Part shown: positions 1-64,000 of the stretch, one piece after another | How the letters are laid out: the number at the start of each line of letters is the position of its first letter | Numbering within the stretch: the stretch's first letter is position 1 | Origin: Lysinibacillus sp. 2017 | Lineage (GTDB): Bacteria > Bacillota > Bacilli > Bacillales_A > Planococcaceae | Length of the DNA stretch: 64,000 bases | Direction: 5' to 3' | Assembly (NCBI RefSeq): GCF_003073375.1 | Contig: NZ_CP029002.1 | Location: forward strand, 296,001 to 360,000 | Position numbers and translations under genes: made by a program | Notes under the pieces: model-generated | What the model saw: only the letters and a program-made list of their open reading frames with translations | What the model was told of the DNA's origin: nothing | Database searches by the model: none

Positions 1-107
1 GGAAGGTCTCCGTTATTCGGTAAAAGTATGATTGTAATCAATGCGACAAAGGCTAAAATAATCCAAAGTGGCTTTAAATTACGTTTTGACGTTTTTTCTG
101 TTGCCAT
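1..107 (-). CDS. Membrane transporter, N-terminal part (possibly DASS/SLC13 anion symporter)
   Basis: Only the first 35 codons lie in the window; the gene runs off the left edge. Translation from the ATG at 107 gives a short charged leader (MATEKTSKRNLKP) followed by a hydrophobic segment ending in ILLPNNGDLP. A strong AAGGGGGA ribosome site lies just upstream at 113-120. The leader, first helix and LP-x-x-G-x-LP type loop resemble the start of divalent anion:sodium symporters, but this is too little sequence to fix the family. It is certainly the beginning of a membrane protein gene on the minus strand. Confidence 0.55.
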   Translation of the reverse strand, partial: MATEKTSKRNLKPLWIILAFVALITIILLPNNGDL

Positions 108-470
108 AAAAATTCCCCCTTGTGTATAGTAATTTTTAAAAACGATAATAAATTAGGTGTTGAATGTTTTCTTAGAATAAAGTTAAGAGACAAAATTTCT
201 AATATTACATAACGATGTAGGAAAACACTTTGATATGTATGAGTCATGTAAATAAAAGGTATTTGTCATAATTATTATAGCATTTAGGTGTTTTAAAACT
301 GTTAATATTTGGTGAATTTTATTATTGTTAGATAATTGAAATGTAATTTTTTGTGGAAATTAAAATAGCAATTCAGTTGCGTTAAATAGAGAATTTTTGG
401 CATTATTAGCAATAAAATAACACAATAGGGAATTTATAATAAATTGAATTCAGAAAATTAAAAATTTAAG
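108..470. other. AT-rich intergenic region between divergent transcripts
   Basis: About 360 bases with no open frame that looks coding. It separates the minus-strand transporter gene from the plus-strand SAM riboswitch. It must hold the minus-strand promoter; on that strand there is a TATAAT-like hexamer near 275-280 but no convincing -35 box. Confidence 0.6.
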
Positions 471-500
471 TTGACGAATCATTTTGCATTGTTTTATACT
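471..500 (+). promoter_or_regulatory. Sigma-A promoter of the SAM riboswitch/metY transcript
   Basis: TTGACG (471-476) and TATACT (495-500) are separated by 18 bases. Transcription would begin shortly upstream of the riboswitch aptamer. Confidence 0.8.
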
Positions 501-530
501 GTGAAACAACGATGGAACATAAATCACATA

Positions 531-700
531 CTCTTATCAAGAGCGACTGAGGGAATAGGCCCTATGAAAGTCCGGCAACCAGTGAGTGATCAACTGACTA
601 AGGTGCTACATCCTACAAAGTGCATTCTGCACTTTGAAAGATAAGAGGAGGAAAACTTGCTCATTTGCGGGACCCTCTTCTTAACTGAAGAGGGTTTTTT
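531..700 (+). promoter_or_regulatory. SAM-I riboswitch (S-box) with intrinsic terminator
   Basis: The P1 strands CTCTTATC (531-538) and GATAAGAG (about 640-647) enclose the conserved S-box core: GACTGAGGGA, GGCCCTATGAA, CCGGCAACC and AAGGTGCTA-ATCC. It is followed by a terminator with stem CCCTCTTC (673-680)/GAAGAGGG (687-694) and a T run. The 3' side of P1 (ATAAGAGGAGG) can pair with the terminator 5' arm, so the usual anti-terminator/terminator switch is present. Known S-boxes stop transcription when SAM is abundant. This one controls metY directly downstream. Confidence 0.96.
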
Positions 701-769
701 AGTTTTCTCAAAAAATCCTCCTCAAAATACACCGATTTCACCATCGAATACATTTTAGGAGGCAAAACA

Positions 770-2074
770 ATGACAAATTTACGACCAGAAACAGTATTAC
801 TGCACGGGGGACAAAAGGCTGATCCCGTAACGGGTGCGATAGCCGTACCAATTTATCGTACGACGGCTTATGCTTTTGAAGACACTGCTCATGCGCAACG
901 TCTATTTGCTTTAGAAGAAACAGGTAATATTTATTCGCGTATTATGAATCCTACAGTAGCGGTATTTGAAGAGCGTGTTGCGCAATTAGAAGGTGGGACA
1001 GCAGCGGTTGGACTTTCATCTGGTGCAGCAGCAGTCGCATTTTCGATTTTAAATTTAGCGGGTGCTGGTGATGAAATTGTTGCGGCAGGTTCACTTTATG
1101 GAGGCACGTACAATTTATTTGCGACTACGTTACCACGTTACGGCATCACAGTGAAATTTGTTGATGAGTCAGATCCAGAAAACTTCAGAAAAGCGATTAC
1201 CGATAAAACGAAGGCGGTATACGCAGAAATTATCGGCAACCCAAGTTTGACAGTATTAGATATTGAAGCTGTAGCGGATATCGCACATGAAAACGATCTC
1301 CCATTATTGATTGATAGCACATTTGCTTCACCTTTTGGCAGTAACCCCATTGAATTTGGTGCAGACGTTGTCATTCATTCCGCAACCAAGTGGATTGGTG
1401 GGCATGGTACGACAATCGGCGGAATCGTTGTCGATGCAGGGAAGTTCGATTGGACGAAAGGAAAACACCCAGGTTTTATAGAGCCGGACGCTTCTTATCA
1501 TGGTATTCGTTACGGAATTGATGCTGCAGGGGCTGCATTTGCCACAAAATTACGCGTTCAATTATTACGTGATTTCGGTCCAACTTTATCAGCGGACGCA
1601 GCATTTAACTTTTTACAAGGATTAGAAACGCTTCATTTGCGTATTACTCGTCATAATGAAAATGCACAAAAAGTAGCGGAATATTTAAAAAACCACCCAT
1701 CTGTGGAATATGTAAACTACAACGGCTTTGAAGAATTTGCAACGCATGATTTAGCTAAGAAGTATTTAAAAAATGGCTTCGGCTCAATTATTACATTCGG
1801 TATTAGAGGTGGACGTGAAGCAGGGCGAGAGGTGATTGATAACGTAGAATTATTCTCGCACGTAGCCAACGTAGGGGATGCTCGGTCATTAATCATTCAC
1901 CCAGCATCAACAACGCATCAACAACTGTCAGTAGAAGAATTAAAAATAGCAGGCGTTTCGGAAGAGCTCATTCGCTTATCGATTGGCCTAGAGGCTGTTG
2001 AAGATATTATTGCTGATTTAGAGCAAGCATTAGCAAAAGTAGCTACTCAAATAGAAGTAGAAACGAACGCTTAA
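770..2074 (+). CDS. metY: O-acetylhomoserine sulfhydrylase (O-acetylhomoserine aminocarboxypropyltransferase)
   Basis: This is a 434-residue Cys/Met-metabolism PLP enzyme of fold type I. Such enzymes make homocysteine from O-acetylhomoserine and sulfide in the cytoplasm. The PLP lysine is K207 in SATKWIGGHG; the YSRIMNPT motif (about 55-62) and the glycine-rich SSGAAA segment (83-88) are intact. Its length is typical of MetY, which is longer than the roughly 380-residue MetB/MetC enzymes because of an insertion in the middle. The start follows AGGAGG. The SAM-I riboswitch upstream independently supports a methionine role. It appears to be transcribed alone. Confidence 0.95.
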   Translation: MTNLRPETVLLHGGQKADPVTGAIAVPIYRTTAYAFEDTAHAQRLFALEETGNIYSRIMNPTVAVFEERVAQLEGGTAAVGLSSGAAAVAFSILNLAGAGDEIVAAGSLYGGTYNLFATTLPRYGITVKFVDESDPENFRKAITDKTKAVYAEIIGNPSLTVLDIEAVADIAHENDLPLLIDSTFASPFGSNPIEFGADVVIHSATKWIGGHGTTIGGIVVDAGKFDWTKGKHPGFIEPDASYHGIRYGIDAAGAAFATKLRVQLLRDFGPTLSADAAFNFLQGLETLHLRITRHNENAQKVAEYLKNHPSVEYVNYNGFEEFATHDLAKKYLKNGFGSIITFGIRGGREAGREVIDNVELFSHVANVGDARSLIIHPASTTHQQLSVEELKIAGVSEELIRLSIGLEAVEDIIADLEQALAKVATQIEVETNA

Positions 2075-2167
2075 TTTCTTCGAATTCAGTAAAGAGTTAT
2101 TTGTGCAATCACAAACCGAATTCAGACGCAAATATGCCGAAGTATATTTAATTAATATAGAAGAAAC

Positions 2168-2204
2168 TCGCTCACCATTTCCCATTCGAAAAGGGAGCGA
2201 ATTT
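2168..2204 (+). terminator. Possible weak terminator after metY
   Basis: TCGCTC (2168-2173) can pair with GAGCGA (2195-2200), with an interrupted CCC/GGG extension inside, followed by ATTTT. The stem is imperfect and the T run is short. Confidence 0.35.
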
Positions 2205-2240
2205 TACAAAAATTAATCCCTACTATTTGTATAAGTTTTA

Positions 2241-2269
2241 TTGACAAGATTAAAACCAAGTAATACAAT
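2241..2269 (+). promoter_or_regulatory. Near-consensus sigma-A promoter
   Basis: TTGACA (2241-2246), a 17-base spacer and TACAAT (2264-2269). Because the -35 box begins with TTG, an open frame can be read from it, but translation clearly starts downstream at 2307. Confidence 0.85.
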
Positions 2270-2306
2270 AGGGATAATAAAACGTAAAGAAAAGGAGTTG
2301 TTCGAC

Positions 2307-2705
2307 ATGGGAAACGTATATAGTGCACAAAATATTGCAGCTTACGCCATATATGAATTAAATGATGCAAAGGAATTTGTGAATGCTTGTGGCATCCAGC
2401 AAATCTTAGCAGATATGAACTTAATGTGGCACAAAGTGTTTGGGCACAGTGCTTTCTCAGAAGCAACTCATAATCTTGCGACATCAGGCTACACTGTAAG
2501 AGAAGTAGCGGAGGAATATAAAGAGCACGGAGCAGCCCATCTTTTAGAGCCGGCAAAAGAGTGGTTTTTAAAATATGGTGAGTTCCAGTTAGTGCAACGC
2601 CCATTCGCGGTGCCAAACTTCACAGCTAAAGAAGAGATTATTATGAAAAAAGTTTTAACTGCCCATCGTTTACGCAATTACCAACTTGTAAACGTAGCAG
2701 TATAA
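2307..2705 (+). CDS. Conserved hypothetical protein, 132 residues
   Basis: I do not recognise this family. The protein is soluble, mixed alpha-helical and moderately rich in His, Ala and Glu, beginning MGNVYSAQNIAAYAIYELND. It has no signal peptide or membrane segment. The ATG at 2307 is chosen because AAAGGAG lies eight bases upstream and because a strong promoter occupies the in-frame stretch before it. It has its own promoter and a strong terminator, so it is a monocistronic unit. A segment around residues 60-90 (TSGYTVREVAEEYKEHG) looks like a small helical domain, but no function can be assigned. Confidence 0.8.
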   Translation: MGNVYSAQNIAAYAIYELNDAKEFVNACGIQQILADMNLMWHKVFGHSAFSEATHNLATSGYTVREVAEEYKEHGAAHLLEPAKEWFLKYGEFQLVQRPFAVPNFTAKEEIIMKKVLTAHRLRNYQLVNVAV

Positions 2706-2715
2706 AATATACCCA

Positions 2716-2748
2716 AAACATTAGTGATCCCCCTCACTAATGTTTTTT
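2716..2748 (+). terminator. Intrinsic terminator of the 2307-2705 gene
   Basis: AAACATTAGTGA and TCACTAATGTTT form a perfect stem around a short C-rich loop, followed by a T run. Confidence 0.88.
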
Positions 2749-2782
2749 ATTTTGGCCATTGTGTTGATGAATTTGTTAATTA

Positions 2783-2823
2783 AATAAGCCCGAGTTTCTA
2801 CTTAATAGAAACTCGGGCTTATT
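2783..2823 (-). terminator. Intrinsic terminator of hutG-gltS
   Basis: An 18-bp perfect stem (2783-2800 with 2806-2823) has the core AAGCCCGAGTTTCTA and a five-base loop. It lies directly behind gltS on the minus strand, with AT-rich sequence on both sides. It may act in both directions. Confidence 0.85.
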
Positions 2824-2826
2824 AGA

Positions 2827-4005
2827 TTATTTGAATAAATTAATTGTCGTAATAATAATCGGTACACCGAAGACGTCGATTAAGAAGGCACCAACGATTG
2901 GAACGATTAAAAACGCTTTACGTGAAGGACCAAATTTTGATACAACGGCTGCCATATTTGCCATGGCGTTTGGTGTTGCACCAAGACCGTGTCCTAGGAA
3001 ACCGGCTACCATAATCGCAGCATCGAAGTCCTTGCCAAGTAGGCGGAATAGCACGAATACAGCGAATAACACGATGAAAATTACTTGCGCTAAAATAATC
3101 ACGAATAAAGGTAGTGCTAAATCTGCAATTTCCCATAATTTAATGTTCATTAAAGCCATAGATAAGAAAATGCTTAATGAAATATCACCAATTAAGTTAA
3201 TTTCCTTCATATTAATTAACTCTGGTTTTGTACGGTCAATGATATTACGAACAATTACCGCTACAAACATAGCACCCACATAACCTGGTAGGACAAATCC
3301 TGTTATACTAGTAAACCATTCCCCTACATATGTACCTGCTGCCATACAGAAAGTAATTAAGAAAACTTGTGCCATAAATGATTTTTCTGAAATTGGCTTT
3401 TGTGCCTTCTCTACATATTCTTCCGTTTCATCAGAAGAAGGCTTTAAATTATATTTACGAATTAAGTATTGGATAACTGGGCCTCCGATAAGACCACCTG
3501 CGACAAGTCCGCATGTTGCTGCAGCCATGCCGACCGATAAAGCAGAAGAAACGCCTAATGATTCAATTGTTTCCCCGTAAGCAGCAGCGGCTCCGTGACC
3601 ACCTTCCATTGATACCGCACCGGCCATTACACCAAGTAATGGATGAATATTCATTAACTGGGCCAATGAAACACCGATGACGTTTTGCATTAAAGCTAAA
3701 AATCCACAAGCGATCCAGTAAATGACTAGCAACTTCCCACCGAGCTTCACCAGTTTAAAACTTGCACCAAGTCCAATGGTTGTAAAGAATGTAATCATAA
3801 ACAAAGATTGTAGAGATGTATCAAGCGCAATTTCAAGTGTGCCTGTGGTTTTAAGAAGTGTTGCGAGTAACGCGAATAGCAAGCCCCCAACGACAGGTGC
3901 TGGAATACAAAATTTACTTAAAAAACCGATCCGCTTCACTAAAAATGAACCAAGTAAAAATAATGCGATTGCAATACTTAATGTTGTAATTTGATTTAAA
4001 GCCAT
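2827..4005 (-). CDS. gltS: Sodium/glutamate symporter
   Basis: This is a 392-residue, almost wholly hydrophobic protein of the ESS (GltS) family. GltS proteins take up glutamate with sodium across the cytoplasmic membrane. Family signatures are visible: SMEGGHGAAAA (about 132-142) in the first pseudo-repeat and a matching GFLGHGLGATPNA segment near the C-terminus, consistent with two inverted repeats with re-entrant loops. The ATG follows AAGGGGGA. It lies 20 bases after hutG in the same orientation and ends at a strong terminator, so the two genes form an operon around glutamate release and transport. Confidence 0.93.
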   Translation of the reverse strand: MALNQITTLSIAIALFLLGSFLVKRIGFLSKFCIPAPVVGGLLFALLATLLKTTGTLEIALDTSLQSLFMITFFTTIGLGASFKLVKLGGKLLVIYWIACGFLALMQNVIGVSLAQLMNIHPLLGVMAGAVSMEGGHGAAAAYGETIESLGVSSALSVGMAAATCGLVAGGLIGGPVIQYLIRKYNLKPSSDETEEYVEKAQKPISEKSFMAQVFLITFCMAAGTYVGEWFTSITGFVLPGYVGAMFVAVIVRNIIDRTKPELINMKEINLIGDISLSIFLSMALMNIKLWEIADLALPLFVIILAQVIFIVLFAVFVLFRLLGKDFDAAIMVAGFLGHGLGATPNAMANMAAVVSKFGPSRKAFLIVPIVGAFLIDVFGVPIIITTINLFK

Positions 4006-4025
4006 AAAAATCCCCCTTGTGATGT

Positions 4026-4952
4026 TTAAACGATGCTGTTTATAATTGCTTCATTAATATAGTAGGCACCGAGCTTAGCTGTTTGATTGTTAAGGTCGAG
4101 TGTTGGATTAACCTCACAAATGCTGAAGCTTGTCGTTTTTGGATGCGCCATCATCGTACGTAAAATTTGTCGTACCTTTTTTGCCGATAAGCCAAACGGA
4201 GACGGTGCGCTAACACCTGGTGCCTCTGCTGCATTTAATACATCCATGCAAAGTGTAACGAGCAGCACGTCATGCGTGTCCATAAAGTTTTGCAAGCTTG
4301 TTGAAAATGAATCTTCCTCTAATTGCTCGTCTAAAAAGTACGTGACATGATAGTTGTCTGCTGTATTAAATAATGCGGTTGTATTACCATATTCTTGAAT
4401 ACCACAAACAAAATAATGAGCCTGTTTATCCGCATCTAAAATTTGCCTGAACATGGTTCCTGATGAAGGTTGGTCATCATAGGAACGAATATCAAAATGA
4501 GCATCGATATTTAGTAAGCCGATAGAAGCATCTGGTCCGACTGCTTGTCGAACACCTAGATATTGTCCATACAGCGTTTCATGACCGCCACCTAAAATAA
4601 TGGCCTTCCCTGTTGTTAAAATAAGAGCTACTTTATCTCCGAGCTCTTGCTGTGCTTGTTCAAGTTGCTGGTCTTCACAAATGACATCCCCAAAATCGAT
4701 GACCGAATTTTTATGAGTAGGCTTCCAAGGAACAGAGGCTAATTGTTGGCGTAATGCAAGTGGCGCGTCTTTTGCACCAATGCGGCCATTATTACGTCGA
4801 ACGCCCTCATCACACATAAAGCCGATTAAACCAATATCACATTGTACCGGTTCAGTCGCACATTCGATTATTTGATGATAGCGAAAATACGCGAGCTCCT
4901 CTTTGCTATCGATGCGCCCTTGCCAAACAGAAGCACTTGTTTCTTTATACAT
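4026..4952 (-). CDS. hutG: Formimidoylglutamase (arginase/ureohydrolase family)
   Basis: This 308-residue ureohydrolase has the dinuclear manganese motifs in order: GGGHE (121-125, ligand H124), NIDAHFD (148-154, ligands D150, H152, D154) and TLCMDVLNAAEAPGVSAP (from about 233). The CMDV-type third motif and the ending EVNPTLD...TAKLGA are typical of HutG rather than arginase or agmatinase. The expected reaction is N-formimidoyl-glutamate to glutamate and formamide, the last step of histidine breakdown. The start follows GGAGTGG. gltS is directly downstream and a LysR gene diverges upstream. No other hut genes are visible in the window. Confidence 0.87.
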   Translation of the reverse strand: MYKETSASVWQGRIDSKEELAYFRYHQIIECATEPVQCDIGLIGFMCDEGVRRNNGRIGAKDAPLALRQQLASVPWKPTHKNSVIDFGDVICEDQQLEQAQQELGDKVALILTTGKAIILGGGHETLYGQYLGVRQAVGPDASIGLLNIDAHFDIRSYDDQPSSGTMFRQILDADKQAHYFVCGIQEYGNTTALFNTADNYHVTYFLDEQLEEDSFSTSLQNFMDTHDVLLVTLCMDVLNAAEAPGVSAPSPFGLSAKKVRQILRTMMAHPKTTSFSICEVNPTLDLNNQTAKLGAYYINEAIINSIV

Positions 4953-5072
4953 GTAACCACTCCAAATTACTGAAAATTTATAATTTAATTATATTTTTTG
5001 TTATTTATTAATACAAATACAATAATTACATAATATAATAGCTTTAAACTATAAATGATGTGGGTGAGCAGA

Positions 5073-5963
5073 TTGGATTTACGGAAAATGTACTATTTCA
5101 TTACAGTTGTCAAACATCAAAGCTTTTCACAGGCGGCAAAAGTATTGCATATTTCACAACCTTCACTTAGTAATGCGATAAAAACGCTGGAGCAGGAAAT
5201 GAATGCACCACTTATTGAACGGACAACGAGGAAACTTCAGCTAACAGATCTTGGGCAACAATTTTATGAGCAGGCGACGAAACTGTTAACGCAATTTGAC
5301 CGAATGGAAAAGGAAATAAAGGAGCTAGCGCGCGGCGAAAATTTAGATATTCGACTCGGTATGATTGAATCAGCGAATTATTGGTTTGCACAAATCATGC
5401 TCGACTATCAAAAACATTATCCAAATAATCAACTTACACTAATTGATACACTTTATAATCAAACGGTTCGTCAGGCATTACTTAGTTTAAATGTCCATGC
5501 TGTTATTACGAATCAGCATATTGTAGACAAGGAAATTAAGAGTGAGCTTTTATATAATGAGCCGTATGTGGTGCTAATGCGAAAGGACCATCCTTTTGTG
5601 GAACGACAAACGATTACATTAGCAGATTTTATTGATGATGCATTAATTATTGGTATGCCTGAATTTCAAACGAGTGCACAAATACTAAAGGCCTTTCAAG
5701 AAGAGGGCGTTATTCCACATATTCAATATAAAATTGAACGCTTTGAAATGATTAAAGTGTTAGTTGAAGAAGGGCTCGGGATAACGATTTTGCCTAAGCA
5801 CTATGTAGCACAGCATTTATCTGAGGGGCTTGTCACTCGCTCGATTCAAAGCGAATATTTAAATCGCGATGTTTATTTATGTACGATGAAGGATCGTACA
5901 TTCCCGAAAAGTGTATTGAAATTGTTTGAGCTGATTAAGGCAGCACATACAGAAAAAGCATGA
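5073..5963 (+). CDS. LysR-family transcriptional regulator
   Basis: The N-terminal winged HTH (residues about 1-60, core QSFSQAAKVLHISQPSLSNA) is followed by a LysR substrate-binding domain (about 87-290). The preferred start is the TTG at 5073, which gives the canonical MDLRKMYYFI beginning. It follows GGGTGAG at 5062-5068, the same GGTGAGCAGA context used by the response regulator at 21079. ATG codons at 5055 and 5058 have no ribosome site. The gene diverges from hutG-gltS, so it is the likely local activator or repressor of that pair; the inducer is unknown. Confidence 0.9.
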   Translation: MDLRKMYYFITVVKHQSFSQAAKVLHISQPSLSNAIKTLEQEMNAPLIERTTRKLQLTDLGQQFYEQATKLLTQFDRMEKEIKELARGENLDIRLGMIESANYWFAQIMLDYQKHYPNNQLTLIDTLYNQTVRQALLSLNVHAVITNQHIVDKEIKSELLYNEPYVVLMRKDHPFVERQTITLADFIDDALIIGMPEFQTSAQILKAFQEEGVIPHIQYKIERFEMIKVLVEEGLGITILPKHYVAQHLSEGLVTRSIQSEYLNRDVYLCTMKDRTFPKSVLKLFELIKAAHTEKA

Positions 5964-5982
5964 GAGGAGATCACATGCTTTT
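5954..5982 (+). terminator. Intrinsic terminator of the lysR gene
   Basis: AAAAGCATG (5954-5962) pairs with CATGCTTTT (5974-5982). The 5' arm overlaps the end of the coding region. Confidence 0.7.
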
Positions 5983-6353
5983 ACGTAGTTAAATTTTGAT
6001 GATGCGATTTTCAATTAAATAGAACACTTTGTAAGACGCCTGGATTAGGGTATCTAATATCACGTGGCCATGTTCATTTATTCGCAAAAATTGTTTTAAT
6101 CCTTTCACGCATATTCGTAGTTTAATAAGAAGAGATTTTTATTTTAAACTTTTTTTCAAAAAAGGGTTGACCTATTAGGTGATAGCGTGTAATATTATAG
6201 AAGTCGTCAAGAGATGACGCAACAAACGAAATAAAATGAACCTTGAAAACTGAACAAGCAACGTTAATGAAACAAAGCTTCTTAAATGAAGCAAAAATAG
6301 ATATCAACTTTTAGTTGATACGCTAGCAAAGCAAATGAGCTTTCAAACTAACT
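5983..6353 (+). other. rrn upstream and leader region
   Basis: There is no coding sequence. It contains the rrn promoter at 6167-6195 and a transcribed leader with a CTTGAAAACTGAACAAG segment (about 6241-6257), typical of Bacillales rrn leaders. The 5983-6160 part shows nothing recognisable. Confidence 0.7.
6167..6195 (+). promoter_or_regulatory. rrn operon sigma-A promoter
   Basis: TTGACC (6167-6172), 17 bases, then TAATAT (6190-6195). An A/T-rich tract immediately upstream (about 6141-6165) could act as an UP element, as expected for rRNA promoters. Confidence 0.8.
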
Positions 6354-11155
<4,802 letters not shown>

Positions 11156-11280
11156 CATTTTATTGCACAACTCAATGAAACGTTTATCCAGTTTTGAAAG
11201 AACAATTCTTTCTAAAAGGAACGTCTACTAAGAACGTCACGTCCTGTGACAACGTAGACGCCAGTACATCCGTGTACAAG

Positions 11281-11395
<115 letters not shown>

Positions 11396-11419
11396 CTTAT
11401 TTTTTTTGGGAAAAATTAT

Positions 11420-11494
11420 TGGGGTATAGCCAAGCGGTAAGGCAACGGATTTTGATTCCGTCATGCCCTGGTTCGAATCCAGGTTCCCCAGCCA
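11420..11494 (+). tRNA. tRNA-Gln (anticodon UUG)
   Basis: A full cloverleaf with encoded CCA and TTG at the anticodon. The acceptor arms TGGGGTA and TTCCCCA leave a T-T mismatch at pair 6-67. Confidence 0.95.
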
Positions 11495-11509
11495 TTTTTA
11501 TCTTTTTGA

Positions 11510-11585
11510 GTGCCATTAGCTCAGTTGGTAGAGCATCTGACTTTTAATCAGAGGGTCGAAGGTTCGAGTCCTTCATGGCACACCA
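11510..11585 (+). tRNA. tRNA-Lys (anticodon UUU)
   Basis: Cloverleaf with acceptor GTGCCAT/ATGGCAC, discriminator A and encoded CCA; anticodon loop CTTTTAA. Confidence 0.97.
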
Positions 11586-11604
11586 GTTTTATAATATATC
11601 TGCT

Positions 11605-11689
11605 GCGGGTGTGGCGGAATTGGCAGACGCACTAGACTTAGGATCTAGCGCCGCAAGGCGTGGGGGTTCGACTCCCTTCACCCGCACCA
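11605..11689 (+). tRNA. tRNA-Leu (anticodon UAG)
   Basis: An 85-base class II tRNA with a long variable arm (CGCCGCAAGGCG). The anticodon loop is CTTAGGA, and CCA is encoded. Confidence 0.97.
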
Positions 11690-11706
11690 TTTTCCTTTAA
11701 TATAAT

Positions 11707-11783
11707 GCGCTCGTAGCTCAATTGGATAGAGCATCTGACTACGAATCAGAAGGTTGTAGGTTCAAGTCCTGTCGAGCGCACCA
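11707..11783 (+). tRNA. tRNA-Arg (anticodon ACG)
   Basis: Cloverleaf with acceptor GCGCTCG/CGAGCGC, anticodon loop CTACGAA and encoded CCA. The ACG anticodon is expected to be edited to ICG. Confidence 0.97.
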
Positions 11784-11873
11784 TATATTTTTAAAATGAA
11801 ATGATGAATTCTGAATGTGACTCAGTATTCAATTTTCTAGTAACCATCATAAAGAATAACCAATTAATTTTCT

Positions 11874-11950
11874 GGCGGTGTAGCTCAGTTGGCTAGAGCA
11901 CTCGGTTCATACCCGAAAGGTCGTGGGTTCGACTCCCTCTGCCGCCACCA
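11874..11950 (+). tRNA. tRNA-Met (elongator, anticodon CAU)
   Basis: It begins GGCGGTGTAGCTCAG, has a standard 1-72 pair and encoded CCA. It closely matches the Bacillus elongator tRNA-Met. It follows a 90-base spacer with no recognisable content. Confidence 0.92.
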
Positions 11951-11977
11951 ATTTTTTCTGAAACCTTATAGTATTAT

Positions 11978-12052
<75 letters not shown>

Positions 12053-12055
12053 AAT

Positions 12056-12131
12056 GGTCCCGTGGTGTAGCGGTTAACATGCCTGCCTGTCACGCAGGAG
12101 ATCGCCGGTTCGATCCCGGTCGGGACCGCCA
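12056..12131 (+). tRNA. tRNA-Asp (anticodon GUC)
   Basis: Cloverleaf with anticodon loop CTGTCAC, discriminator G and encoded CCA. Confidence 0.97.
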
Positions 12132-12134
12132 TAT

Positions 12135-12208
12135 GCGGGTGTAGTTTAATGGTAAAACCTCAGCCTTCCAAGCTGATGTCGTGAGTTCGATTCTCATCAC
12201 CCGCTCCA
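12135..12208 (+). tRNA. tRNA-Gly (anticodon UCC)
   Basis: A 74-base cloverleaf with acceptor GCGGGTG/CACCCGC, anticodon loop CTTCCAA, discriminator T and encoded CCA. Confidence 0.97.
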
Positions 12209-12213
12209 AGTTA

Positions 12214-12287
<74 letters not shown>

Positions 12288-12299
12288 TCATAGTATTTT

Positions 12300-12375
12300 T
12301 CCGAAGTAGCTCAGTTGGTAGAGCATCCGGCTGTTAACCGGCAGGTCGCAGGTTCGAGTCCTGCCTTCGGAGCCA
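12300..12375 (+). tRNA. tRNA-Asn (anticodon GUU)
   Basis: Cloverleaf with acceptor TCCGAAG/CTTCGGA, anticodon loop CTGTTAA and encoded CCA. Confidence 0.97.
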
Positions 12376-12376
12376 T

Positions 12377-12448
12377 GGCCCGTTGGTCAAGCGGTTAAGA
12401 CACCGCCCTTTCACGGCGGTAACACGAGTTCGATTCTCGTACGGGTCA
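12377..12448 (+). tRNA. tRNA-Glu (anticodon UUC), no encoded CCA
   Basis: A 72-base body with acceptor GGCCCGT/ACGGGTC and anticodon loop CTTTCAC. Discriminator A is followed by TATA, so CCA is not encoded. Confidence 0.95.
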
Positions 12449-12453
12449 TATAT

Positions 12454-12484
12454 AAGTATGTAGCATATGCTGCATACTTTTTTT
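12454..12484 (+). terminator. Terminator of the rrn-tRNA transcript
   Basis: AAGTATGTAGC pairs with GCTGCATACTT around ATAT, followed by a T7 run. It lies directly after the last tRNA. Confidence 0.9.
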
Positions 12485-12583
12485 GTGTTTCAAGCGAGTT
12501 ATTTCAGTGATTGTCAAAAGTTCCTGGTTAAAAGATTGAATTCTTTAATAACAATTCTTTGCTATCTTCAACTTTATAGATGG

Positions 12584-12886
12584 TCAGTAATTGGAGAGTG
12601 GGGCCGAGATAAGAAACCCACAATCCAAACGAAATAGAGGATCATGGACCAAGCGCTTAACTAAGTCCTTTACAGTTGGAATGCGTTCTATAATACGAAT
12701 AATCAGCGATTGAATCATCGCACCGTAATTTAATTCACGTGGCGCACCACGCATTGTCTTTTTAGAAAACAACTGAAAAATCGATTGTACATCGAATTTG
12801 GCAAGAATCGCATCGAAACGGCGAGAACTCTCCATTTTCATTAATTCACAAATAGACTTATTTGTTTTACAATAGTCATAGGGCAT
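12584..12886 (-). pseudogene. Truncated IS transposase, N-terminal fragment
   Basis: A 100-residue frame resembles the N-terminal domain of large DDE transposases of the IS1182/IS5 superfamily (DUF772-like). The recognisable stretches are KKTMRGAPRELNYGAMIQSL and VKRLVHDPLFRLDCGFLIS. Full-length relatives have several hundred residues including the DDE catalytic domain. Here the frame ends after SAPLSNY and no catalytic part follows, so this is a dead remnant. The left end of the element, with its promoter-like TATAAT and terminal repeat, is still present upstream at 12887-12945. Confidence 0.82.
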
Positions 12887-12945
12887 TCACCTCTTGGGTA
12901 ATTTTGGTTTGGTCACTCGAATTATACCAAATTGGGGAGGTGCCC
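12584..12945 (-). mobile_element. IS remnant with one preserved end
   Basis: The remnant covers the transposase fragment and its upstream end. The outer sequence reads GGGCACCTCCCC on the minus strand (12934-12945). It can fold back on GAGGTGAATGCCC near the start codon, as is common for IS ends that shut off outside transcription. The other end was not found. The element lies just behind the tRNA array. Confidence 0.65.
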
Positions 12946-13034
12946 TTTTTTTATTGTTTAAAGACCCTTGATACCGAAGGGATAAAAATTATGAAATTAA
13001 CTCATATGTGAAAATTAGATGTAGGAGGGATTAA

Positions 13035-14240
13035 ATGTTAGAAAATGTGGCACAAAAAATTGCTGATGCAACTAGTGATGTCATTAGTCATAATGTATTA
13101 ATAACTGATAAGCACGGTATTGTGCTCGGTTCAAGTGATTTGTCCAGAATAGGAACATTACATCAAGCATCTTTAGGAATCATTTTTAGTCGTAAAGAAA
13201 AAACACATAATGAGAATGTATCCAAAACAATGGTTGGTGTTAAACCTGGCATTACGTTACCTATTAATTTATCAGGAGAGTTAATTGGGACAATCGGCAT
13301 TACAGGAAATCCAGGAGAAGTTAAACGATTCGGTATGTTGGCAAAAAAATATGCTGAACTATTTTTAAGAGAAGAATTACTTAATAAGAAAGAGTTTCTA
13401 AAAGAAAAGATATTACAAAACTTAGTTCAAGAAATCGCGTCATATAATTCTAACTTTTCTCACAATGAAATATTATTATTGACCCGTGGAAAAGAATTAG
13501 GGCTTGATTTGAATATTTCTAGAGTTGTATTAGTAATTGATTTATTCCAATTTAACTCATTCATAAGTGATGTATTAAAAAATAATTTATTAAAAGACTC
13601 TCCAGAGATGTATATACAATCTATAAAGCTGCAAATAGAGGAAAAAATCCGAGAAGTTTTTTATAGAAATCAAGATTTTTCTGTTTCCTTAGAGTCAGAT
13701 AAATATATTGTATTTTGCGTTGTTTCTAAAACAGATGGTGAGGTTGAGATTTATGAAGAGGTTTATGCAAAATGCATACAATTTTTAGAGAATATAAAGG
13801 AAATTGGAATTGAGGCGTCTGTTGGGATAGGCAGAGTAGGAAGTGATTTGAAGTCTTTACATAATGCGTATTATACGGCGTGGGAAGCATTAAGAATAGG
13901 TAAAAAGTTAAATAAGACCCCTAAAATATACTATATTAATCACTATATTATCGAAGAATTATTTTCGTATGTACACCAGGAATTTTCGGAAAACTATATC
14001 AATCATACTCTTAAAGAATTAAAGCAATTATCTAATTTTGATGAAATGTTTCAGACTATTATTGTTTGGTGTGAAACGAATTTTAGCGTAGTTAAAGCTG
14101 CAAAACAACTAAACATACACCGTAACACACTCTTATACAGACTTGAGAAACTAAGTGAATTAACAGGCAAGGATTTAAAGGATTTTAAATCTGCAGTATC
14201 ACTTTATATAGCTATAAAGCTACATATACTAAATTCATAA
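13035..14240 (+). CDS. cdaR: CdaR-family regulator (sugar-diacid recognition type)
   Basis: This 401-residue protein has the three-part CdaR layout. An N-terminal diacid-recognition sensor domain (about 1-135) starts MLENVAQKIADATSDVISHN. A central GGDEF-like, non-cyclase domain spans about 140-290. A C-terminal PucR-type HTH (about 335-395) contains VVKAAKQLNIHRNTLLYRLE. CdaR proteins activate uptake and catabolism genes in response to small carboxylated ligands such as glycerate or glucarate. It has its own terminator and sits just upstream of the symporter and opine-dehydrogenase operon in the same orientation, so it is the likely regulator of that operon. The true ligand is unknown. The gene is more AT-rich than its neighbours. 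Confidence 0.88.
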   Translation: MLENVAQKIADATSDVISHNVLITDKHGIVLGSSDLSRIGTLHQASLGIIFSRKEKTHNENVSKTMVGVKPGITLPINLSGELIGTIGITGNPGEVKRFGMLAKKYAELFLREELLNKKEFLKEKILQNLVQEIASYNSNFSHNEILLLTRGKELGLDLNISRVVLVIDLFQFNSFISDVLKNNLLKDSPEMYIQSIKLQIEEKIREVFYRNQDFSVSLESDKYIVFCVVSKTDGEVEIYEEVYAKCIQFLENIKEIGIEASVGIGRVGSDLKSLHNAYYTAWEALRIGKKLNKTPKIYYINHYIIEELFSYVHQEFSENYINHTLKELKQLSNFDEMFQTIIVWCETNFSVVKAAKQLNIHRNTLLYRLEKLSELTGKDLKDFKSAVSLYIAIKLHILNS

Positions 14241-14250
14241 TGAATTATGC

Positions 14251-14299
14251 AAATAGCACAAAAAAGCATGTTTTTATATCATGTTTTTTTGTGCTATTT
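14251..14299 (+). terminator. Terminator of the cdaR-type gene
   Basis: A 20-bp stem: AAATAGCACAAAAAAGCATG pairs with CATGTTTTTTTGTGCTATTT around a short T/A loop. Confidence 0.8.
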
Positions 14300-14370
14300 G
14301 TCTAGTGTTTAAAAAGAATCGTACAGTTATCATTTAATTGTCGGAATTTTAAAAAAATGGAGGCGTGTAC

Positions 14371-15801
14371 ATGGGGGTAATTGACTGGATTCTTATTGTG
14401 CTTTATTTCGTGTTTATTGCTGTAATTGGGTACCAAACGACCAAAAAGGTTAAAACGGTAAAGGACTATAACGTTGCAGGGGAAAAAATATCTTGGACAA
14501 TTTTGTTCGCAAGTTTAGCAGCTTCAATTTTGGGTGGCGGAGCTTCTACAGGGATGGCCGGAAACGTTTATAAAGAGGGCTACGTATTTATGTTTGCTTT
14601 CTTTGCATACGGTATAGCGAGTATTTTAATTGGGATTTTTATAGCTCCAAAACTAAAAAAATATAAAAATGCTCAAACAGTCGGCGATATTATGCAAGTT
14701 CATTATGGAAATAAAGCAAAATTGATTACAGGAATATTATCTGTTGGACTTTGTACAGGAATTTTAGGCGGGCAGGCTTTAGCAATCGGTACTATGTTAA
14801 ACGTTATTTTAGAGATTCCGCCTTTAGTGGGGATTCTTATAGGAATGGGTTCAGTTATATTATATACATCATTTGGGGGCGTAATGGCTGTAATACAAAC
14901 GGATGTTTTACAGTTTGTATTATTAGGTGTCATTCTTCCTTTAACATTAATAATTGGTATTAATGCAGTAGGTGGAGCAGAAGTTTTAATAGCAAATGTA
15001 CCTGATCTGCATTTCACATTTTTAGGAGAATGGGGAATTGCTACTTTTATTGGTTTATTCATCACATTTTTATTAGGGGAAGCTTTAATACCACCCTACA
15101 CTCAACGTGTATTTACTTCCAAAGATCCAGAAAGTGCAAGTAAAGGGTATATTATTTCTGGTTTCTTCTCATTTGGGTTCTACTTTGTAACGGCAACATT
15201 AGGTTTAATTGCGTTTGTATTATATCCAGATATTCGGACAGATACGGCACTCCCTGCAATCGTTAAACAATTACTCCCAGTTGGTATCACAGGTTTAGCT
15301 GTAGCAGCTTTATTAGCAGTAATTATGTCGACGGCAAGCTCCTTTTTAAATTCAACAACAGTATCATTTATGCGTGATGTTTTTCCATTTATTAATAAAA
15401 AAACTATCACGGATAAACAAGAACTCTTTATTGGGCGTGTTTTAACAGCAGTCATTGGTGTAATTGCAGTTATTTTTGCATTGAACGTACCAAGTATTAT
15501 TTCGGCCTTAGAATATTCGTATTATTTATGGGCCCCAACTATAGTATTCCCGTTAGTAATAGGGATTCTATTAAAGATAAAAAATCCAACCGCAGGAATT
15601 GTTTCAATTATTGTTGGAGCAATTACAACAATTATATGGACATTTGTTTTAAATGAGCCATTTAGTATGTCAGGAGTAGCACCAGGGTTTGTAGCTAATA
15701 TTATTGCGTTCTGCATAACACACAATATTACTAAACAGTCTGGGCTCGAAAAAGTTAATTATTCCGATCATGAGGAGCTGGTAAAAAATGATGTTATTTA
15801 A
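14371..15801 (+). CDS. Sodium:solute symporter (SSS family)
   Basis: About 476 residues with roughly 13 hydrophobic segments make this a sodium:solute symporter of the LeuT-like fold. Early features are the opening helix after MGVIDWILIV, the loop KKVKTVKDYNVAGEKIS, and the glycine-rich ASILGGGASTGMAG. The ATG at 14371 is preferred because TGGAGG at 14358-14363 gives a seven-base spacing; an in-frame GTG at 14365 is too close. It lies in an operon with a 38-residue membrane protein and an opine-type dehydrogenase, under a likely CdaR-type regulator. The substrate is therefore probably an opine, an amino acid or a 2-oxo acid; the sequence does not decide. Confidence 0.9.
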   Translation: MGVIDWILIVLYFVFIAVIGYQTTKKVKTVKDYNVAGEKISWTILFASLAASILGGGASTGMAGNVYKEGYVFMFAFFAYGIASILIGIFIAPKLKKYKNAQTVGDIMQVHYGNKAKLITGILSVGLCTGILGGQALAIGTMLNVILEIPPLVGILIGMGSVILYTSFGGVMAVIQTDVLQFVLLGVILPLTLIIGINAVGGAEVLIANVPDLHFTFLGEWGIATFIGLFITFLLGEALIPPYTQRVFTSKDPESASKGYIISGFFSFGFYFVTATLGLIAFVLYPDIRTDTALPAIVKQLLPVGITGLAVAALLAVIMSTASSFLNSTTVSFMRDVFPFINKKTITDKQELFIGRVLTAVIGVIAVIFALNVPSIISALEYSYYLWAPTIVFPLVIGILLKIKNPTAGIVSIIVGAITTIIWTFVLNEPFSMSGVAPGFVANIIAFCITHNITKQSGLEKVNYSDHEELVKNDVI

Positions 15802-15904
15802 TATTTTATTGTACGGTATTCCTATAATTTTGATTGTCGCAACATTATGGACCGGAATTACATGTGCAAAATTTTATAAAGAGGATATTATCGACTCAAA
15901 ATAA
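15788..15904 (+). CDS. 38-residue single-pass membrane protein overlapping the symporter gene
   Basis: The frame starts at ATG 15788, 14 bases before the symporter stop, and ends at TAA 15902-15904. GAGGAGCTGG lies about seven bases upstream inside the symporter gene, a good ribosome site that suggests translational coupling. The product begins MMLFNILLYG, spans the membrane once (about residues 5-25) and ends with a charged tail KFYKEDIIDSK. Small single-helix proteins are known beside some SSS symporters as presumed accessory subunits; that role is inferred here from position and topology. Confidence 0.72.
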   Translation: MMLFNILLYGIPIILIVATLWTGITCAKFYKEDIIDSK

Positions 15905-15934
15905 GACTATATATCATTTAAAGGGGTTATAACG

Positions 15935-17035
15935 ATGAAAAGAATAGTAGCGGTATTAGGTGGAGGAAATGGGGGCCATACATTGGCTGCGGATTTGTCC
16001 TTAGCTGGTCATGAAGTTAGATTGTTCGAAATGGAAAAGTTTAAAGGGAATATGCATAGCGTATTTGAAACAAGAAAAATTGAATGTGTTGGGGAAGTAC
16101 TCAGCGGTGTAGCCGACATTTCTTTGGTGACATCATCCATTGAAGAAGCAATTGAAGGGGCAGAAGTTATTTTAGTAGCTGTTCCGGCATTTGCGCATAA
16201 AGGGTATGCTGAACTACTTGCTGAAAAGGTGAATTCTAACCAACTTGTAGTTTTATTACCAGGAACGCTAGGATCATTAGAGTTCGTCAACACTTGGAAA
16301 GAGTTAAATGCAAATAAAGATGTAGTGATTGCAGAATCAGATACTTTACCTTATGCTACGAGACTTGAAGGACCAGGAAAAGTACGAGTAAACGTTAAAA
16401 TCCTTGTTCAAATAGGTGTATTCCCAGCAACTAAAACAGACTGGGCAGAAAATATATTAAAAGATATCTTAAATGTAAGAATGGTTAGTAACGTATTAGA
16501 GGCTGGGCTGAGTAGTATGAACCCTATCGATCACCCCCCAGGCACGATTTTAAATGCTGGTCGTATTGAACGTTCAAATGGGGATTTTTATATTTACGAA
16601 GAAGGTATGACACCTTCTGTAATACGTGTAATGGAACAATTAGATAATGAGCGCATAGCAATAGGAAGTAAATTTGAACTATCCTTAATGACAATTGGCG
16701 ATTTACTTCACACTTCAGGATATGGACCAAAAGGAGATACATGGGAAGTTTTAAATGGTAGCCGTAGTTTAACACCGATTAAAGGACCTAGTAATTTAAA
16801 TTCGCGATATTTAACAGAGGATATTCCTTTTGGCTTAAAAACTTATGCTTCAATTGCTACTTACTTAGGCATTAAAACACCAGTTATGGATTCTTTAATA
16901 ACTTTGGCCACTATATTAGTAAATGAAGATTTAGAAGATCAGGGTAGAACAATTGAGGATTTGGGTATAAATGGAATGTCTGTTTCGGAGATAAAGGAAT
17001 ATGTAACTACAGGTCAAATTCTTATAGCTAAGTAA
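15935..17035 (+). CDS. NAD(P)-dependent opine dehydrogenase (octopine/nopaline dehydrogenase family)
   Basis: A 366-residue two-domain dehydrogenase. The N-terminal Rossmann domain (about 1-165) shows VLGGGNGGHTLAADLSLAG. The C-terminal helical domain is typical of octopine/nopaline dehydrogenases and contains LSSMNPIDHPPGTILNAG, with the conserved histidine expected to be catalytic. Family members reversibly condense an amino acid with a 2-oxo acid to form an opine. With a symporter directly upstream, oxidative breakdown of an imported opine is as likely as synthesis. The start follows AAAGGGG. It is the last gene of the operon. Confidence 0.85.
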   Translation: MKRIVAVLGGGNGGHTLAADLSLAGHEVRLFEMEKFKGNMHSVFETRKIECVGEVLSGVADISLVTSSIEEAIEGAEVILVAVPAFAHKGYAELLAEKVNSNQLVVLLPGTLGSLEFVNTWKELNANKDVVIAESDTLPYATRLEGPGKVRVNVKILVQIGVFPATKTDWAENILKDILNVRMVSNVLEAGLSSMNPIDHPPGTILNAGRIERSNGDFYIYEEGMTPSVIRVMEQLDNERIAIGSKFELSLMTIGDLLHTSGYGPKGDTWEVLNGSRSLTPIKGPSNLNSRYLTEDIPFGLKTYASIATYLGIKTPVMDSLITLATILVNEDLEDQGRTIEDLGINGMSVSEIKEYVTTGQILIAK

Positions 17036-17074
17036 TAGTTTAAAAGGTTATTAGACATCTCTATATTATCATCG

Positions 17075-17114
17075 AAAAGGCACGAACTGTTTTAACAGCG
17101 TTTCGTGCCTTTTG
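17075..17114 (+). terminator. Terminator of the symporter/opine dehydrogenase operon
   Basis: AAAAGGCACGAA pairs with TTTCGTGCCTTTT and there is a small inner CTGTT/AACAG helix. The T run is followed by GG. Confidence 0.85.
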
Positions 17115-17212
17115 GTGTGTTACCAGATCTTTATTTGGAAACGTTATTCACAATAGTAATCCAATCTCATGAGGGCGTTCATCAGTAACCTTAGGGTTGG
17201 AATAACCTTCGC

Positions 17213-17989
17213 CTAACGCAGTCTTTTAATAATTTCTCGTTCATTTAGAGGTTGAACAGGACGATGATTATCTGAGAAAATTTGCTGAAATGCTTGAACT
17301 TGTTCTTTTGACATTTCAATTGGCTGTTCAAAAACAATCCACTTTACTTCTTCTGTACAAGGAGGTGTGGTTAATGAACCGTCATAATGGAGAGCTATTT
17401 GATTTGGAGGTAGTAACGCTTGTAAGTCAATTAGATATTTTTTAGAAATAATTTTTTTAGTTTTTCCCTTTGGTAAGACAGCCCAAATAGATGCGAGTGT
17501 TTCATTTTCTCGACCTTCTTGAATCATCACTCCAAGGACGGCCAGTTTACCATTGTTGTCCTTATGTACTAAATGTAGTTCCATATCATAATTTTGACCA
17601 TTCAACTGGTGTTCACTAGGCGTATGAAAATGAAATTGAGAAAGCCTATACTCATTTCCTTCAATGACAATGCTGTTAATTTCATCTGTGGCATTAGCCT
17701 GTATGGTATGACCGTTGTTTTGGAGTGTAATCGTTGTGGGCTCATAGTAAATGGGCATTCCTTTTAATTTTTTATCTGCTTTTACTTGGGAAAATTCAAG
17801 ATTAATGGGTGATTGTTCGCGTCCGTTGACACACGCTGAGTTTTCAGGAGTTAGTTCCCCCCAGTATTCAGGTCCATTGAATTCATCATATGACCAACTA
17901 CTTTGTTCGGTACTAGCGACTTGTTCCGAGCATGCAACAAGTGCTAAGTTTAAACATACAGCTAAGAATAGGTAACCGTGTTTCCTCAC
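17213..17989 (-). CDS. Alpha-type carbonic anhydrase, lipoprotein
   Basis: This 258-residue protein reversibly hydrates CO2 at a zinc site on the outer membrane face. The signal peptide ends in the lipobox LVAC, so the mature protein begins at lipid-modified C20. The alpha-class landmarks are GREQSPINL (about 56-64), QFHFHTPSEH (zinc ligands H120 and H122) and MELHLVH (H139), plus TTPPCTEEVKW near the C-terminus. Start is GTG at 17989, with AGGAGGG eleven bases upstream. It is transcribed alone. Confidence 0.93.
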   Translation of the reverse strand: MRKHGYLFLAVCLNLALVACSEQVASTEQSSWSYDEFNGPEYWGELTPENSACVNGREQSPINLEFSQVKADKKLKGMPIYYEPTTITLQNNGHTIQANATDEINSIVIEGNEYRLSQFHFHTPSEHQLNGQNYDMELHLVHKDNNGKLAVLGVMIQEGRENETLASIWAVLPKGKTKKIISKKYLIDLQALLPPNQIALHYDGSLTTPPCTEEVKWIVFEQPIEMSKEQVQAFQQIFSDNHRPVQPLNEREIIKRLR

Positions 17990-18366
17990 CTTTGATAAAG
18001 CCCTCCTTTTCTCTATATACTATTCGCAGGATACTACGATAATTATAAAATGCTCCTATTCAAATTCCTTTATCCATATAAAGAATTACAAAGCTCACAA
18101 AGGGTAGTGGTTCACCTGCTTTTATAGCGCTGTGCATTTAGCGTAAATATACACCCTCATGTGACCAACTAGGACAATGACCTTATTCCCAATTTCGCTA
18201 GCAAAAAATGATTTTCTATGGAATATTGACCGTTTAGGGGGAACAAATGTCCTTCTAGGCGAGATTTCCCTTGTTTTCGTGTATTATATAGGATAGAATT
18301 TCTTTAAGTTAAATTATTAGAATTATTAGTCAATATAGATGTGTTAGGAATTTGGAGGAGAAAGGC
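17990..18366. other. Intergenic region upstream of hom and of the carbonic anhydrase gene
   Basis: There is no coding sequence. A weak sigma-A-like promoter for hom may be TTGTTT (18271-18276) with TAGAAT (18294-18299) at 17-base spacing. I found no T-box or other riboswitch. Confidence 0.45.
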
Positions 18367-19353
18367 ATGGCAACAATCAAGGCGGCCATTTTAGGATTTG
18401 GCACAGTAGGTCAAGGGATTTACCATATTTTAAAAGAGAAGAGGCAGGAGCTTCGCGAAAAGCTAGGTGTAGAACTAGAAGTAGCGAAGATTTTAGTAAC
18501 GGATGCGAGCCGAGAGCGTGTACCGGGTACGATGCATTTAATGACAGAGTCAATGGAGGACGTATTAGCAGAGAATGGCCTCCAGGTCGTATTTGAGGCA
18601 ATCGTAAACGAAGAGCCAGCATTTAGCTATTTAAAGCGTGCGGTTGAGGCAAAGTGCCATGTCATTACAGCAAACAAAGTGATGCTAGCTAAGCGCGGAG
18701 AAGAGCTTGAAGCGTTAGCGAAGGCAAATGGTGTATTCGTTGGTTACGAAGCATCTGTAGCTGGTGGTGTACCTATTATTAAAACGATGAAAAACATTTT
18801 ACTTGTAAATGATATCAGTCGTGTTCAAGGAATTTTGAATGGAACGACGAACTATATTTTAACGAAAATGCGTGCAGAAGGCTGGAGCTTTGAGTATGCG
18901 TTAAAAGAAGCACAGCGTTTAGGTTATGCAGAAGCGGATCCGTTTAATGATGTTTCTGGTCAAGATGCGTTAAAAAAGCTGATGATTTTATCGAGCTTAG
19001 CCTTCGGAGAGCAGCCAAACTGGTCGGACGTTGAGGTGATCGGAATTGATACGATTTCAGCTGAGCAAGTGGCTGTGGCGACGGAAAAAGGACTTCGTTA
19101 TCGCCATGTAGCAGAAGTAGAAAAGTTAGCAGATGGGACGATTTTTGCGAAAGTGGCACCGTTATTAGTCGATAAGGAACATCCACTTTACCCTGTGGAC
19201 GATGTGTTCAATGCAGTAGCGATGGATACAAATTATATCGGTAATTTATCGATTACAGGTCCAGGTGCAGGCATGTATCCAACGGCGAGTGTCATGGTGG
19301 AAGATTATGCAGAGATTATCGGTAAGTGCGCTGGATTTACAGTGACGATTTAA
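18367..19353 (+). CDS. hom: Homoserine dehydrogenase, short form without ACT domain
   Basis: This enzyme reduces aspartate semialdehyde to homoserine, the branch point to methionine and threonine. The N-terminal NAD(P) fold has GFGTVGQG (about 10-17). The catalytic domain contains TANKVMLAKRG, ASVAGGVPI, LNGTTNYILT and EADPFNDVSGQDA. The protein has 328 residues and stops right after the catalytic domain; the common Bacillus form of about 430 residues carries a C-terminal ACT domain for threonine feedback. ATG 18367 is six bases after GGAGGAG; an in-frame TTG at 18352 overlaps the ribosome site. A terminator follows at once, so thrC and thrB are not co-transcribed. Confidence 0.93.
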   Translation: MATIKAAILGFGTVGQGIYHILKEKRQELREKLGVELEVAKILVTDASRERVPGTMHLMTESMEDVLAENGLQVVFEAIVNEEPAFSYLKRAVEAKCHVITANKVMLAKRGEELEALAKANGVFVGYEASVAGGVPIIKTMKNILLVNDISRVQGILNGTTNYILTKMRAEGWSFEYALKEAQRLGYAEADPFNDVSGQDALKKLMILSSLAFGEQPNWSDVEVIGIDTISAEQVAVATEKGLRYRHVAEVEKLADGTIFAKVAPLLVDKEHPLYPVDDVFNAVAMDTNYIGNLSITGPGAGMYPTASVMVEDYAEIIGKCAGFTVTI

Positions 19354-19355
19354 TT

Positions 19356-19398
19356 AAAATGAAGCGAACTCAAATTGGATGAGTTCGCTTCATTTTTT
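19356..19398 (+). terminator. Terminator between hom and the convergent HTH gene
   Basis: AAAATGAAGCGAACTCA pairs with TGAGTTCGCTTCATTTT, giving T/A runs on both sides. It can serve both convergent genes. Confidence 0.88.
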
Positions 19399-19627
19399 AG
19401 TCTTCGTCTTTTACATCCATATCTTCAGGGATCGGCGTATTTCGCCAAATTTCTATTTCTTCTTTAATGCGTTCAAGCTGCTGATGGTATGTGTCAAATT
19501 GTGCGCTATTAATTAAAAAGTCTTCACCATCAGGAATTGCTTTAATTCGACCTGCATAAATGTATTGAAGAATCTGATGCTCCGGCATGCCAATGTCACG
19601 AGCAGTTTGTTCGACTGATTTATACAT
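19397..19627 (-). CDS. Small excisionase-like DNA-binding protein
   Basis: A 76-residue protein. Its first half reads as a MerR/excisionase-type winged HTH: SVEQTARDIGMPEHQILQYI, then YAGRIKAIPDGEDFLIN, where a helical pair is followed by a short beta wing. The C-terminal half is a charged helix. The start follows GGGAGG. No integrase or phage genes are near, so it is probably a stand-alone regulator or a domesticated excisionase. Its target is unknown. Confidence 0.82.
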   Translation of the reverse strand: MYKSVEQTARDIGMPEHQILQYIYAGRIKAIPDGEDFLINSAQFDTYHQQLERIKEEIEIWRNTPIPEDMDVKDED

Positions 19628-19757
19628 AATGATGACCTCCCTTTAATCTGTACTACCTCTATTATAAAACGAATTGCGGAAAACTTCATCTCGATAAAGA
19701 TTCTTTTGTATGCTAGCATAATATTATAAAATATGGTAATTACAGGGGTGCTGTAGT

Positions 19758-20624
19758 GTGAATATCTGGCCATACATATGTGTATTACTTGCGGCGATGC
19801 TTTGGGGGACAGTGGGCACAACGCAAACCTTTTTAACAGAAGGGATTTCTTCATTTTCTGTAGCGGGTGTTCGCTCGGCTATTGGGGGAGGTGTGCTATT
19901 AATCGCGACAATTGCAATGCGTAAAATTTCTTTTAAAAAGTGGTCGTGGAAATGGACGATTTTAGCGGCGATTGCCATAGCCTTGTTCCAAAGTTTATTT
20001 TTCACGTCGGTGCGTTTTACGGGAGTGGCAGTTGGAACGGTTGTAACGATTGGTAGTTCACCTGTTTTTGCTGGGATCCTGGAATGGCTTATTTGGAAAG
20101 TACGTCCAAGTAAGGTCTGGGGTATCGCGACGATTTTAGCAATTGTAGGTTGTGTATTATTATTTGCCAATCGCGGAGAAGCAGTTGTTGATCCAGTCGG
20201 AGTAGGGCTTGCTTTAACAGCGGGTTTCATGTTCGCACTGTATACGAATGTGAGTAAACAATTGATGGAGCGAGAGGATACATTACCAGCAGTTGCAATG
20301 ACCTTTTCAATGTGTGCACTATTTCTAATGCCATTTGCTGCACGTGACGGGTTGGGTTGGCTTACAGAAGGTACGAATTTAAGTGCCATGCTCTTTATGG
20401 CATTAGCAGCGACGAGTGTAGCTTATGTATTGTTTTTAGGCGGATTGAAAAAAATTAGTTCTTCAGCAGCGGTAACACTAAGCTTAGCAGAGCCACTAAC
20501 AGCCGCAATTCTTGGTGTATTTTTAGTGGGTGAATACTTAAGTCCACTATCTTGGGTAGGGGTTGGCTTACTATTAGGTGGGATTGTTGTTTTAACAGTA
20601 GGTGCGAGAAAGGCTGCTTCATAA
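19758..20624 (+). CDS. EamA-family transporter (drug/metabolite transporter superfamily)
   Basis: 288 residues with ten predicted membrane helices in two EamA repeats (about 5-135 and 148-282). The first repeat has AAMLWGTVGTTQTFLTEGIS, and the second has the typical ending EPLTAAILGVFLVGE. Such proteins usually export amino acids or other metabolites across the cytoplasmic membrane. The start is GTG 19758 with GGGGTG seven bases upstream. It is monocistronic. The substrate cannot be deduced. Confidence 0.9.
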   Translation: MNIWPYICVLLAAMLWGTVGTTQTFLTEGISSFSVAGVRSAIGGGVLLIATIAMRKISFKKWSWKWTILAAIAIALFQSLFFTSVRFTGVAVGTVVTIGSSPVFAGILEWLIWKVRPSKVWGIATILAIVGCVLLFANRGEAVVDPVGVGLALTAGFMFALYTNVSKQLMEREDTLPAVAMTFSMCALFLMPFAARDGLGWLTEGTNLSAMLFMALAATSVAYVLFLGGLKKISSSAAVTLSLAEPLTAAILGVFLVGEYLSPLSWVGVGLLLGGIVVLTVGARKAAS

Positions 20625-20638
20625 TGAAGCGGCTTTTT
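20610..20638 (+). terminator. Terminator of the EamA gene
   Basis: AAGGCTGCTTCA pairs with TGAAGCGGCTT around TAA, followed by a T run. It overlaps the stop codon. Confidence 0.75.
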
Positions 20639-20740
20639 CTAATAAAGGACATCCTGTTTTAATTTAGAGGTTAAGGAAAGTGTATGCTAGGCTCGCCAAA
20701 TAAAGCGTAGTCTATTAAATTATTTCTAATTTCTAAAGAG

Positions 20741-20795
20741 GTAAGGCGCTATTACAAGCAAAGGCGCCTTGCGTTAGCATAGCGCCTCACTATTT
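20741..20795 (+). repeat. Inverted repeat, terminator-like hairpin
   Basis: GTAAGGCGCTAT (20741-20752) pairs with ATAGCGCCTCAC (20779-20790) with one mismatch. A second palindrome, AAGGCGCCTT, lies in the loop. TATTTTT follows. Confidence 0.65.
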
Positions 20796-20828
20796 TTGAA
20801 GAAAATTTAATGAAATAGATCTAATATA

Positions 20829-20907
20829 GGCGGGCCTTACACACAGCACAAAGAACATTCGCAGAGACTCTTGCAAAGAGGCTTTGTGAATGTGTGCTTA
20901 GCCCGCC
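20829..20907. repeat. Long structured inverted repeat of unknown function
   Basis: Three helical blocks pair in register: GGCGGGC with GCCCGCC, CACACA with TGTGTG, and ACAAAG with CTTTGT. They are separated by small internal loops. An inner CTCTT-GCA-AAGAG hairpin lies in the apical part. There is no T run after it, so it is not an ordinary terminator. The whole gap 20639-21078 is otherwise non-coding. Confidence 0.6.
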
Positions 20908-20953
20908 CAACCGATACACCTGAATCATCACTTTATTAGAAAACCGATTAACT

Positions 20954-20982
20954 TTGACAATAGCTTTATCAACCTATAGTAA
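20954..20982 (+). promoter_or_regulatory. Promoter of the two-component system genes
   Basis: TTGACA (20954-20959) is followed at 17 bases by TAGTAA (20977-20982), with an overlapping TATAGT. TTAAGAA occurs twice downstream (about 20991 and 21024), about 33 bases apart; it may be a response-regulator box or chance in AT-rich sequence. Confidence 0.6.
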
Positions 20983-21078
20983 AATAAATCTTAAGAATTT
21001 CTTCAGAATTTAACTAACAAGATGTTAAGAAATGGAACGTATCATAAGGATATAAGAAAAAGTAAATGAGGTGAGCAG

Positions 21079-21765
21079 ATGAATCAGCTAACGGTGCTCG
21101 TGACCGATGATGACGAGGACATTCGTGACGGAATTGAAATCTATTTGAAAAACGAAGGCTATCATGTGTTGAAAGCAGCGGATGGGCTTGAGGCAATCCA
21201 GCTACTTGAAGAAAATGAAGTACATCTAATTATTTTAGATATTATGATGCCGAACATGGACGGCATAACAGCAACATTCAAAATTCGTGCCGAGCGTAAT
21301 ATTCCAATCATTATGCTCAGTGCTAAAGCCGAGCAATCGGATAAAATTCACGGACTGTCAGTTGGAGCAGATGATTATATTACAAAACCTTTTCACCCAC
21401 TTGAGTTAATGGCGCGTGTAAAATCACAACTTCGTCGGTATGTGAATTTAGGGACGTATGGGGAGCCAGAGCAAGCCGTTGCAGGACTGGAATTAGATGC
21501 ATCGGCCCGCGAAGTAAGAGTGGACGGGGAACCTGTGAAGCTAACACCAATCGAGTACAAAATAACAGAGCTCCTTTTAAAGAATGCAGGTCGCGTTTTT
21601 TCCATTAGTGAAATTTATGAGCTTGTATGGAATGAACAGGCTTATAATGCCGAAAACATTGTCGCAGTGCACATTCGCAAAATCCGAGAAAAAATTGAGG
21701 CCGATCCGAAAAATCCACGCTATTTAAAAGTGGTATGGGGTCTAGGTTATAAAATTGAAAAATAA
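21079..21765 (+). CDS. OmpR-family response regulator
   Basis: 228 residues. The receiver domain (about 3-118) has the acidic cluster DDDED at 10-14, the phosphorylation site D54 in LIILDIMMP and the conserved lysine in ITKPF. A winged-helix OmpR/PhoB output domain (about 130-226) follows, ending VWGLGYKIEK. It is a transcription factor activated by the histidine kinase encoded two genes downstream. The start follows GAGGTGAG. Its coding end overlaps the start of a small membrane protein gene, so the three genes form an operon. The stimulus is unknown; the layout resembles YvrH/VanR-type systems. Confidence 0.94.
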   Translation: MNQLTVLVTDDDEDIRDGIEIYLKNEGYHVLKAADGLEAIQLLEENEVHLIILDIMMPNMDGITATFKIRAERNIPIIMLSAKAEQSDKIHGLSVGADDYITKPFHPLELMARVKSQLRRYVNLGTYGEPEQAVAGLELDASAREVRVDGEPVKLTPIEYKITELLLKNAGRVFSISEIYELVWNEQAYNAENIVAVHIRKIREKIEADPKNPRYLKVVWGLGYKIEK

Positions 21766-21967
21766 ACTATTCTCATGGATTGGCGGCGTGGGCGCGGTTA
21801 TCGGCTTTTATTTTCTTGGAACGTACTTTTATCACTATTTTACCGAACGCTTTGTTCCAACTTTGAAGCAGTTCGTCTATTTTTTAGTCGATGCAAAAGT
21901 TCAACTTTCTATCGACACAAGTAAGGACATCCTATTGCACTCTATTATGCAACAGGTGTCGTTCTAA
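21755..21967 (+). CDS. Small membrane protein between response regulator and kinase
   Basis: A 70-residue frame starts at TTG 21755, overlapping the last 11 bases of the response regulator gene, and ends 16 bases before the kinase gene. It has one hydrophobic segment (about 7-26, SWIGGVGAVIGFYFLG) and a soluble tail. No family is recognised. The ribosome site is weak, so coupling to regulator translation is likely. The tight packing and conserved-looking membrane segment argue that it is real and may be an accessory protein of the kinase. Confidence 0.55.
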   Translation: MKNKLFSWIGGVGAVIGFYFLGTYFYHYFTERFVPTLKQFVYFLVDAKVQLSIDTSKDILLHSIMQQVSF

Positions 21968-21983
21968 TGAGGGGGAATGAGAA

Positions 21984-24170
21984 ATGAAAAAATCAAAATT
22001 ACACCTCCAGCTTTTTCTTATGTTTATTGTTGTAACAGCGGTAATTTTAATTTTTACTAATGGTAATCGTTATTTTGGTAAAACGTATTATGAATCGAAT
22101 CAATTTGAAAATGAGACGGGGGAATTCATTTATGAATTGTCTCAATATGTATTAAATGCACCGACAGAAGCCGATTTTGAAAAAGTTTTAACAGTATCCG
22201 AAGAGGAAATCCAAAATTACCGAACGTATTATGGAACGCTTGCACAGCAAATTCAAAATATTAAAGAACAATATATGGAGGATTTAGATGGTGTAACAGA
22301 TTCTGAAGTCATCGAGGCGATCGAGCAAGAGCGCGATGCGAAAATTGCGGATATTAAGAAGAATTTTGAAGATGATGAGTATGTGAAAGATAAGATAATC
22401 GCGATTAAGAAAAAGGCGGTTACACAAAAGCTTACTTCTATTGAACGTGAAAAGAAAAGAGTTTTAAATGATTATAGCCATTTTGCTTATGAATTTGTGG
22501 ATAAAGGTACCGGTGAAATTTTTAGTAATGGAGATATAAATGAACGAGCTGTTTATAAAAAAACGTATAACAATGTAGGGAGTATTTATACAGGCATTTA
22601 TCCGATAAATTATAGTGAATATGATTCGCTTGGTGTTACGGAAGGTGACTATACACTCGAGCAAGATTTATCGAATATTTCAGGAGCCATCACAATCCCA
22701 AAAGCGTGGTTTGATAGCTCCTCTTTAGGTAAAGATATGCAATCTTTTAAGGTGACGAAATACGTATACTACTGCATTATAGCCGTTGGTGCTTTAAGCC
22801 TTTTGTTACTGCTAACGAAGTTTAAAGTTTCATTAGAGCAATTTAATAATCAATCCCAATTCCGCCGCTTATTTGAGCGTATGCCGATTGATTTACGTTT
22901 AATTGGTGCCGCTATTTTAGGGTTTTTCGGATTCCTGTTCAATGGCGCACTGACTAATAACATTCAATCAATGTTTTTTTATGAGCGCTATATCAATTTG
23001 ATTGAGGGTATTATTATTGCCATAGTAAGTTATGTCAGCTTCATTGCCTTTGTATATGTTGTCGCGTGGATTTGGCAATATTTTAAAGAAAATCAAGCAA
23101 TCGAAAAAATTTGGCCAGAAACGTTCCTTTCAAAATTAGTGAATGCTTCTGTTAATATGTTTGAAAACCGTTCAATCGGTATACAATCACTGATTTTGCT
23201 AGGGGTAATTTTCCTTGGCGGATTTGGCTTTGCTGTGGTTACGATGTCAGGTGATGGCGAAGTATTTTTATTTTATGCGTTGTTATTCGTCGTATTCTTC
23301 ATCCCGGCGTTGTTCATCTTCATGCGTCGTATGGGGTATTTAAACCGTATTATGAAGCATACAGAGGATATGGCAAATGGTCGTTTGACGAATGATTTAA
23401 AGGTAAAAGGGAAGTCACCTCTTGCAAAACACGCGGCAAATTTAAATGGACTGCGTGATGGCGTACGGAATAGCTTAAATGAACAGGCGAAAAGCGAGCG
23501 CATGAAAACAGAGCTAATTACGAATGTTAGTCATGATCTTCGTACACCGTTAACATCGATTATTACGTATACTGATTTACTAAAAAATCCGGATATTACC
23601 GAGGATGAGCGTGCGAAATATATCGCAATTTTAGATTCGAAATCGAATCGTTTGAAAACGTTAATTGAAGATTTATTTGAAGTTTCGAAAATGGCGAGTG
23701 GGAATATTGAAATTTCAAAACAACGTATTGATCTTGCACAGCTTCTCCAGCAAGCTGCCGGGGAGCATGGGGAAGATTTTGCATCCTCGAATCTTGATTT
23801 ACGTGTGAATATTCAAGAACAGCCAATCTTTGCTTATGTGGATGGGCAAAAGTGGTGGCGTGTGATTGATAATTTAATCGTTAATGCACGTAAATATTCA
23901 CTTGAAGGTACGCGAGTTTATGTGAACTTGAAGTTGAATGAAGGCAATGCAGAACTAACTGTGAAAAACGTGGCAAAGTATGAATTACATGAAGATGCAT
24001 CGGAATTAATTGAACGCTTTAAACGTGCGGATGCTTCGCGCCATACAGATGGATCTGGCTTAGGCCTAGCCATTGCGCAATCGATTGTTGACTTGCATGG
24101 TGGTCAAATGGAGATCGCTGTGGACGGAGATTTATTTAAAGTAACTGTTTTGGTTCGTGCAGATAAATAG
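21984..24170 (+). CDS. Multi-pass sensor histidine kinase
   Basis: 728 residues. An N-terminal helix (about 9-25) is followed by a large external domain (about 30-255) rich in charged, coiled-coil-like helices (about 70-165). Five more membrane helices lie at roughly 259-277, 305-325, 338-362, 400-420 and 428-448. A HAMP-like linker leads to the H-box NVSHDLRTPL with phosphorylated H517. The ATPase domain has the N box IDNLIVNARKYS, the F box RFKRAD and the G2 box GSGLGLAIAQS. It should sense an envelope signal and phosphorylate the regulator at 21079. The start follows a GGGGGAATGAG-type site. Confidence 0.93.
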   Translation: MKKSKLHLQLFLMFIVVTAVILIFTNGNRYFGKTYYESNQFENETGEFIYELSQYVLNAPTEADFEKVLTVSEEEIQNYRTYYGTLAQQIQNIKEQYMEDLDGVTDSEVIEAIEQERDAKIADIKKNFEDDEYVKDKIIAIKKKAVTQKLTSIEREKKRVLNDYSHFAYEFVDKGTGEIFSNGDINERAVYKKTYNNVGSIYTGIYPINYSEYDSLGVTEGDYTLEQDLSNISGAITIPKAWFDSSSLGKDMQSFKVTKYVYYCIIAVGALSLLLLLTKFKVSLEQFNNQSQFRRLFERMPIDLRLIGAAILGFFGFLFNGALTNNIQSMFFYERYINLIEGIIIAIVSYVSFIAFVYVVAWIWQYFKENQAIEKIWPETFLSKLVNASVNMFENRSIGIQSLILLGVIFLGGFGFAVVTMSGDGEVFLFYALLFVVFFIPALFIFMRRMGYLNRIMKHTEDMANGRLTNDLKVKGKSPLAKHAANLNGLRDGVRNSLNEQAKSERMKTELITNVSHDLRTPLTSIITYTDLLKNPDITEDERAKYIAILDSKSNRLKTLIEDLFEVSKMASGNIEISKQRIDLAQLLQQAAGEHGEDFASSNLDLRVNIQEQPIFAYVDGQKWWRVIDNLIVNARKYSLEGTRVYVNLKLNEGNAELTVKNVAKYELHEDASELIERFKRADASRHTDGSGLGLAIAQSIVDLHGGQMEIAVDGDLFKVTVLVRADK

Positions 24171-24179
24171 AAAAATTTT

Positions 24180-24216
24180 GCTACAATAGGGTGTAAAGCC
24201 TTACTGTAGCTTTTTT
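24180..24216 (+). terminator. Terminator of the two-component operon
   Basis: GCTACA pairs with TGTAGC, with additional interior pairing, followed by T6. Confidence 0.75.
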
Positions 24217-24304
24217 ATGCTCATTTATTACCCTTACTCTGTGCAGATATAGTAAAATAGCCAATAACTAAAAGAAAATAGATAGAAGTAAGGAGCAACT
24301 CGAG

Positions 24305-25378
24305 ATGCGTATGATAATAGGAATAGTAGCAATTGCTTTATATGGTGGTCTTGCATTTTATCTTGGGTGGAATTTACGAGCTTGGCTACTTTCCATTCAC
24401 CAATTTCGCTGGCCGGTTGTGTATTGGATTACATTATTTGTAGTTGCATTTGGTTACTTTGTTGGAAAATTGCATCCTTTATTGACGCCATTTAGTGTGC
24501 TCGGCAGCTATTGGATGTTCTTTTTAGAGTATGGTTTGATGATTTGTATACTAGCGAATATACTTGTGAAATTTACACCGCTTACAGTAAGATTCGTTGG
24601 AACAAGTTCAGTTGTGTTATTACTTATTTTACTCGCAGTAGGTACATATTTGGCGTATTCACCCGTTGTGCGTAATGTAACGATTGAAATCGACAAGCCA
24701 GGTGAGGATATGCGCGTTGTCATGGCCTCTGATTTTCATCTAGGTGTGCTGTCAGGTAAAAGGCATTTAGAAAAGTTTGTGCAGCTTTCAAATGAGCAAA
24801 AACCAGATTTAGTGCTACTTGCTGGTGACCTTGTAGATGATAGTCCAAAACGATTTATTCGTACGGGTATGGGAGAAGTCATGAAAAATTTGCAGTCAAC
24901 ATATGGTGTTTACGGGATACTTGGTAACCATGAATATTACGGCAATGAAATTCCTGCGGTGAAGCAGGCGATGGCAGATGCAGGTGTACAAATATTAATG
25001 GATGAAACTATTTTAGTTGGAAAACGTTTTTATTTGACGGGGCGCGAAGATGTAACGAATAAAAATCGTTTACCATTAAGTGAGATGAAGCCTGAAAATA
25101 CGGAGATGCCATGGTTTGTGATGAACCACACACCAGATGATTTAGACGAGCCAGCGAATTTAGGGGCCGATTTTCATGTTTCGGGACATACCCATAAAGG
25201 ACAGCTGTGGCCCAATCATTTAATAACTGAGCGAACATTTGAGCTCGACTATGGACATCGTGTAAAAGAAAAAATGCATGCACTCGTTTCAAGTGGCTTC
25301 GGATTTTGGGGACCACCAACACGTATTGGTAGTCGCTCAGAATTGTGGGTCATTGATATACAATTTGCGAAGAAATGA
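24305..25378 (+). CDS. Membrane-anchored metallophosphoesterase
   Basis: 357 residues. Three to four N-terminal membrane helices (about 1-120) are followed by a calcineurin-like phosphoesterase domain. Metal-binding motifs are complete: DFHLG (D143, H145), GDLVDD (D175), GNHEYY (N208, H209), NHTP (H275) and GHTHKGQ (H295, H297). It belongs to the YkuE/YkoQ-like group of dimetal hydrolases, some of which act on phospholipid or UDP-sugar substrates; the substrate here is unknown. The start follows AAGGAG. uppP lies 18 bases downstream in the same orientation, so the two are probably co-transcribed, which hints at a lipid or envelope role. Confidence 0.9.
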   Translation: MRMIIGIVAIALYGGLAFYLGWNLRAWLLSIHQFRWPVVYWITLFVVAFGYFVGKLHPLLTPFSVLGSYWMFFLEYGLMICILANILVKFTPLTVRFVGTSSVVLLLILLAVGTYLAYSPVVRNVTIEIDKPGEDMRVVMASDFHLGVLSGKRHLEKFVQLSNEQKPDLVLLAGDLVDDSPKRFIRTGMGEVMKNLQSTYGVYGILGNHEYYGNEIPAVKQAMADAGVQILMDETILVGKRFYLTGREDVTNKNRLPLSEMKPENTEMPWFVMNHTPDDLDEPANLGADFHVSGHTHKGQLWPNHLITERTFELDYGHRVKEKMHALVSSGFGFWGPPTRIGSRSELWVIDIQFAKK

Positions 25379-25396
25379 TCGCGTTAGGAGAAAAAA

Positions 25397-26221
25397 ATGG
25401 AATTTATTGAATTACTAAAGGCACTCATTTTAGGATTTGTTGAGGGGATGACTGAGTTTGCACCAGTATCTTCAACAGGGCATATGATCATTGTTGATGA
25501 TATGTGGCTACAAACAAAAGAATTTTTAGGATCGGGCTCAGCGAATACATTTAAAATTGTCATTCAGCTCGGTTCGATTTTAGCAGTCGTGTTTGTCATG
25601 TGGAAGCGTATGCTCAGTTTAATTGGGCTTTATAAAATGGAAGATCAACAATCTTCTCGCTTCAATTTAGGGCATGTCATTATGGGGATTATACCAGCGG
25701 GTGTGTTCGGCGTATTATTTGAAGATTTTATTGATGAACATTTATTTAGTATTAAAACGGTAATTGTTGGCCTAATTATTGGGGCAATCTTTATGATTAT
25801 TGCGGATAAATTTGGTCCAAAAAAGCCTGTTATTACATCGCTTGATGACATTTCTTATAGCAAGGCGTTAAAAATTGGATTAGTTCAATGTTTATCATTA
25901 TGGCCAGGATTTTCACGTTCAGGTTCTACCATTTCAGGTGGGGTATTATTTGGCTTAGACCATAAAACAGCAGCTGATTTTACATTTATTATGGCTGTGC
26001 CAATTATGGCTGGTGCAAGTGGGTTATCCCTGATTAAACACTGGGATCAAATAAATTTTGATCACTTATCATTTTATGTAGTTGGATTTATTAGTGCCTT
26101 TGTTTTTGCGCTAATCTCGATTAAATTCTTCTTAAAGCTCATTTCAAAAGTGAAATTAACACCGTTTGCGATTTACCGAATCGTACTCGCTATAGTATTG
26201 ATTTTTGTTTTAGCCCTATAA
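25397..26221 (+). CDS. uppP: Undecaprenyl-diphosphatase
   Basis: This 274-residue polytopic membrane enzyme removes a phosphate from undecaprenyl diphosphate, recycling the lipid carrier of cell wall synthesis. It also confers bacitracin tolerance. The two signature regions are present: [19 protein letters not shown] (about 14-32) with the catalytic glutamates and serine, and [15 protein letters not shown] in the middle. The start follows AGGAG. It is followed by a strong terminator and probably shares a transcript with the upstream phosphoesterase. Confidence 0.95.
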
Positions 26222-26228
26222 TATTAGA

Positions 26229-26266
26229 AAAACGCCAAATTATTGTAATAATTTGGCGTTTTTTTA
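26229..26266 (+). terminator. Terminator of uppP
   Basis: AAAACGCCAAATTATT pairs with AATAATTTGGCGTTTT around a two-base loop, followed by a T run. Confidence 0.88.
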
Positions 26267-26287
26267 TGCCGATGTGATAAAGTTCAC

Positions 26288-26316
26288 TTGTAAAATATAC
26301 CTACATCATCTATATT
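26288..26316 (+). promoter_or_regulatory. Probable promoter of the hemAT-like gene
   Basis: TTGTAA (26288-26293), 17 bases, TATATT (26311-26316). Confidence 0.5.
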
Positions 26317-26360
26317 GGATTACAATTAGGAAAGTACGGAATAACTTGGGAGATGATCGC

Positions 26361-27650
26361 ATGTTTTCTTTTAAAAAGAAATCTCAATCTGTTGAGTCGG
26401 TTGAAGATTTTAGTAATGTAGGGATATTTATAAAAGACAAAGAACGTTTGCTACAAATGGAGATTATTGATTTGACAGTAGAGGATTTGCGATTACTTCG
26501 ACGCGTGAAACCTTTTGTAGAAGTGCGTATTCTTGATGTGGTGGAAGCATTTTATAAAGCGCTTGAGTCCGCTTCACAGTTCCGTGATATTATTAGCCAA
26601 AACAGTACGTCAGAACGTTTACGTCAAACATTACGCCATCATATTATTGAAATGATGGAAGGGCGAATTGATGAGAATTACTTAGAAAATCGTCGTAAAG
26701 TGTCAAGAGTTCATGTGCGTATTGGCTTAACAACGAGATGGTATTTAGCGGCCTTTCAAAAGCTAGAAGGTAATCTACGTCAAATTATTTACACGTTAAA
26801 TAGCTCTAATGATGAGAAAGAAAAAATGATTGATGCTATCGGAAAAATTTGCAACTTTGAACAACAGCTTGTACTTGAAGAATATGAGAATGTTGCAGCT
26901 GCAATTCAAACAGATCAGCAAAATCAAATTAAGTATGACGTGAAAACAGTGGTCGGTGGGATTTCGACAGAGCTTGAGCAACAATCACGTGATACCAATG
27001 AAATTGTTGCAGGGTTGATCGATAATACGAAGACCGTTGATCAGTATGTACAAAATAGTATTGAAGGTGCGACAGGTACTAAAAACGCGTCAGAAGAAGG
27101 CTACCAACAAATGTTGTTAGTAAATAAACAAGCCAATGAGATTAATGGGAAAACTGTTGAAATGTCTCAAATGGTTGAAGCACTAAATTCATCCTCTACT
27201 GAAATATATGCCGTGATTGAAATTGTAAAAGGCATCGCAGGTCAAACGAATTTACTAGCACTAAACTCTGCAATCGAGGCTGCACGTGCAGGTGAACACG
27301 GAAAAGGGTTTGCGGTTGTAGCAGATGAAGTAAGGAAACTTGCTGATCAAACGAAAACTTCAGTCGAACAAATTGCAAGGCTGATTGCCGATTCTAGCCA
27401 GGTAACGACGGGAGTAATTGAAGCGATTCACCACATTCAAGCGCTTGTACAAAATAGTATGGAGCAAAATGAGCAATCATTAGTCGCATTTGAAAAGATT
27501 TCAAAAGCAGTGGATACGACAATTGATGACTTTCAACATGTGGGCATGCAAGTGCGCGCATTGGACAATATAGTCGAAACAATTGGTGAATCAACGAAAT
27601 CACTTGAGCAAGCAGCAGGAAAATTAGAAGAAACGCTTCAAAGATTCTAA
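26361..27650 (+). CDS. hemAT: Globin-coupled chemotaxis/aerotaxis receptor (HemAT-like)
   Basis: 429 residues without membrane helices. An N-terminal protoglobin domain (about 20-185) carries the heme-ligand histidine H118 in SRVHVRIGL and Y65 in EAFYKAL, matching His123 and Tyr70 of Bacillus subtilis HemAT. The C-terminal half is an MCP signalling domain with the hairpin tip [34 protein letters not shown]. Known HemAT proteins bind oxygen at heme and signal to CheA. The ATG at 26361, eight bases after GGGAG, is preferred; an upstream in-frame ATG at 26253 lies inside the uppP terminator. It stands alone, away from other chemotaxis genes. Confidence 0.9.
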
Positions 27651-27699
27651 ACTTTTCGAGCAATAATCACGAATTTTACATACACCTATTTGATCATAC

Positions 27700-27737
27700 G
27701 AAAACCCGTTTAGCCTATAATCGCTAAACGGGTTTTC
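27700..27737. terminator. Bidirectional terminator between hemAT and the AIM24 gene
   Basis: GAAAACCCGTTTAGC pairs with GCTAAACGGGTTTTC. A and T runs lie on each side and the genes converge here. Confidence 0.88.
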
Positions 27738-27747
27738 AAATTTTAGA

Positions 27748-28545
27748 TTACTTATTAAATAAATCGAATAAACCACCGATGCCGCCTTCGTCTGAACCTT
27801 TACCGCCACCGCCTTGTGACATAGGAGCTGCTGCGAATACACGGCTCGCTAAACGGCTGAATGGTAATGATTGTACCCAAACTGTACCAGGTCCTGAAAG
27901 TGTCGCAAAGAATAAACCTTCGCCGCCGAAAAGCGCTGTTTTTACGCCGCTTACCATTTCGATATTATAACGTACGTCTTGTGTCATCGCGACTAAACAA
28001 CCTGTATCGATTCGTAATGTTTCACCTGGTTGTAATTTACGTTCATACATTGTACCGCCCGCATGTACGAATGCCATACCATCACCTTCAAGTTTTTGCA
28101 TGATGAAACCTTCACCACCGAAGAAGCCAGCCCCTAATTTACGCTGGAATTCTACGCCAACTGTAACCCCTTTAGCTGCAGCGAGGAACGCATCCTTTTG
28201 ACAAATAATTTTTCCATCCATTTGGCTTAAATCCATCGGAATGATTTTACCAGGGTAGGGTGCAGCGAAATACACTTTGCGTTTGCCCATGCCTGTGTTC
28301 GTGAATGTTGTAATGAATAAACTTTCCCCAGTAATTAAGCGTTTTCCTGCGCCCATTAATTTACCCATAAAGCCAGAGCCTGAACCATTTGAACCGTCCC
28401 CAAATACCGTTTCCATTTGAATTTGGTCTTCCATCATCATTAAGCTGCCGGCTTCTGCCACAACGGTTTCTTGTGGATCTAACTCAACCTCAACAAATTG
28501 CATATCATCGCCGTGTAGTACGTAATCGATTTCGTGATTTTTCAT
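27748..28545 (-). CDS. TIGR00266/AIM24 family protein
   Basis: 265 residues of beta-rich, glycine-rich sequence typical of the AIM24 (TIGR00266) family: [19 protein letters not shown] near the start, then [31 protein letters not shown], and a glycine-rich tail [14 protein letters not shown]. The family folds as a beta-helix-like trimer. Its bacterial function is not established; some members are linked to membrane or stress responses. There is no signal peptide. It appears monocistronic, with a GGAG site before the ATG. Confidence 0.9.
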
Positions 28546-28724
28546 TTTTTTCTGCTCCTTTTAAAAATACTATTGTCATACTATGTACGACATGCATGAG
28601 GAAGAAGTTTCATTTGCAGGGGAAATTATTTGTGGATGAATTATATTTATTTTAGAGAAAAAGGGAATGAAACAGAATATGTCGAATATTTAAACATAAA
28701 TCAAGTATTTGTGAGGTGGAAGGA

Positions 28725-30206
28725 ATGGAATTGTTAAATTTTATTGGCGGTGAGTGGGTAAAGGATACAACGCTTCAATCTATGCCTGTTATAAATCCTG
28801 CAAATGGAGAAGAGCTCGGAACATTACCGCTTTCAACAAAAGTACAAGTGGATTTGGCAGTACAAAAAGCAAAAGAAGCACAAAAATCTTGGGCACTTAT
28901 ACCAGCACCGAAACGTGCGGACTATTTATATGACATTGCTTTTAAATTAAAAGAGAAGAAAGAGCATTTGGCGCAAACATTAACACGTGAAATGGGCAAA
29001 GTAATTGAAGAAGCGCGCGGAGAAGTGCAAGAAGGTATTGATATGGCACTTTATATGGCGGCTGAAGGAAGACGATTGTTCGGGGAAACCGTGCCATCTG
29101 AATTGCCAAATAAATTTGCGATGAGTGTACGCGCACCGATTGGGGTAGTGGGACTGATTACACCATGGAATTTCCCAATTGCCATCGCAACGTGGAAAGC
29201 TTTCCCTGCTCTTGTTGCAGGGAATACAGTTATTTGGAAACCATCAAATGAAACCCCTTTCATGGCATATGAACTTGCGAAAATTTTTGAAGAAGTGGGC
29301 TTACCTGAAGGCGTTGTGAACATAGTGTTTGGCTCGGGTCCAACGGTTGGAACGGCCATGGTTGAGCATCCAGACATTCGCGTTATTTCATTTACAGGTT
29401 CAACGGTGACGGGAAGTAAGGTTGCGGAGCTTGGTGGGAAGCACTTGAAAAAGGTGTCGCTAGAAATGGGTGGCAAAAATGCGGTCATTGTTATGAATGA
29501 TGCGAATTTAGATTTAGCGGTAGAAGCCATTTTATGGAGTGCCTTTGGAACGGCTGGTCAGCGCTGTACAGCATGTAGCCGTGTTATTGTGCATAAAGAT
29601 GTAAAGCAGGAATTAGAAACGCGACTTGTCGCAGCAACGAAGCAATTGATGATTGGTGATGGGTTAGACCCGACAGTAAAGGTTGGTCCAGTTATCAATA
29701 AAGCAGCACTTGAAAAGATTAATCATTACGTAGAAATTGGTAAGCAACAGGGGTCAAAGTTATTATTAGGTGGAGAAATTTTAACAGTAGGCGCACTTGC
29801 GAATGGCTTTTATTATGCACCGACAATTTTTAGTGACGTGGCGGCCGACAGCATTTTGGCGCAAGAGGAAATTTTTGGTCCCGTTTTAAGTATAATAGAA
29901 GTTTCAGATTTAGAAGAGGCAATTGAAGTGAATAATAGCGTGAAGTTTGGTTTGTCGAGTTCGATTTTCTCGCAAGACATTAACCAAGTTTTCAAAGCGC
30001 AGCAGTTACTAGATACGGGGATTGTCTATATTAATGCTGGTACGACAGGGGCTGAGATTCATTTGCCATTTGGTGGTACAAAAGGAACGGGAAATGGACA
30101 CCGCGATTCAGGTCAGGCAGCTTTAGATGTTTATACGGAGTGGAAAAGTATATACGTAGATTACAGTGGGAAATTACAACGTGCTCAAATCGATAACAAT
30201 GCATGA
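28725..30206 (+). CDS. Aldehyde dehydrogenase, probably for 2-aminoadipate semialdehyde
   Basis: 493 residues of NAD(P)-dependent aldehyde dehydrogenase. The catalytic cysteine is C281 in GTAGQRCTAC, the general base is E247 in LEMGGKN, and PWNFP marks the cofactor site. The start at ATG 28725 follows GAGGTGG; an in-frame GTG at 28716 overlaps that site. The next gene encodes lysine 6-dehydrogenase, whose product (piperideine-6-carboxylate, in equilibrium with aminoadipate semialdehyde) is the expected substrate here. The likely product is therefore 2-aminoadipate. The family is certain; the substrate is inferred from context. Confidence 0.88.
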   Translation: MELLNFIGGEWVKDTTLQSMPVINPANGEELGTLPLSTKVQVDLAVQKAKEAQKSWALIPAPKRADYLYDIAFKLKEKKEHLAQTLTREMGKVIEEARGEVQEGIDMALYMAAEGRRLFGETVPSELPNKFAMSVRAPIGVVGLITPWNFPIAIATWKAFPALVAGNTVIWKPSNETPFMAYELAKIFEEVGLPEGVVNIVFGSGPTVGTAMVEHPDIRVISFTGSTVTGSKVAELGGKHLKKVSLEMGGKNAVIVMNDANLDLAVEAILWSAFGTAGQRCTACSRVIVHKDVKQELETRLVAATKQLMIGDGLDPTVKVGPVINKAALEKINHYVEIGKQQGSKLLLGGEILTVGALANGFYYAPTIFSDVAADSILAQEEIFGPVLSIIEVSDLEEAIEVNNSVKFGLSSSIFSQDINQVFKAQQLLDTGIVYINAGTTGAEIHLPFGGTKGTGNGHRDSGQAALDVYTEWKSIYVDYSGKLQRAQIDNNA

Positions 30207-30271
30207 ACTCCGTTAAATTAACGGTTGCTCATAGATTACTTTACTTTAAAACAAACAAAGGGGATGTTTAG

Positions 30272-31444
30272 ATGAGAGTAGTAGTGTTAGGTGCAGGGTT
30301 AATGGGGAAAGAAATTGCACGCGATTTAGTGGCGAGTGAACAGGTCGAGCAAGTATTTCTAGCGGACGTTTCGGTGGCGCCTACGCAGGATTTTGTCGCG
30401 ACATTAAATACGAATAAGGTGGAAGTCGTTCAACTTGATGCAGATAGTGAGGACGATTTACGTAAAGTTATTTCAAAAGGAGACGTCGTTATTAATGCGC
30501 TCTTCTATTCATTTAATGAGCGTGTCGTACGTGCGGCGATTGAGATGGGTGTGCATTCTGTAGATTTAGGTGGGCACATTGGGGGTATAACAGAAGCAAT
30601 TTTACAGTTAAAGGAAGAAGCCGCTATTAAAGGGGTAACCATTATTCCAGATTTAGGGGTTGCTCCAGGAATGATCAATATTTTAACAGGATATGGTGCA
30701 TCGAAGTTGGATTCAGTAGATTCTATTAAGCTATTTGTTGGTGGGATTCCAACAGAACCGAAACCGCCACTTCACTATACACAGGTGTTTTCATTAGACG
30801 GCGTGTTTGATCACTATACAGAGCCTTCAAAAATGATTCAAAAAGGTGCTTTAACAGAAGTAGAATCATTAACAGGCATTGAGCCAATTTACTTTGATGA
30901 ATTCGGCGTATTAGAGGCATTTTATACGTCTGGTGGAATCTCTACATTGTATAAAACCTTCCCAGATGTAAAAACACTTGAATATAAAACAATTCGTTAT
31001 AAAGGACATGCGGAGAAATTTAAGTTGTTAGCCGATTTAGGTTTCTTAGATAAAACGAACATAGTGGAAGCAGGCGGCCAAGAAGTAAATGTTCGTGAAG
31101 TAACACGTGAAGCATTGAAAAAGAAATTAGAACTTGGCAAAAAGGCGGATGCCGTATTACTTCGCGTAATTATTTCAGGTGAAAAGCAAGAACAGCAAGT
31201 TACGTATGAATATGAAATGATTGTGCGTAAAGATTTAGAGAAAAACGTAACGGCAATGGCGCGTGCTACGGCAAATACCATTTCGATTGTTGCGCAAATG
31301 GTTGGCAATCGAACGATTATACAGCGCGGAGTACACACACCAGAAACGGTTGTACCAGGTGAAGAATTCATTCAGGAAATGGCAAAGCGCGGTGTTGTTA
31401 TTAAGGAAACATCGCATCGTTCAGCAATGATTGTAAAGTGGTAG
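30272..31444 (+). CDS. lysDH: L-lysine 6-dehydrogenase (saccharopine dehydrogenase family)
   Basis: 390 residues. The Rossmann motif VVLGAGLMGKEIARDLV is at the N-terminus. Strong landmarks shared with the Geobacillus stearothermophilus lysine 6-dehydrogenase are INALFYSFNE, VHSVDLGGHIGGIT, TIIPDLGVAPGMINIL and LEYKTIRYKGHAEK, as well as the overall length. That enzyme oxidises the epsilon-amino group of lysine, releasing ammonia and giving piperideine-6-carboxylate. It lies between the aldehyde dehydrogenase and an acyl-CoA dehydrogenase in one orientation, which fits a lysine degradation operon. The start follows AAAGGGGATG. The assignment rests on remembered similarity, not a search. Confidence 0.85.
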   Translation: MRVVVLGAGLMGKEIARDLVASEQVEQVFLADVSVAPTQDFVATLNTNKVEVVQLDADSEDDLRKVISKGDVVINALFYSFNERVVRAAIEMGVHSVDLGGHIGGITEAILQLKEEAAIKGVTIIPDLGVAPGMINILTGYGASKLDSVDSIKLFVGGIPTEPKPPLHYTQVFSLDGVFDHYTEPSKMIQKGALTEVESLTGIEPIYFDEFGVLEAFYTSGGISTLYKTFPDVKTLEYKTIRYKGHAEKFKLLADLGFLDKTNIVEAGGQEVNVREVTREALKKKLELGKKADAVLLRVIISGEKQEQQVTYEYEMIVRKDLEKNVTAMARATANTISIVAQMVGNRTIIQRGVHTPETVVPGEEFIQEMAKRGVVIKETSHRSAMIVKW

Positions 31445-31454
31445 GGGTGATTGG

Positions 31455-32648
31455 ATGAACTTCGATTTTACAGAAGAACAAGTACTTTTACGAAAAACCG
31501 TTCGTCAATTTGTCGATGCGGAAATCATGCCTTTCATCGCCCAGTGGGATGCTGAGGGCGGGTTTGACCAAACAATTTGGAAGCGACTTGCTGAGCTTGG
31601 ATTGATGGGAGTCTGCGTACCTGAAAAATACGGCGGAGTGGGCATGGATTACAATTCACTCGCCATTGTATGTGAAGAGCTGGAACGCGGGGATACTGCG
31701 TTCCGTACAGCCGTGTCGGTGCATACAGGGTTAAATAGTATGACACTGATGCAATGGGGCACTGAAAGCCAAAAACAAAAGTATTTAATCCCTCAAGCAA
31801 AGGGAGAAAAAATTGGTGCATTCGGTTTAACCGAGCCTGGCGCAGGATCAGATGTTGCGGCGATGAGTTGTTATGCAAAACGAGAAAGCGATTATTATGT
31901 GCTAAATGGGCAAAAAACATGGATTTCTCTTTGTGATGTGGCCGATTATTTTATCATATTTGCTTATACCGATAAAGAAAAGCTACACCACGGCATTTCA
32001 GCATTTATTGTGGACCGTGAATGGGAAGGTTTTAGCTCAAAGGCGATTAAAGGAAAGTACGGTATTCGAGCAGGGAACACGGGCGAACTGTTTTTTGAAG
32101 ACGTGAAAATTCCAGTAGAGAACTTGCTCGGAGAAGAAGGAGAAGGTTTTAAAATCGCGATGTCAGCTCTTGATAACGGTCGTTTTACAGTTGCTGCAGG
32201 CGCGGTTGGTTTAATGCAAGCTTGTCTCGAAGCGAGCGTGAAGTATTGTCATGAGCGCGAAACATTCGGTAAACCAATTGGTGAGCATCAGCTTGTTGGA
32301 CAAATGCTTGCGAAAATGGAAGCAGGTTATGCAATGAGCCGTTTACTTGTTTATCGTGTGGGGGAGTTAAAAAACAAGGGGTTACGCAACACACGCGAGA
32401 CATCTTTAGCGAAATGGCAAGCATGTGATTTTGCCAATAAAGCAGCGGATGATGCACTACAAATCCACGGGGCATATGGTTATTCGGACGACTATCCTGT
32501 AGCACGTTATTTACGAAACTCGAAGGCGCCTGTTATTTACGAAGGCACACGTGAGATTCATACGATCGTACAAGCGGATTATGTACTTGGAAAGCGTGAG
32601 GATAAGCAGTTACGTTGTATGCTGCCTAGTTGGCCATTTAAAGAATAG
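31455..32648 (+). CDS. Acyl-CoA dehydrogenase
   Basis: 397 residues of FAD-dependent acyl-CoA dehydrogenase. Signatures are GLTEPGAGSDVAAM and DYPVARYLRNSKAPVIYEGTREIH, whose glutamate is the expected catalytic base. It starts ten bases after lysDH with GGGGTG before the ATG, so it belongs to the same operon. In a lysine-to-glutaryl-CoA route a glutaryl-CoA dehydrogenase would be the natural partner, but known ones usually end in EGTHDIH rather than EGTREIH, so a short or branched-chain acyl-CoA substrate remains possible. Confidence 0.88.
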   Translation: MNFDFTEEQVLLRKTVRQFVDAEIMPFIAQWDAEGGFDQTIWKRLAELGLMGVCVPEKYGGVGMDYNSLAIVCEELERGDTAFRTAVSVHTGLNSMTLMQWGTESQKQKYLIPQAKGEKIGAFGLTEPGAGSDVAAMSCYAKRESDYYVLNGQKTWISLCDVADYFIIFAYTDKEKLHHGISAFIVDREWEGFSSKAIKGKYGIRAGNTGELFFEDVKIPVENLLGEEGEGFKIAMSALDNGRFTVAAGAVGLMQACLEASVKYCHERETFGKPIGEHQLVGQMLAKMEAGYAMSRLLVYRVGELKNKGLRNTRETSLAKWQACDFANKAADDALQIHGAYGYSDDYPVARYLRNSKAPVIYEGTREIHTIVQADYVLGKREDKQLRCMLPSWPFKE

Positions 32649-32652
32649 ATGA

Positions 32653-32689
32653 TAAAAACGAAAGGGACATGTGTAACCTTTCGTTTTTT
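32653..32689 (+). terminator. Terminator of the lysine-degradation operon
   Basis: AAAACGAAAGG pairs with CCTTTCGTTTT, followed by a T run. Confidence 0.85.
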
Positions 32690-32786
32690 AGGTTAGAAAT
32701 TTTAAATAACGCTAAAAAATGCGTAACTATTATCTGAATTGCGAGTCTAATTCATTACATACGATGAAAAAGGAGGCAGGTTTTAG

Positions 32787-34952
32787 ATGAACAAAGGAAA
32801 ACTTTATAAGTTAGGTATTATTGCATCATTTGTAGCGCTGTTAGTAGGAAGTTACTTTATAGTTGATAAACAAGTAGAAGCTGCAGAAAAGGTGGTTGTC
32901 CGTGAAGGGGAAGCACATGCATTTACATTCAACGAAGAAATTGCACAGGAACGTTTAACGGATGGTGCTTCAGTTGTAATTTTAAATGAAAAGGGCGAAT
33001 CTGTAGGAAGTTCGATAACATTAGATAAGTCAGGGAAAACATTGACAATAAAAGGTTTGCCAACAGGTAAATATACGCTATCTATAAAAAGTGATGCTTA
33101 TGTAAAGGCGACGAAACTTCATCGGGACCGTGAAATTTCGATTGAGGTTGTAGCGACAGTAAAGCAAATTACATCACAAGAAGATTTGAAAAGTTATTTT
33201 GAAGCATATATCGCCATGGAGCAGGTAGCCGCTGAAAGATGGGAACAAAATGCGCTAATGAGTGAAACTGAATCTTCTTCAAACACTGCGACGCAAGAAA
33301 GCAAGAGCGATAGTGGAAGGGGCAGTAGTGGGGATTTTTCAACGACGAATAACCAAGTGGACGGTATTGAAGAAGGTGACATGTCGGTAACGGATGGAAA
33401 ATACATTTATACGCTTTCTGATAATCGTATTATCATTATTGATGCCGAAAATTTAAAAGTGGTGAAACGTCTTACGGTAACCAAAAATGCGTATCCAACA
33501 AATCTGATGTTACACAAGCATACGTTAATTGTTACGTATTCAGATTATGTGGAGCTTCAAAGAGAGCCCTATTATGATGGAAAATCGGTAACGAAAATTG
33601 TTTTTTATGATGTTACTGATGCAAAAAATCCGAAGCTGATTCGTGAAGTAGGGCAAGACGGGGACATGATGAATGTTCGTAAATCCGGAAATTTTTTATA
33701 TGTTGTTTCAAGCCGTACACCGAATTACTGGATGATGTCGGAAACGCCGAATCTGGAATTACGCCCTGCTACTTATGAGGATGGAAAGGAAAAGTTACTC
33801 CCATTTGATCAAATTCGTATATTACCAGAAAGCAATCAGCCAAGCTATTTGCTAGTATCGGCAATTGACGTGGATAACGTTACGAATGCGAAATGGACGA
33901 CAGAAAGCTTTTTAGGCAATAGTGGGCAACTGTATATGTCTAAAAATGCGATTTATATTGCAGGAATGAATTACAACTGGTTGACAACAGGCATTGCGGA
34001 AACGACTTTAGTAGATGAGGCAAAAATTATCGCACCGCCAGTACAAGAAAATGAAACAAAGCTTTATAAAATTAAAGTAGATCAGACGAAGATTACATTA
34101 GCGGGTGAAGGAAAAGTAAAGGGCTCTGTATTAAATCAATTTTCAATGGATGAGCATAATGGCTATTTCCGTATTGCGACAACAGAGGGGAACTCTTGGG
34201 GAGCAACTACGAATTCGAAAAACCATTTATTCATTTTAGATGGGAATTTAAAGCAAGTAGGCGTGGTGAGTGATTTAGCGAAGGGTGAACGCATTTACTC
34301 GGCACGATTTGTCGGCGACAAGGCGTATTTAGTAACATTTAAAGAGACGGATCCGCTATTTGTCATTGATACCAAAAATCCTGCAGCCCCAAAGGTGTTA
34401 GGGGAGCTAAAAATACCAGGCTTCAGTAATTACCTACATCCAATTGATGAAAATCATTTACTAGGCATAGGTTATGACACAGAAGTACGTATGGAAGAAG
34501 GTTCTAAGGAGCCAATCGTTCTAACAGGTGGTATGAAACTAAGTCTGTTCGATATTACGGATTTTAGCCAACCTAAAGAGCAACAATCCGTTGTAATTGG
34601 AGGGCGCGGTACGTATTCAAATGTTCAGTACGACCATAAAGCGTTGTTTAGAGACCCACGTAATCACTATTTTGGTTTCCCGATTACTGTATATCAGCCA
34701 GCTGATGACGAAGACCAAGATCGTTTGAAATATGAAGGGACGGGTGCCAATATTTATAAAGTAACAGCAGACGGGATTACGCTTACAGCAGAGCTAATCG
34801 AAAAGGCTCGTCCAGGTGAACAGTATGAAGATAGCTATAATACTGTGCAACGTATTTTATATGTAGGGGATCAATTATTTACGGTGTCACGCTCGAAGAT
34901 AACGAGCTATAATGGCAAAACATTTGAAAAGCAGCAGATGATTGGTTTTTAA
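32787..34952 (+). CDS. Secreted or membrane-anchored beta-propeller protein
   Basis: 721 residues. An N-terminal membrane helix or signal peptide (about 9-28) is followed by an Ig-like region (about 35-125), a Ser/Thr-rich linker, and a C-terminal beta-propeller domain (about 185-720) of the family marked by STTNNQVDGIEEGDMSVTDGKYIYTLS. Repeated blades such as KVAKGERIYSARF-like stretches and VIDTKNPAAPKVLGELKIPGF are visible. Such proteins are extracytoplasmic and of unknown function. GGAGG lies ten bases before the ATG. The gene converges with the deacetylase gene downstream. Confidence 0.87.
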   Translation: MNKGKLYKLGIIASFVALLVGSYFIVDKQVEAAEKVVVREGEAHAFTFNEEIAQERLTDGASVVILNEKGESVGSSITLDKSGKTLTIKGLPTGKYTLSIKSDAYVKATKLHRDREISIEVVATVKQITSQEDLKSYFEAYIAMEQVAAERWEQNALMSETESSSNTATQESKSDSGRGSSGDFSTTNNQVDGIEEGDMSVTDGKYIYTLSDNRIIIIDAENLKVVKRLTVTKNAYPTNLMLHKHTLIVTYSDYVELQREPYYDGKSVTKIVFYDVTDAKNPKLIREVGQDGDMMNVRKSGNFLYVVSSRTPNYWMMSETPNLELRPATYEDGKEKLLPFDQIRILPESNQPSYLLVSAIDVDNVTNAKWTTESFLGNSGQLYMSKNAIYIAGMNYNWLTTGIAETTLVDEAKIIAPPVQENETKLYKIKVDQTKITLAGEGKVKGSVLNQFSMDEHNGYFRIATTEGNSWGATTNSKNHLFILDGNLKQVGVVSDLAKGERIYSARFVGDKAYLVTFKETDPLFVIDTKNPAAPKVLGELKIPGFSNYLHPIDENHLLGIGYDTEVRMEEGSKEPIVLTGGMKLSLFDITDFSQPKEQQSVVIGGRGTYSNVQYDHKALFRDPRNHYFGFPITVYQPADDEDQDRLKYEGTGANIYKVTADGITLTAELIEKARPGEQYEDSYNTVQRILYVGDQLFTVSRSKITSYNGKTFEKQQMIGF

Positions 34953-34980
34953 ACGATTAGTTTAGAATTTGAAAATAACT

Positions 34981-35029
34981 ATACCTCGCAAAAGTAGAAA
35001 TTTCTTCTTTTACGAGGTATTTATTTTTA
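34981..35029. terminator. Terminator between convergent genes
   Basis: ATACCTCG and CGAGGTAT form the base of an imperfect stem that extends through AAAAG/CTTTT. TTATTTTT follows on the plus strand. Confidence 0.75.
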
Positions 35030-35042
35030 AGCGTATATGATT

Positions 35043-36446
35043 TTACTGGTGATACTGCAACACGTCGGAAACCGTTAAAAACTCGTATCCTTCACTTTGT
35101 AAATAGTTCAATACAGATTCAAGTCCATCCGCTGTCGATTGATGGATGTCGTGCATTAATACAATCGCGTTGTTGTGCAATGACTTCTTTACCATTGGCA
35201 GCAGTTTGTTTGGATCACGGTGCTTCCAATCTAGCGTGTCAATCGTCCAGTTAACCGATTGCCGTGGAATCAGTGCACGTACAGAGTCGTTGATCGCTCC
35301 GTATGGTGGCCGGAATAACGTAGAGTTTTGGCCAATTGTATTGACAAGTGCTTGCTCGGTTGATTCAAATTCCTTTTGGATGGCTGCTGCTGACATTTTC
35401 GTTAATACTGGATGTGTCCATGTATGATTGCCGATTTCATGCCCCGCATCACGTACTTCTTGAACAAGTGCAGGATAAAATTGAATGCGACTTCCTAGCA
35501 TGAAAAAGGTTGCTTTTGCATCATACTTTTCAAGCAACTGCAAAATTTGCTTCGTTACTTGCGGATGTGGGCCGTCATCAAATGTAAGCGCAATATGCTT
35601 TTTATTTGGGTCTATATCTTTCTTTGGTAAAATCGTTTCTTCTGCTTCCATGCCAATTTGAAAATCGGCTGCAAGTAAGGGATTAATAAATGATAGGGAC
35701 ATTTCGACAGTTGGTAGACCTGCGATTGGTTGAGTTACTTCACCTTCATCAAAATAAATAACCAGTGATTCCTCCTTTAAAGAAAATCGCTTAAATGTAT
35801 TCCAATCTACCTCAGATAACTTCGCCAATTCCGTTTCTATAATAAGGCCTTCATAGGCAGGGTTTTTTGCGATTTCTGATTGGATATGGGTTGCGAATGT
35901 TTCCAAGCTTTCTACATCTTCATTAAGAAGTGTTTGAATGTCGAGGAGCTCACCTGTAGTAGAATCAATTAAGAATGTTTCAATCGTTGTTTCACGTTCA
36001 TTGCTATTTAAAATGGTTTTGTTTGTTAATATGAAAGAATAGTAATGATCATGCGCATATGTTTGTAAGCTAATGTTAAGTTCACCGGTTTGTTCGGGTG
36101 CTACTTGCTGGATGCGCATCATATTTATGTAATAGTCTTTGGCATTGTTTATATAGGTTGTGATGGCTTCATTAACTGATTCGAAATTGGTCAGAGGATA
36201 CTGAATCGCATAGGGCATTTTTTTGTCATTCGAAATGTCAGTTACAATACGTACACCAGGAAAGCTCGATTCTTCTTCAGAAATAATTGATTGTGCTACG
36301 ATCTTATCAATTTTTTTGTCGATTGGAAAAATGGGCTCATCACTTAAAACGGTTAAATAGACGATAATGGCTCCGAGAAATAAAATGGTGCCAACAAGTA
36401 GCAAATCTATCCAAGGTCCGCGTTTTTTTCGATATGTGTTTTTCAT
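35043..36446 (-). CDS. pdaC: Membrane-anchored polysaccharide deacetylase, PdaC-like
   Basis: 467 residues, the same size as Bacillus subtilis PdaC. A short cytoplasmic start and one membrane helix (about 15-35) precede an extracellular DUF4163/DUF3298-type region (about 60-255), then a NodB deacetylase domain (about 275-460). Catalytic motifs are present: TFDDGPHP (metal-binding aspartates), EIGNHTWTHP (the HxxxH pair), RPPYGAI, DTLDWKH and IVLMHDIH. The probable substrate is an N-acetylated sugar of peptidoglycan. ATG 36446 follows AAAGGGGCG; frames starting further upstream have no ribosome site. Confidence 0.9.
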   Translation of the reverse strand: MKNTYRKKRGPWIDLLLVGTILFLGAIIVYLTVLSDEPIFPIDKKIDKIVAQSIISEEESSFPGVRIVTDISNDKKMPYAIQYPLTNFESVNEAITTYINNAKDYYINMMRIQQVAPEQTGELNISLQTYAHDHYYSFILTNKTILNSNERETTIETFLIDSTTGELLDIQTLLNEDVESLETFATHIQSEIAKNPAYEGLIIETELAKLSEVDWNTFKRFSLKEESLVIYFDEGEVTQPIAGLPTVEMSLSFINPLLAADFQIGMEAEETILPKKDIDPNKKHIALTFDDGPHPQVTKQILQLLEKYDAKATFFMLGSRIQFYPALVQEVRDAGHEIGNHTWTHPVLTKMSAAAIQKEFESTEQALVNTIGQNSTLFRPPYGAINDSVRALIPRQSVNWTIDTLDWKHRDPNKLLPMVKKSLHNNAIVLMHDIHQSTADGLESVLNYLQSEGYEFLTVSDVLQYHQ

Positions 36447-36673
36447 GTTGTGTACGCCCCTTTCTATTGGTAACAATGAATCTAATCGTTTATGAAAATA
36501 TAATAATGAATACTGGTAATTTACTGGATTTAATTTCCTGTACAAAGGGTATTAAAAACAAAGGAAATGAAGCTATCATTGTAGCATTTATTGTACGAAA
36601 AAAGACTGTCTTTTTAGTGAATCATCCAGTAATATGGGCTTAGTAGTGAAAAGAAGGGGAGGACCCTACTCTT

Positions 36674-37420
36674 ATGAATTCTGAACAGAATGAAATGGCG
36701 ATTGACTGCTTTTTACTTGCGGGTCGTATCATGATGGAGAGTGGTGCAGAAACGTATCGCGTGGAAGATACGATGTTGCGTATGGCACGTTCTCAAAATA
36801 TGATGGATGCGCAAAGTTATGTCACGCCAACTGGTATTATTTTTTCGCTCGGTAAAACACAGCCGACACGAATTACGTCAATATCTACTCGAATTACTGA
36901 TTTGCATCGAATTGTGCTTGTTAATAATATTTCCAGAAAACTTACATCTCAAATGATAACATTAGAACAGGCACATGACGAGTTAAAGAAGATTGAAAAA
37001 ACGAATTATTTTTTACCGATTTTAATTCAAGTTTTGGCTGCGAGTATTGCAAGTGGTTGTTTCTTGCTAATGTTTAATGGAATGTTAAGTGATATCCCAG
37101 CCGCATTTGTTGCAGGGGGATTAGGTTTATATATTGTGACAGTTATTCACAATAAAACGCGCGTGAAATTTTTCTCAGAATTTTCAGCTGCTGTAGCAGT
37201 CGGTACAGTTGCCTCTCTTGCCGTGCATTTTGGTCTCGGAACAGAGGTTGATAAAATTATTATTGGTTCAGTTATGCCGCTCGTACCAGGGCTAGTCATT
37301 ACAAATGCAGTACGTGATTTAATGGCAGGGCATTTTACAGCGGGCATGGCAAAGGGTGCGGAAGCCTTTTTAACCGCGTTTGCGATTGGTTCAGGTATCG
37401 CACTTGTACTGGCGTTCTAA
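36674..37420 (+). CDS. Threonine/serine exporter subunit, ThrE N-terminal type (YjjP-like)
   Basis: 248 residues. The soluble N-terminal part shows LAGRIMMESGAETYRVEDTM, typical of the ThrE/DUF1212 family, followed by about five membrane helices from residue 115. It is the larger half of a split ThrE exporter; the smaller half is encoded 22 bases downstream. GGGGAGG lies eleven bases before the ATG. The substrate is inferred from the family: hydroxy amino acids in ThrE, succinate in the related YjjPB of enterobacteria. Confidence 0.9.
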   Translation: MNSEQNEMAIDCFLLAGRIMMESGAETYRVEDTMLRMARSQNMMDAQSYVTPTGIIFSLGKTQPTRITSISTRITDLHRIVLVNNISRKLTSQMITLEQAHDELKKIEKTNYFLPILIQVLAASIASGCFLLMFNGMLSDIPAAFVAGGLGLYIVTVIHNKTRVKFFSEFSAAVAVGTVASLAVHFGLGTEVDKIIIGSVMPLVPGLVITNAVRDLMAGHFTAGMAKGAEAFLTAFAIGSGIALVLAF

Positions 37421-37442
37421 TGGAAGTAGGAGGTAAAGAATA

Positions 37443-37931
37443 ATGGTAGATCATATTGTCGTACAGCTCGTCATTAGCTTTATCGCAACAGCCTGCTTCG
37501 GCGTTGTATTTAATGCACCAACGAGGGCAATACCTGCGTGCGGAGTTGTTGGAGCGGTTGGTTGGATTATTTATTATTTACTTGTAGATTATGGTTTGGA
37601 TGATGTGCGTGCTTCATTCATTGGAGCGTTTATCGTAGCGCTTGTTGCCCACTATTCTGCACGGAAATTCCGTATGCCGATGATTGTTTTTAGTGTCTCT
37701 GGTATTATTCCACTTGTACCTGGGGGAATTGCTTACAATACGATGCGGAATGTCATGGAGCTGGATTATATTACGGGGCTACAAAATGGGATACGTGCAT
37801 TTCTGATTTCTGGTGCGATTGCCATGGGACTTGTTTTTGCGGAAGTCATTATGCAAATCTTTTCACGTTTCATGAATCAAGGAAAAACGTCAATCCAATC
37901 GTTTATGAAAGCGAAAAAAAGAAGCTTGTAA
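37443..37931 (+). CDS. Threonine/serine exporter subunit, ThrE C-terminal type (YjjB-like)
   Basis: 162 residues and about five membrane helices, with the family features CGVVGAVGWIIYYLL and the VSGIIPLVPGGIAYNTMRN loop. It completes the exporter together with the preceding gene, to which it is translationally close (AGTAGGAGG site). A strong terminator follows. The basic tail (FMKAKKRS) is probably cytoplasmic. Confidence 0.9.
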   Translation: MVDHIVVQLVISFIATACFGVVFNAPTRAIPACGVVGAVGWIIYYLLVDYGLDDVRASFIGAFIVALVAHYSARKFRMPMIVFSVSGIIPLVPGGIAYNTMRNVMELDYITGLQNGIRAFLISGAIAMGLVFAEVIMQIFSRFMNQGKTSIQSFMKAKKRSL

Positions 37932-37965
37932 AGTACTGATATCAGTAGCTTTACAAGCTTTTTTG
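37922..37965. terminator. Terminator of the thrE-type genes, also facing the EAL gene
   Basis: AAGCTTGTAAAG pairs with CTTTACAAGCTT and an inner TACTGATATCAGTA palindrome lengthens the stem. A T run follows. Confidence 0.85.
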
Positions 37966-37969
37966 TTGT

Positions 37970-39973
37970 TTAAAATAGTTTCGTTACTTCATCATTTGAG
38001 ATGGGTTTACTAATATAGTAGCCTTGCAGTGCGTCACAGCCATAGTCGATGAGTAATTCTTGTTGTTGCTCGGTTTCAACACCTTCTGCAATAACTGTTA
38101 AATTCATCGATTTCCCTAATTGCACCATACCGTTCATTAATTGCTGGGATTTTTCAGATTTTAATAAGGCACTTGTAAAGGTTTTATCGATTTTTAATGA
38201 GGAAATCGGTAATAAATGAATGTAACGGAATGATCCGTAACCTGTACCGAAATCGTCCAGTGCAAATGAAATCCCTTCGTTTTCGAGCGTGCGCATTTGC
38301 TTAATAATCCCTGTTTCAGACTCAGCTTCTAATGCGAATTTTTCTGTGATTTCGATTTGAAGCAAGTTAGCAGGGCAACCTGTCTTACCGAGTGTTTCTA
38401 AAATCGAATTGGCCATATTTTTATCGCGGAACTCACGCACAGAGGAGTTAATACTCACTTTGATCCCGTGTCCTGCCTCTTTCCAAATGACGGCTTGTTC
38501 GCATGCTTTTTCTAACATGAATGAACCGATATTGTTAATAAGACCGGTTTCTTCGGCAATAGGAATTAATTCGTCTGGTGAAACAACACCAATGATTTCA
38601 TCTTCCCAACGAACTAATGCTTCTACAGATGTGATTTTACCTGTTTTAATATCAAGCTGCGGTTGGTATAAAACATGCAAGTTTTTTTGGTCAAGCGCTT
38701 GTAATAAACGCGTTTCAACAATTGATTTGCGGTTTAATGCAGCGTGAGAAGATTTAGATAAAGACAGAATGCTGTCGCCACCTGCTTCACGAACCGAAGT
38801 AATGGTTGCTAAAGATGCTTTCATTAACTGAGAAAAAGTAGATTGATCTTCTGGATAACGTGTAATACCACCGCTTATAGAAAGTGGTACGGCGACATTC
38901 CCGTTGTAAATCGGATTTTGTTGTAAATAATTTAAGAAGCCTTGTGTGAACCATTCAGGTAGAGGGGTAATAACAACAAATTCGTTTTCGTTAATACGCG
39001 CCATTGTGCTGTCTTGGAAATACATTTTCATACGCTTCGTAAATTCAATAATTAATGAGTTTCCAGCTAATTCGTCATGGATATCTTTTATCGTATAAAA
39101 TTTATCGATACTCAAATACACGAATGAGAAGTGACGTTGCTCCTCAATCATCGTTGTAATTACTTGTTCAAGTCGATGAAGATTAATCATGCCTGTTTCT
39201 GGATCGATATAGGCAATTTTTTCTAGCTGGAATTGGATTGTTTTGTCTTTTGTAATATCATGTTCAACGAGTAAATAGTGATTCGTTTCAGTTGTTTGAC
39301 CGAATAACGGAATCGCAGTTAATTGAACCCAATACACTTGCTCATCTTTTGTGAGCTTTTGAACCTCACCTTGCCAAATCTTCCCACTCTTCAAGGTTTT
39401 CCAAATGTCTTGTGCCTCTTTTTCAGATGCCTCTGTTTTCGGGAAAAGCTGCCAAAATGTTTTTCCGATAACACGTTTTGGTGTCCAATTACTTGTTTTT
39501 AAAAAAGGCTGATTCGTTTGTGTTATAAAACCGTCCTGATCAAGTGTTACAGTCATAAAGGATTGATGAATCCCATTTTTTAAATCCATTAAATGCTGTT
39601 GCTCTTCATCAAGTGAACGAAGATCTTCTGTAGGTACGCAAAGAACGTAAACTGCATTATGATTTTCGTAAGTAATGGGCTTTGTATATAAAGTGACCGT
39701 TATTGTAGTTTGTTCTTTTACTGTAATGACAATGTCATGCAAACATAATGGTCGTGTGCTCGTTAATATGGATTCAATGATGTCGTCGCTAATGGATGCA
39801 AATAAGGTCTCGCGGATTGGCTGCTTCTTTAGTTCTTCTTGTTCTACTGTTGAATAGTCAAAAGTCATAAAGGTCCCTTTGGCAATTGTTCCAGTAGGTA
39901 GAAGTATGAAAGACGGGAAAGGAGTGACATTCAACGGCTCGGTATCAACAGAAAAAGTTTGTTCATTCGTCAT
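37970..39973 (-). CDS. PAS-GGDEF-EAL protein, probable c-di-GMP phosphodiesterase
   Basis: 667 residues, no membrane helix. The order is an N-terminal sensory region, a PAS domain (about 135-245), a GGDEF-like domain (about 255-410) and an EAL domain (about 420-660). The GGDEF signature is replaced by INENEF, so cyclase activity is unlikely. The EAL domain keeps SVEALVRW, EITE, DDFGTGYGS, LKIDK, AEGVET and QGYYISKP, the residues needed for hydrolysis of cyclic di-GMP. It is therefore probably a PAS-controlled phosphodiesterase affecting motility or surface growth. AAGGAG lies before the ATG. It stands alone. Confidence 0.92.
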   Translation of the reverse strand: MTNEQTFSVDTEPLNVTPFPSFILLPTGTIAKGTFMTFDYSTVEQEELKKQPIRETLFASISDDIIESILTSTRPLCLHDIVITVKEQTTITVTLYTKPITYENHNAVYVLCVPTEDLRSLDEEQQHLMDLKNGIHQSFMTVTLDQDGFITQTNQPFLKTSNWTPKRVIGKTFWQLFPKTEASEKEAQDIWKTLKSGKIWQGEVQKLTKDEQVYWVQLTAIPLFGQTTETNHYLLVEHDITKDKTIQFQLEKIAYIDPETGMINLHRLEQVITTMIEEQRHFSFVYLSIDKFYTIKDIHDELAGNSLIIEFTKRMKMYFQDSTMARINENEFVVITPLPEWFTQGFLNYLQQNPIYNGNVAVPLSISGGITRYPEDQSTFSQLMKASLATITSVREAGGDSILSLSKSSHAALNRKSIVETRLLQALDQKNLHVLYQPQLDIKTGKITSVEALVRWEDEIIGVVSPDELIPIAEETGLINNIGSFMLEKACEQAVIWKEAGHGIKVSINSSVREFRDKNMANSILETLGKTGCPANLLQIEITEKFALEAESETGIIKQMRTLENEGISFALDDFGTGYGSFRYIHLLPISSLKIDKTFTSALLKSEKSQQLMNGMVQLGKSMNLTVIAEGVETEQQQELLIDYGCDALQGYYISKPISNDEVTKLF

Positions 39974-40446
39974 GAGTTAGGTCTCCTTAATTCGTAAATT
40001 AATACTATAATTATAAATAAATAATGGACATTAGTCACTGATGATAAAAAAAGTTGCTAGTTTTAAATAGAAGTTATAGGATTTTTATCCCCTTTATAAC
40101 CCTTGTTAATATAAAAATGCCAATAGTTTACAATACTGATTATAAAGTATTTAATAGATGAAATCAATTATAGTTCTTTAGGGTAAATTTGTTTTGTTAA
40201 GCTATCGTTATAGTTATAAAGGCTTTTAATTTTGGAATAACTGTTATAAGTAATATAACCTTATAATAATATATATAAATACCCTATACCCAATTATGCG
40301 ATAAAAAATAGATAATATCGCGTAAAATATAAAAAATGATTGATTGGTTATGATGGATTTATAGGTCTATTAAGCTTTTCTTAGTTGAAAATCCTTACGA
40401 GCTCTACTAAAATAAGAACATTATAGATTGAATTGGAGCAGAAAGA
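39974..40446. other. Long AT-rich intergenic region with GTTATA repeats
   Basis: About 470 bases without coding potential between divergent genes. The words GTTATA and TATAAC recur (about 40073, 40096, 40207, 40215, 40248 and 40255), partly as inverted pairs. Promoters for both flanking genes must lie here. No further feature is seen. Confidence 0.5.
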
Positions 40447-41319
40447 ATGAATTTATCGGCAATTACTGTGTCGTTTCCTTTAGATGAAGAAACATACGGA
40501 GAAGTTCAAGAGCTTTGTAAAAAGGCAGCAGAAAGTGATGGACACATTTATCATAATGTGATGAATTTACCGGTGGCCAAAAGCTATGAAACACGAGGCT
40601 TTTATGTGCTAGTGTATGATGATGATAAAAATGAGCTTGTTGGTGCAGGGACAGCGATTGATATTATGGGCTTAAATACGTATGAATGGTCACTTTTAGT
40701 AGCGCCTATGTATCGTCAGTTAGGAATAGGGAAGGCTGTATTACATGTACTTCGTGACGGAATGGACATGCGTGAGAGCGACGGCGAATTAGCATTAATG
40801 ATAGAAGGCTCTCATTTTGGTCGCGATTTTTTACAACGAAATGGTTATTTATATAGCTTTTCGGAGGCAACTTTAGAAGCTCATGCGGAAATTTTAATTG
40901 AATCTGGGGCTGTCTCCATTCGTCCGTTTATGCAAAAAGATACCGAGGCCCTTGTATCGATTTTTAGTGAGGCATTTGGTGATATGCGTGAGGAATCACT
41001 GGATCTAATCGAATTTAATTCGACAACAGCAGGTCTTAAATTGTGGACAGTTGAATTAGACGGAGAAGTGGTCGGCACGGTGACAACACGTAAAGAGGGC
41101 GAAGTGCAGTGGGTTTCAGCTTTTGCGGTTGCACCAAATAAGCAGGGGCACGGCATCGGTACACAAATTTTAAATTGGGTGAAAGATTATACGATTCACA
41201 GTGGTGAAAAGACAATTTCACTTGATGTTGAGATTGAAAATAGTAGTGCACTACGCGTTTATGAAAAAGCAGGCTTTATAAAGTCTTATCAATTGGATTA
41301 TTTTGTGCGAGTTATGTAA
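40447..41319 (+). CDS. GNAT-family acetyltransferase with two GNAT domains
   Basis: 290 residues. An N-terminal GNAT-like fold (about 1-145) with LLVAPMYRQLGIGKAVL is followed by a second (about 150-288) with SAFAVAPNKQGHGIGTQIL and the ending LDVEIENSSALRVYEKAGF. Each contains an acetyl-CoA pyrophosphate loop of the Q/RxxGxG/A kind. The acceptor is unknown. GGAG lies before the ATG. It converges with helD and shares its terminator. Confidence 0.9.
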   Translation: MNLSAITVSFPLDEETYGEVQELCKKAAESDGHIYHNVMNLPVAKSYETRGFYVLVYDDDKNELVGAGTAIDIMGLNTYEWSLLVAPMYRQLGIGKAVLHVLRDGMDMRESDGELALMIEGSHFGRDFLQRNGYLYSFSEATLEAHAEILIESGAVSIRPFMQKDTEALVSIFSEAFGDMREESLDLIEFNSTTAGLKLWTVELDGEVVGTVTTRKEGEVQWVSAFAVAPNKQGHGIGTQILNWVKDYTIHSGEKTISLDVEIENSSALRVYEKAGFIKSYQLDYFVRVM

Positions 41320-41323
41320 AAAA

Positions 41324-41366
41324 GAAGGAAGCAACTGAAGTCGAATTTTCAGTTGCTTCCTTTTTG
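41324..41366. terminator. Bidirectional terminator between GNAT gene and helD
   Basis: GGAAGCAACTGAA pairs with TTCAGTTGCTTCC; A and T runs flank the stem. Confidence 0.88.
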
Positions 41367-43595
41367 TTATTGCAATAAAAATGTTTCTTTCGATGGACCG
41401 ATTAAATACAGTTCATGCATGGCACGTGTTAATGCCACATATAGAAGTTTGCGGTCAATCGCATGGTCGTAGTAGGGGGCATCAAAGGCAACAATCATGA
41501 CCGCATCAAACTCAAGTCCTTTTGCTAAATGGCTCGGTACAACAAGTAATTTTTCTTGGTCAATCCCTGAATTTTCATCGAGTAATTGTGCAGGAATCTC
41601 GGTTTGTTCAAGCTGCTTCATGATTTCATCCGCTTCGTCCGTCGTTTTACAAATAAGTGCAACAGAACGGTGGTTGTTCGCTTTAATCTTTGAGAATGTT
41701 TCTTCAATCGTTTGTGAACTAAAATGGTCTTGTTGAATGAATTCTGGCGTTTTTCCGTGACGAACAACGGGCTCGACAAGCGGTAATTCTTCGTCCATTT
41801 TCATTAGAATCTCATTAGCAATTTCCATAATTTCAATTGTTGTACGATAGCTTTTTTGCAGTGTCGCATAGGTCGCGCGTGGGAACAGTTCTAGCACTGG
41901 TCCCCAATCCGTCAGTGAACGGTAACTATGAATTCCTTGTGCGAGGTCACCTACCATCGTGAACATATCCGTTTCAAGTCCAGCTTTCAGTGCAGCAAGC
42001 TGGAAGTAGCTATAGTCCTGTACTTCATCGATAAAGACCACGCGCATTTTCCAATCTTCCGCGATTCCTTTAATTTTGGCTTGTAAATAGTACAGTGCGG
42101 CTAAATCTTCAAGTGCCCACTGTTCTTTTTTATGGGACGCAATAAATTGTTCCGTATGTTCTGGCGCCCACTCTGGAGCGATTTCATAGAGCAGTTCACG
42201 ATTTGTGAGGATCTCTCGGTACGTTTGCTTCACTTTGATTTTTACGAATTTTTTCATATAAGCAGAAGCGGTCGATTTTGCCTCTTGTTTAATTTTAGGG
42301 ATGCGTTCATCACGCTCGTCGATAAATTTCGTGACGATGCGTCGGCGTTTTTCATCTTCGCGGATTCCATTTAGTGAACGGCCAATTGCATCTTCATAGC
42401 GTGCGTTTAATGTGGAAAGCACCGCAGCTGTTTTCCGTTTGACTTCCGTTTGAACGACTTTTTTAATACGCTCGAGTCGTTTTTCAATCGGCATGTAATG
42501 AAATTCAATTAAAAACAGCTTACGTAAATGGTCACCCTTCATAATGCGGTATTTCTCAATAAAAACATCGTCAAAAAGTTCAGCAAGCTGTTGTTCATAG
42601 CGTTCTAAATAGCGGTCCATCATGAGCTGATAATATGGGCTGCCTTTAATTTTAGAAATCGGGAATTCGTCGTGCATGGTTTTATTTTGTGCCACAATTT
42701 GTTCGAGCTGCTCATTCGGGTTTTGCAGTTTAAGCTTAATTTTCGTCGCGTTTTGAACGTATTCGGCATAAGTTGTTTGACAAATTTTATCGACACCAAG
42801 CTCTGGTAATACGTCACCAATGTAATCAATAAATAACTTGTTTGGTGCTAAAATCATGAGCTGTTCTGGCTTAAAATGTTCCCCCATCGTATAAAGGAAA
42901 TACGAAATTCGGTGGAGGGCAATGGTTGTCTTGCCAGAACCAGCTGCGCCTTGGACGAGAATCGGTTGACGTAAGTGTGCACGAATAATTTCGTTTTGTT
43001 CCTTTTGAATCGTTGAAACGATTTCAGTTAAGCGAACGTCTGCCTTTCCTTCAAGTGCTTCTTGTAGTAATTCATCATTTGTCGTTAAATCCACATCACG
43101 GAAATTGACGAGCTGTGCGTTTTTGATGTTGTATTGACGTTTGGCAAATAAGTGACCGCTTAGCTCTTCATCACGAACTTCATACGATAGATCGCCAAGT
43201 CGCCCGTCATAATACACGTTTGCAACAGGGGAACGCCAATCGACGATGATTGGTTCATGTGTTTCGCTATGGAAAAGAGACGTTTTCCCAATATAAAGAA
43301 ATTCCTCTTCTTCACCTTCACGCTGGAAATGAATGCGTGCAAAATACGGCTTTTGGCGAATCGCCTCTAGTCCTTCTTTTTGATTGCGAGCGAGTTCAAA
43401 AAAGCGCGTGTTCATCAAAACATTTAAAAAGCTATCACTTGAATCGAGGTATTCTACATTGGACATGGCGTTTTTAATATTTGTTTGTGCGTTTTCAATA
43501 TCTGTTTTTGAGCTATGTAAAATTTGATCCATGTAATGTACTGTTTCTGTTAAATGTTGTTGTTCCTTTTGAAAATCAGTATGTTCCATCGTCAT
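41367..43595 (-). CDS. helD: RNA polymerase recycling ATPase HelD
   Basis: 742 residues of the UvrD/Rep-like superfamily 1 helicase fold. An N-terminal coiled-coil (about 1-75) is followed by a WRSPVANVYYDG region and ATPase motifs: Walker A GAAGSGKTTIALHR (216-229), VFIDEVQDYS, and VALTRAMHELYLIG near the end. The long N-terminal arm and the insertion in domain 1A are the HelD type, which removes RNA polymerase from stalled complexes, rather than PcrA. ATG 43595 is six bases after GGAGGA; an in-frame TTG further upstream is not needed. Confidence 0.93.
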   Translation of the reverse strand: MTMEHTDFQKEQQHLTETVHYMDQILHSSKTDIENAQTNIKNAMSNVEYLDSSDSFLNVLMNTRFFELARNQKEGLEAIRQKPYFARIHFQREGEEEEFLYIGKTSLFHSETHEPIIVDWRSPVANVYYDGRLGDLSYEVRDEELSGHLFAKRQYNIKNAQLVNFRDVDLTTNDELLQEALEGKADVRLTEIVSTIQKEQNEIIRAHLRQPILVQGAAGSGKTTIALHRISYFLYTMGEHFKPEQLMILAPNKLFIDYIGDVLPELGVDKICQTTYAEYVQNATKIKLKLQNPNEQLEQIVAQNKTMHDEFPISKIKGSPYYQLMMDRYLERYEQQLAELFDDVFIEKYRIMKGDHLRKLFLIEFHYMPIEKRLERIKKVVQTEVKRKTAAVLSTLNARYEDAIGRSLNGIREDEKRRRIVTKFIDERDERIPKIKQEAKSTASAYMKKFVKIKVKQTYREILTNRELLYEIAPEWAPEHTEQFIASHKKEQWALEDLAALYYLQAKIKGIAEDWKMRVVFIDEVQDYSYFQLAALKAGLETDMFTMVGDLAQGIHSYRSLTDWGPVLELFPRATYATLQKSYRTTIEIMEIANEILMKMDEELPLVEPVVRHGKTPEFIQQDHFSSQTIEETFSKIKANNHRSVALICKTTDEADEIMKQLEQTEIPAQLLDENSGIDQEKLLVVPSHLAKGLEFDAVMIVAFDAPYYDHAIDRKLLYVALTRAMHELYLIGPSKETFLLQ

Positions 43596-43699
43596 CGTCG
43601 TTCCTCCTATCACCAATTAAAGTCAGAATTTAATCTTATCAAATATGAAGAGGGAGTTTCAAGGGTAGGGGTGTAAAGAAGGTAAATTTATAGTGTTTC

Positions 43700-43732
43700 A
43701 AAAAAATAGAGATAGCTTCATCGCTATCTCCC
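43700..43732 (-). terminator. Terminator of the DUF2804 gene
   Basis: On the minus strand GAGATAGC pairs with GCTATCTC around a short loop, followed by TATTTTTTT. Confidence 0.85.
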
Positions 43733-43736
43733 TAGA

Positions 43737-44759
43737 TCACCACTTCGCCACATGCTCTTCAATACAGCCAAGCATTTGCTGAATATGCAAAATTTCACCG
43801 TCGTCTAATTGAATCTCCCCATCATAATAACCGACCATTTGATGCACGGACGATGCGATGACTTTGACATTTGTTTCAGCGATGCGCTCGAAAAATGGTG
43901 TAAATGTTAAGTTCACTTGTTTGCTAAATTTTGATTTGACGGTCCAAGGTTTCATGAAGTCTTTGCAATCATAAGAGAAAATCACGTCTTCTGAAATTTT
44001 CGTCATCACCCCGTTGATAAAAATCGCATTTTCCGTCATTCCCGTGCCGTCCGTCCACTGTCCACCAAAGTTTAGTCCGATGCGCTGACCACGAACTAGT
44101 TGCGAGGCCATCCCCCAATTCCAAGTTGCTTCGCGCGGCCAAACACCACGCCCATAATCAAGCACCGCAAAACTATCCTCCGAAGAGAATTTAAATTGGC
44201 GATGCCCAATTTTTACACTGCCTGATGTGGGTAATGTGTGGTGTTTCGCAGTGAACTGGAATGTTTGTCGATTCCACGGAATTACAACATTTAATGACTC
44301 GTCATCTTGTGGATGCTTGATTGTAAGCTCAGCGTGTAAATGATCGCCATCAAAATCAGGGCAAATGACAGTTAAATGGGTGTCCCCATTCAAATAGGTA
44401 ATCGTAATAGTCATCTCGTTATTAGCGAAGTTTATCGTTTCTAATACTTGGGTTGGCATTTTTACCTTGGCACCAAGTGGAATAGTGATTGTTTTTTCGA
44501 AATAGCGCTGTGTTTCATATTCGAGGAAGTAAACAAAGCAAACTGCAGCATAATCCAAGTGACTAATTGTCGTAGAAAATAAAATCTCTTCACCAAAAAC
44601 GCACCAATAATTCCATTTCTTCTTGCGCATGAAATGCCCCGATAAATTACAATCCACTACGGGAGTACGCGCAAAGCCAATCGCCTCAGGATTTAAATTG
44701 CCCTTTTTATCGCAAAGTAATGTAGGCTGTAAAATTTCTTTTTCTGCATGCTGCTTCAT
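43737..44759 (-). CDS. DUF2804 family protein
   Basis: 340 residues of mostly beta sequence. Recognisable DUF2804 stretches are KKKWNYWCVFGEEILFSTT, LDYGRGVWPREATWNWGMAS and RIGLNFGGQWTDGTGMTENA. The family resembles lipocalin-like hydrolases or carotenoid-binding folds but has no assigned function. There is no signal peptide. ATG 44759 follows GAGGGGG at six bases. It is a single-gene transcript. Confidence 0.87.
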   Translation of the reverse strand: MKQHAEKEILQPTLLCDKKGNLNPEAIGFARTPVVDCNLSGHFMRKKKWNYWCVFGEEILFSTTISHLDYAAVCFVYFLEYETQRYFEKTITIPLGAKVKMPTQVLETINFANNEMTITITYLNGDTHLTVICPDFDGDHLHAELTIKHPQDDESLNVVIPWNRQTFQFTAKHHTLPTSGSVKIGHRQFKFSSEDSFAVLDYGRGVWPREATWNWGMASQLVRGQRIGLNFGGQWTDGTGMTENAIFINGVMTKISEDVIFSYDCKDFMKPWTVKSKFSKQVNLTFTPFFERIAETNVKVIASSVHQMVGYYDGEIQLDDGEILHIQQMLGCIEEHVAKW

Positions 44760-44922
44760 TGGAATCCCCCTCAAGTATGTAACGATGTACTGTTAAAAAT
44801 ATTGTATCAGACATTTAATGAAACGGGCGACTTCTGCGCGATGTTTACATAAATTCCTATAAAAATTGGGATAATCGAAAAACCTTCGACATACGATGAC
44901 AATAATGGTGGGAGGGTGAAAA

Positions 44923-45426
44923 TTGCCGATTCAATATGATCGAGGGGCAGCTGTGGCTTACGCGTATCGCTATTGGGATAGCTTTAATCCAGCGTTTCCT
45001 GTGTTTCAAGATGATTGTACAAATTTTATCTCGCAGTGTTTGTATGCGGGAAAAGCTCCGATGCGAGGCATGTCAAATCGTGAGCAAGGGTGGTGGATGA
45101 TTGGACTTCAAGAGCGTTGGAGCTATAGTTGGTCCGTCTCCCATTCACTTCGTTGGTATTTAGAAACATCAGAACGCGGGTTGATGGCGACAAGGGTTTA
45201 TGATCCGTCACAACTACAGCTGGGTGATGTTATTTTTTATGATTTTCAAGACAATGGCCGCATTGATCATAGTACGATCGTGACGAAAATTGAGGATGGT
45301 GTGCCTTATGTTGCCGCGCATACAACAAGTAGCATTAATCGTCATTTTAGCTACGTAGATTCGAGCGCCTATACACCGCAAATGCGCTATTATTTTTATC
45401 ATATTGCGGATGTATTTTCACACTGA
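44923..45426 (+). CDS. Stand-alone amidase-domain protein (Amidase_6 type)
   Basis: 167 residues that match a cysteine-amidase domain of the putative amidase family often found in Bacillales spore and wall proteins. It opens with YDRGAAVAYAYRYWDSFNP, then DDCTNFISQCLYAG with the probable catalytic cysteine, GDVIFYDFQDNG and the probable catalytic histidine in IDHSTIVT. There is no signal peptide and no binding domain, so it may act inside the cell or mother cell. The start is TTG 44923 after GGAGGGTG. Its substrate is unknown. Confidence 0.83.
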   Translation: MPIQYDRGAAVAYAYRYWDSFNPAFPVFQDDCTNFISQCLYAGKAPMRGMSNREQGWWMIGLQERWSYSWSVSHSLRWYLETSERGLMATRVYDPSQLQLGDVIFYDFQDNGRIDHSTIVTKIEDGVPYVAAHTTSSINRHFSYVDSSAYTPQMRYYFYHIADVFSH

Positions 45427-45502
45427 TAATAAAATTTGGAATATGTAAAACGATGAACATTTATGATAAGGTGGAACTAGTTGGATGAAGGAGGATTTGT
45501 TG

Positions 45503-46066
45503 ATGACATTAACAGTAAAAGAAGCGATTTTACAACGTCGCTCAATCAAAAAATTTAACGGACAATCCGTAGAAAAAGAAGCAGTAGTAGAAATATTAGA
45601 TGATGCCAAATGGGCGCCGAACCACGGGAACCGTCAACCTTGGCGTGTTGTTGTAGGTGCGGGTGAAACCTTACCAAAAGTTCATGAATTACTTCGTGAT
45701 TTAGCAATTCCAAAATGGCAGGAACTTTCTGAAGAGGTACTAGCAACACAAATGCAAAAGTATACATTAGCAGGTGCCTATGCCTTTGTTTTAGTGAAGG
45801 AAGATATGCGTCAAAAAGAGCGTTTAGAAGATTATGCGGCCACATCTTGTTACTTACAAAATGTGCAGTTGCTTGCATGGGATAAAGGAATCGGCACATG
45901 CTGGAAAACACCAGGATTCTTAGACCATCCGAAATTCCGAGAAGCGTTAAATGCAAGCGCAAATGAACGTGTGATGTCAATGTTACAATTCGGTCATTTT
46001 GACGAAGCACCAAAAGCAAAAGAACGTAAAGAAGTATCAGGATTCATCACAGAGTTTACTAGTTAA
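45503..46066 (+). CDS. Nitroreductase-family oxidoreductase
   Basis: 187 residues of an FMN-dependent nitroreductase fold, of the YdjA/TdsD-like small type: ILQRRSIKKFNGQ near the N-terminus for FMN phosphate, DAKWAPNHGNRQPWRVVV, and GIGTCWKTPGFLD. The start at ATG 45503 is eight bases after AAGGAGG; an in-frame ATG at 45485 precedes that site. The stop codon lies in the first unit of a tandem octamer repeat. The natural substrate is unknown. Confidence 0.9.
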   Translation: MTLTVKEAILQRRSIKKFNGQSVEKEAVVEILDDAKWAPNHGNRQPWRVVVGAGETLPKVHELLRDLAIPKWQELSEEVLATQMQKYTLAGAYAFVLVKEDMRQKERLEDYAATSCYLQNVQLLAWDKGIGTCWKTPGFLDHPKFREALNASANERVMSMLQFGHFDEAPKAKERKEVSGFITEFTS

Positions 46067-46099
46067 ATAGTTAAATAGTTAAATAGTTAAATAGTTGAA
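46060..46099. repeat. Tandem octamer repeat (TAGTTAAA)
   Basis: Four exact TAGTTAAA units (46060-46091) and one variant unit TAGTTGAA (46092-46099). The first includes the TAA stop of the nitroreductase gene. Confidence 0.9.
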
Positions 46100-46145
46100 A
46101 AGCGAATGAGGCTGGGTGATTACCTAGTCTCATTCGTTTTTTTGT
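46099..46145 (+). terminator. Terminator of the nitroreductase gene
   Basis: GCGAATGAG pairs with CTCATTCG, with further interior pairing (GGT/ACC), followed by T7. Confidence 0.85.
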
Positions 46146-46441
46146 TTCAACTAAATAAGGTACGCATTTATGTTGATAGATCGCGTCGTAAATAACCACG
46201 GTTCATAATTATTTCAACAGCTGAAAAAGTGCGAAAAAGAAACTTTCTTAGTTTTTGATGCAAGTGTCTCATGATATTCAAGACCACGGCATAAATTTTA
46301 AAAGACTGCTTTCTAACAACAAGGCGTGCTTGATGAAACTCGTACACTACTTTTCAGTAAATTAATACTATAGTAGGAAATGTTTTTATTATCGATGCAT
46401 AGGGGAAAAGAAGGGATAATGAAACCTTTGGAGGGATGCAT
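46146..46441. other. Intergenic region with a possible degraded coding fragment
   Basis: No intact gene is seen. On the minus strand a stop-free stretch from about 46347 to a TAA at 46168-46170 could encode 59 residues (VYEFHQARLVVRKQSFKIY near its start, NRGYLRRDLST at its end), but it has no ribosome site and no recognised family. It may be a remnant. Confidence 0.35.
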
Positions 46442-47062
46442 ATGTTTAGCAATGAGGAAAAACGTACCGTTGAAATTGTGAAAACGAAAAATGAATTGCT
46501 TGAAAAACTCCAAGAAATGCGTAAAACACCAGACATCGTGGAACGGAACCAAATTTATATTTTATCAAAACATGTAGATGAATTTCATTCGCTTAATCGT
46601 GACGAGCAAATCGACATTATCACAACACACGGGATTGGCAGCTTTATTAAAACATTATTATTTAAAGAAACACCAATTGAAAAGTCGTTACGTCGTATGG
46701 AACTGTCGCCATCTGAACAAAGTCGCTATGAAGCGGCGATCAAAAATGGTGATATTGTTATCATTTCAGGAAGTGATCCATTTAATGAACAACGATGGAC
46801 AGGACATACACTAAATAAATGGATTACAAATCGTTCAAATGCGTCAAATTTAATCGATTGGAACGTGAAGGATGAACGCGTAATACCATTTACACCGAAG
46901 CAAGAAGTGCGAATGGTACCAGAAATGGGTGTGGCAAGTGATTTTGGCCAAGCGAGTCCTGTCGATTCGGATGAAATTCCTCTAAAAGACAATCAGCGTT
47001 ATGTACGACATCCAAAAACGAAGGTACTCAGTATTTATCAAGGACCACATCCTTACGAGTAA
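46442..47062 (+). CDS. Conserved hypothetical protein, possibly distant YflT-like stress protein
   Basis: 206 residues, soluble and charged. The N-terminal half, with EIVKTKNELLEKLQEMR, QIYILSKHVDEF and LSPSEQSRYEAAIKNGDIVIISG, follows the pattern of general-stress YflT domains (an alternating strand-helix domain ending in a yeeaikkGgi-type strand). This is a weak resemblance. The C-terminal half is unique and ends TKVLSIYQGPHPYE. ATG 46442 is preferred because GGAGGG directly touches the upstream ATG at 46436. It is monocistronic. Confidence 0.78.
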   Translation: MFSNEEKRTVEIVKTKNELLEKLQEMRKTPDIVERNQIYILSKHVDEFHSLNRDEQIDIITTHGIGSFIKTLLFKETPIEKSLRRMELSPSEQSRYEAAIKNGDIVIISGSDPFNEQRWTGHTLNKWITNRSNASNLIDWNVKDERVIPFTPKQEVRMVPEMGVASDFGQASPVDSDEIPLKDNQRYVRHPKTKVLSIYQGPHPYE

Positions 47063-47068
47063 ACTTTT

Positions 47069-47116
47069 AAGCTAGCAAAGGACACGATGAAACAAACTTC
47101 CTCTGCTAGCTTTTTG
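47069..47116 (+). terminator. Terminator of the 46442-47062 gene
   Basis: AAGCTAGCA (47069-47077) pairs with TGCTAGCTT (47104-47112) around a long loop, followed by T5. Confidence 0.65.
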
Positions 47117-47203
47117 TTTGGAAATAAGAAGGTTTTTCTATCGTATTTGCAGAAAATAAGAGTTTATAATAGAAATTTATTGAAGTGAAGGGTGTTGGGA
47201 AAT

Positions 47204-47902
47204 GTGGAGAAAGTAGTAGCATCACCACAATTAGCGCTTGAAGGGCTAGAAGATGGCGCAGTTGTTTTAGTTGGCGGATTTGGGCTTTGTGGGATACCAG
47301 AAAATCTAATTCAAGCTGTAAAAGATAAAGGGGTAAAAGATTTAACCGTTGTGAGTAATAACTGCGGCGTTAATGATTTTGGGTTAGGCATCCTCCTAAA
47401 GGACAAGCAAATTTCAAAAATGGTCGCATCGTATGTTGGGGAAAATAAAACATTCGAGCAACAATTTTTAAGTGGGGAGCTGGAAGTGGAACTAACGCCA
47501 CAAGGCACACTTGCTGAACGTATTCGCGCGGGCGGAGCAGGAATTCCAGCATTTTATACGGCAACAGGTGTTGGGACGCCTATTGCGGAAGGAAAAGAAG
47601 AAAACATATTTGACGGGAAAGCATACATATTAGAACGTGCGATAACAGGCGATTTTGCGCTTGTGAAAGCATGGAAAGCCGATCGTTCAGGTAATCTTGT
47701 ATTCCGTAAAACATCGCGCAATTTCAACCCACTCGTTGCAACAGCAGGACGCATCACGATTGTGGAAGTGGAGGAGCTTGTGGAAGTTGGCCAGCTTGAT
47801 CCCGATGAAATTCATTTGCCAGGAATTTATGTGCAGCATATCGTACAGAGCCCGTCATTTGAAAAGCGCATTGAACGTCGTATCGTGAGGGAGGAAGCGT
47901 AA
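47204..47902 (+). CDS. scoA: 3-oxoacid CoA-transferase subunit A
   Basis: The alpha subunit of a family I CoA-transferase, about 232 residues. Signatures are [16 protein letters not shown] and [14 protein letters not shown]. Together with the beta subunit it moves CoA from succinyl-CoA to acetoacetate; some relatives use 3-oxoadipate. The start is uncertain: GTG 47204, giving [12 protein letters not shown], has AAGGGTG about ten bases upstream and is preferred to GTG 47192. The stop overlaps the start of scoB. Confidence 0.88.
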
Positions 47903-48534
47903 TGGAAACTCGTTTAAAAATTATTCGTCGCGCAGTACAAGAAATTGAAGATGGCATGTATGTGAATTTAGGAATCGGAATGCCAACGCTTATCGCGAAT
48001 GAAATTCCGGAAGGCTATAATGTCATGCTGCAATCTGAAAATGGCATGCTTGGTATTGGACCGTACCCGACAGAGCAAGAGGTGGATGCAGATCTAATCA
48101 ATGCAGGAAAAGAAACGGTAACTGCAAAAGCGGGTGCTGCGTTTTTTGATAGCGCGGAAAGCTTTGCTATGATCCGCGGTGGTCATATTGATGTGGCAAT
48201 TTTAGGTGGTATGGAAGTATCACAAGCTGGTGACCTCGCGAATTGGATGATTCCAGGTAAAGTTGTGAAAGGGATGGGTGGTGCGATGGATTTAGTTGTG
48301 GGCGCAAAAAAAGTCATTGTCATTATGGAGCACACCAATAAACACGGAGAATCAAAAGTGAAACGTGAATGTACGCTACCACTTACAGGACGTACGGTTG
48401 TGCATCGACTAATTACCGATTTAGCTGTGTTTGACTTTGTTGATAGTATGATGCAGCTAGTGGAACTACAAGCAGGTGTGACATTAGCAGAAGTAAAGGA
48501 AAAAACGGAAGCTGAGTTTGAAGTGAAGTTATAA
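47902..48534 (+). CDS. scoB: 3-oxoacid CoA-transferase subunit B
   Basis: The beta subunit, 210 residues, with the catalytic glutamate E46 in the [12 protein letters not shown] motif that forms the glutamyl-CoA intermediate. Other family features are [12 protein letters not shown] and [10 protein letters not shown]. The ATG overlaps the scoA stop codon (TAATG), so the subunits are translated together in equal amounts. A strong terminator follows. The distance from the ring-cleavage operon and the terminator between them argue against a dedicated role in that pathway. Confidence 0.93.
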
Positions 48535-48542
48535 TAGAGTAG

Positions 48543-48587
48543 GTCACGAAAAGCCTGGTTCAATTGCTTTTCGTGACATTTTTTTTA
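48543..48587. terminator. Bidirectional terminator between scoB and the MFS gene
   Basis: GTCACGAAAAGC (48543-48554) pairs with GCTTTTCGTGAC (48566-48577); a T run follows on the plus strand. Confidence 0.88.
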
Positions 48588-49717
48588 TTTGGTAACCATT
48601 TTAATAACGAACTACCACTAAAGCCTAACAATACGGTATTCAACCAAAAAATCGGAAAAAATCCGACAAAGCTCATACTACCAAATACAATCGGTACGGC
48701 GAATTGCACCGCTTTATTAACGGTTAATCGAATACCAAGCACTTCACCTGTATAACCAGCAGGAGAAGCATTGTATGCCATGACAATTGATAGCGGCTGG
48801 CAACAACCTAATCCAAGACCCATTACGAATGAAATTACCGCAAGAAGTGGCACGGCTTTGATAAATGGTAATACGAAAAAAGCACACCCCGCGATAAGTA
48901 AACAACCACCAATCATTTGTTCTGGTGAAAATTTTCGTTGCAGAGGCGTCATTAATAACCGGCTAATAATGAACGCTAACGCATTTACCCCAACAAGTAC
49001 CCCAATGACAGAAGTAGACAAGCCAATTGAACTTGTATAAATCGGAAAATAAAATTCAAATAACCCGACCCCAGTTAAAATGACCCCACTCGTTATAAAG
49101 ACACTGCGTAATTTTTGGTGTAGCAACAACTGTAGAAAACTTGTATTTTCAACAGTATCCTTCTCTTTTTTTGCGACGCCCTTAATCGGAATAACTAAAA
49201 ACAATAATCCTGGTAGGAGTGCAAAAATACCGAGCATTAAATATGCCACCGCAAAATCAAGCCAATCAATTACAAATCCAACTAATAATGGACCGATAAA
49301 ATTGGCAATTGAGACACTTAATGTGTAGGCACCGTAATTTTTCGTACGAGTTCCCTCGCTACTAAGTGCACCGACAAGATTTTGACTACTAACGACTGTA
49401 ATAATTTGAAATAAGCCAAATAGTAGCTGAATGGCTAACAGCACCCATAAATTTGCTACTAAAAAATAAATAGCAACTAGTGATAGGCCGCTGCCAATCA
49501 TCCCAATCGTCAGTAAGAAATTAAGTGACACACGGTCTGACAAGCGTCCCACAAACGAAGCTAAAAACATCGGGAAAAGCGAACCCGCTGCGATAATTAC
49601 CCCTAAAAAAGCAGGGCTTGCTTGTAAATGCAATCCATACAATGAAACTAAAAGTATATTTCCTTTTAAGGCAATTTGAAATAGTAAAGTCAAAAATACA
49701 ATGAATAAAAATGGCAT
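48560..49717 (-). CDS. MFS transporter
   Basis: About 385 residues with twelve membrane helices, including the MFS loop GRLSDRVSLNFLL between helices 2 and 3. It belongs to the general MFS_1 group; the substrate cannot be read from the sequence. The ATG at 49717 is preferred (GGATG precedes it weakly); an upstream TTG frame overlaps the operator. Its promoter diverges from the ring-cleavage operon and carries the same palindromic operator, so it is probably co-regulated and may import the substrate or export an intermediate. Confidence 0.87.
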   Translation of the reverse strand: MPFLFIVFLTLLFQIALKGNILLVSLYGLHLQASPAFLGVIIAAGSLFPMFLASFVGRLSDRVSLNFLLTIGMIGSGLSLVAIYFLVANLWVLLAIQLLFGLFQIITVVSSQNLVGALSSEGTRTKNYGAYTLSVSIANFIGPLLVGFVIDWLDFAVAYLMLGIFALLPGLLFLVIPIKGVAKKEKDTVENTSFLQLLLHQKLRSVFITSGVILTGVGLFEFYFPIYTSSIGLSTSVIGVLVGVNALAFIISRLLMTPLQRKFSPEQMIGGCLLIAGCAFFVLPFIKAVPLLAVISFVMGLGLGCCQPLSIVMAYNASPAGYTGEVLGIRLTVNKAVQFAVPIVFGSMSFVGFFPIFWLNTVLLGFSGSSLLKWLPNKKNVTKSN

Positions 49718-49740
49718 CTCAACACATCCGATAAACAATT

Positions 49741-49751
49741 TTGTTGAACAA
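49741..49751 (-). promoter_or_regulatory. Palindromic operator TTGTTGAACAA at the MFS promoter
   Basis: A perfect 11-base palindrome with an odd centre, placed just downstream of the -10 box of the MFS promoter. Read on the minus strand it gives TTGTTCAACAA, identical to the site at 49974. The form TTGT-N3-ACAA suits GntR/FCD regulators. Confidence 0.72.
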
Positions 49752-49755
49752 TTTC

Positions 49756-49783
49756 ATTGTAAAATACATCTATTTAAAGTCAA
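49756..49783 (-). promoter_or_regulatory. Promoter of the MFS gene
   Basis: On the minus strand TTGACT (49783-49778), 16 bases, TACAAT (49761-49756). Confidence 0.75.
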
Positions 49784-49931
49784 TAGGTTGAAAGATAAAG
49801 TGCGTAGAAATGTTGAGTCAACAGTGATTTTAGAAATTGATAAAAACTAAATAATTATTTTAAGAGCAAAATGCATACCTAAAGAAGAAATAAAATGACG
49901 CTACTTAGTTTATAATTTTCAGAAAATAGTA

Positions 49932-49961
49932 TTGACTACATAATGAATTGCAAACTATAAT
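49932..49961 (+). promoter_or_regulatory. Promoter of the ring-cleavage operon
   Basis: TTGACT (49932-49937), 18 bases, TATAAT (49956-49961). Confidence 0.82.
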
Positions 49962-49973
49962 TGAGTTACAAGA

Positions 49974-49984
49974 TTGTTCAACAA
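49974..49984 (+). promoter_or_regulatory. Palindromic operator TTGTTCAACAA at the ring-cleavage promoter
   Basis: The same palindrome as at 49741-49751, about 13 bases after the -10 box and just before the ribosome site, a position suited to repression. The likely binder is the GntR/FCD protein encoded at 56106. Confidence 0.75.
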
Positions 49985-50005
49985 TTTATCAGGAGGGGAA
50001 CATTT

Positions 50006-50977
50006 ATGTCAGAAATCATAAAAGAGCGTCATGATGATATCGTACATATCGCACATGTGGAGATCCTTACACCAGTGTTGGAGGAAAGTATTAACTTCTT
50101 CTATGAAAGTATGGGTTTGGAGCTTGTAAACCGCACAGATGAGAAGGCTTACATGCGTTGTTGGAATGATTACGAACAATATTCGATCATCTTAACGCAA
50201 TCCGAAGAACCAGGTGTTGGGCATACGGCATTTCGCGTGAAAAGTCCGCAAGCATTAGAGCGTCGTGTGAAGGCGATTGAAGAAGCAGGCGTTAAAGGAG
50301 AATGGATTGATGGTGATTTTGGTCACGGTAAGGCGTATCAATACCGCGGATTAGATGGACATTTAATGGAACTTTATTTTGAAACTGAAAAGTATGTTGC
50401 ACCAGAACATTTAAAACCAACACTTAAAAATCAGCACCAAAAGTTTTTAGGTCGTGGTGCTGCAGTGAAAAATTTAGACCATATTAACTTCCTATCTTCA
50501 GATCCAGATGCAGACGGTGACTTTGCAGAGAATGTATTAGGAATGCGTTTAACAGAGCAAATTTGCTTGGATAATGGTACGCGTGGCGCAGTTTGGTACC
50601 GTACAAACGCTAAGTCTTATGAGCTTGTTTATTCAAGAGATGCGACAGGGACTAAAGGGCGATTCCACCACTTAGCTTTGGCGGTAGAGAACTTTGAAAG
50701 CATTACGCGCGCAGCGAATTTATTCATCGATCAAAATGTCTTTATCGAATTCGCACCAAGCAAACATGCGATTAACCAAACGTACTTCTTATATGTCTAT
50801 GAGCCAGGTGGTAACCGTATTGAAATTTGTGCAGGTGGCTATTTAGTGTTAGATCCTGATTTTGAGCCAATTACTTGGACGGAGGAAGATCGTAAGCGCG
50901 GGCAAGCATGGGGGAACAAAACAATCGAAACATTCCACACTTACGGAACACCGATTGTCAAACAAACAGTGAAATAA
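50006..50977 (+). CDS. Extradiol ring-cleavage dioxygenase (type I, vicinal-oxygen-chelate fold)
   Basis: 323 residues forming two VOC domains (about 12-128 and 155-290). The iron ligands of the second domain fit H159 in LDHINF, H221 or H222 in FHHLALAV, and E273 in EPGGNRIEI, with the nearby tyrosine Y263. Such enzymes open catechol-type rings next to a hydroxyl using Fe(II) and oxygen. ATG 50006 follows AGGAGGGG; an in-frame ATG-like start at 49961 lies within the -10 box. It leads an operon with oxalomesaconate hydratase-like and aldolase genes, so the substrate is probably a carboxylated aromatic (protocatechuate-, gallate- or aminohydroxybenzoate-like). Confidence 0.88.
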   Translation: MSEIIKERHDDIVHIAHVEILTPVLEESINFFYESMGLELVNRTDEKAYMRCWNDYEQYSIILTQSEEPGVGHTAFRVKSPQALERRVKAIEEAGVKGEWIDGDFGHGKAYQYRGLDGHLMELYFETEKYVAPEHLKPTLKNQHQKFLGRGAAVKNLDHINFLSSDPDADGDFAENVLGMRLTEQICLDNGTRGAVWYRTNAKSYELVYSRDATGTKGRFHHLALAVENFESITRAANLFIDQNVFIEFAPSKHAINQTYFLYVYEPGGNRIEICAGGYLVLDPDFEPITWTEEDRKRGQAWGNKTIETFHTYGTPIVKQTVK

Positions 50978-50999
50978 CACAAAGGGAAAATGGGAGGCA

Positions 51000-51743
51000 A
51001 TGCAAATGATTGATTCAAATACAAATGTATTAGTAGTGAGTGCACACGCAGCAGACTTCGTATGGCGCGGGGGTGGGGCGATTGCGAAATACGTGAAAAA
51101 TGGGGCGAACGTGCAGCTCGTTATTTTAAGTTATGGGGCGCGCGGAGAATCCAATGATCTATGGAATGTCGAAGGGCAAACATTAGAAAACGTAAAAGCA
51201 ACGCGTAAAGAGGAACTTTTAGCCGCAGCAAAATGCTTAGGCTTAACGGAAGATAAAATCGAAATTTGGGATTATGAAGACTATCATATGGCGATTAACG
51301 ATGAGCGCATGGAACAGCTGACACGTAAAATCCGTGAAGTAAAGCCGCAAATCATTATTTCACACGGACCACGTGATGCATTCAATCCCGACCATGAAGC
51401 TGTTTCGAAATTCGTGTTTGATGCAGCAGTGTTATCGACTTCGAATGGGGTGCGTATTGAGGGGACAACGACTGCTAAGCAAGCAAAGCTGTTTGGTTTC
51501 GAACCACACCAATCAGAAATTTCAAGCTTCAATCCAGATGTCATTTTAGATATTTCAGATGTGTTTGAGCAAAAGAAAGCTGCAATGAACTGCTTCAAAG
51601 CGCAAGGACATTTAATTAGCTATTACGGCTATAAAGCAGAACTGCGCGGAAACCATGCACGTCGCTGCTCAGGTAATAACGATTATAAGCAAGCAGAAGC
51701 CTTTTCTCGCTTCTTCCCACTCGTAGGAGAGGAGTTAATCTAA
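51000..51743 (+). CDS. galB: 4-oxalomesaconate hydratase-like protein (PIG-L/LmbE fold, GalB type)
   Basis: 247 residues of the PIG-L zinc-hydrolase superfamily. The N-terminus SAHAADFVWRGGGAIA is very like Pseudomonas putida GalB (AHSADFVWR), where the usual AHPDDE motif of deacetylases is changed. The second zinc motif region is HGPRDAFNPDHEAV. Other GalB-like stretches are FEPHQSE and QGHLISYY. GalB hydrates 4-oxalomesaconate to 4-carboxy-4-hydroxy-2-oxoadipate, the substrate of the aldolase encoded next. The next gene begins at the last base of this one. The assignment rests on remembered similarity and context. Confidence 0.82.
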   Translation: MQMIDSNTNVLVVSAHAADFVWRGGGAIAKYVKNGANVQLVILSYGARGESNDLWNVEGQTLENVKATRKEELLAAAKCLGLTEDKIEIWDYEDYHMAINDERMEQLTRKIREVKPQIIISHGPRDAFNPDHEAVSKFVFDAAVLSTSNGVRIEGTTTAKQAKLFGFEPHQSEISSFNPDVILDISDVFEQKKAAMNCFKAQGHLISYYGYKAELRGNHARRCSGNNDYKQAEAFSRFFPLVGEELI

Positions 51744-52468
51744 TGCAAAAATACGTTATAAAAACGATTGATCGACCTTCAGAACAAGTGCTTGTTGATT
51801 ACAAAAAACTCGACGTTTCAACAGTTTACGAGGCACAAGGCAAGCAAGGTATTTTAAGTCCAAAACTAAAGCCGATTATATCTGACACGATGATTGTCGG
51901 TCCTGCAGTCACAGTCATTTGCCCAGCAGGTGACAATTTAATGATTCACGCGGCAATTGAAGTCTGCAAGCCTGGTGATATTTTAGTCATCACGACAGAA
52001 GGCGAAGGACTTGCTGGAATGATTGGTGAATTAATTGTCACGGCGCTTATGAAAAAAGGTGTGCAAGGTGTCATTATGGATTCTGGTATTCGTGATGTAC
52101 GCCAAATTCGTGAGCTAGGTTTCCCGATTTGGACACGTGAAGTATTATCGCAAGGCACAAACAAAATTAAAGGTGGCTGGGTAAATGCACCCGCAATTTG
52201 TGGAGGCGTCAGCATAGCTCCAGGGGACTTAGTAATGGCTGATGATGACGGCATTGTTGTCGTGAAAAAAGAGGATTTCGAATCCACTTTAGAACTTTCT
52301 AAAGCACGCGTTGCCAAGGAAGCGGGCACAATTGAAAAAATCGAAAATGGTCAAATTAGCATTGATTTCTACAACTTGCGTCCAGTACTTGAAGCAGAAG
52401 GGGTCGTGTATTACGAAACAGAACAAGATCGTCAGCTTGCAGGAAATGCGGTGAAGCAAAATGGCTAA
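51743..52468 (+). CDS. ligK: 4-carboxy-4-hydroxy-2-oxoadipate aldolase/oxaloacetate decarboxylase-like protein
   Basis: 241 residues of the RraA-like class II aldolase fold. The motif GVIMDSGIRDVRQIRELGFPIWTRE carries the conserved arginine and metal-binding aspartate; VSTVYEAQGKQG and APGDLVMADDDGIVVV are family features. LigK/GalC/ProA enzymes split 4-carboxy-4-hydroxy-2-oxoadipate into pyruvate and oxaloacetate. The ATG overlaps the preceding stop (TAATG), and its own 3' end overlaps the RidA gene, so the operon is tightly coupled. Confidence 0.87.
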   Translation: MQKYVIKTIDRPSEQVLVDYKKLDVSTVYEAQGKQGILSPKLKPIISDTMIVGPAVTVICPAGDNLMIHAAIEVCKPGDILVITTEGEGLAGMIGELIVTALMKKGVQGVIMDSGIRDVRQIRELGFPIWTREVLSQGTNKIKGGWVNAPAICGGVSIAPGDLVMADDDGIVVVKKEDFESTLELSKARVAKEAGTIEKIENGQISIDFYNLRPVLEAEGVVYYETEQDRQLAGNAVKQNG

Positions 52469-52841
52469 ACGTGAAGTATTGCATATTAAAGGCACTAAGC
52501 ATGATAATCCGATTCCAGCAGCTGTGAAAGTTGGCAATATGGTATACACATCTGCCATTATCGGCTCAGACCCAGATACAGGGCTTGTTCCAGAAGATGT
52601 AAATGAGGAAATTCAAAATTTATTTTATTATCTTGAAGAAATTATGAAAGCAGCCGGTGGTACGACGGATAATATCGCGCATTTAAGTGTGTATATGGTC
52701 GACCGCAAGTATAAGGAAAATGTGAATATTGAATGGCTGAAAATGTTTCCAAATGAAAACGACCGTCCAGCGCGACATACGACGGAAAAAAGCTTAAAAA
52801 AAGACTTACGTGTTCAATTTGAAATGACAGCCGTGCTGTAA
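52461..52841 (+). CDS. RidA-family enamine/imine deaminase
   Basis: 126 residues of the YjgF/RidA/UK114 trimer fold: IPAAVKVGNMVYTSAIIG near the start, EEIQNLFYYLEEIMKAAGGT in the middle and RPARHTTEKSLKKDLRVQFEM, where the conserved arginine sits, at the end. RidA proteins hydrolyse reactive enamines/imines; some relatives in aromatic pathways are aminomuconate deaminases. Its start overlaps the aldolase gene by eight bases. This suggests that a ring-cleavage product with an amino group is processed here, or that it protects against a reactive intermediate. Confidence 0.87.
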   Translation: MAKREVLHIKGTKHDNPIPAAVKVGNMVYTSAIIGSDPDTGLVPEDVNEEIQNLFYYLEEIMKAAGGTTDNIAHLSVYMVDRKYKENVNIEWLKMFPNENDRPARHTTEKSLKKDLRVQFEMTAVL

Positions 52842-52856
52842 CTTTATAGGGGTTGT

Positions 52857-52880
52857 AAATCGTGGCAAGCCACCATTTAT
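52857..52880 (+). promoter_or_regulatory. Small hairpin before dctP
   Basis: AAATCGTGGC and GCCACCATTT pair around AA. There is no T run. It may stabilise or process the mRNA between the enzyme and transporter parts of the operon. Confidence 0.4.
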
Positions 52881-52925
52881 AATAAAAGTTTCAAAATTTT
52901 ATGCACATCACAAAGGGGGATTTAT

Positions 52926-53981
52926 ATGAAAAAGTGGTTACTAATGCTGGCATTGTCAATGTTAGCGGTTGTTTTAGTGGCATGTGGTGATGATGATACG
53001 AGTGATTCGAGCTCATCATCATCAGGGGTAGAATCGGATTCAGGTACAAGTGCAGGTTCAGGGGAAACAGCAAGTGAAGGTGAAACGTACAAGTTCAAGC
53101 TAGGTCACGAAGCAGCTGAATCGCATATTAAATTTGAAGTTGCTGAAAAATTTAGTGAAGAGCTTGAGAAAAATTCAGATGGCCGTATGACAGTGGATAT
53201 TTACCCAGCGAACCAGCTTGGTAAAGAAGCAGACATGGCACAGCAAGTTGAATCGGGCACATTAGACTTCGCTATTTTAAGTAATGGTACAGTTTCGAGC
53301 CTTTCAGAATCAATTAACGGCTGGTTTATGCCATTCTTATTTAATGATCTTCAGTCAGCAGCAGATGCAGCTTCAACTGAGCCAGCACAACAAATGTTAA
53401 AAGATTTAGAAGTAAAAAATATGCACGGCTACGGAGTATTCTTCGCTGGTCAACGTCATATTTTATCTAGTAAACCAATAGGAACAGTAGAAGATTTAAA
53501 GGGCTTAAAAATCCGTATTCCAGGAAGCCCAGTTTTTGAATCCTACTACAAAGCAATTGGTGCAGGACCAGCTTCTATGCCATTACCAGAAGTATATACA
53601 TCGTTATCAACTGGGGTAATTGATGCGGTGGATACAGACTTCAACGCTGCCGTTTCACAAAAATTTTATGAATCAGCAAATATTTTAACATTATCAGGTC
53701 ATATCGTTTTCCCAGAGGTAGTACTTGGGGCTAAGAAAACAATAGATAGTATGAGCGAAGAGGATCGTCAAATTGTAGCAGATACTTGGGCTTCAGTTAT
53801 TGAGTGGGGCGTAAAAGAAAGTATTGCAAGCAACGACGAATTACTTAAAGAGTTAAAATCTTTAGGTGTAAAGGTAAATGAACTGTCAAATGTAGATGAA
53901 TTCAAACAATTAAGCGCACCAGTGTACGACCAATATTCATCAAATCCAACAATTAAAGCATTTATCGATGCAAACAAATAG
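52926..53981 (+). CDS. dctP: TRAP transporter substrate-binding lipoprotein
   Basis: 351 residues. A signal peptide with the lipobox LVAC anchors the protein by C20, followed by an acidic Ser/Gly-rich linker (about 23-55) and a DctP-type domain (about 58-345). The region MHGYGVFFAGQRHILSSKPI and the motif LKGLKIRIPGSPVFESYYKAIGA contain the conserved arginine that normally binds a carboxylate of the ligand. It delivers an organic acid to the DctQM permease encoded next. AAAGGGGG lies before the ATG. Confidence 0.93.
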   Translation: MKKWLLMLALSMLAVVLVACGDDDTSDSSSSSSGVESDSGTSAGSGETASEGETYKFKLGHEAAESHIKFEVAEKFSEELEKNSDGRMTVDIYPANQLGKEADMAQQVESGTLDFAILSNGTVSSLSESINGWFMPFLFNDLQSAADAASTEPAQQMLKDLEVKNMHGYGVFFAGQRHILSSKPIGTVEDLKGLKIRIPGSPVFESYYKAIGAGPASMPLPEVYTSLSTGVIDAVDTDFNAAVSQKFYESANILTLSGHIVFPEVVLGAKKTIDSMSEEDRQIVADTWASVIEWGVKESIASNDELLKELKSLGVKVNELSNVDEFKQLSAPVYDQYSSNPTIKAFIDANK

Positions 53982-54031
53982 TTAATTAAACAAGGCTGTC
54001 CATTAAGCCCTGTTTGAAAGTGATGGAAGAG

Positions 54032-54074
54032 GGCGGTAGGAAGTGCTAAATTCCTGCTGCCCTTTCATTTTTAG
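54032..54074 (+). terminator. Terminator-like hairpin between dctP and dctQ
   Basis: AGGGCGGTAGGAA (54032-54044) pairs with TTCCTGCTGCCCT (54053-54065), followed by TTCATTTTT. A partial stop here would give more binding protein than permease. Confidence 0.7.
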
Positions 54075-54122
54075 ATTGGTCTTAAGTGGATAGCATCATA
54101 GATAAGAAAAGGGGGGAGAAAC

Positions 54123-54644
54123 ATGAAAATTGTTTCAGCCATCAGCGATTCGCTGTACAAATTCGAAAAATTATTAGCAGTTATATTAATGACAACAATG
54201 CTTTGTAGTATTGCGTTAGGTGTATTTTTTAGATATATCTTTGGTAACCCACTTACATGGTCAGATGAGCTTGCCGTATATATGTTAATTTGGCTGACGT
54301 TTGTTGGGGGAAGTATGAGCGTCAAAACTTTACGCGCAGCAAGCTTAGACTTATTATTCGAAAAAATGAGCTTATTATGGAAGCGGATATTTTTAGTTGT
54401 TGGCTACTTATGTGTCATGATTTTTGCGGGGGTTGTTGCGTATATGGCAATTCAATGGATATCGAATCCTTCCGTTAAAACACAAATCTCTCCAGGATTA
54501 AAAATATCCATGTTTTTACCTTATTTAGCCGTTCCATTTGGCATGATTTGCTTATTGATTCATGCGTTTCATCACTTTTTACAAGGCTTTGTTTATAACG
54601 AAGCTGAAGTGGAGACGGCCAATGAAGGAGGAGACGCATCATGA
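54123..54644 (+). CDS. dctQ: TRAP transporter small permease
   Basis: 173 residues with four membrane helices and the DctQ motif FRYIFGNPLTWSDELAVYMLIWLTFVGG. It forms the membrane complex with DctM. The ATG follows GGGGGGAG. Its end overlaps dctM by four bases (ATGA). Confidence 0.92.
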   Translation: MKIVSAISDSLYKFEKLLAVILMTTMLCSIALGVFFRYIFGNPLTWSDELAVYMLIWLTFVGGSMSVKTLRAASLDLLFEKMSLLWKRIFLVVGYLCVMIFAGVVAYMAIQWISNPSVKTQISPGLKISMFLPYLAVPFGMICLLIHAFHHFLQGFVYNEAEVETANEGGDAS

Positions 54645-55918
54645 CTTGGGCTCTAGTCGCATTCTGTATTTTGTTAGTCATTAAAACTCCAATTGCACTT
54701 ATTTTAGGGATTATTAGTTTAGTCTATATTCTTTCAACGGGACAAACATTTTTACTGAATAATATTTCACAACAATTGTTTTCAGGCGTACAAAGTTTTA
54801 GTTTACTAGCAATTCCGCTCTTCATGCTTGCTGGTGAACTTATGAACGCATCAGGAATTACGGTGCGATTAATTGATTTTGCGAAAAAAGCTGTAGGCCA
54901 TTTTAAAGGTGGGCTAGCCTATGTAAACGTTATTGCGAACATGTTTTTAGCATCGATCATCGGCTCTGCGACTGCGCAAACAGCGATGATGAGTAAAATT
55001 ATGGTGCCAGAAATGGAGAAGGCCGGCTATAAGCGTGAATTTGCTGCTGCAACAACAGCGTCTGCCGCACTTTTAGGTCCAATTATTCCACCTTCCATGC
55101 TATTTATCATTTATGCTGTAGGTGCAAATGTTTCAGTTAATGATATGTTCATGGCAGGGATTTTCCCAGGGATTTTATTAGCACTGTCATTCGTTATTTT
55201 AATTATGATTTTGGGGATTAAAAATGATTATCCGAGCTCTCAAAAAGCTGCTTTTGAGGAAGTACTTCAATCCTTTATTCGTATCATTCCTGCATTACTG
55301 GTGCCTGCTTCAATTATTGTTGGGACACTGTCAGGTGTGTTTACAGCGACAGAATCCGCAGGGGTTGCATGTGTCATTGCGATTATTGTCGGGAAGTTTT
55401 TCTATAGAGAATTATCGTTTAAAAAATTCCCTGGATTATTAATCAATGCAACGATTGCAACAGCAGTTGTAACATTATTAATGTCGACAGCAAGTATGTT
55501 TGGTTGGATTTTAGCGTTTGAACGTATTCCACAATCAATCGTTGAAGTGATGGGGAATATTTCTTCAAATCCACTAGTGTTCTTATTATTAGTGAATCTT
55601 TTCTTACTGATTACAGGTGTTTTCCTAGACGAGCTTGCTGTTATGATTATCTTATTACCAATCTTTATGCCACTTGTTCATAGCTTTGGCATTGACCCAG
55701 TTCACTTCGGGGTTATGCTTTGCTTAAATGCCACAATTGGTTTATTAACACCTCCAGTTGGCGCAGGATTGTTTATTGCTTCCAGTGTCGGAGAAGTAAA
55801 AATGGAAAAATTAATTCGTCAGATTGTTCCATTTGTTTTCGTATCGATTATTGTGCTGTTCTTAGTAACATACATTCCATTTTTAACGACATGGTTACCA
55901 AGTGTCGTGAATAAATAA
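54641..55918 (+). CDS. dctM: TRAP transporter large permease
   Basis: 425 residues with about twelve membrane segments. DctM signatures are SGVQSFSLLAIPLFMLAGELMN, GSATAQTAMMSKIMVPEM and NATIGLLTPPVGAGLF. It is the sodium-coupled channel of the tripartite importer. The start overlaps the dctQ stop, preceded by AAGGAGGAG within dctQ. It ends the operon begun at 50006, unless transcription reads into the gntR gene. Confidence 0.94.
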   Translation: MTWALVAFCILLVIKTPIALILGIISLVYILSTGQTFLLNNISQQLFSGVQSFSLLAIPLFMLAGELMNASGITVRLIDFAKKAVGHFKGGLAYVNVIANMFLASIIGSATAQTAMMSKIMVPEMEKAGYKREFAAATTASAALLGPIIPPSMLFIIYAVGANVSVNDMFMAGIFPGILLALSFVILIMILGIKNDYPSSQKAAFEEVLQSFIRIIPALLVPASIIVGTLSGVFTATESAGVACVIAIIVGKFFYRELSFKKFPGLLINATIATAVVTLLMSTASMFGWILAFERIPQSIVEVMGNISSNPLVFLLLVNLFLLITGVFLDELAVMIILLPIFMPLVHSFGIDPVHFGVMLCLNATIGLLTPPVGAGLFIASSVGEVKMEKLIRQIVPFVFVSIIVLFLVTYIPFLTTWLPSVVNK

Positions 55919-56023
55919 TACGAATAATGAAATTTTGTTCTAATAGCTCTTTCTAATCAATATAGGGTCCTTTAGAATAAGAGATAAGTAGTTATTCTTA
56001 GTGGGTAGATGTACTTTAAAAAT

Positions 56024-56068
56024 AAAATACTTTAAATGCAATGAAAAATGAATTGCTAAAGTATTTTA
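56024..56068 (+). terminator. Probable terminator after dctM
   Basis: AAATACTTTA and TAAAGTATTT pair, with an inner GCAAT/ATTGC helix. The sequence after it is ATCG rather than a clean T run, so efficiency is uncertain. Confidence 0.55.
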
Positions 56069-56105
56069 TCGATTATAAAAGGAAGTAAAGAAATGAGGGG
56101 TCATC

Positions 56106-56747
56106 TTGAAAAGACCAGCAGAGATTGCCTACGAGTTCATGAAAGAGCGGATTTTAGATGGCGTATTCCAACCTTCTCAAAAGTTAATTGAAAATGATTT
56201 AGCACTGGAAATCGGTGTAAGCCGAAATACGGTGAAAAAAGCGTTGCTGAAATTAGAGCAAGAAAACCTAGTTGTGTTGGAGAACAATAAGGGTGCGACG
56301 ATTAAATCGTTTTCATTAGAGGAAATTAGTAATTATTTAAAAATTCGTGAGGCGCTCGAAGGACTGATCGCAGCTGATGCGGCAAAAAATATTACAGATA
56401 TGGATATTGAGCAATTGGAGAATATTCTTGGAGAGATGAAGCAACATTTACAAACACATCAATTTGATGCTTACTCGCAAGGAAATTTACGTTTCCATGA
56501 TGTCATTTATCGTGCGTCCAATAACCAGCAAGCGGTGGATATCGTACGTATTATTAAACAGCAATTAAAGCGCGTGCAATTTAAAACGATTTTAGTACCT
56601 GGACGTAATGAAAACTCATTCAAAGAGCATCATGCAATTTTAGATGCCATTCGTAGTCGTGATGTAGAACGAGCAGAAATTGAATTGAAAAATCATGTTG
56701 CCAATGTCCGTCATACGATTGTAAATCATTATAATGTGTTAATGTAA
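56106..56747 (+). CDS. GntR-family regulator with FCD domain
   Basis: 213 residues. The winged HTH (about 1-70) has PSQKLIENDLALEIGVSRNTVKKALLKLEQE. The FCD ligand-binding domain (about 75-205) carries likely metal ligands in NLRFHDVIY, KEHHAIL and LKNHVANVRH. FCD regulators generally repress catabolic operons and release DNA on binding a small carboxylate. Start is TTG 56106 after GAGGGG. Its place behind the TRAP genes, and the paired TTGTTCAACAA operators upstream of the operon, make it the probable repressor of both divergent units. Confidence 0.92.
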   Translation: MKRPAEIAYEFMKERILDGVFQPSQKLIENDLALEIGVSRNTVKKALLKLEQENLVVLENNKGATIKSFSLEEISNYLKIREALEGLIAADAAKNITDMDIEQLENILGEMKQHLQTHQFDAYSQGNLRFHDVIYRASNNQQAVDIVRIIKQQLKRVQFKTILVPGRNENSFKEHHAILDAIRSRDVERAEIELKNHVANVRHTIVNHYNVLM

Positions 56748-57324
56748 TCAAACCGGTTTCTTATTTAAAAGCCTAACGCATAGAAATTGAATAAACGTCT
56801 TGAAGCATGGTAAATGAAAAATTTAACATGCTTCTTTTCATTTTTATGGAATTTTAAATGAAAAAGGGTATGGAGTATAAGAAAACATAGGTTTTATTGT
56901 GGTTGCCAAAAAAATGCTATTTGTGAAAGCCTATTTTTAATTCATTTAATCTCGTTGTTCGTAATATAAAAAGCAGGGCATAGGGGTGAATTATGAAATG
57001 AATCGACAAATAAATGAATTAATATACAACTATATACACTAACTAATAGTGATTTCTAAATTATCTTTAATTTTTATTAATGCAACTAGTTGTGAAAATA
57101 ACCGTTATTTCGGCTGATATATGCAGAAAAAATGAATAAAAAACATTAAAATGACCATTAATATTTATCTGAATATTTAAACTTATTATTTTTAGATAAT
57201 TATCTATTGAATATTTATACAAACGAGAGTAGAATGAGTAACAGTTGATGAACATTCAAAAAAATCCATCAACATTCAATGAAATTTATCAAATTTTACT
57301 CAAAAAATTGTGAGGTCCTTATAA
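56748..57324. other. Intergenic region, terminator then AT-rich spacer
   Basis: A terminator lies at 56800-56839. The remainder to 57324 is very AT-rich with no coding frame. Near its end GATGAACATTCAA and CATCAACATTCAA form a direct repeat (about 57247-57280), perhaps a regulator site for the aminotransferase operon. I looked for a sigma-54 promoter and did not find one. Confidence 0.5.
56800..56839 (+). terminator. Terminator of the gntR gene
   Basis: TTGAAGCATG pairs with CATGCTTC and an inner TAAAT/ATTTA helix; TTTTCATTTTT follows. Confidence 0.75.
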
Positions 57325-58629
57325 ATGGCGGATTGGTTAGAATTATATAATGAAATGGGCGACTACTTAGCACCAAGTATGGCAAAAGATCACCCAAATC
57401 TTCCTGTAGTAAAGGAAGAAGGCTGTTATTATTACGGCGCAGATGGGAAAACATATTTAGACTTTACATCTGGAATCGCTGTTACAAATACAGGTCACCG
57501 TCATCCGAAAATTGTTCAAAGTATTAAAGATGCGGCAGACCAATTAGTACATGGTCCATCAGGCGTTATTATGTACGAATCGATTTTAAAATTATCTGAA
57601 GAGCTTGGTGAAGTATTACCAGGTGATCTTGGCTGCTTCTTCTTTGCAAACAGTGGTACAGAAGCAATCGAAGGCTCATTAAAATTAGCGAAGTTCGTAA
57701 CAGAACGTCCATACATCATTTCATTTACTGGTTGTTTCCACGGTCGCTCAATGGGCGCACTTGGCGTAACAACTTCCAAATCGAAATACCGCAAGTTCTT
57801 ACAACCCTCACATCTTTCATACCAAATTCCGTATGCAGATGTAAAAGGTGTACCAGCGGGTGTTGACCCAGAAGCTTACGTTGTAGAGCAACTTGAAAAA
57901 GACTTCAAAAAATTATTCAAGCATCAAGTAACACCTGAAGAAGTGGCAGCTGTTATTTTAGAGCCAGTTTTAGGTGAGGGTGGTTACATCATTCCGCCAA
58001 AAGCATGGGTGAAAAAAGTACGCGAAATTTGTGACCGTCACGGCATTCTTTTAATTTTCGATGAAGTACAAACAGGCTTCGGTCGTACAGGTGAATGGTT
58101 TGCGGCGCAGTATTTTGACGTAACACCAGACATCATGGCGATTGCAAAGGGGATTGCATCAGGCTTACCACTTAGCGCAACAGTTGCTTCAAAAGAATTA
58201 ATGGAAAAATGGCCAATCGGTATGCACGGTACAACATTCGGTGGGAACCCAATCGCATGTTCAGTAGCACGCACAACTTTAGAAATTTTCCACGAAGAAA
58301 ACTTAGTTGAAAATTCTCGCGTTGTCGGTGCATATGCCCGTGAACAACTGCTTAAAATGAAAGAAAAGTACGCTATTATTAGCGACGTGCGTTCTGCAGG
58401 GTTAATGATCGGTATTGAGCTTTCAAATCCTGAAACAGGTGAAGTGGACGGCAAAGCAGTAGGGAAAGTTTTAGATTACGCACTTGAAGAAGGCGTACTA
58501 TTCTACTTATGTGGGAACGAAGGCGAAGTCATTCGTATGATTCCACCACTTACAATAACTAAAGAACAAATTGACGACGGCTTACAAATGTTAGAAAAAG
58601 CCATTCAAAGATATTTACAAGAACAATAA
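57325..58629 (+). CDS. gabT: Class III aminotransferase, GabT-like
   Basis: 434 residues of PLP fold type I. The PLP lysine is K275 in [10 protein letters not shown]; the PLP-stacking region is [15 protein letters not shown] (D246). [13 protein letters not shown] and [13 protein letters not shown] are typical of omega-aminotransferases such as 4-aminobutyrate aminotransferase. The specific amino donor (4-aminobutyrate, lysine, ornithine or a related omega-amino acid) is uncertain. It is seven bases or so before an amino-acid ABC importer gene set, suggesting that the imported compound is its substrate. Confidence 0.88.
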
Positions 58630-58641
58630 TAGGAGATGAAA

Positions 58642-59442
58642 ATGATGAAGAAAAAGTTTTTATTAGCATTATTAACGACAATGGTCATTGCTGTACTTGC
58701 AGCATGTGGCGCATCAGATGAAAAAGAAACATCAACAGGCAGTGAAGGTACAGATTCTGGAGACAAAAAAACATTAGTAGTAGGTACATCAGCTGACTAC
58801 GCACCATTCGAATACGTAGAGACTGCAACAAGCGATGAAATTATCGGTTTTGATATCGACTTAATCAAATTAGTTGGTGAAAAATTAGGCTATGACATTA
58901 AAGTACAAAACATGGATTTCAACTCACTAATCACAGCGCTACAATCGAAAAAATTTGATGTTGTCATTTCAGGTATGACACCAACAGAAGAACGTGACGA
59001 AGTAGTAGACTTCTCAATTCCTTACTATGAAACAGAGCAATACATGATTTTCGATAAAGAAAAAGGTTATAAAACTCCTGCTGATATTAAAGGCGGCGTA
59101 GTGGGTGCTCAAATTTCTTCTATCCAAGAAGATTTAGCAAAAGAGCTTGGTGAAGAACATGGCTTCAAAGTAGAAAGCCGTAACTTAATTCCTGAGTTAG
59201 TTCAAGAATTAAAAACAGGCCGTTTTGATGCAGCCGTAATCGAAAACATCGTTTCTGAAAACTATTTATCTCAAAATGCTGATTTAGCTGCTTTCCCAAT
59301 CGAAGTAGAAGACCCAGACTATAAAGCAATCGTATTCCAAGAAGGCAGTGACTTAAAAGCTGAATTCGATAAAGTCATCGAAGAGTTAACAGCTGACGGT
59401 ACTATTGAAGAATTAAAAACAAAATGGTTTGTTGTAGAATAA
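58642..59442 (+). CDS. Amino-acid ABC transporter substrate-binding lipoprotein
   Basis: About 267 residues. A signal peptide ends in LAAC, so C22 is lipid-modified. The mature protein is a family 3 solute-binding domain: LVVGTSADYAPFEYVE, IIGFDIDLIKLVGEKLG and SGMTPTEERDEVVDFS. It binds a polar amino acid outside the membrane. ATG 58642 is six bases after AGGAG; the upstream ATG 58636 touches the ribosome site. It is co-transcribed with the aminotransferase. Confidence 0.92.
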   Translation: MMKKKFLLALLTTMVIAVLAACGASDEKETSTGSEGTDSGDKKTLVVGTSADYAPFEYVETATSDEIIGFDIDLIKLVGEKLGYDIKVQNMDFNSLITALQSKKFDVVISGMTPTEERDEVVDFSIPYYETEQYMIFDKEKGYKTPADIKGGVVGAQISSIQEDLAKELGEEHGFKVESRNLIPELVQELKTGRFDAAVIENIVSENYLSQNADLAAFPIEVEDPDYKAIVFQEGSDLKAEFDKVIEELTADGTIEELKTKWFVVE

Positions 59443-59471
59443 TTTTAAGTTAAATTGGGCATGACAAAATC

Positions 59472-59505
59472 AACGTCATTCAGCTATTATGGCTGAATGA
59501 CGTTT
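59472..59505 (+). terminator. Attenuating hairpin between binding-protein and permease genes
   Basis: AACGTCATTCAGC pairs with GCTGAATGACGTT around TATTATG, with only a short T run. It probably raises the ratio of binding protein to permease. Confidence 0.65.
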
Positions 59506-59608
59506 CTAGCGTTTTAGATTAGTTCTAATTGTGAAAAGATAATAAAATGAGTAGGGTAATCAACAGGTTTCCTATATTTTAAATTCAAACAAAGAAAGGA
59601 GGGCTACG

Positions 59609-60265
59609 ATGTTCAACTTTGAAAAGGTCGTGCCCTCTATTCCTTATATTTTAGAAGGAATAGGCGTTACATTACAGATCGTTGTCTTCGCGACGATTCT
59701 CGGGTTAATTTTAGGGATACTTTTAGCATTATGTAAAATCGGAACAGTAAAGCCACTTCGTTGGTTTGCTACATTCTATACATCGATTTTCCGTGGGACA
59801 CCACTTGTCCTACAATTAATGTTGATTTACTATGCAGTACCTCAAGTATTAGACATTCAAATTGATGCGATTCCAGCAGCCATTATCGCATTCGGCTTAA
59901 ACTCAGGTGCCTACATTTCAGAAATTATTCGTGCAGGTATTAATGCAGTCGACAAAGGTCAAATGGAAGCTGCCAAAGCACTTGGTATCCCGTACGGCAA
60001 AATGATGAAAGACATTATCTTACCACAAGCAATGAAAAATATTTTACCATCGTTAATGAATGAATTTATTACATTAAATAAAGAATCGGCCATCGTGACA
60101 GTAATCGGTGCGTTAGACATTATGCGTCGTGCGTACGTTGTGGGTGGTTCAACATTCACATATTTAGAGCCGCTACTTATTGCCGGTGTAATCTACTATG
60201 TGATGACGCTAGTATTATCATTCCTTGGCAAAATGCTAGAAAAGAGGATGAAACGCAGTGATTAA
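59609..60265 (+). CDS. Amino-acid ABC transporter permease
   Basis: 218 residues and five membrane helices of the His/Glu/Gln/Arg/opine type: [17 protein letters not shown] near the middle and the cytoplasmic EAA loop [33 protein letters not shown] lies before the ATG. The stop overlaps the ATPase gene by eight bases. Confidence 0.94.
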
Positions 60266-60974
60266 AATTGATAATCTAAAAAAATCATATGGCAAAAACG
60301 AAGTACTAAAAGGGATCACAACCGAAATTAAAGAAAAAGAAGTAATTGCCATTATCGGGCCATCTGGTTCTGGTAAATCGACTTTTTTACGTTGCATTAA
60401 CCGTTTAGAGGAACCAACTGCTGGTGTGATTACAGTGGGTGGCGTCGAAATTACCGATAAAAATGTGATGAAAGTGCGCGAAAACTTAGGCATGGTATTC
60501 CAACACTTCCACCTGTTCCCGCATAAAACCGTTTTAGAAAACTTAACGTATGCACCGATTAATGTGAAGGGTGTTTCAAAAGAAGAAGCTGTGAAATTAG
60601 GGGAAGAATTACTGTCAAAAGTTGGTCTTTACGACAAACGTAACGAGTATCCGAACCGTTTATCAGGTGGGCAAAAGCAACGTGTAGCCATCGCGCGTGC
60701 GTTGGCGATGAACCCAACAGCGATCCTTTTCGATGAGCCAACAAGTGCACTGGACCCAGAAATGGTTAAAGAGGTATTAGAGGTTATGAAATCTTTAGCT
60801 GAATCAGGCATGACAATGTTAATCGTAACGCATGAAATGGGCTTCGCCAAAGAAGTAGCAGACCGTGTGTTGTTCTTAGATGGGGGCGTATTAGTGGAAG
60901 ATTCTCCACCAGAGGAATTCTTCACAGCACCTAAATCAGAACGTGCGAAAGAATTTTTAGACAAAGTTTTATAA
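60258..60974 (+). CDS. Amino-acid ABC transporter ATP-binding protein
   Basis: 238 residues. Walker [10 protein letters not shown] (34-42), Q loop FQHFHLFPH, signature [12 protein letters not shown], Walker B ILFDEP and the switch histidine in VTHEMGF are all intact; it is GlnQ-like. The start is GTG 60258, inside the permease gene (AGAGGATG upstream). It completes a three-gene importer serving the aminotransferase. Confidence 0.95.
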
Positions 60975-60987
60975 TATGTGATCAGAG

Positions 60988-61019
60988 CGCATCTACCCTT
61001 ACCGGTGGATGCGTTTTTT
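60988..61019 (+). terminator. Terminator of the aminotransferase-ABC operon
   Basis: CGCATCTACC pairs with GGTGGATGCG around CTTACC, followed by T6. Confidence 0.88.
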
Positions 61020-61245
61020 GGTATTTAAAACTATATTTATATAAAGAATTAAACCGATTGAACTAAAGGGAGGCACGTTATTAGAAAAGTTGTTATTAGT
61101 GCTATTTGTTGAGTAAAAGGGATAATGGTGGGAGTTAATAATGTAATAAATATCGTTTTACTATTCTTGAGTAATAAAAATTGAATAGGTATTTTTGGAA
61201 GCGTATTATTCTTCATTACGAACGAAAGTATTGGAGAGTAATAAA

Positions 61246-63660
61246 TTGAACACAATTAAATTATATACAGCTACATTATTATCTACGGCAGCAGTTGTCA
61301 CTGTACCCTATGCAGTTTTTGCGCAAAGTCCATTAGAAACAATTACTGAGACAATTCAATCTGGTAGTACATATATACAAGATATTTCCAATGTAAGAAC
61401 ACAGCTTCTGGGAGCGGCACAAGGCTTTCATATTTTCGCACGTGAAGCAGCTATTGGTTCAACACATACGAACGGAAATATTGCAACAGAGCTACTAATC
61501 GGCACAGCAAATTTCGGAACAAGTGTGAAAGGTTCAAATGAAGTTGGCGGAACAAGTAATCAACAGTTTGCCTCGCGCTTAAAGGACATTTCATATATTC
61601 AAAACTTTGAAGCTATGACAGCTAAACCATTTACAACGAAGCGTCCGAATAAAATTATTTTTGGAGAGAGTGTAAGCTTCTTCAAGCAATTTAATGAACG
61701 CGATGAAAATGGTAAACAAATCGTTGGAGGAACAAGTGATCCATCATTTTATGTTCAAAATGAAGATGGAACAATTGTGAAATTTGATGATATTCGTAAA
61801 ACAGGACAGCTACAAAATAATGAAATGAACCGTTTTTATTATGCGGAAACACTTTTCCAAGATAAAAATGGAGAAAAGTATATTGATTTTGATCAAGAGT
61901 TTAACAATTTAACGACGTTATCAAATCAATTAGCAACAGTAGAGCAAAGTGAAGGCATTGTGACGGATTATCAAGATAGAAATCGACGTTCAATCGATGT
62001 TTCGAATGCAGTAGCCAAAGATGGTTATGTGTATGTAACGATTAGTCGTGATGTTTTAGAACTAGATACACAATTAACAATTAAAGGTCTTTCTTTAGGT
62101 ACGATGGTTATTATTAACGTTGATGCAGCAGGAAGTGAAGTAATTAATACACGTAGTAAAATCGTCTTGAATTATAACGGTGTAGAACGAAATAACCGTG
62201 AAAGTGAATACTTTGATGACAATGTTGTGCTTTGGAACTTTGTAAATGGTAGTCAATCGTTTAGTGGAACTGCTAATTTAATGAATACATGGCAAGGTTC
62301 AATTTTAGCGCCGAATGCAGAGGTATCAAACTATCATAATGTAGATGGTAATATTATTGCGAAAAAGTTTAAAAATAAGGGTGGAGAAACGCATCGTTGG
62401 GACTTCCAAGGTACTGTAGTAGAAGGAACAGAGGCAACGCCAGAAGAACCTGAAACAAATCCAGGAGCAGAGGTAACACCAGAAGAACCTGAAACAAATC
62501 CAGGGGCAGAGGTAACACCAGAAGAACCTGAAACAAACCCAGGAACAGAAGTAACACCAGAAGAACCTGAAATAAACCCAGGAACAGAAGTAACACCAGA
62601 AGAACCTGAAACAAACCCAGGAACAGAGATAACACCAGAAGAACCTGAAACAAACCCAGGAACAGAAGTAACACCAGAAGAACCTGAAACAAATCCAGGA
62701 ACAGAAGTAACACCAGAAGAACCTGAAACAAATCCAGGAGCAGAGGTAACACCAGAAGAACCTGAAATAAATCCAGGAACAGAAGTAACGCCAGAAGAAC
62801 CTGAAATAAAACCAGGAACAGAAGTGACACCAGAGCCTGAAGTTAACCCAGGAACAGAAGTAACACCAGAAGAACCTGAAACAAACCCAGGAACAGAAAT
62901 AACACCAGAAGAACCTGAAACAAATCCAGGAACAGAAGTAACACCAGAAGAACCTGAAACAAATCCAGGAACAGAGGTAACGCCAGAAGAACCTGAAATA
63001 AATCCAGGAACAGAAGTAACACCAGAACCTGAAACAGACCCAGGAACAGAGGTAATGCCAGAACCTGAAATAAACCCAGGAACAGAAGTAACACCAGAAG
63101 AACCTGAAATAAACCCAGGAACAGAAGTAAAGCCAGAGCCTGAAGTTAACCCAGGAACAGAAGGAACGCCAGAGGAACCTGAAACAAATCCAGGAACAGA
63201 AGTAACACCAGAACCTGAAACAGACCCAGGAACAGAAGTGATACCAGAACCTGAAACAAATCCAGGAACAGAGATAACACCAGAACCTGAAGTAACTCCA
63301 GGAAAAGAAGGAACACTAGAGCCTGAAACTAACCCAGGAACAGAGGTAACGCCAGAACCTGAAGAAGTTCTAGGTACCAATGATATAGAAATACCTGATG
63401 AAGAAATAGAAGTATCGGTTGAAATTGGAAATGAACTGATGTCAGTGCCGAATGTATTTGCTGAAAGTGGAATGGCAACGAATAAAGAAATCGTAGAGGA
63501 AGTACCCGCTACTCAGACAATTACTACTGAGTCAGAAACGACAATTGAAAAATTACCACAAACCGATGGCGCATCTCAAAAAGGCATCATGTACACGGGT
63601 TTAGCTTTATTATTAGGCAGCGTGCTAGCGTTTGTAAAACGCCGTCATAAACAGTTTTAA
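61246..63660 (+). CDS. Wall-anchored choice-of-anchor-A protein with Pro/Glu/Thr repeat stalk
   Basis: 804 residues, a likely adhesin. A signal peptide (about 1-27, ending AVFA) precedes a choice-of-anchor-A domain (about 30-385), recognised by LGAAQGFHIFAREAAIGSTHTNGNIA and NTWQGSILAPNAEVSNYHNVDGNI-like stretches. A stalk of about 25 units of PGTEVTPEEPETN (12 or 13 residues) fills about 393-707. The C-terminus has the sorting signal LPQTD (770-774), a hydrophobic helix and KRRHK. The usual final G of LPxTG is D here. Start is TTG 61246 seven bases after GGAGAG, preferred over upstream frames because it opens the signal peptide. Confidence 0.88.
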   Translation: MNTIKLYTATLLSTAAVVTVPYAVFAQSPLETITETIQSGSTYIQDISNVRTQLLGAAQGFHIFAREAAIGSTHTNGNIATELLIGTANFGTSVKGSNEVGGTSNQQFASRLKDISYIQNFEAMTAKPFTTKRPNKIIFGESVSFFKQFNERDENGKQIVGGTSDPSFYVQNEDGTIVKFDDIRKTGQLQNNEMNRFYYAETLFQDKNGEKYIDFDQEFNNLTTLSNQLATVEQSEGIVTDYQDRNRRSIDVSNAVAKDGYVYVTISRDVLELDTQLTIKGLSLGTMVIINVDAAGSEVINTRSKIVLNYNGVERNNRESEYFDDNVVLWNFVNGSQSFSGTANLMNTWQGSILAPNAEVSNYHNVDGNIIAKKFKNKGGETHRWDFQGTVVEGTEATPEEPETNPGAEVTPEEPETNPGAEVTPEEPETNPGTEVTPEEPEINPGTEVTPEEPETNPGTEITPEEPETNPGTEVTPEEPETNPGTEVTPEEPETNPGAEVTPEEPEINPGTEVTPEEPEIKPGTEVTPEPEVNPGTEVTPEEPETNPGTEITPEEPETNPGTEVTPEEPETNPGTEVTPEEPEINPGTEVTPEPETDPGTEVMPEPEINPGTEVTPEEPEINPGTEVKPEPEVNPGTEGTPEEPETNPGTEVTPEPETDPGTEVIPEPETNPGTEITPEPEVTPGKEGTLEPETNPGTEVTPEPEEVLGTNDIEIPDEEIEVSVEIGNELMSVPNVFAESGMATNKEIVEEVPATQTITTESETTIEKLPQTDGASQKGIMYTGLALLLGSVLAFVKRRHKQF
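62422..63369 (+). repeat. In-frame tandem repeats of 36-39 bases
   Basis: About 25 units, mostly 39 bases (13 residues PGTEVTPEEPETN) and several 36-base units lacking one glutamate codon. Units differ by single-base changes. Because the unit length is a multiple of three and stops are absent, all-open antisense frames result. Confidence 0.93.
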
Positions 63661-63663
63661 AAA

Positions 63664-63706
63664 GAAGAAAAGCGTAGCCACTTGTTTAAATGGATACGCT
63701 TTTTCT
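63664..63706. terminator. Terminator between the adhesin gene and ywbE
   Basis: AAAAGCGTA pairs with TACGCTTTT, with further inner pairs CCA/TGG; A and T runs on both sides serve the convergent genes. Confidence 0.8.
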
Positions 63707-63708
63707 CA

Positions 63709-63906
63709 TCATTTCGGATATGTTTGACAAACGCGTCCAATTTGACCATCTGTTAAACGCACTTTAATGCCGTGTGGGTGAGAGCTACTATTCGTTAATA
63801 AATCTTTTACGATTCCGCGCGTTGTTGTACCTGTACGCTGATCCTTTTTCAAGACGATATCCACTTCTAAGCCAGCAAATACATCACTACGATTTTTTCC
63901 GTTCAT
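63709..63906 (-). CDS. ywbE: YwbE family protein
   Basis: A 65-residue basic protein with the whole of the YwbE (DUF2196) domain: GLEVDIVLKKDQRTGTTTRG, then VKDLLTNSSSHPHGIKVRL and DGQIGRV. The family is small, widespread and of unknown function; the fold suggests an RNA- or nucleic-acid-binding small barrel. AAGGAG lies before the ATG. Confidence 0.94.
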   Translation of the reverse strand: MNGKNRSDVFAGLEVDIVLKKDQRTGTTTRGIVKDLLTNSSSHPHGIKVRLTDGQIGRVCQTYPK

Positions 63907-63959
63907 CTACAAAACTCCTTTAAATCAACATTCACTCAGTATACCACGTGAAATGAAAA

Positions 63960-63984
63960 AAGCCTTGCAACAAAGCAAGGCGTA
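63960..63984 (-). terminator. Terminator at the right edge for a minus-strand gene outside the window
   Basis: On the minus strand GCCTTGC pairs with GCAAGGC, followed by TTTTTT. A minus-strand stop codon TAG in ATTTAG lies just upstream (about 63985), so a coding region probably enters from the right. Confidence 0.7.
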
Positions 63985-64000
63985 CTAAATGATTATTTCG

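Follow-up and report, generated by a model that had tools for sequence, protein, structure and literature searches.

A putative gallate import and degradation operon combining a VOC-type dioxygenase with a RidA-family protein

An operon in a bacterium related to Lysinibacillus appears to direct the import of gallate (3,4,5-trihydroxybenzoate), or of a close trihydroxylated acid, and its degradation by a VOC-type extradiol dioxygenase, a RidA-family isomerase, a GalB-like hydratase and a GalC-like aldolase, a reading to which we assign a probability of about 0.52. The operon lies within the window, the 64,000-nucleotide stretch of DNA that was analysed, and has the following features.

48560..49738, minus strand: divergent MFS transporter (PF07690 2.5e-49)
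49741..49751: operator-like palindrome TTGTTGAACAA, site 1, at the 5' end of the MFS gene
49932..49961, plus strand: sigma-70-like promoter TTGACT-18-TATAAT (agrees with the consensus at 11 of 12 positions)
49974..49984: operator-like palindrome TTGTTCAACAA, site 2, directly after the -10 element
49991..49998, plus strand: ribosome-binding site AGGAGGGG of the dioxygenase, as read from the sequence
50006..50977, plus strand: VOC (type I) extradiol dioxygenase of 323 aa, putatively a gallate dioxygenase
51000..51743, plus strand: GalB-like PIG-L hydratase (top PDB match 5cgz, 4-oxalmesaconate hydratase, 4.9e-44; second match 1.1e-9)
51743..52468, plus strand: GalC/LigK-like CHA aldolase, RraA family (CHA aldolase model PRK09262, 248.8 bits, cut-off 179; top PDB match 3noj, 3.3e-57)
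52461..52841, plus strand: RidA-family protein, putative tautomerase/isomerase of the ring-cleavage product (PF01042 6.7e-15, 55.6 bits, cut-off 27.3)
52926..53981, plus strand: TRAP substrate-binding protein DctP (PF03480 6.3e-67)
54028..54065, plus strand: terminator-like stem in the dctP/dctQ gap
54123..54644, plus strand: TRAP small permease DctQ (PF04290 2.1e-26)
54641..55918, plus strand: TRAP large permease DctM (PF06808 1.9e-113)
56106..56747, plus strand: GntR/FCD regulator (PF07729 1.8e-30, PF00392 4.9e-14)

The plus strand carries all of the genes named in an earlier note on this DNA, in the order given there, and profile and PDB matches confirm its grouping of VOC dioxygenase, GalB-like, GalC/LigK-like, RidA, TRAP and GntR/FCD genes in one operon. 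The order was also looked for in other genomes, as that note had proposed, and it recurs in Lysinibacillus macroides (L003/L113) and in L112 (genome G065); such sharing indicates that the arrangement is not due to chance. The reported lack of GalD and of a LigAB-type enzyme extends to the whole genome of the window (G000), in which PrpF/GalD (PF04303) and LigB class III dioxygenase (PF02900) each gave 0 matches. In G000, G065 and G184 the sole catabolic genes of the operon encode the VOC, RidA, GalB and GalC proteins, and these four equal the number of steps that gallate needs, which favours gallate as the substrate. Position 49741, where the operon had been taken to start, is the first base of the TTGTTGAACAA palindrome; the dioxygenase itself begins at ATG 50006, which sits behind AGGAGGGG, and TTG 49961 was rejected as its start. 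The stem in the dctP/dctQ gap is a weak feature, since the region contains six such stems where 4.9 would be expected.

The dioxygenase matches Pfam Glyoxalase (1.4e-19), and its two VOC modules contain the 2-His-1-Glu metal site. Its top NCBIfam model is catechol_2_3 (TIGR03211), at 306.1 bits only about 14 below the cut-off of 320.2, and the top structure-library matches of its AlphaFold model (mean pLDDT 76.9, which added fold information only) are AphC/RHA1 and XylE. Both results would suit a conventional 2,3-dioxygenase for catechol or alkylcatechols whose GalB and GalC neighbours act on something else. Several observations make this highly improbable. The dioxygenase clade stands apart in a tree from the C23O-like proteins of the window's family (support 96/86), and Tyr205 occupies the position of XylE His199 in 32 of 32 clade rows, a count that omits L005, whose dioxygenase has His there, as opposed to His in 27 of 27 C23O-like rows. 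XylE H199 and the corresponding H200 of homoprotocatechuate dioxygenase (HPCD) are second-sphere catalytic histidines. R296 aligns with HPCD R292, a carboxylate-binding residue, and GalB and GalC occur together in 24 of the 31 loci compared. K203, R235, Q300 and H311 of the dioxygenase are lacking from the C23O-like rows. A solved relative, PDB 9wgj ('Catechol 1,2-dioxygenase'), matches over its full length at 482 bits with the Lys-Ser-Tyr motif in common; its absence from the best 50 matches of each fold list (structure library to April 2026) is uninformative, and literature hits on this entry were unrelated by title. Because the C-terminal lid of the model is of low confidence, no ligand argument was built on it. 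In listed plasmid records, members of the clade are annotated 'catechol 2,3-dioxygenase' or 'VOC family protein'.

Judged by sequence, from its PDB matches, the PIG-L protein corresponds to the GalB hydratase of the gal pathway, and the aldolase, which exceeds the cut-off of PRK09262, scores 203.6 bits with TIGR02798, below the cut-off of 304.5. A cluster in Pantoea (L138) joins a dioxygenase of the same VOC clade to galB, galC, an aromatic-acid MFS gene, a LysR gene and GalD (NF033377, 546 bits against 440), with no class III dioxygenase among its 23 annotated features; by its gene content it is a gal cluster in which the VOC enzyme replaces GalA. GalD is also present in a related Agrobacterium plasmid cluster.

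Within the dioxygenase clade, RidA alternates with DUF6282. Eleven of the 26 genomes with this dioxygenase have RidA only, 12 DUF6282 only, three both and none neither (Fisher p 4.9e-5, uncorrected). Each gene changes six times on the VOC tree, and with relatedness allowed for the alternation is not significant, there being five independent pairs, opposite in three to four and the same in none. Both genes share one cluster in Roseateles (L132), and a PrpF match occurs somewhere in four RidA-type genomes (G230, G452, G525 and G305). The RidA clade was found in 14 of the 26 genomes (E 1e-20 or better). A profile search of 398 Bacillota genomes at E 1e-25 recovered it from a single one, that of the window, in which a whole-genome search found no DUF6282. 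Among 18 RidA copies (two rows near 8e-11 were dropped from this tally, and neighbourhoods cover 16 copies), nine lie within ∼10 kb of GalB or GalC, two adjoin a VOC gene without either, four have none of the three nearby (G422, G594 at 1147175, the second copy of G539, and G415) and one is at a contig end (G305).

L162, and L158 together with L118, likewise combine RidA, GalB and GalC, here alongside a class III-like dioxygenase, an alpha/beta hydrolase, an MFS protein, Rieske subunits and the formaldehyde dehydrogenase FdhA, a set that resembles the syringate route of Pseudomonas sp. NGC7 (PMC12314914) and bears no sign of an amine. PrpF gave no match in the genomes of these clusters (G610 and G386). 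In Bradyrhizobium, RidA adjoins a LigY/LigJ-type protein and RraA proteins.

The earlier note read RidA as the mark of an amino- or imino-bearing intermediate. An amino-hydroxybenzoate would then be cleaved by the VOC enzyme to an enamine acid, which RidA would deaminate as 2-aminomuconate deaminase does. The known 4-amino-3-hydroxybenzoate pathway uses an AhdA-type dioxygenase and partner enzymes. Passages of PMC6742747 identify the 2-aminomuconate deaminase AmnE as a RidA-family protein. The operon RidA scores 49.2 with the imine deaminase model TIGR00004, below its cut-off of 106.25; of the deaminase residues, the equivalent of Arg105 is retained and that of Tyr17 is Ile. R105 is kept throughout the RidA clade and E121 in most rows, and since both are tied to imine hydrolysis their retention leaves room for deamination. 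An isochorismatase-family hydrolase near three f6 loci (L117, L118 and L120) would also make an amide step conceivable there. Even so, we regard an amino substrate as quite improbable, given the alternation with DUF6282 and the recurrence of RidA in the class III/Rieske/FdhA clusters. Extradiol cleavage of the obvious amino-analogues would, on paper, not lead directly to 2-amino-4-carboxymuconate, and the 38 PDB matches that RidA has at E 0.001 include no molecule with the name 2-aminomuconate deaminase. Taken together, the alternation, GalD in the Pantoea and Agrobacterium clusters, the class III/demethylation clusters and the separate subgroup described below make an isomerase of the ring-cleavage product a better fit for the operon RidA than a deaminase. 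The earlier proposal finds support in its aromatic-acid uptake and meta-cleavage by a type I (VOC) enzyme, converging on the 4-oxalomesaconate end of the gallate and protocatechuate 4,5 routes; its nitrogen-bearing intermediate does not.

The RidA subgroup has the signature H14, P-I-P, W92, R105-H106 and Q119. Its residue pattern alone probably places the operon protein in Rid3, the subfamily described in passages of PMC4433059 as retaining Arg and replacing Tyr by Ile; imine hydrolysis is predicted there, and the in vivo substrates of Rid1-3 are stated as unknown. The same passages give damage pre-emption as the general function of Rid proteins, and parts of PMC6449761 interpret as damage control the RidA-family genes that are predicted to belong to betaproteobacterial regulons for benzoate and catechol. 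With the catalytic Arg retained, the operon RidA might likewise be a mere damage-control imine hydrolase acting on oxo-acid/ammonia adducts in an otherwise unchanged pathway, with isomerisation spontaneous or carried out by GalB. We consider this unlikely. Besides the operon protein, the genome encodes a housekeeping RidA (G000:C1:68660) and two other family members; a 100/100 branch separates the operon protein from the housekeeping rows, which differ from it at His14, Trp92, His106 and Gln119, in a tree without six further PF01042 loci (L181, L187, L188, L190, L194 and L196) that the profile did not recruit. A dedicated RidA that alternates with DUF6282 moreover suggests a required step.

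The isomerase reading of RidA has also to be set against protocatechuate 4,5-cleavage, in which the VOC enzyme would yield CHMS and, in most relatives, a DUF1932 protein would be the CHMS dehydrogenase and DUF6282 the PDC lactonase, with GalB and GalC acting after them. A DUF1932 gene is present in 22 of the 26 genomes, a distribution which could mean that most relatives use a semialdehyde route; in the 31 loci, each of the 14 DUF6282 genes has a DUF1932 relative in its locus. DUF6282 matches Amidohydro_2 weakly (8.6e-5, below cut-off), Thermus L137 holds PobA, VOC, DUF6282, PIG-L, CHA aldolase and NAD(P)-dependent oxidoreductase genes in one stretch, and the top PDB match of DctP is 4paf (1.3e-40), which we take to be a protocatechuate-binding protein. 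For the operon itself this route is improbable: G000 lacks DUF6282, and at E 1e-20 the DUF1932 protein of L114 has no relative in G000, G065 or G184. DUF1932 moreover accompanies RidA without DUF6282 in L114 and L130, and in 10 of the 31 loci a neighbouring class III set resembling protocatechuate 2,3-cleavage is already present. That DUF1932 accompanies both genes weakens the idea that RidA and DUF6282 are substrate markers and not equivalents; DUF6282 is likely an isomerase or lactonase.

The TRAP importer is complete, with DctP, DctQ and DctM together, and DctP has by eye a lipoprotein-like N-terminus. The divergent MFS protein, whose position is conserved in L003/L113 and L112, is a possible exporter or importer of the pathway. 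The GntR/FCD regulator is likely a repressor. Two TTGTTnAACAA sites were found in the window, where 0.31 were expected and 0 of 100 shuffles had at least two; both lie in the divergent intergenic region. The palindrome also lies upstream of the VOC gene in L112 and L003, with site 2 placed likewise, and in total in five of 15 loci compared, the window included; in the other 10 of 15, for which some start points are rough, no strict palindrome was found in the 350 bases upstream. Use of the motif as a genome-wide regulon marker was rejected: the window's genome contains 30 copies, compared with 24 for a control pattern in reverse, and apart from where it lies and how it is conserved the motif is hardly informative. 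The promoter comes from a scan without overall excess (24 sites found, 26.1 expected from shuffles).

For gallate degradation, we propose that DctPQM would import gallate or the close trihydroxylated acid and that the VOC enzyme would open the ring next to its hydroxyl groups, yielding 4-oxalomesaconate in its enol form, 4-carboxy-2-hydroxymuconate. RidA would then perform the tautomerisation or allylic isomerisation that is elsewhere the step of GalD/LigU (or the proposed MgaD), although 4-oxalomesaconate may isomerise slowly unaided. GalB would hydrate the product to 4-carboxy-4-hydroxy-2-oxoadipate, which GalC would split into pyruvate and oxaloacetate, and GntR/FCD would repress at TTGTTnAACAA until a pathway acid binds. 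More tentatively, and at less than even odds, the RidA subgroup as a whole may be a carbon-acid tautomerase rather than a deaminase, turning ring-cleavage enols into the substrate of GalB- or LigJ-type hydratases, so that GalD (PrpF type), DUF6282 and RidA would be unrelated fillers of one step and the dioxygenase a new functional VOC type for gallate with Tyr for the catalytic His. If true, this would assign a role to a Rid subgroup for which passages of PMC4433059 state the in vivo substrate as unknown, and would add non-nitrogen chemistry to a family known for imine hydrolysis. The lower pathway of gallate and syringate would also gain a Gram-positive counterpart. The comparison flags a VOC clade annotated as catechol 2,3-dioxygenase as something else.

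The gallate pathway of Pseudomonas putida KT2440 consists of galA, galB, galC and galD. The operon shares with it a GalB-like hydratase, a GalC-like aldolase and the end products, but the window's genome lacks class III GalA and GalD and has instead the VOC, RidA, TRAP and GntR/FCD genes. 'Undescribed', as the earlier note called the system, is a fair word within the open-access literature searched: no VOC-family gallate dioxygenase was found there, nor a RidA-family 4-oxalomesaconate isomerase or tautomerase (passages of PMC6742747 and PMC6449761 included), and neither appears in the passages of PMC8091115, PMC4250580 and PMC2784041. Where papers mention both gallate dioxygenase and vicinal oxygen chelate, their passages on gallate put gallate dioxygenase in the LigB superfamily or simply cite the KT2440 paper. 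In the syringate pathway of Pseudomonas sp. NGC7, given in passages of PMC12314914 as VanA1B1-MgaAB-MgaC-MgaD-GalD-GalB-GalC, tautomerase activity is proposed for MgaD, which is a non-homologous protein. The lower steps, GntR-type control and the proposal of a non-homologous tautomerase are common to both systems, whereas NGC7 uses class III ring cleavage and has GalD, and RidA has 0 occurrences in the parts of PMC12314914 covered. The Arg/Ile pattern is shared with Rid3 as described in passages of PMC4433059, where imine hydrolysis is predicted in place of the enol tautomerisation proposed here. The dioxygenase, finally, differs from AphC, XylE and homoprotocatechuate 2,3-dioxygenase in having Tyr at the XylE H199 position and in forming its own clade.

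Gene and family calls bear out the gene set that the earlier note had read from the sequence: a VOC dioxygenase, GalB- and GalC-like proteins, RidA, a TRAP importer and a GntR/FCD regulator, all on the plus strand of the window (C1:296001-360000 of a single-contig, 3.74 Mb genome).

50006-56747, plus strand: VOC dioxygenase, PIG-L, RraA, RidA, DctP, DctQ, DctM and GntR/FCD regulator (gene and family calls)
Upstream of VOC, divergent: MFS gene
50006, plus strand: ATG start of the VOC dioxygenase, preceded by AGGAGGGG
3' end at 49961: promoter TTGACT-18-TATAAT (scan)
49974, after the promoter: TTGTTCAACAA palindrome
49741, 5' end of the MFS gene: second palindrome

The PIG-L protein matched 4-oxalmesaconate hydratase GalB (5cgz) at 4.9e-44, the second-best PDB match being 1.1e-9. 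The RraA protein scored over the cut-off of the CHA aldolase model PRK09262 (248.8 vs 179 bits) and under that of the LigK model TIGR02798 (203.6 vs 304.5), with 3noj as its top structure match (3.3e-57). The top structure match of DctP was 4paf (1.3e-40), which we take to be a protein solved with 3,4-dihydroxybenzoate; the sister entries 4pai and 4pbh are presumably benzoate-type complexes. The two palindromes compare with 0.31 expected in the window, and both are retained in L112 (genome G065) and L003 (L. macroides). A strict site lies upstream of VOC in five of 15 loci checked (the window, L112, L003, L126 and L130) and is missing from ten; sites were also found in L114 and next to the RidA/DUF1932/GntR genes of L161. 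Genome-wide, the motif is hardly enriched (30 places vs 24 for a control pattern). The palindromes are putative operators of the GntR/FCD regulator. The operon is flanked upstream by a CoA-transferase pair, read by eye (47192-48534), and downstream by an aminotransferase and, by eye, an amino-acid ABC transporter (57325-60974); no link of either flank to ring-cleavage genes was seen.

Set against characterised VOC enzymes, as the earlier note had proposed, the dioxygenase falls in a clade of its own, apart from the C23O-like (catechol 2,3-dioxygenase-like) proteins. Its nearest PDB entry is 9wgj, 'Catechol 1,2-dioxygenase' (482 bits), followed by AphC-type enzymes, XylE and homoprotocatechuate dioxygenase (HPCD). 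A tree of 68 rows groups the 34 clade rows behind a single branch (96/86), and another branch (99/99) sets off 27 C23O-like rows from the window's own family. K203, Y205, R235, R296, Q300 and H311 (counted from the start at 50006; fragment numbering is two higher) are among the residues shared by at least 31 of 32 clade rows but not by the C23O-like rows. This count excludes the two rows that diverge most, among them Streptomyces L005, which keeps the catalytic His, so the Y205 exchange is not clade-wide. Because Y205 aligns with XylE H199, and R296 with HPCD R292, presumably a carboxylate-binding residue, an aromatic acid is the probable ligand, and the acid-base chemistry of the enzyme probably departs from that of classic members. 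A second, diverged VOC copy (L107 in G346, 48% to the query) has no adjoining GalB/GalC, and that genome also has the clade enzyme. In Streptomyces (loci L005 and L006) a 46% VOC relative, with the catalytic His motif kept in L005, neighbours two 4-oxalocrotonate decarboxylase/hydratase-type genes, MhpF/MhpE-like genes, a TIM-barrel protein and shikimate-type genes, as read from profiles or by eye; this may be a separate quinate-to-meta-cleavage cluster.

Cleavage of gallate adjacent to its hydroxyls gives 4-carboxy-2-hydroxymuconate directly. The VOC enzyme would catalyse this step, and proton shifts would be required to turn the product into the GalB substrate. The substrates of RidA proteins are 2-imino/2-enamino acids, of which a 2-hydroxy-enol acid may be seen as the oxygen analogue, making RidA a candidate isomerase. 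The observation in the earlier note that GalD and a LigAB-type dioxygenase are absent holds for the whole genome, where searches for DUF6282, GalD (PrpF) and LigB gave no match and no DUF1932 relative was found. With none of these four families found, VOC, RidA, GalB and GalC would make up the set that a gallate pathway requires. The substrate could also be another acid yielding the same cleavage product. The roles proposed for RidA and the VOC clade are surprising and testable.

The earlier note's check of gene order in relatives succeeded: among 31 loci scanned, including the window (L111) and L113, a repeat of L003, the complete order VOC-GalB-GalC-RidA-DctPQM-GntR recurs in L003/L113 and L112, and Alicyclobacillus fastidiosus (L004) has VOC-GntR-GalB-GalC-RidA without TRAP. 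GalB and GalC occur together in 24 of the 31; RidA is present in nine, DUF6282 in 14, neither in eight and both in none. DUF6282 is clustered with the dioxygenase, GntR, GalB and GalC in L137, L108-L110, L119, L120, L122-L124, L126-L129, L105 and L106, and in Bacillota loci a DUF1932 gene always accompanies it; both look like pathway enzymes. At nine f6 loci, VOC, GntR, DUF6282, GalB, GalC and DUF1932 adjoin a set resembling protocatechuate 2,3-cleavage (single members family-checked), which in L115 adjoins only VOC and GntR. In three related genomes an isochorismatase-family hydrolase lies near the VOC cluster (L117 near 7235, L118 near 13036, L120:3237-3911), that of L120 being nearest to the RutB and biuret amidohydrolase models, under both cut-offs; an amide step there is conceivable.

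Across 26 genomes, DUF6282 was found in 15, the RidA clade in 14 (a G481 match at 34% identity was dropped), a protein related to DUF1932 of L114 in 22 and a PrpF match in nine, which need not mean GalD because the PrpF model also matches in B. subtilis. RidA alone occurred in 11, DUF6282 alone in 12, both in three and neither in none (Fisher p 4.9e-5, uncorrected for relatedness). Mapped onto the VOC tree, RidA and DUF6282 require six changes apiece; they go opposite ways in three to four of five independent pairs and the same way in none, a result that cannot reach significance.

VOC matches occurred in 82 plasmid records; five of these were examined, and none of the five stretches has an annotated RidA gene. 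VOC is joined by galB, galC, GalD (546 bits vs cut-off 440) and DUF1932 in Pantoea piersonii; by GalD, a CHA aldolase and two amidohydrolases in Agrobacterium; by GntR, DUF6282, PIG-L, a CHA aldolase, an NAD(P)-dependent oxidoreductase and 4-hydroxybenzoate monooxygenase in Thermus oshimai; by a class III dioxygenase, DUF1932, a CHA aldolase and a Rieske/VanB pair in Roseomonas; and by DUF1932, with a CHA aldolase at greater distance, in Methylobacterium. RidA matches occurred in 28 plasmid records, of which twelve were examined (one unannotated, one cut by the record's end). RidA relatives with 36-46% identity adjoin amidohydrolase and RraA-type genes in Bradyrhizobium, where the one amidohydrolase tested is LigY/LigJ-type (LigY 285 bits, LigJ 211, ACMSD 88), and on sphingomonad plasmids; they also lie in other mixed clusters. 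On the sphingomonad catabolic plasmids (pNL1, L134:5152-10742; L144; L147) the run comprises dihydrodipicolinate-synthase-like, Rieske alpha/beta, amidohydrolase, RidA and RraA-type genes; two of the three label the RraA-type gene 'diguanylate cyclase'.

In a tree of 47 RidA rows (38 different), a 100/100 branch separates 32 operon-type and plasmid rows, duplicates counted, from 15 other Rid rows. The subgroup carries H14, P-I/V-P, W92, R105-H106 (Q in one) and Q119, and retains the Arg associated with imine hydrolysis. At these places 11 of the 15 other rows show P-Y-S/A, Y or C at 92, R-S and E119, and the remaining four also differ from the subgroup. Of the three further PF01042 members in the window's genome, one is a strong housekeeping RidA. 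A Tyr-to-Ile exchange matching that of the subgroup is reported for Rid3, a subfamily described there as having no known in vivo substrate (PMC4433059).

The earlier note had taken RidA to indicate an amino- or imino-bearing intermediate. Its interpretation of the operon is partly supported. The gene set is best taken as a variant of an established pathway type; RidA as the sign of an amine is not supported, for RidA recurs in syringate-like runs in which nothing points to an amine. L162 (G610) encodes, in order, RidA, a class III-like dioxygenase (88 bits to the best model, cut-off 290), an alpha/beta hydrolase, GalB, GalC, MFS, Rieske alpha and beta, and FdhA. In G386 the same run spans L158 and L118, with VOC after it, and L163 (G594) likewise has RidA with GalB, GalC and Rieske genes; a profile search found no PrpF match in G610, G386 or G594. 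The syringate route of Pseudomonas NGC7 opens with demethylation with formaldehyde; 3-O-methylgallate then undergoes class III cleavage, an ester is hydrolysed, and MgaD and GalD carry out isomerisation before GalB and GalC act (PMC12314914). The L162/G386 run is like that route in gene content. Its oxygenase subunits differ from VanAB, and RidA is the sole gene of the run left without a matching step.
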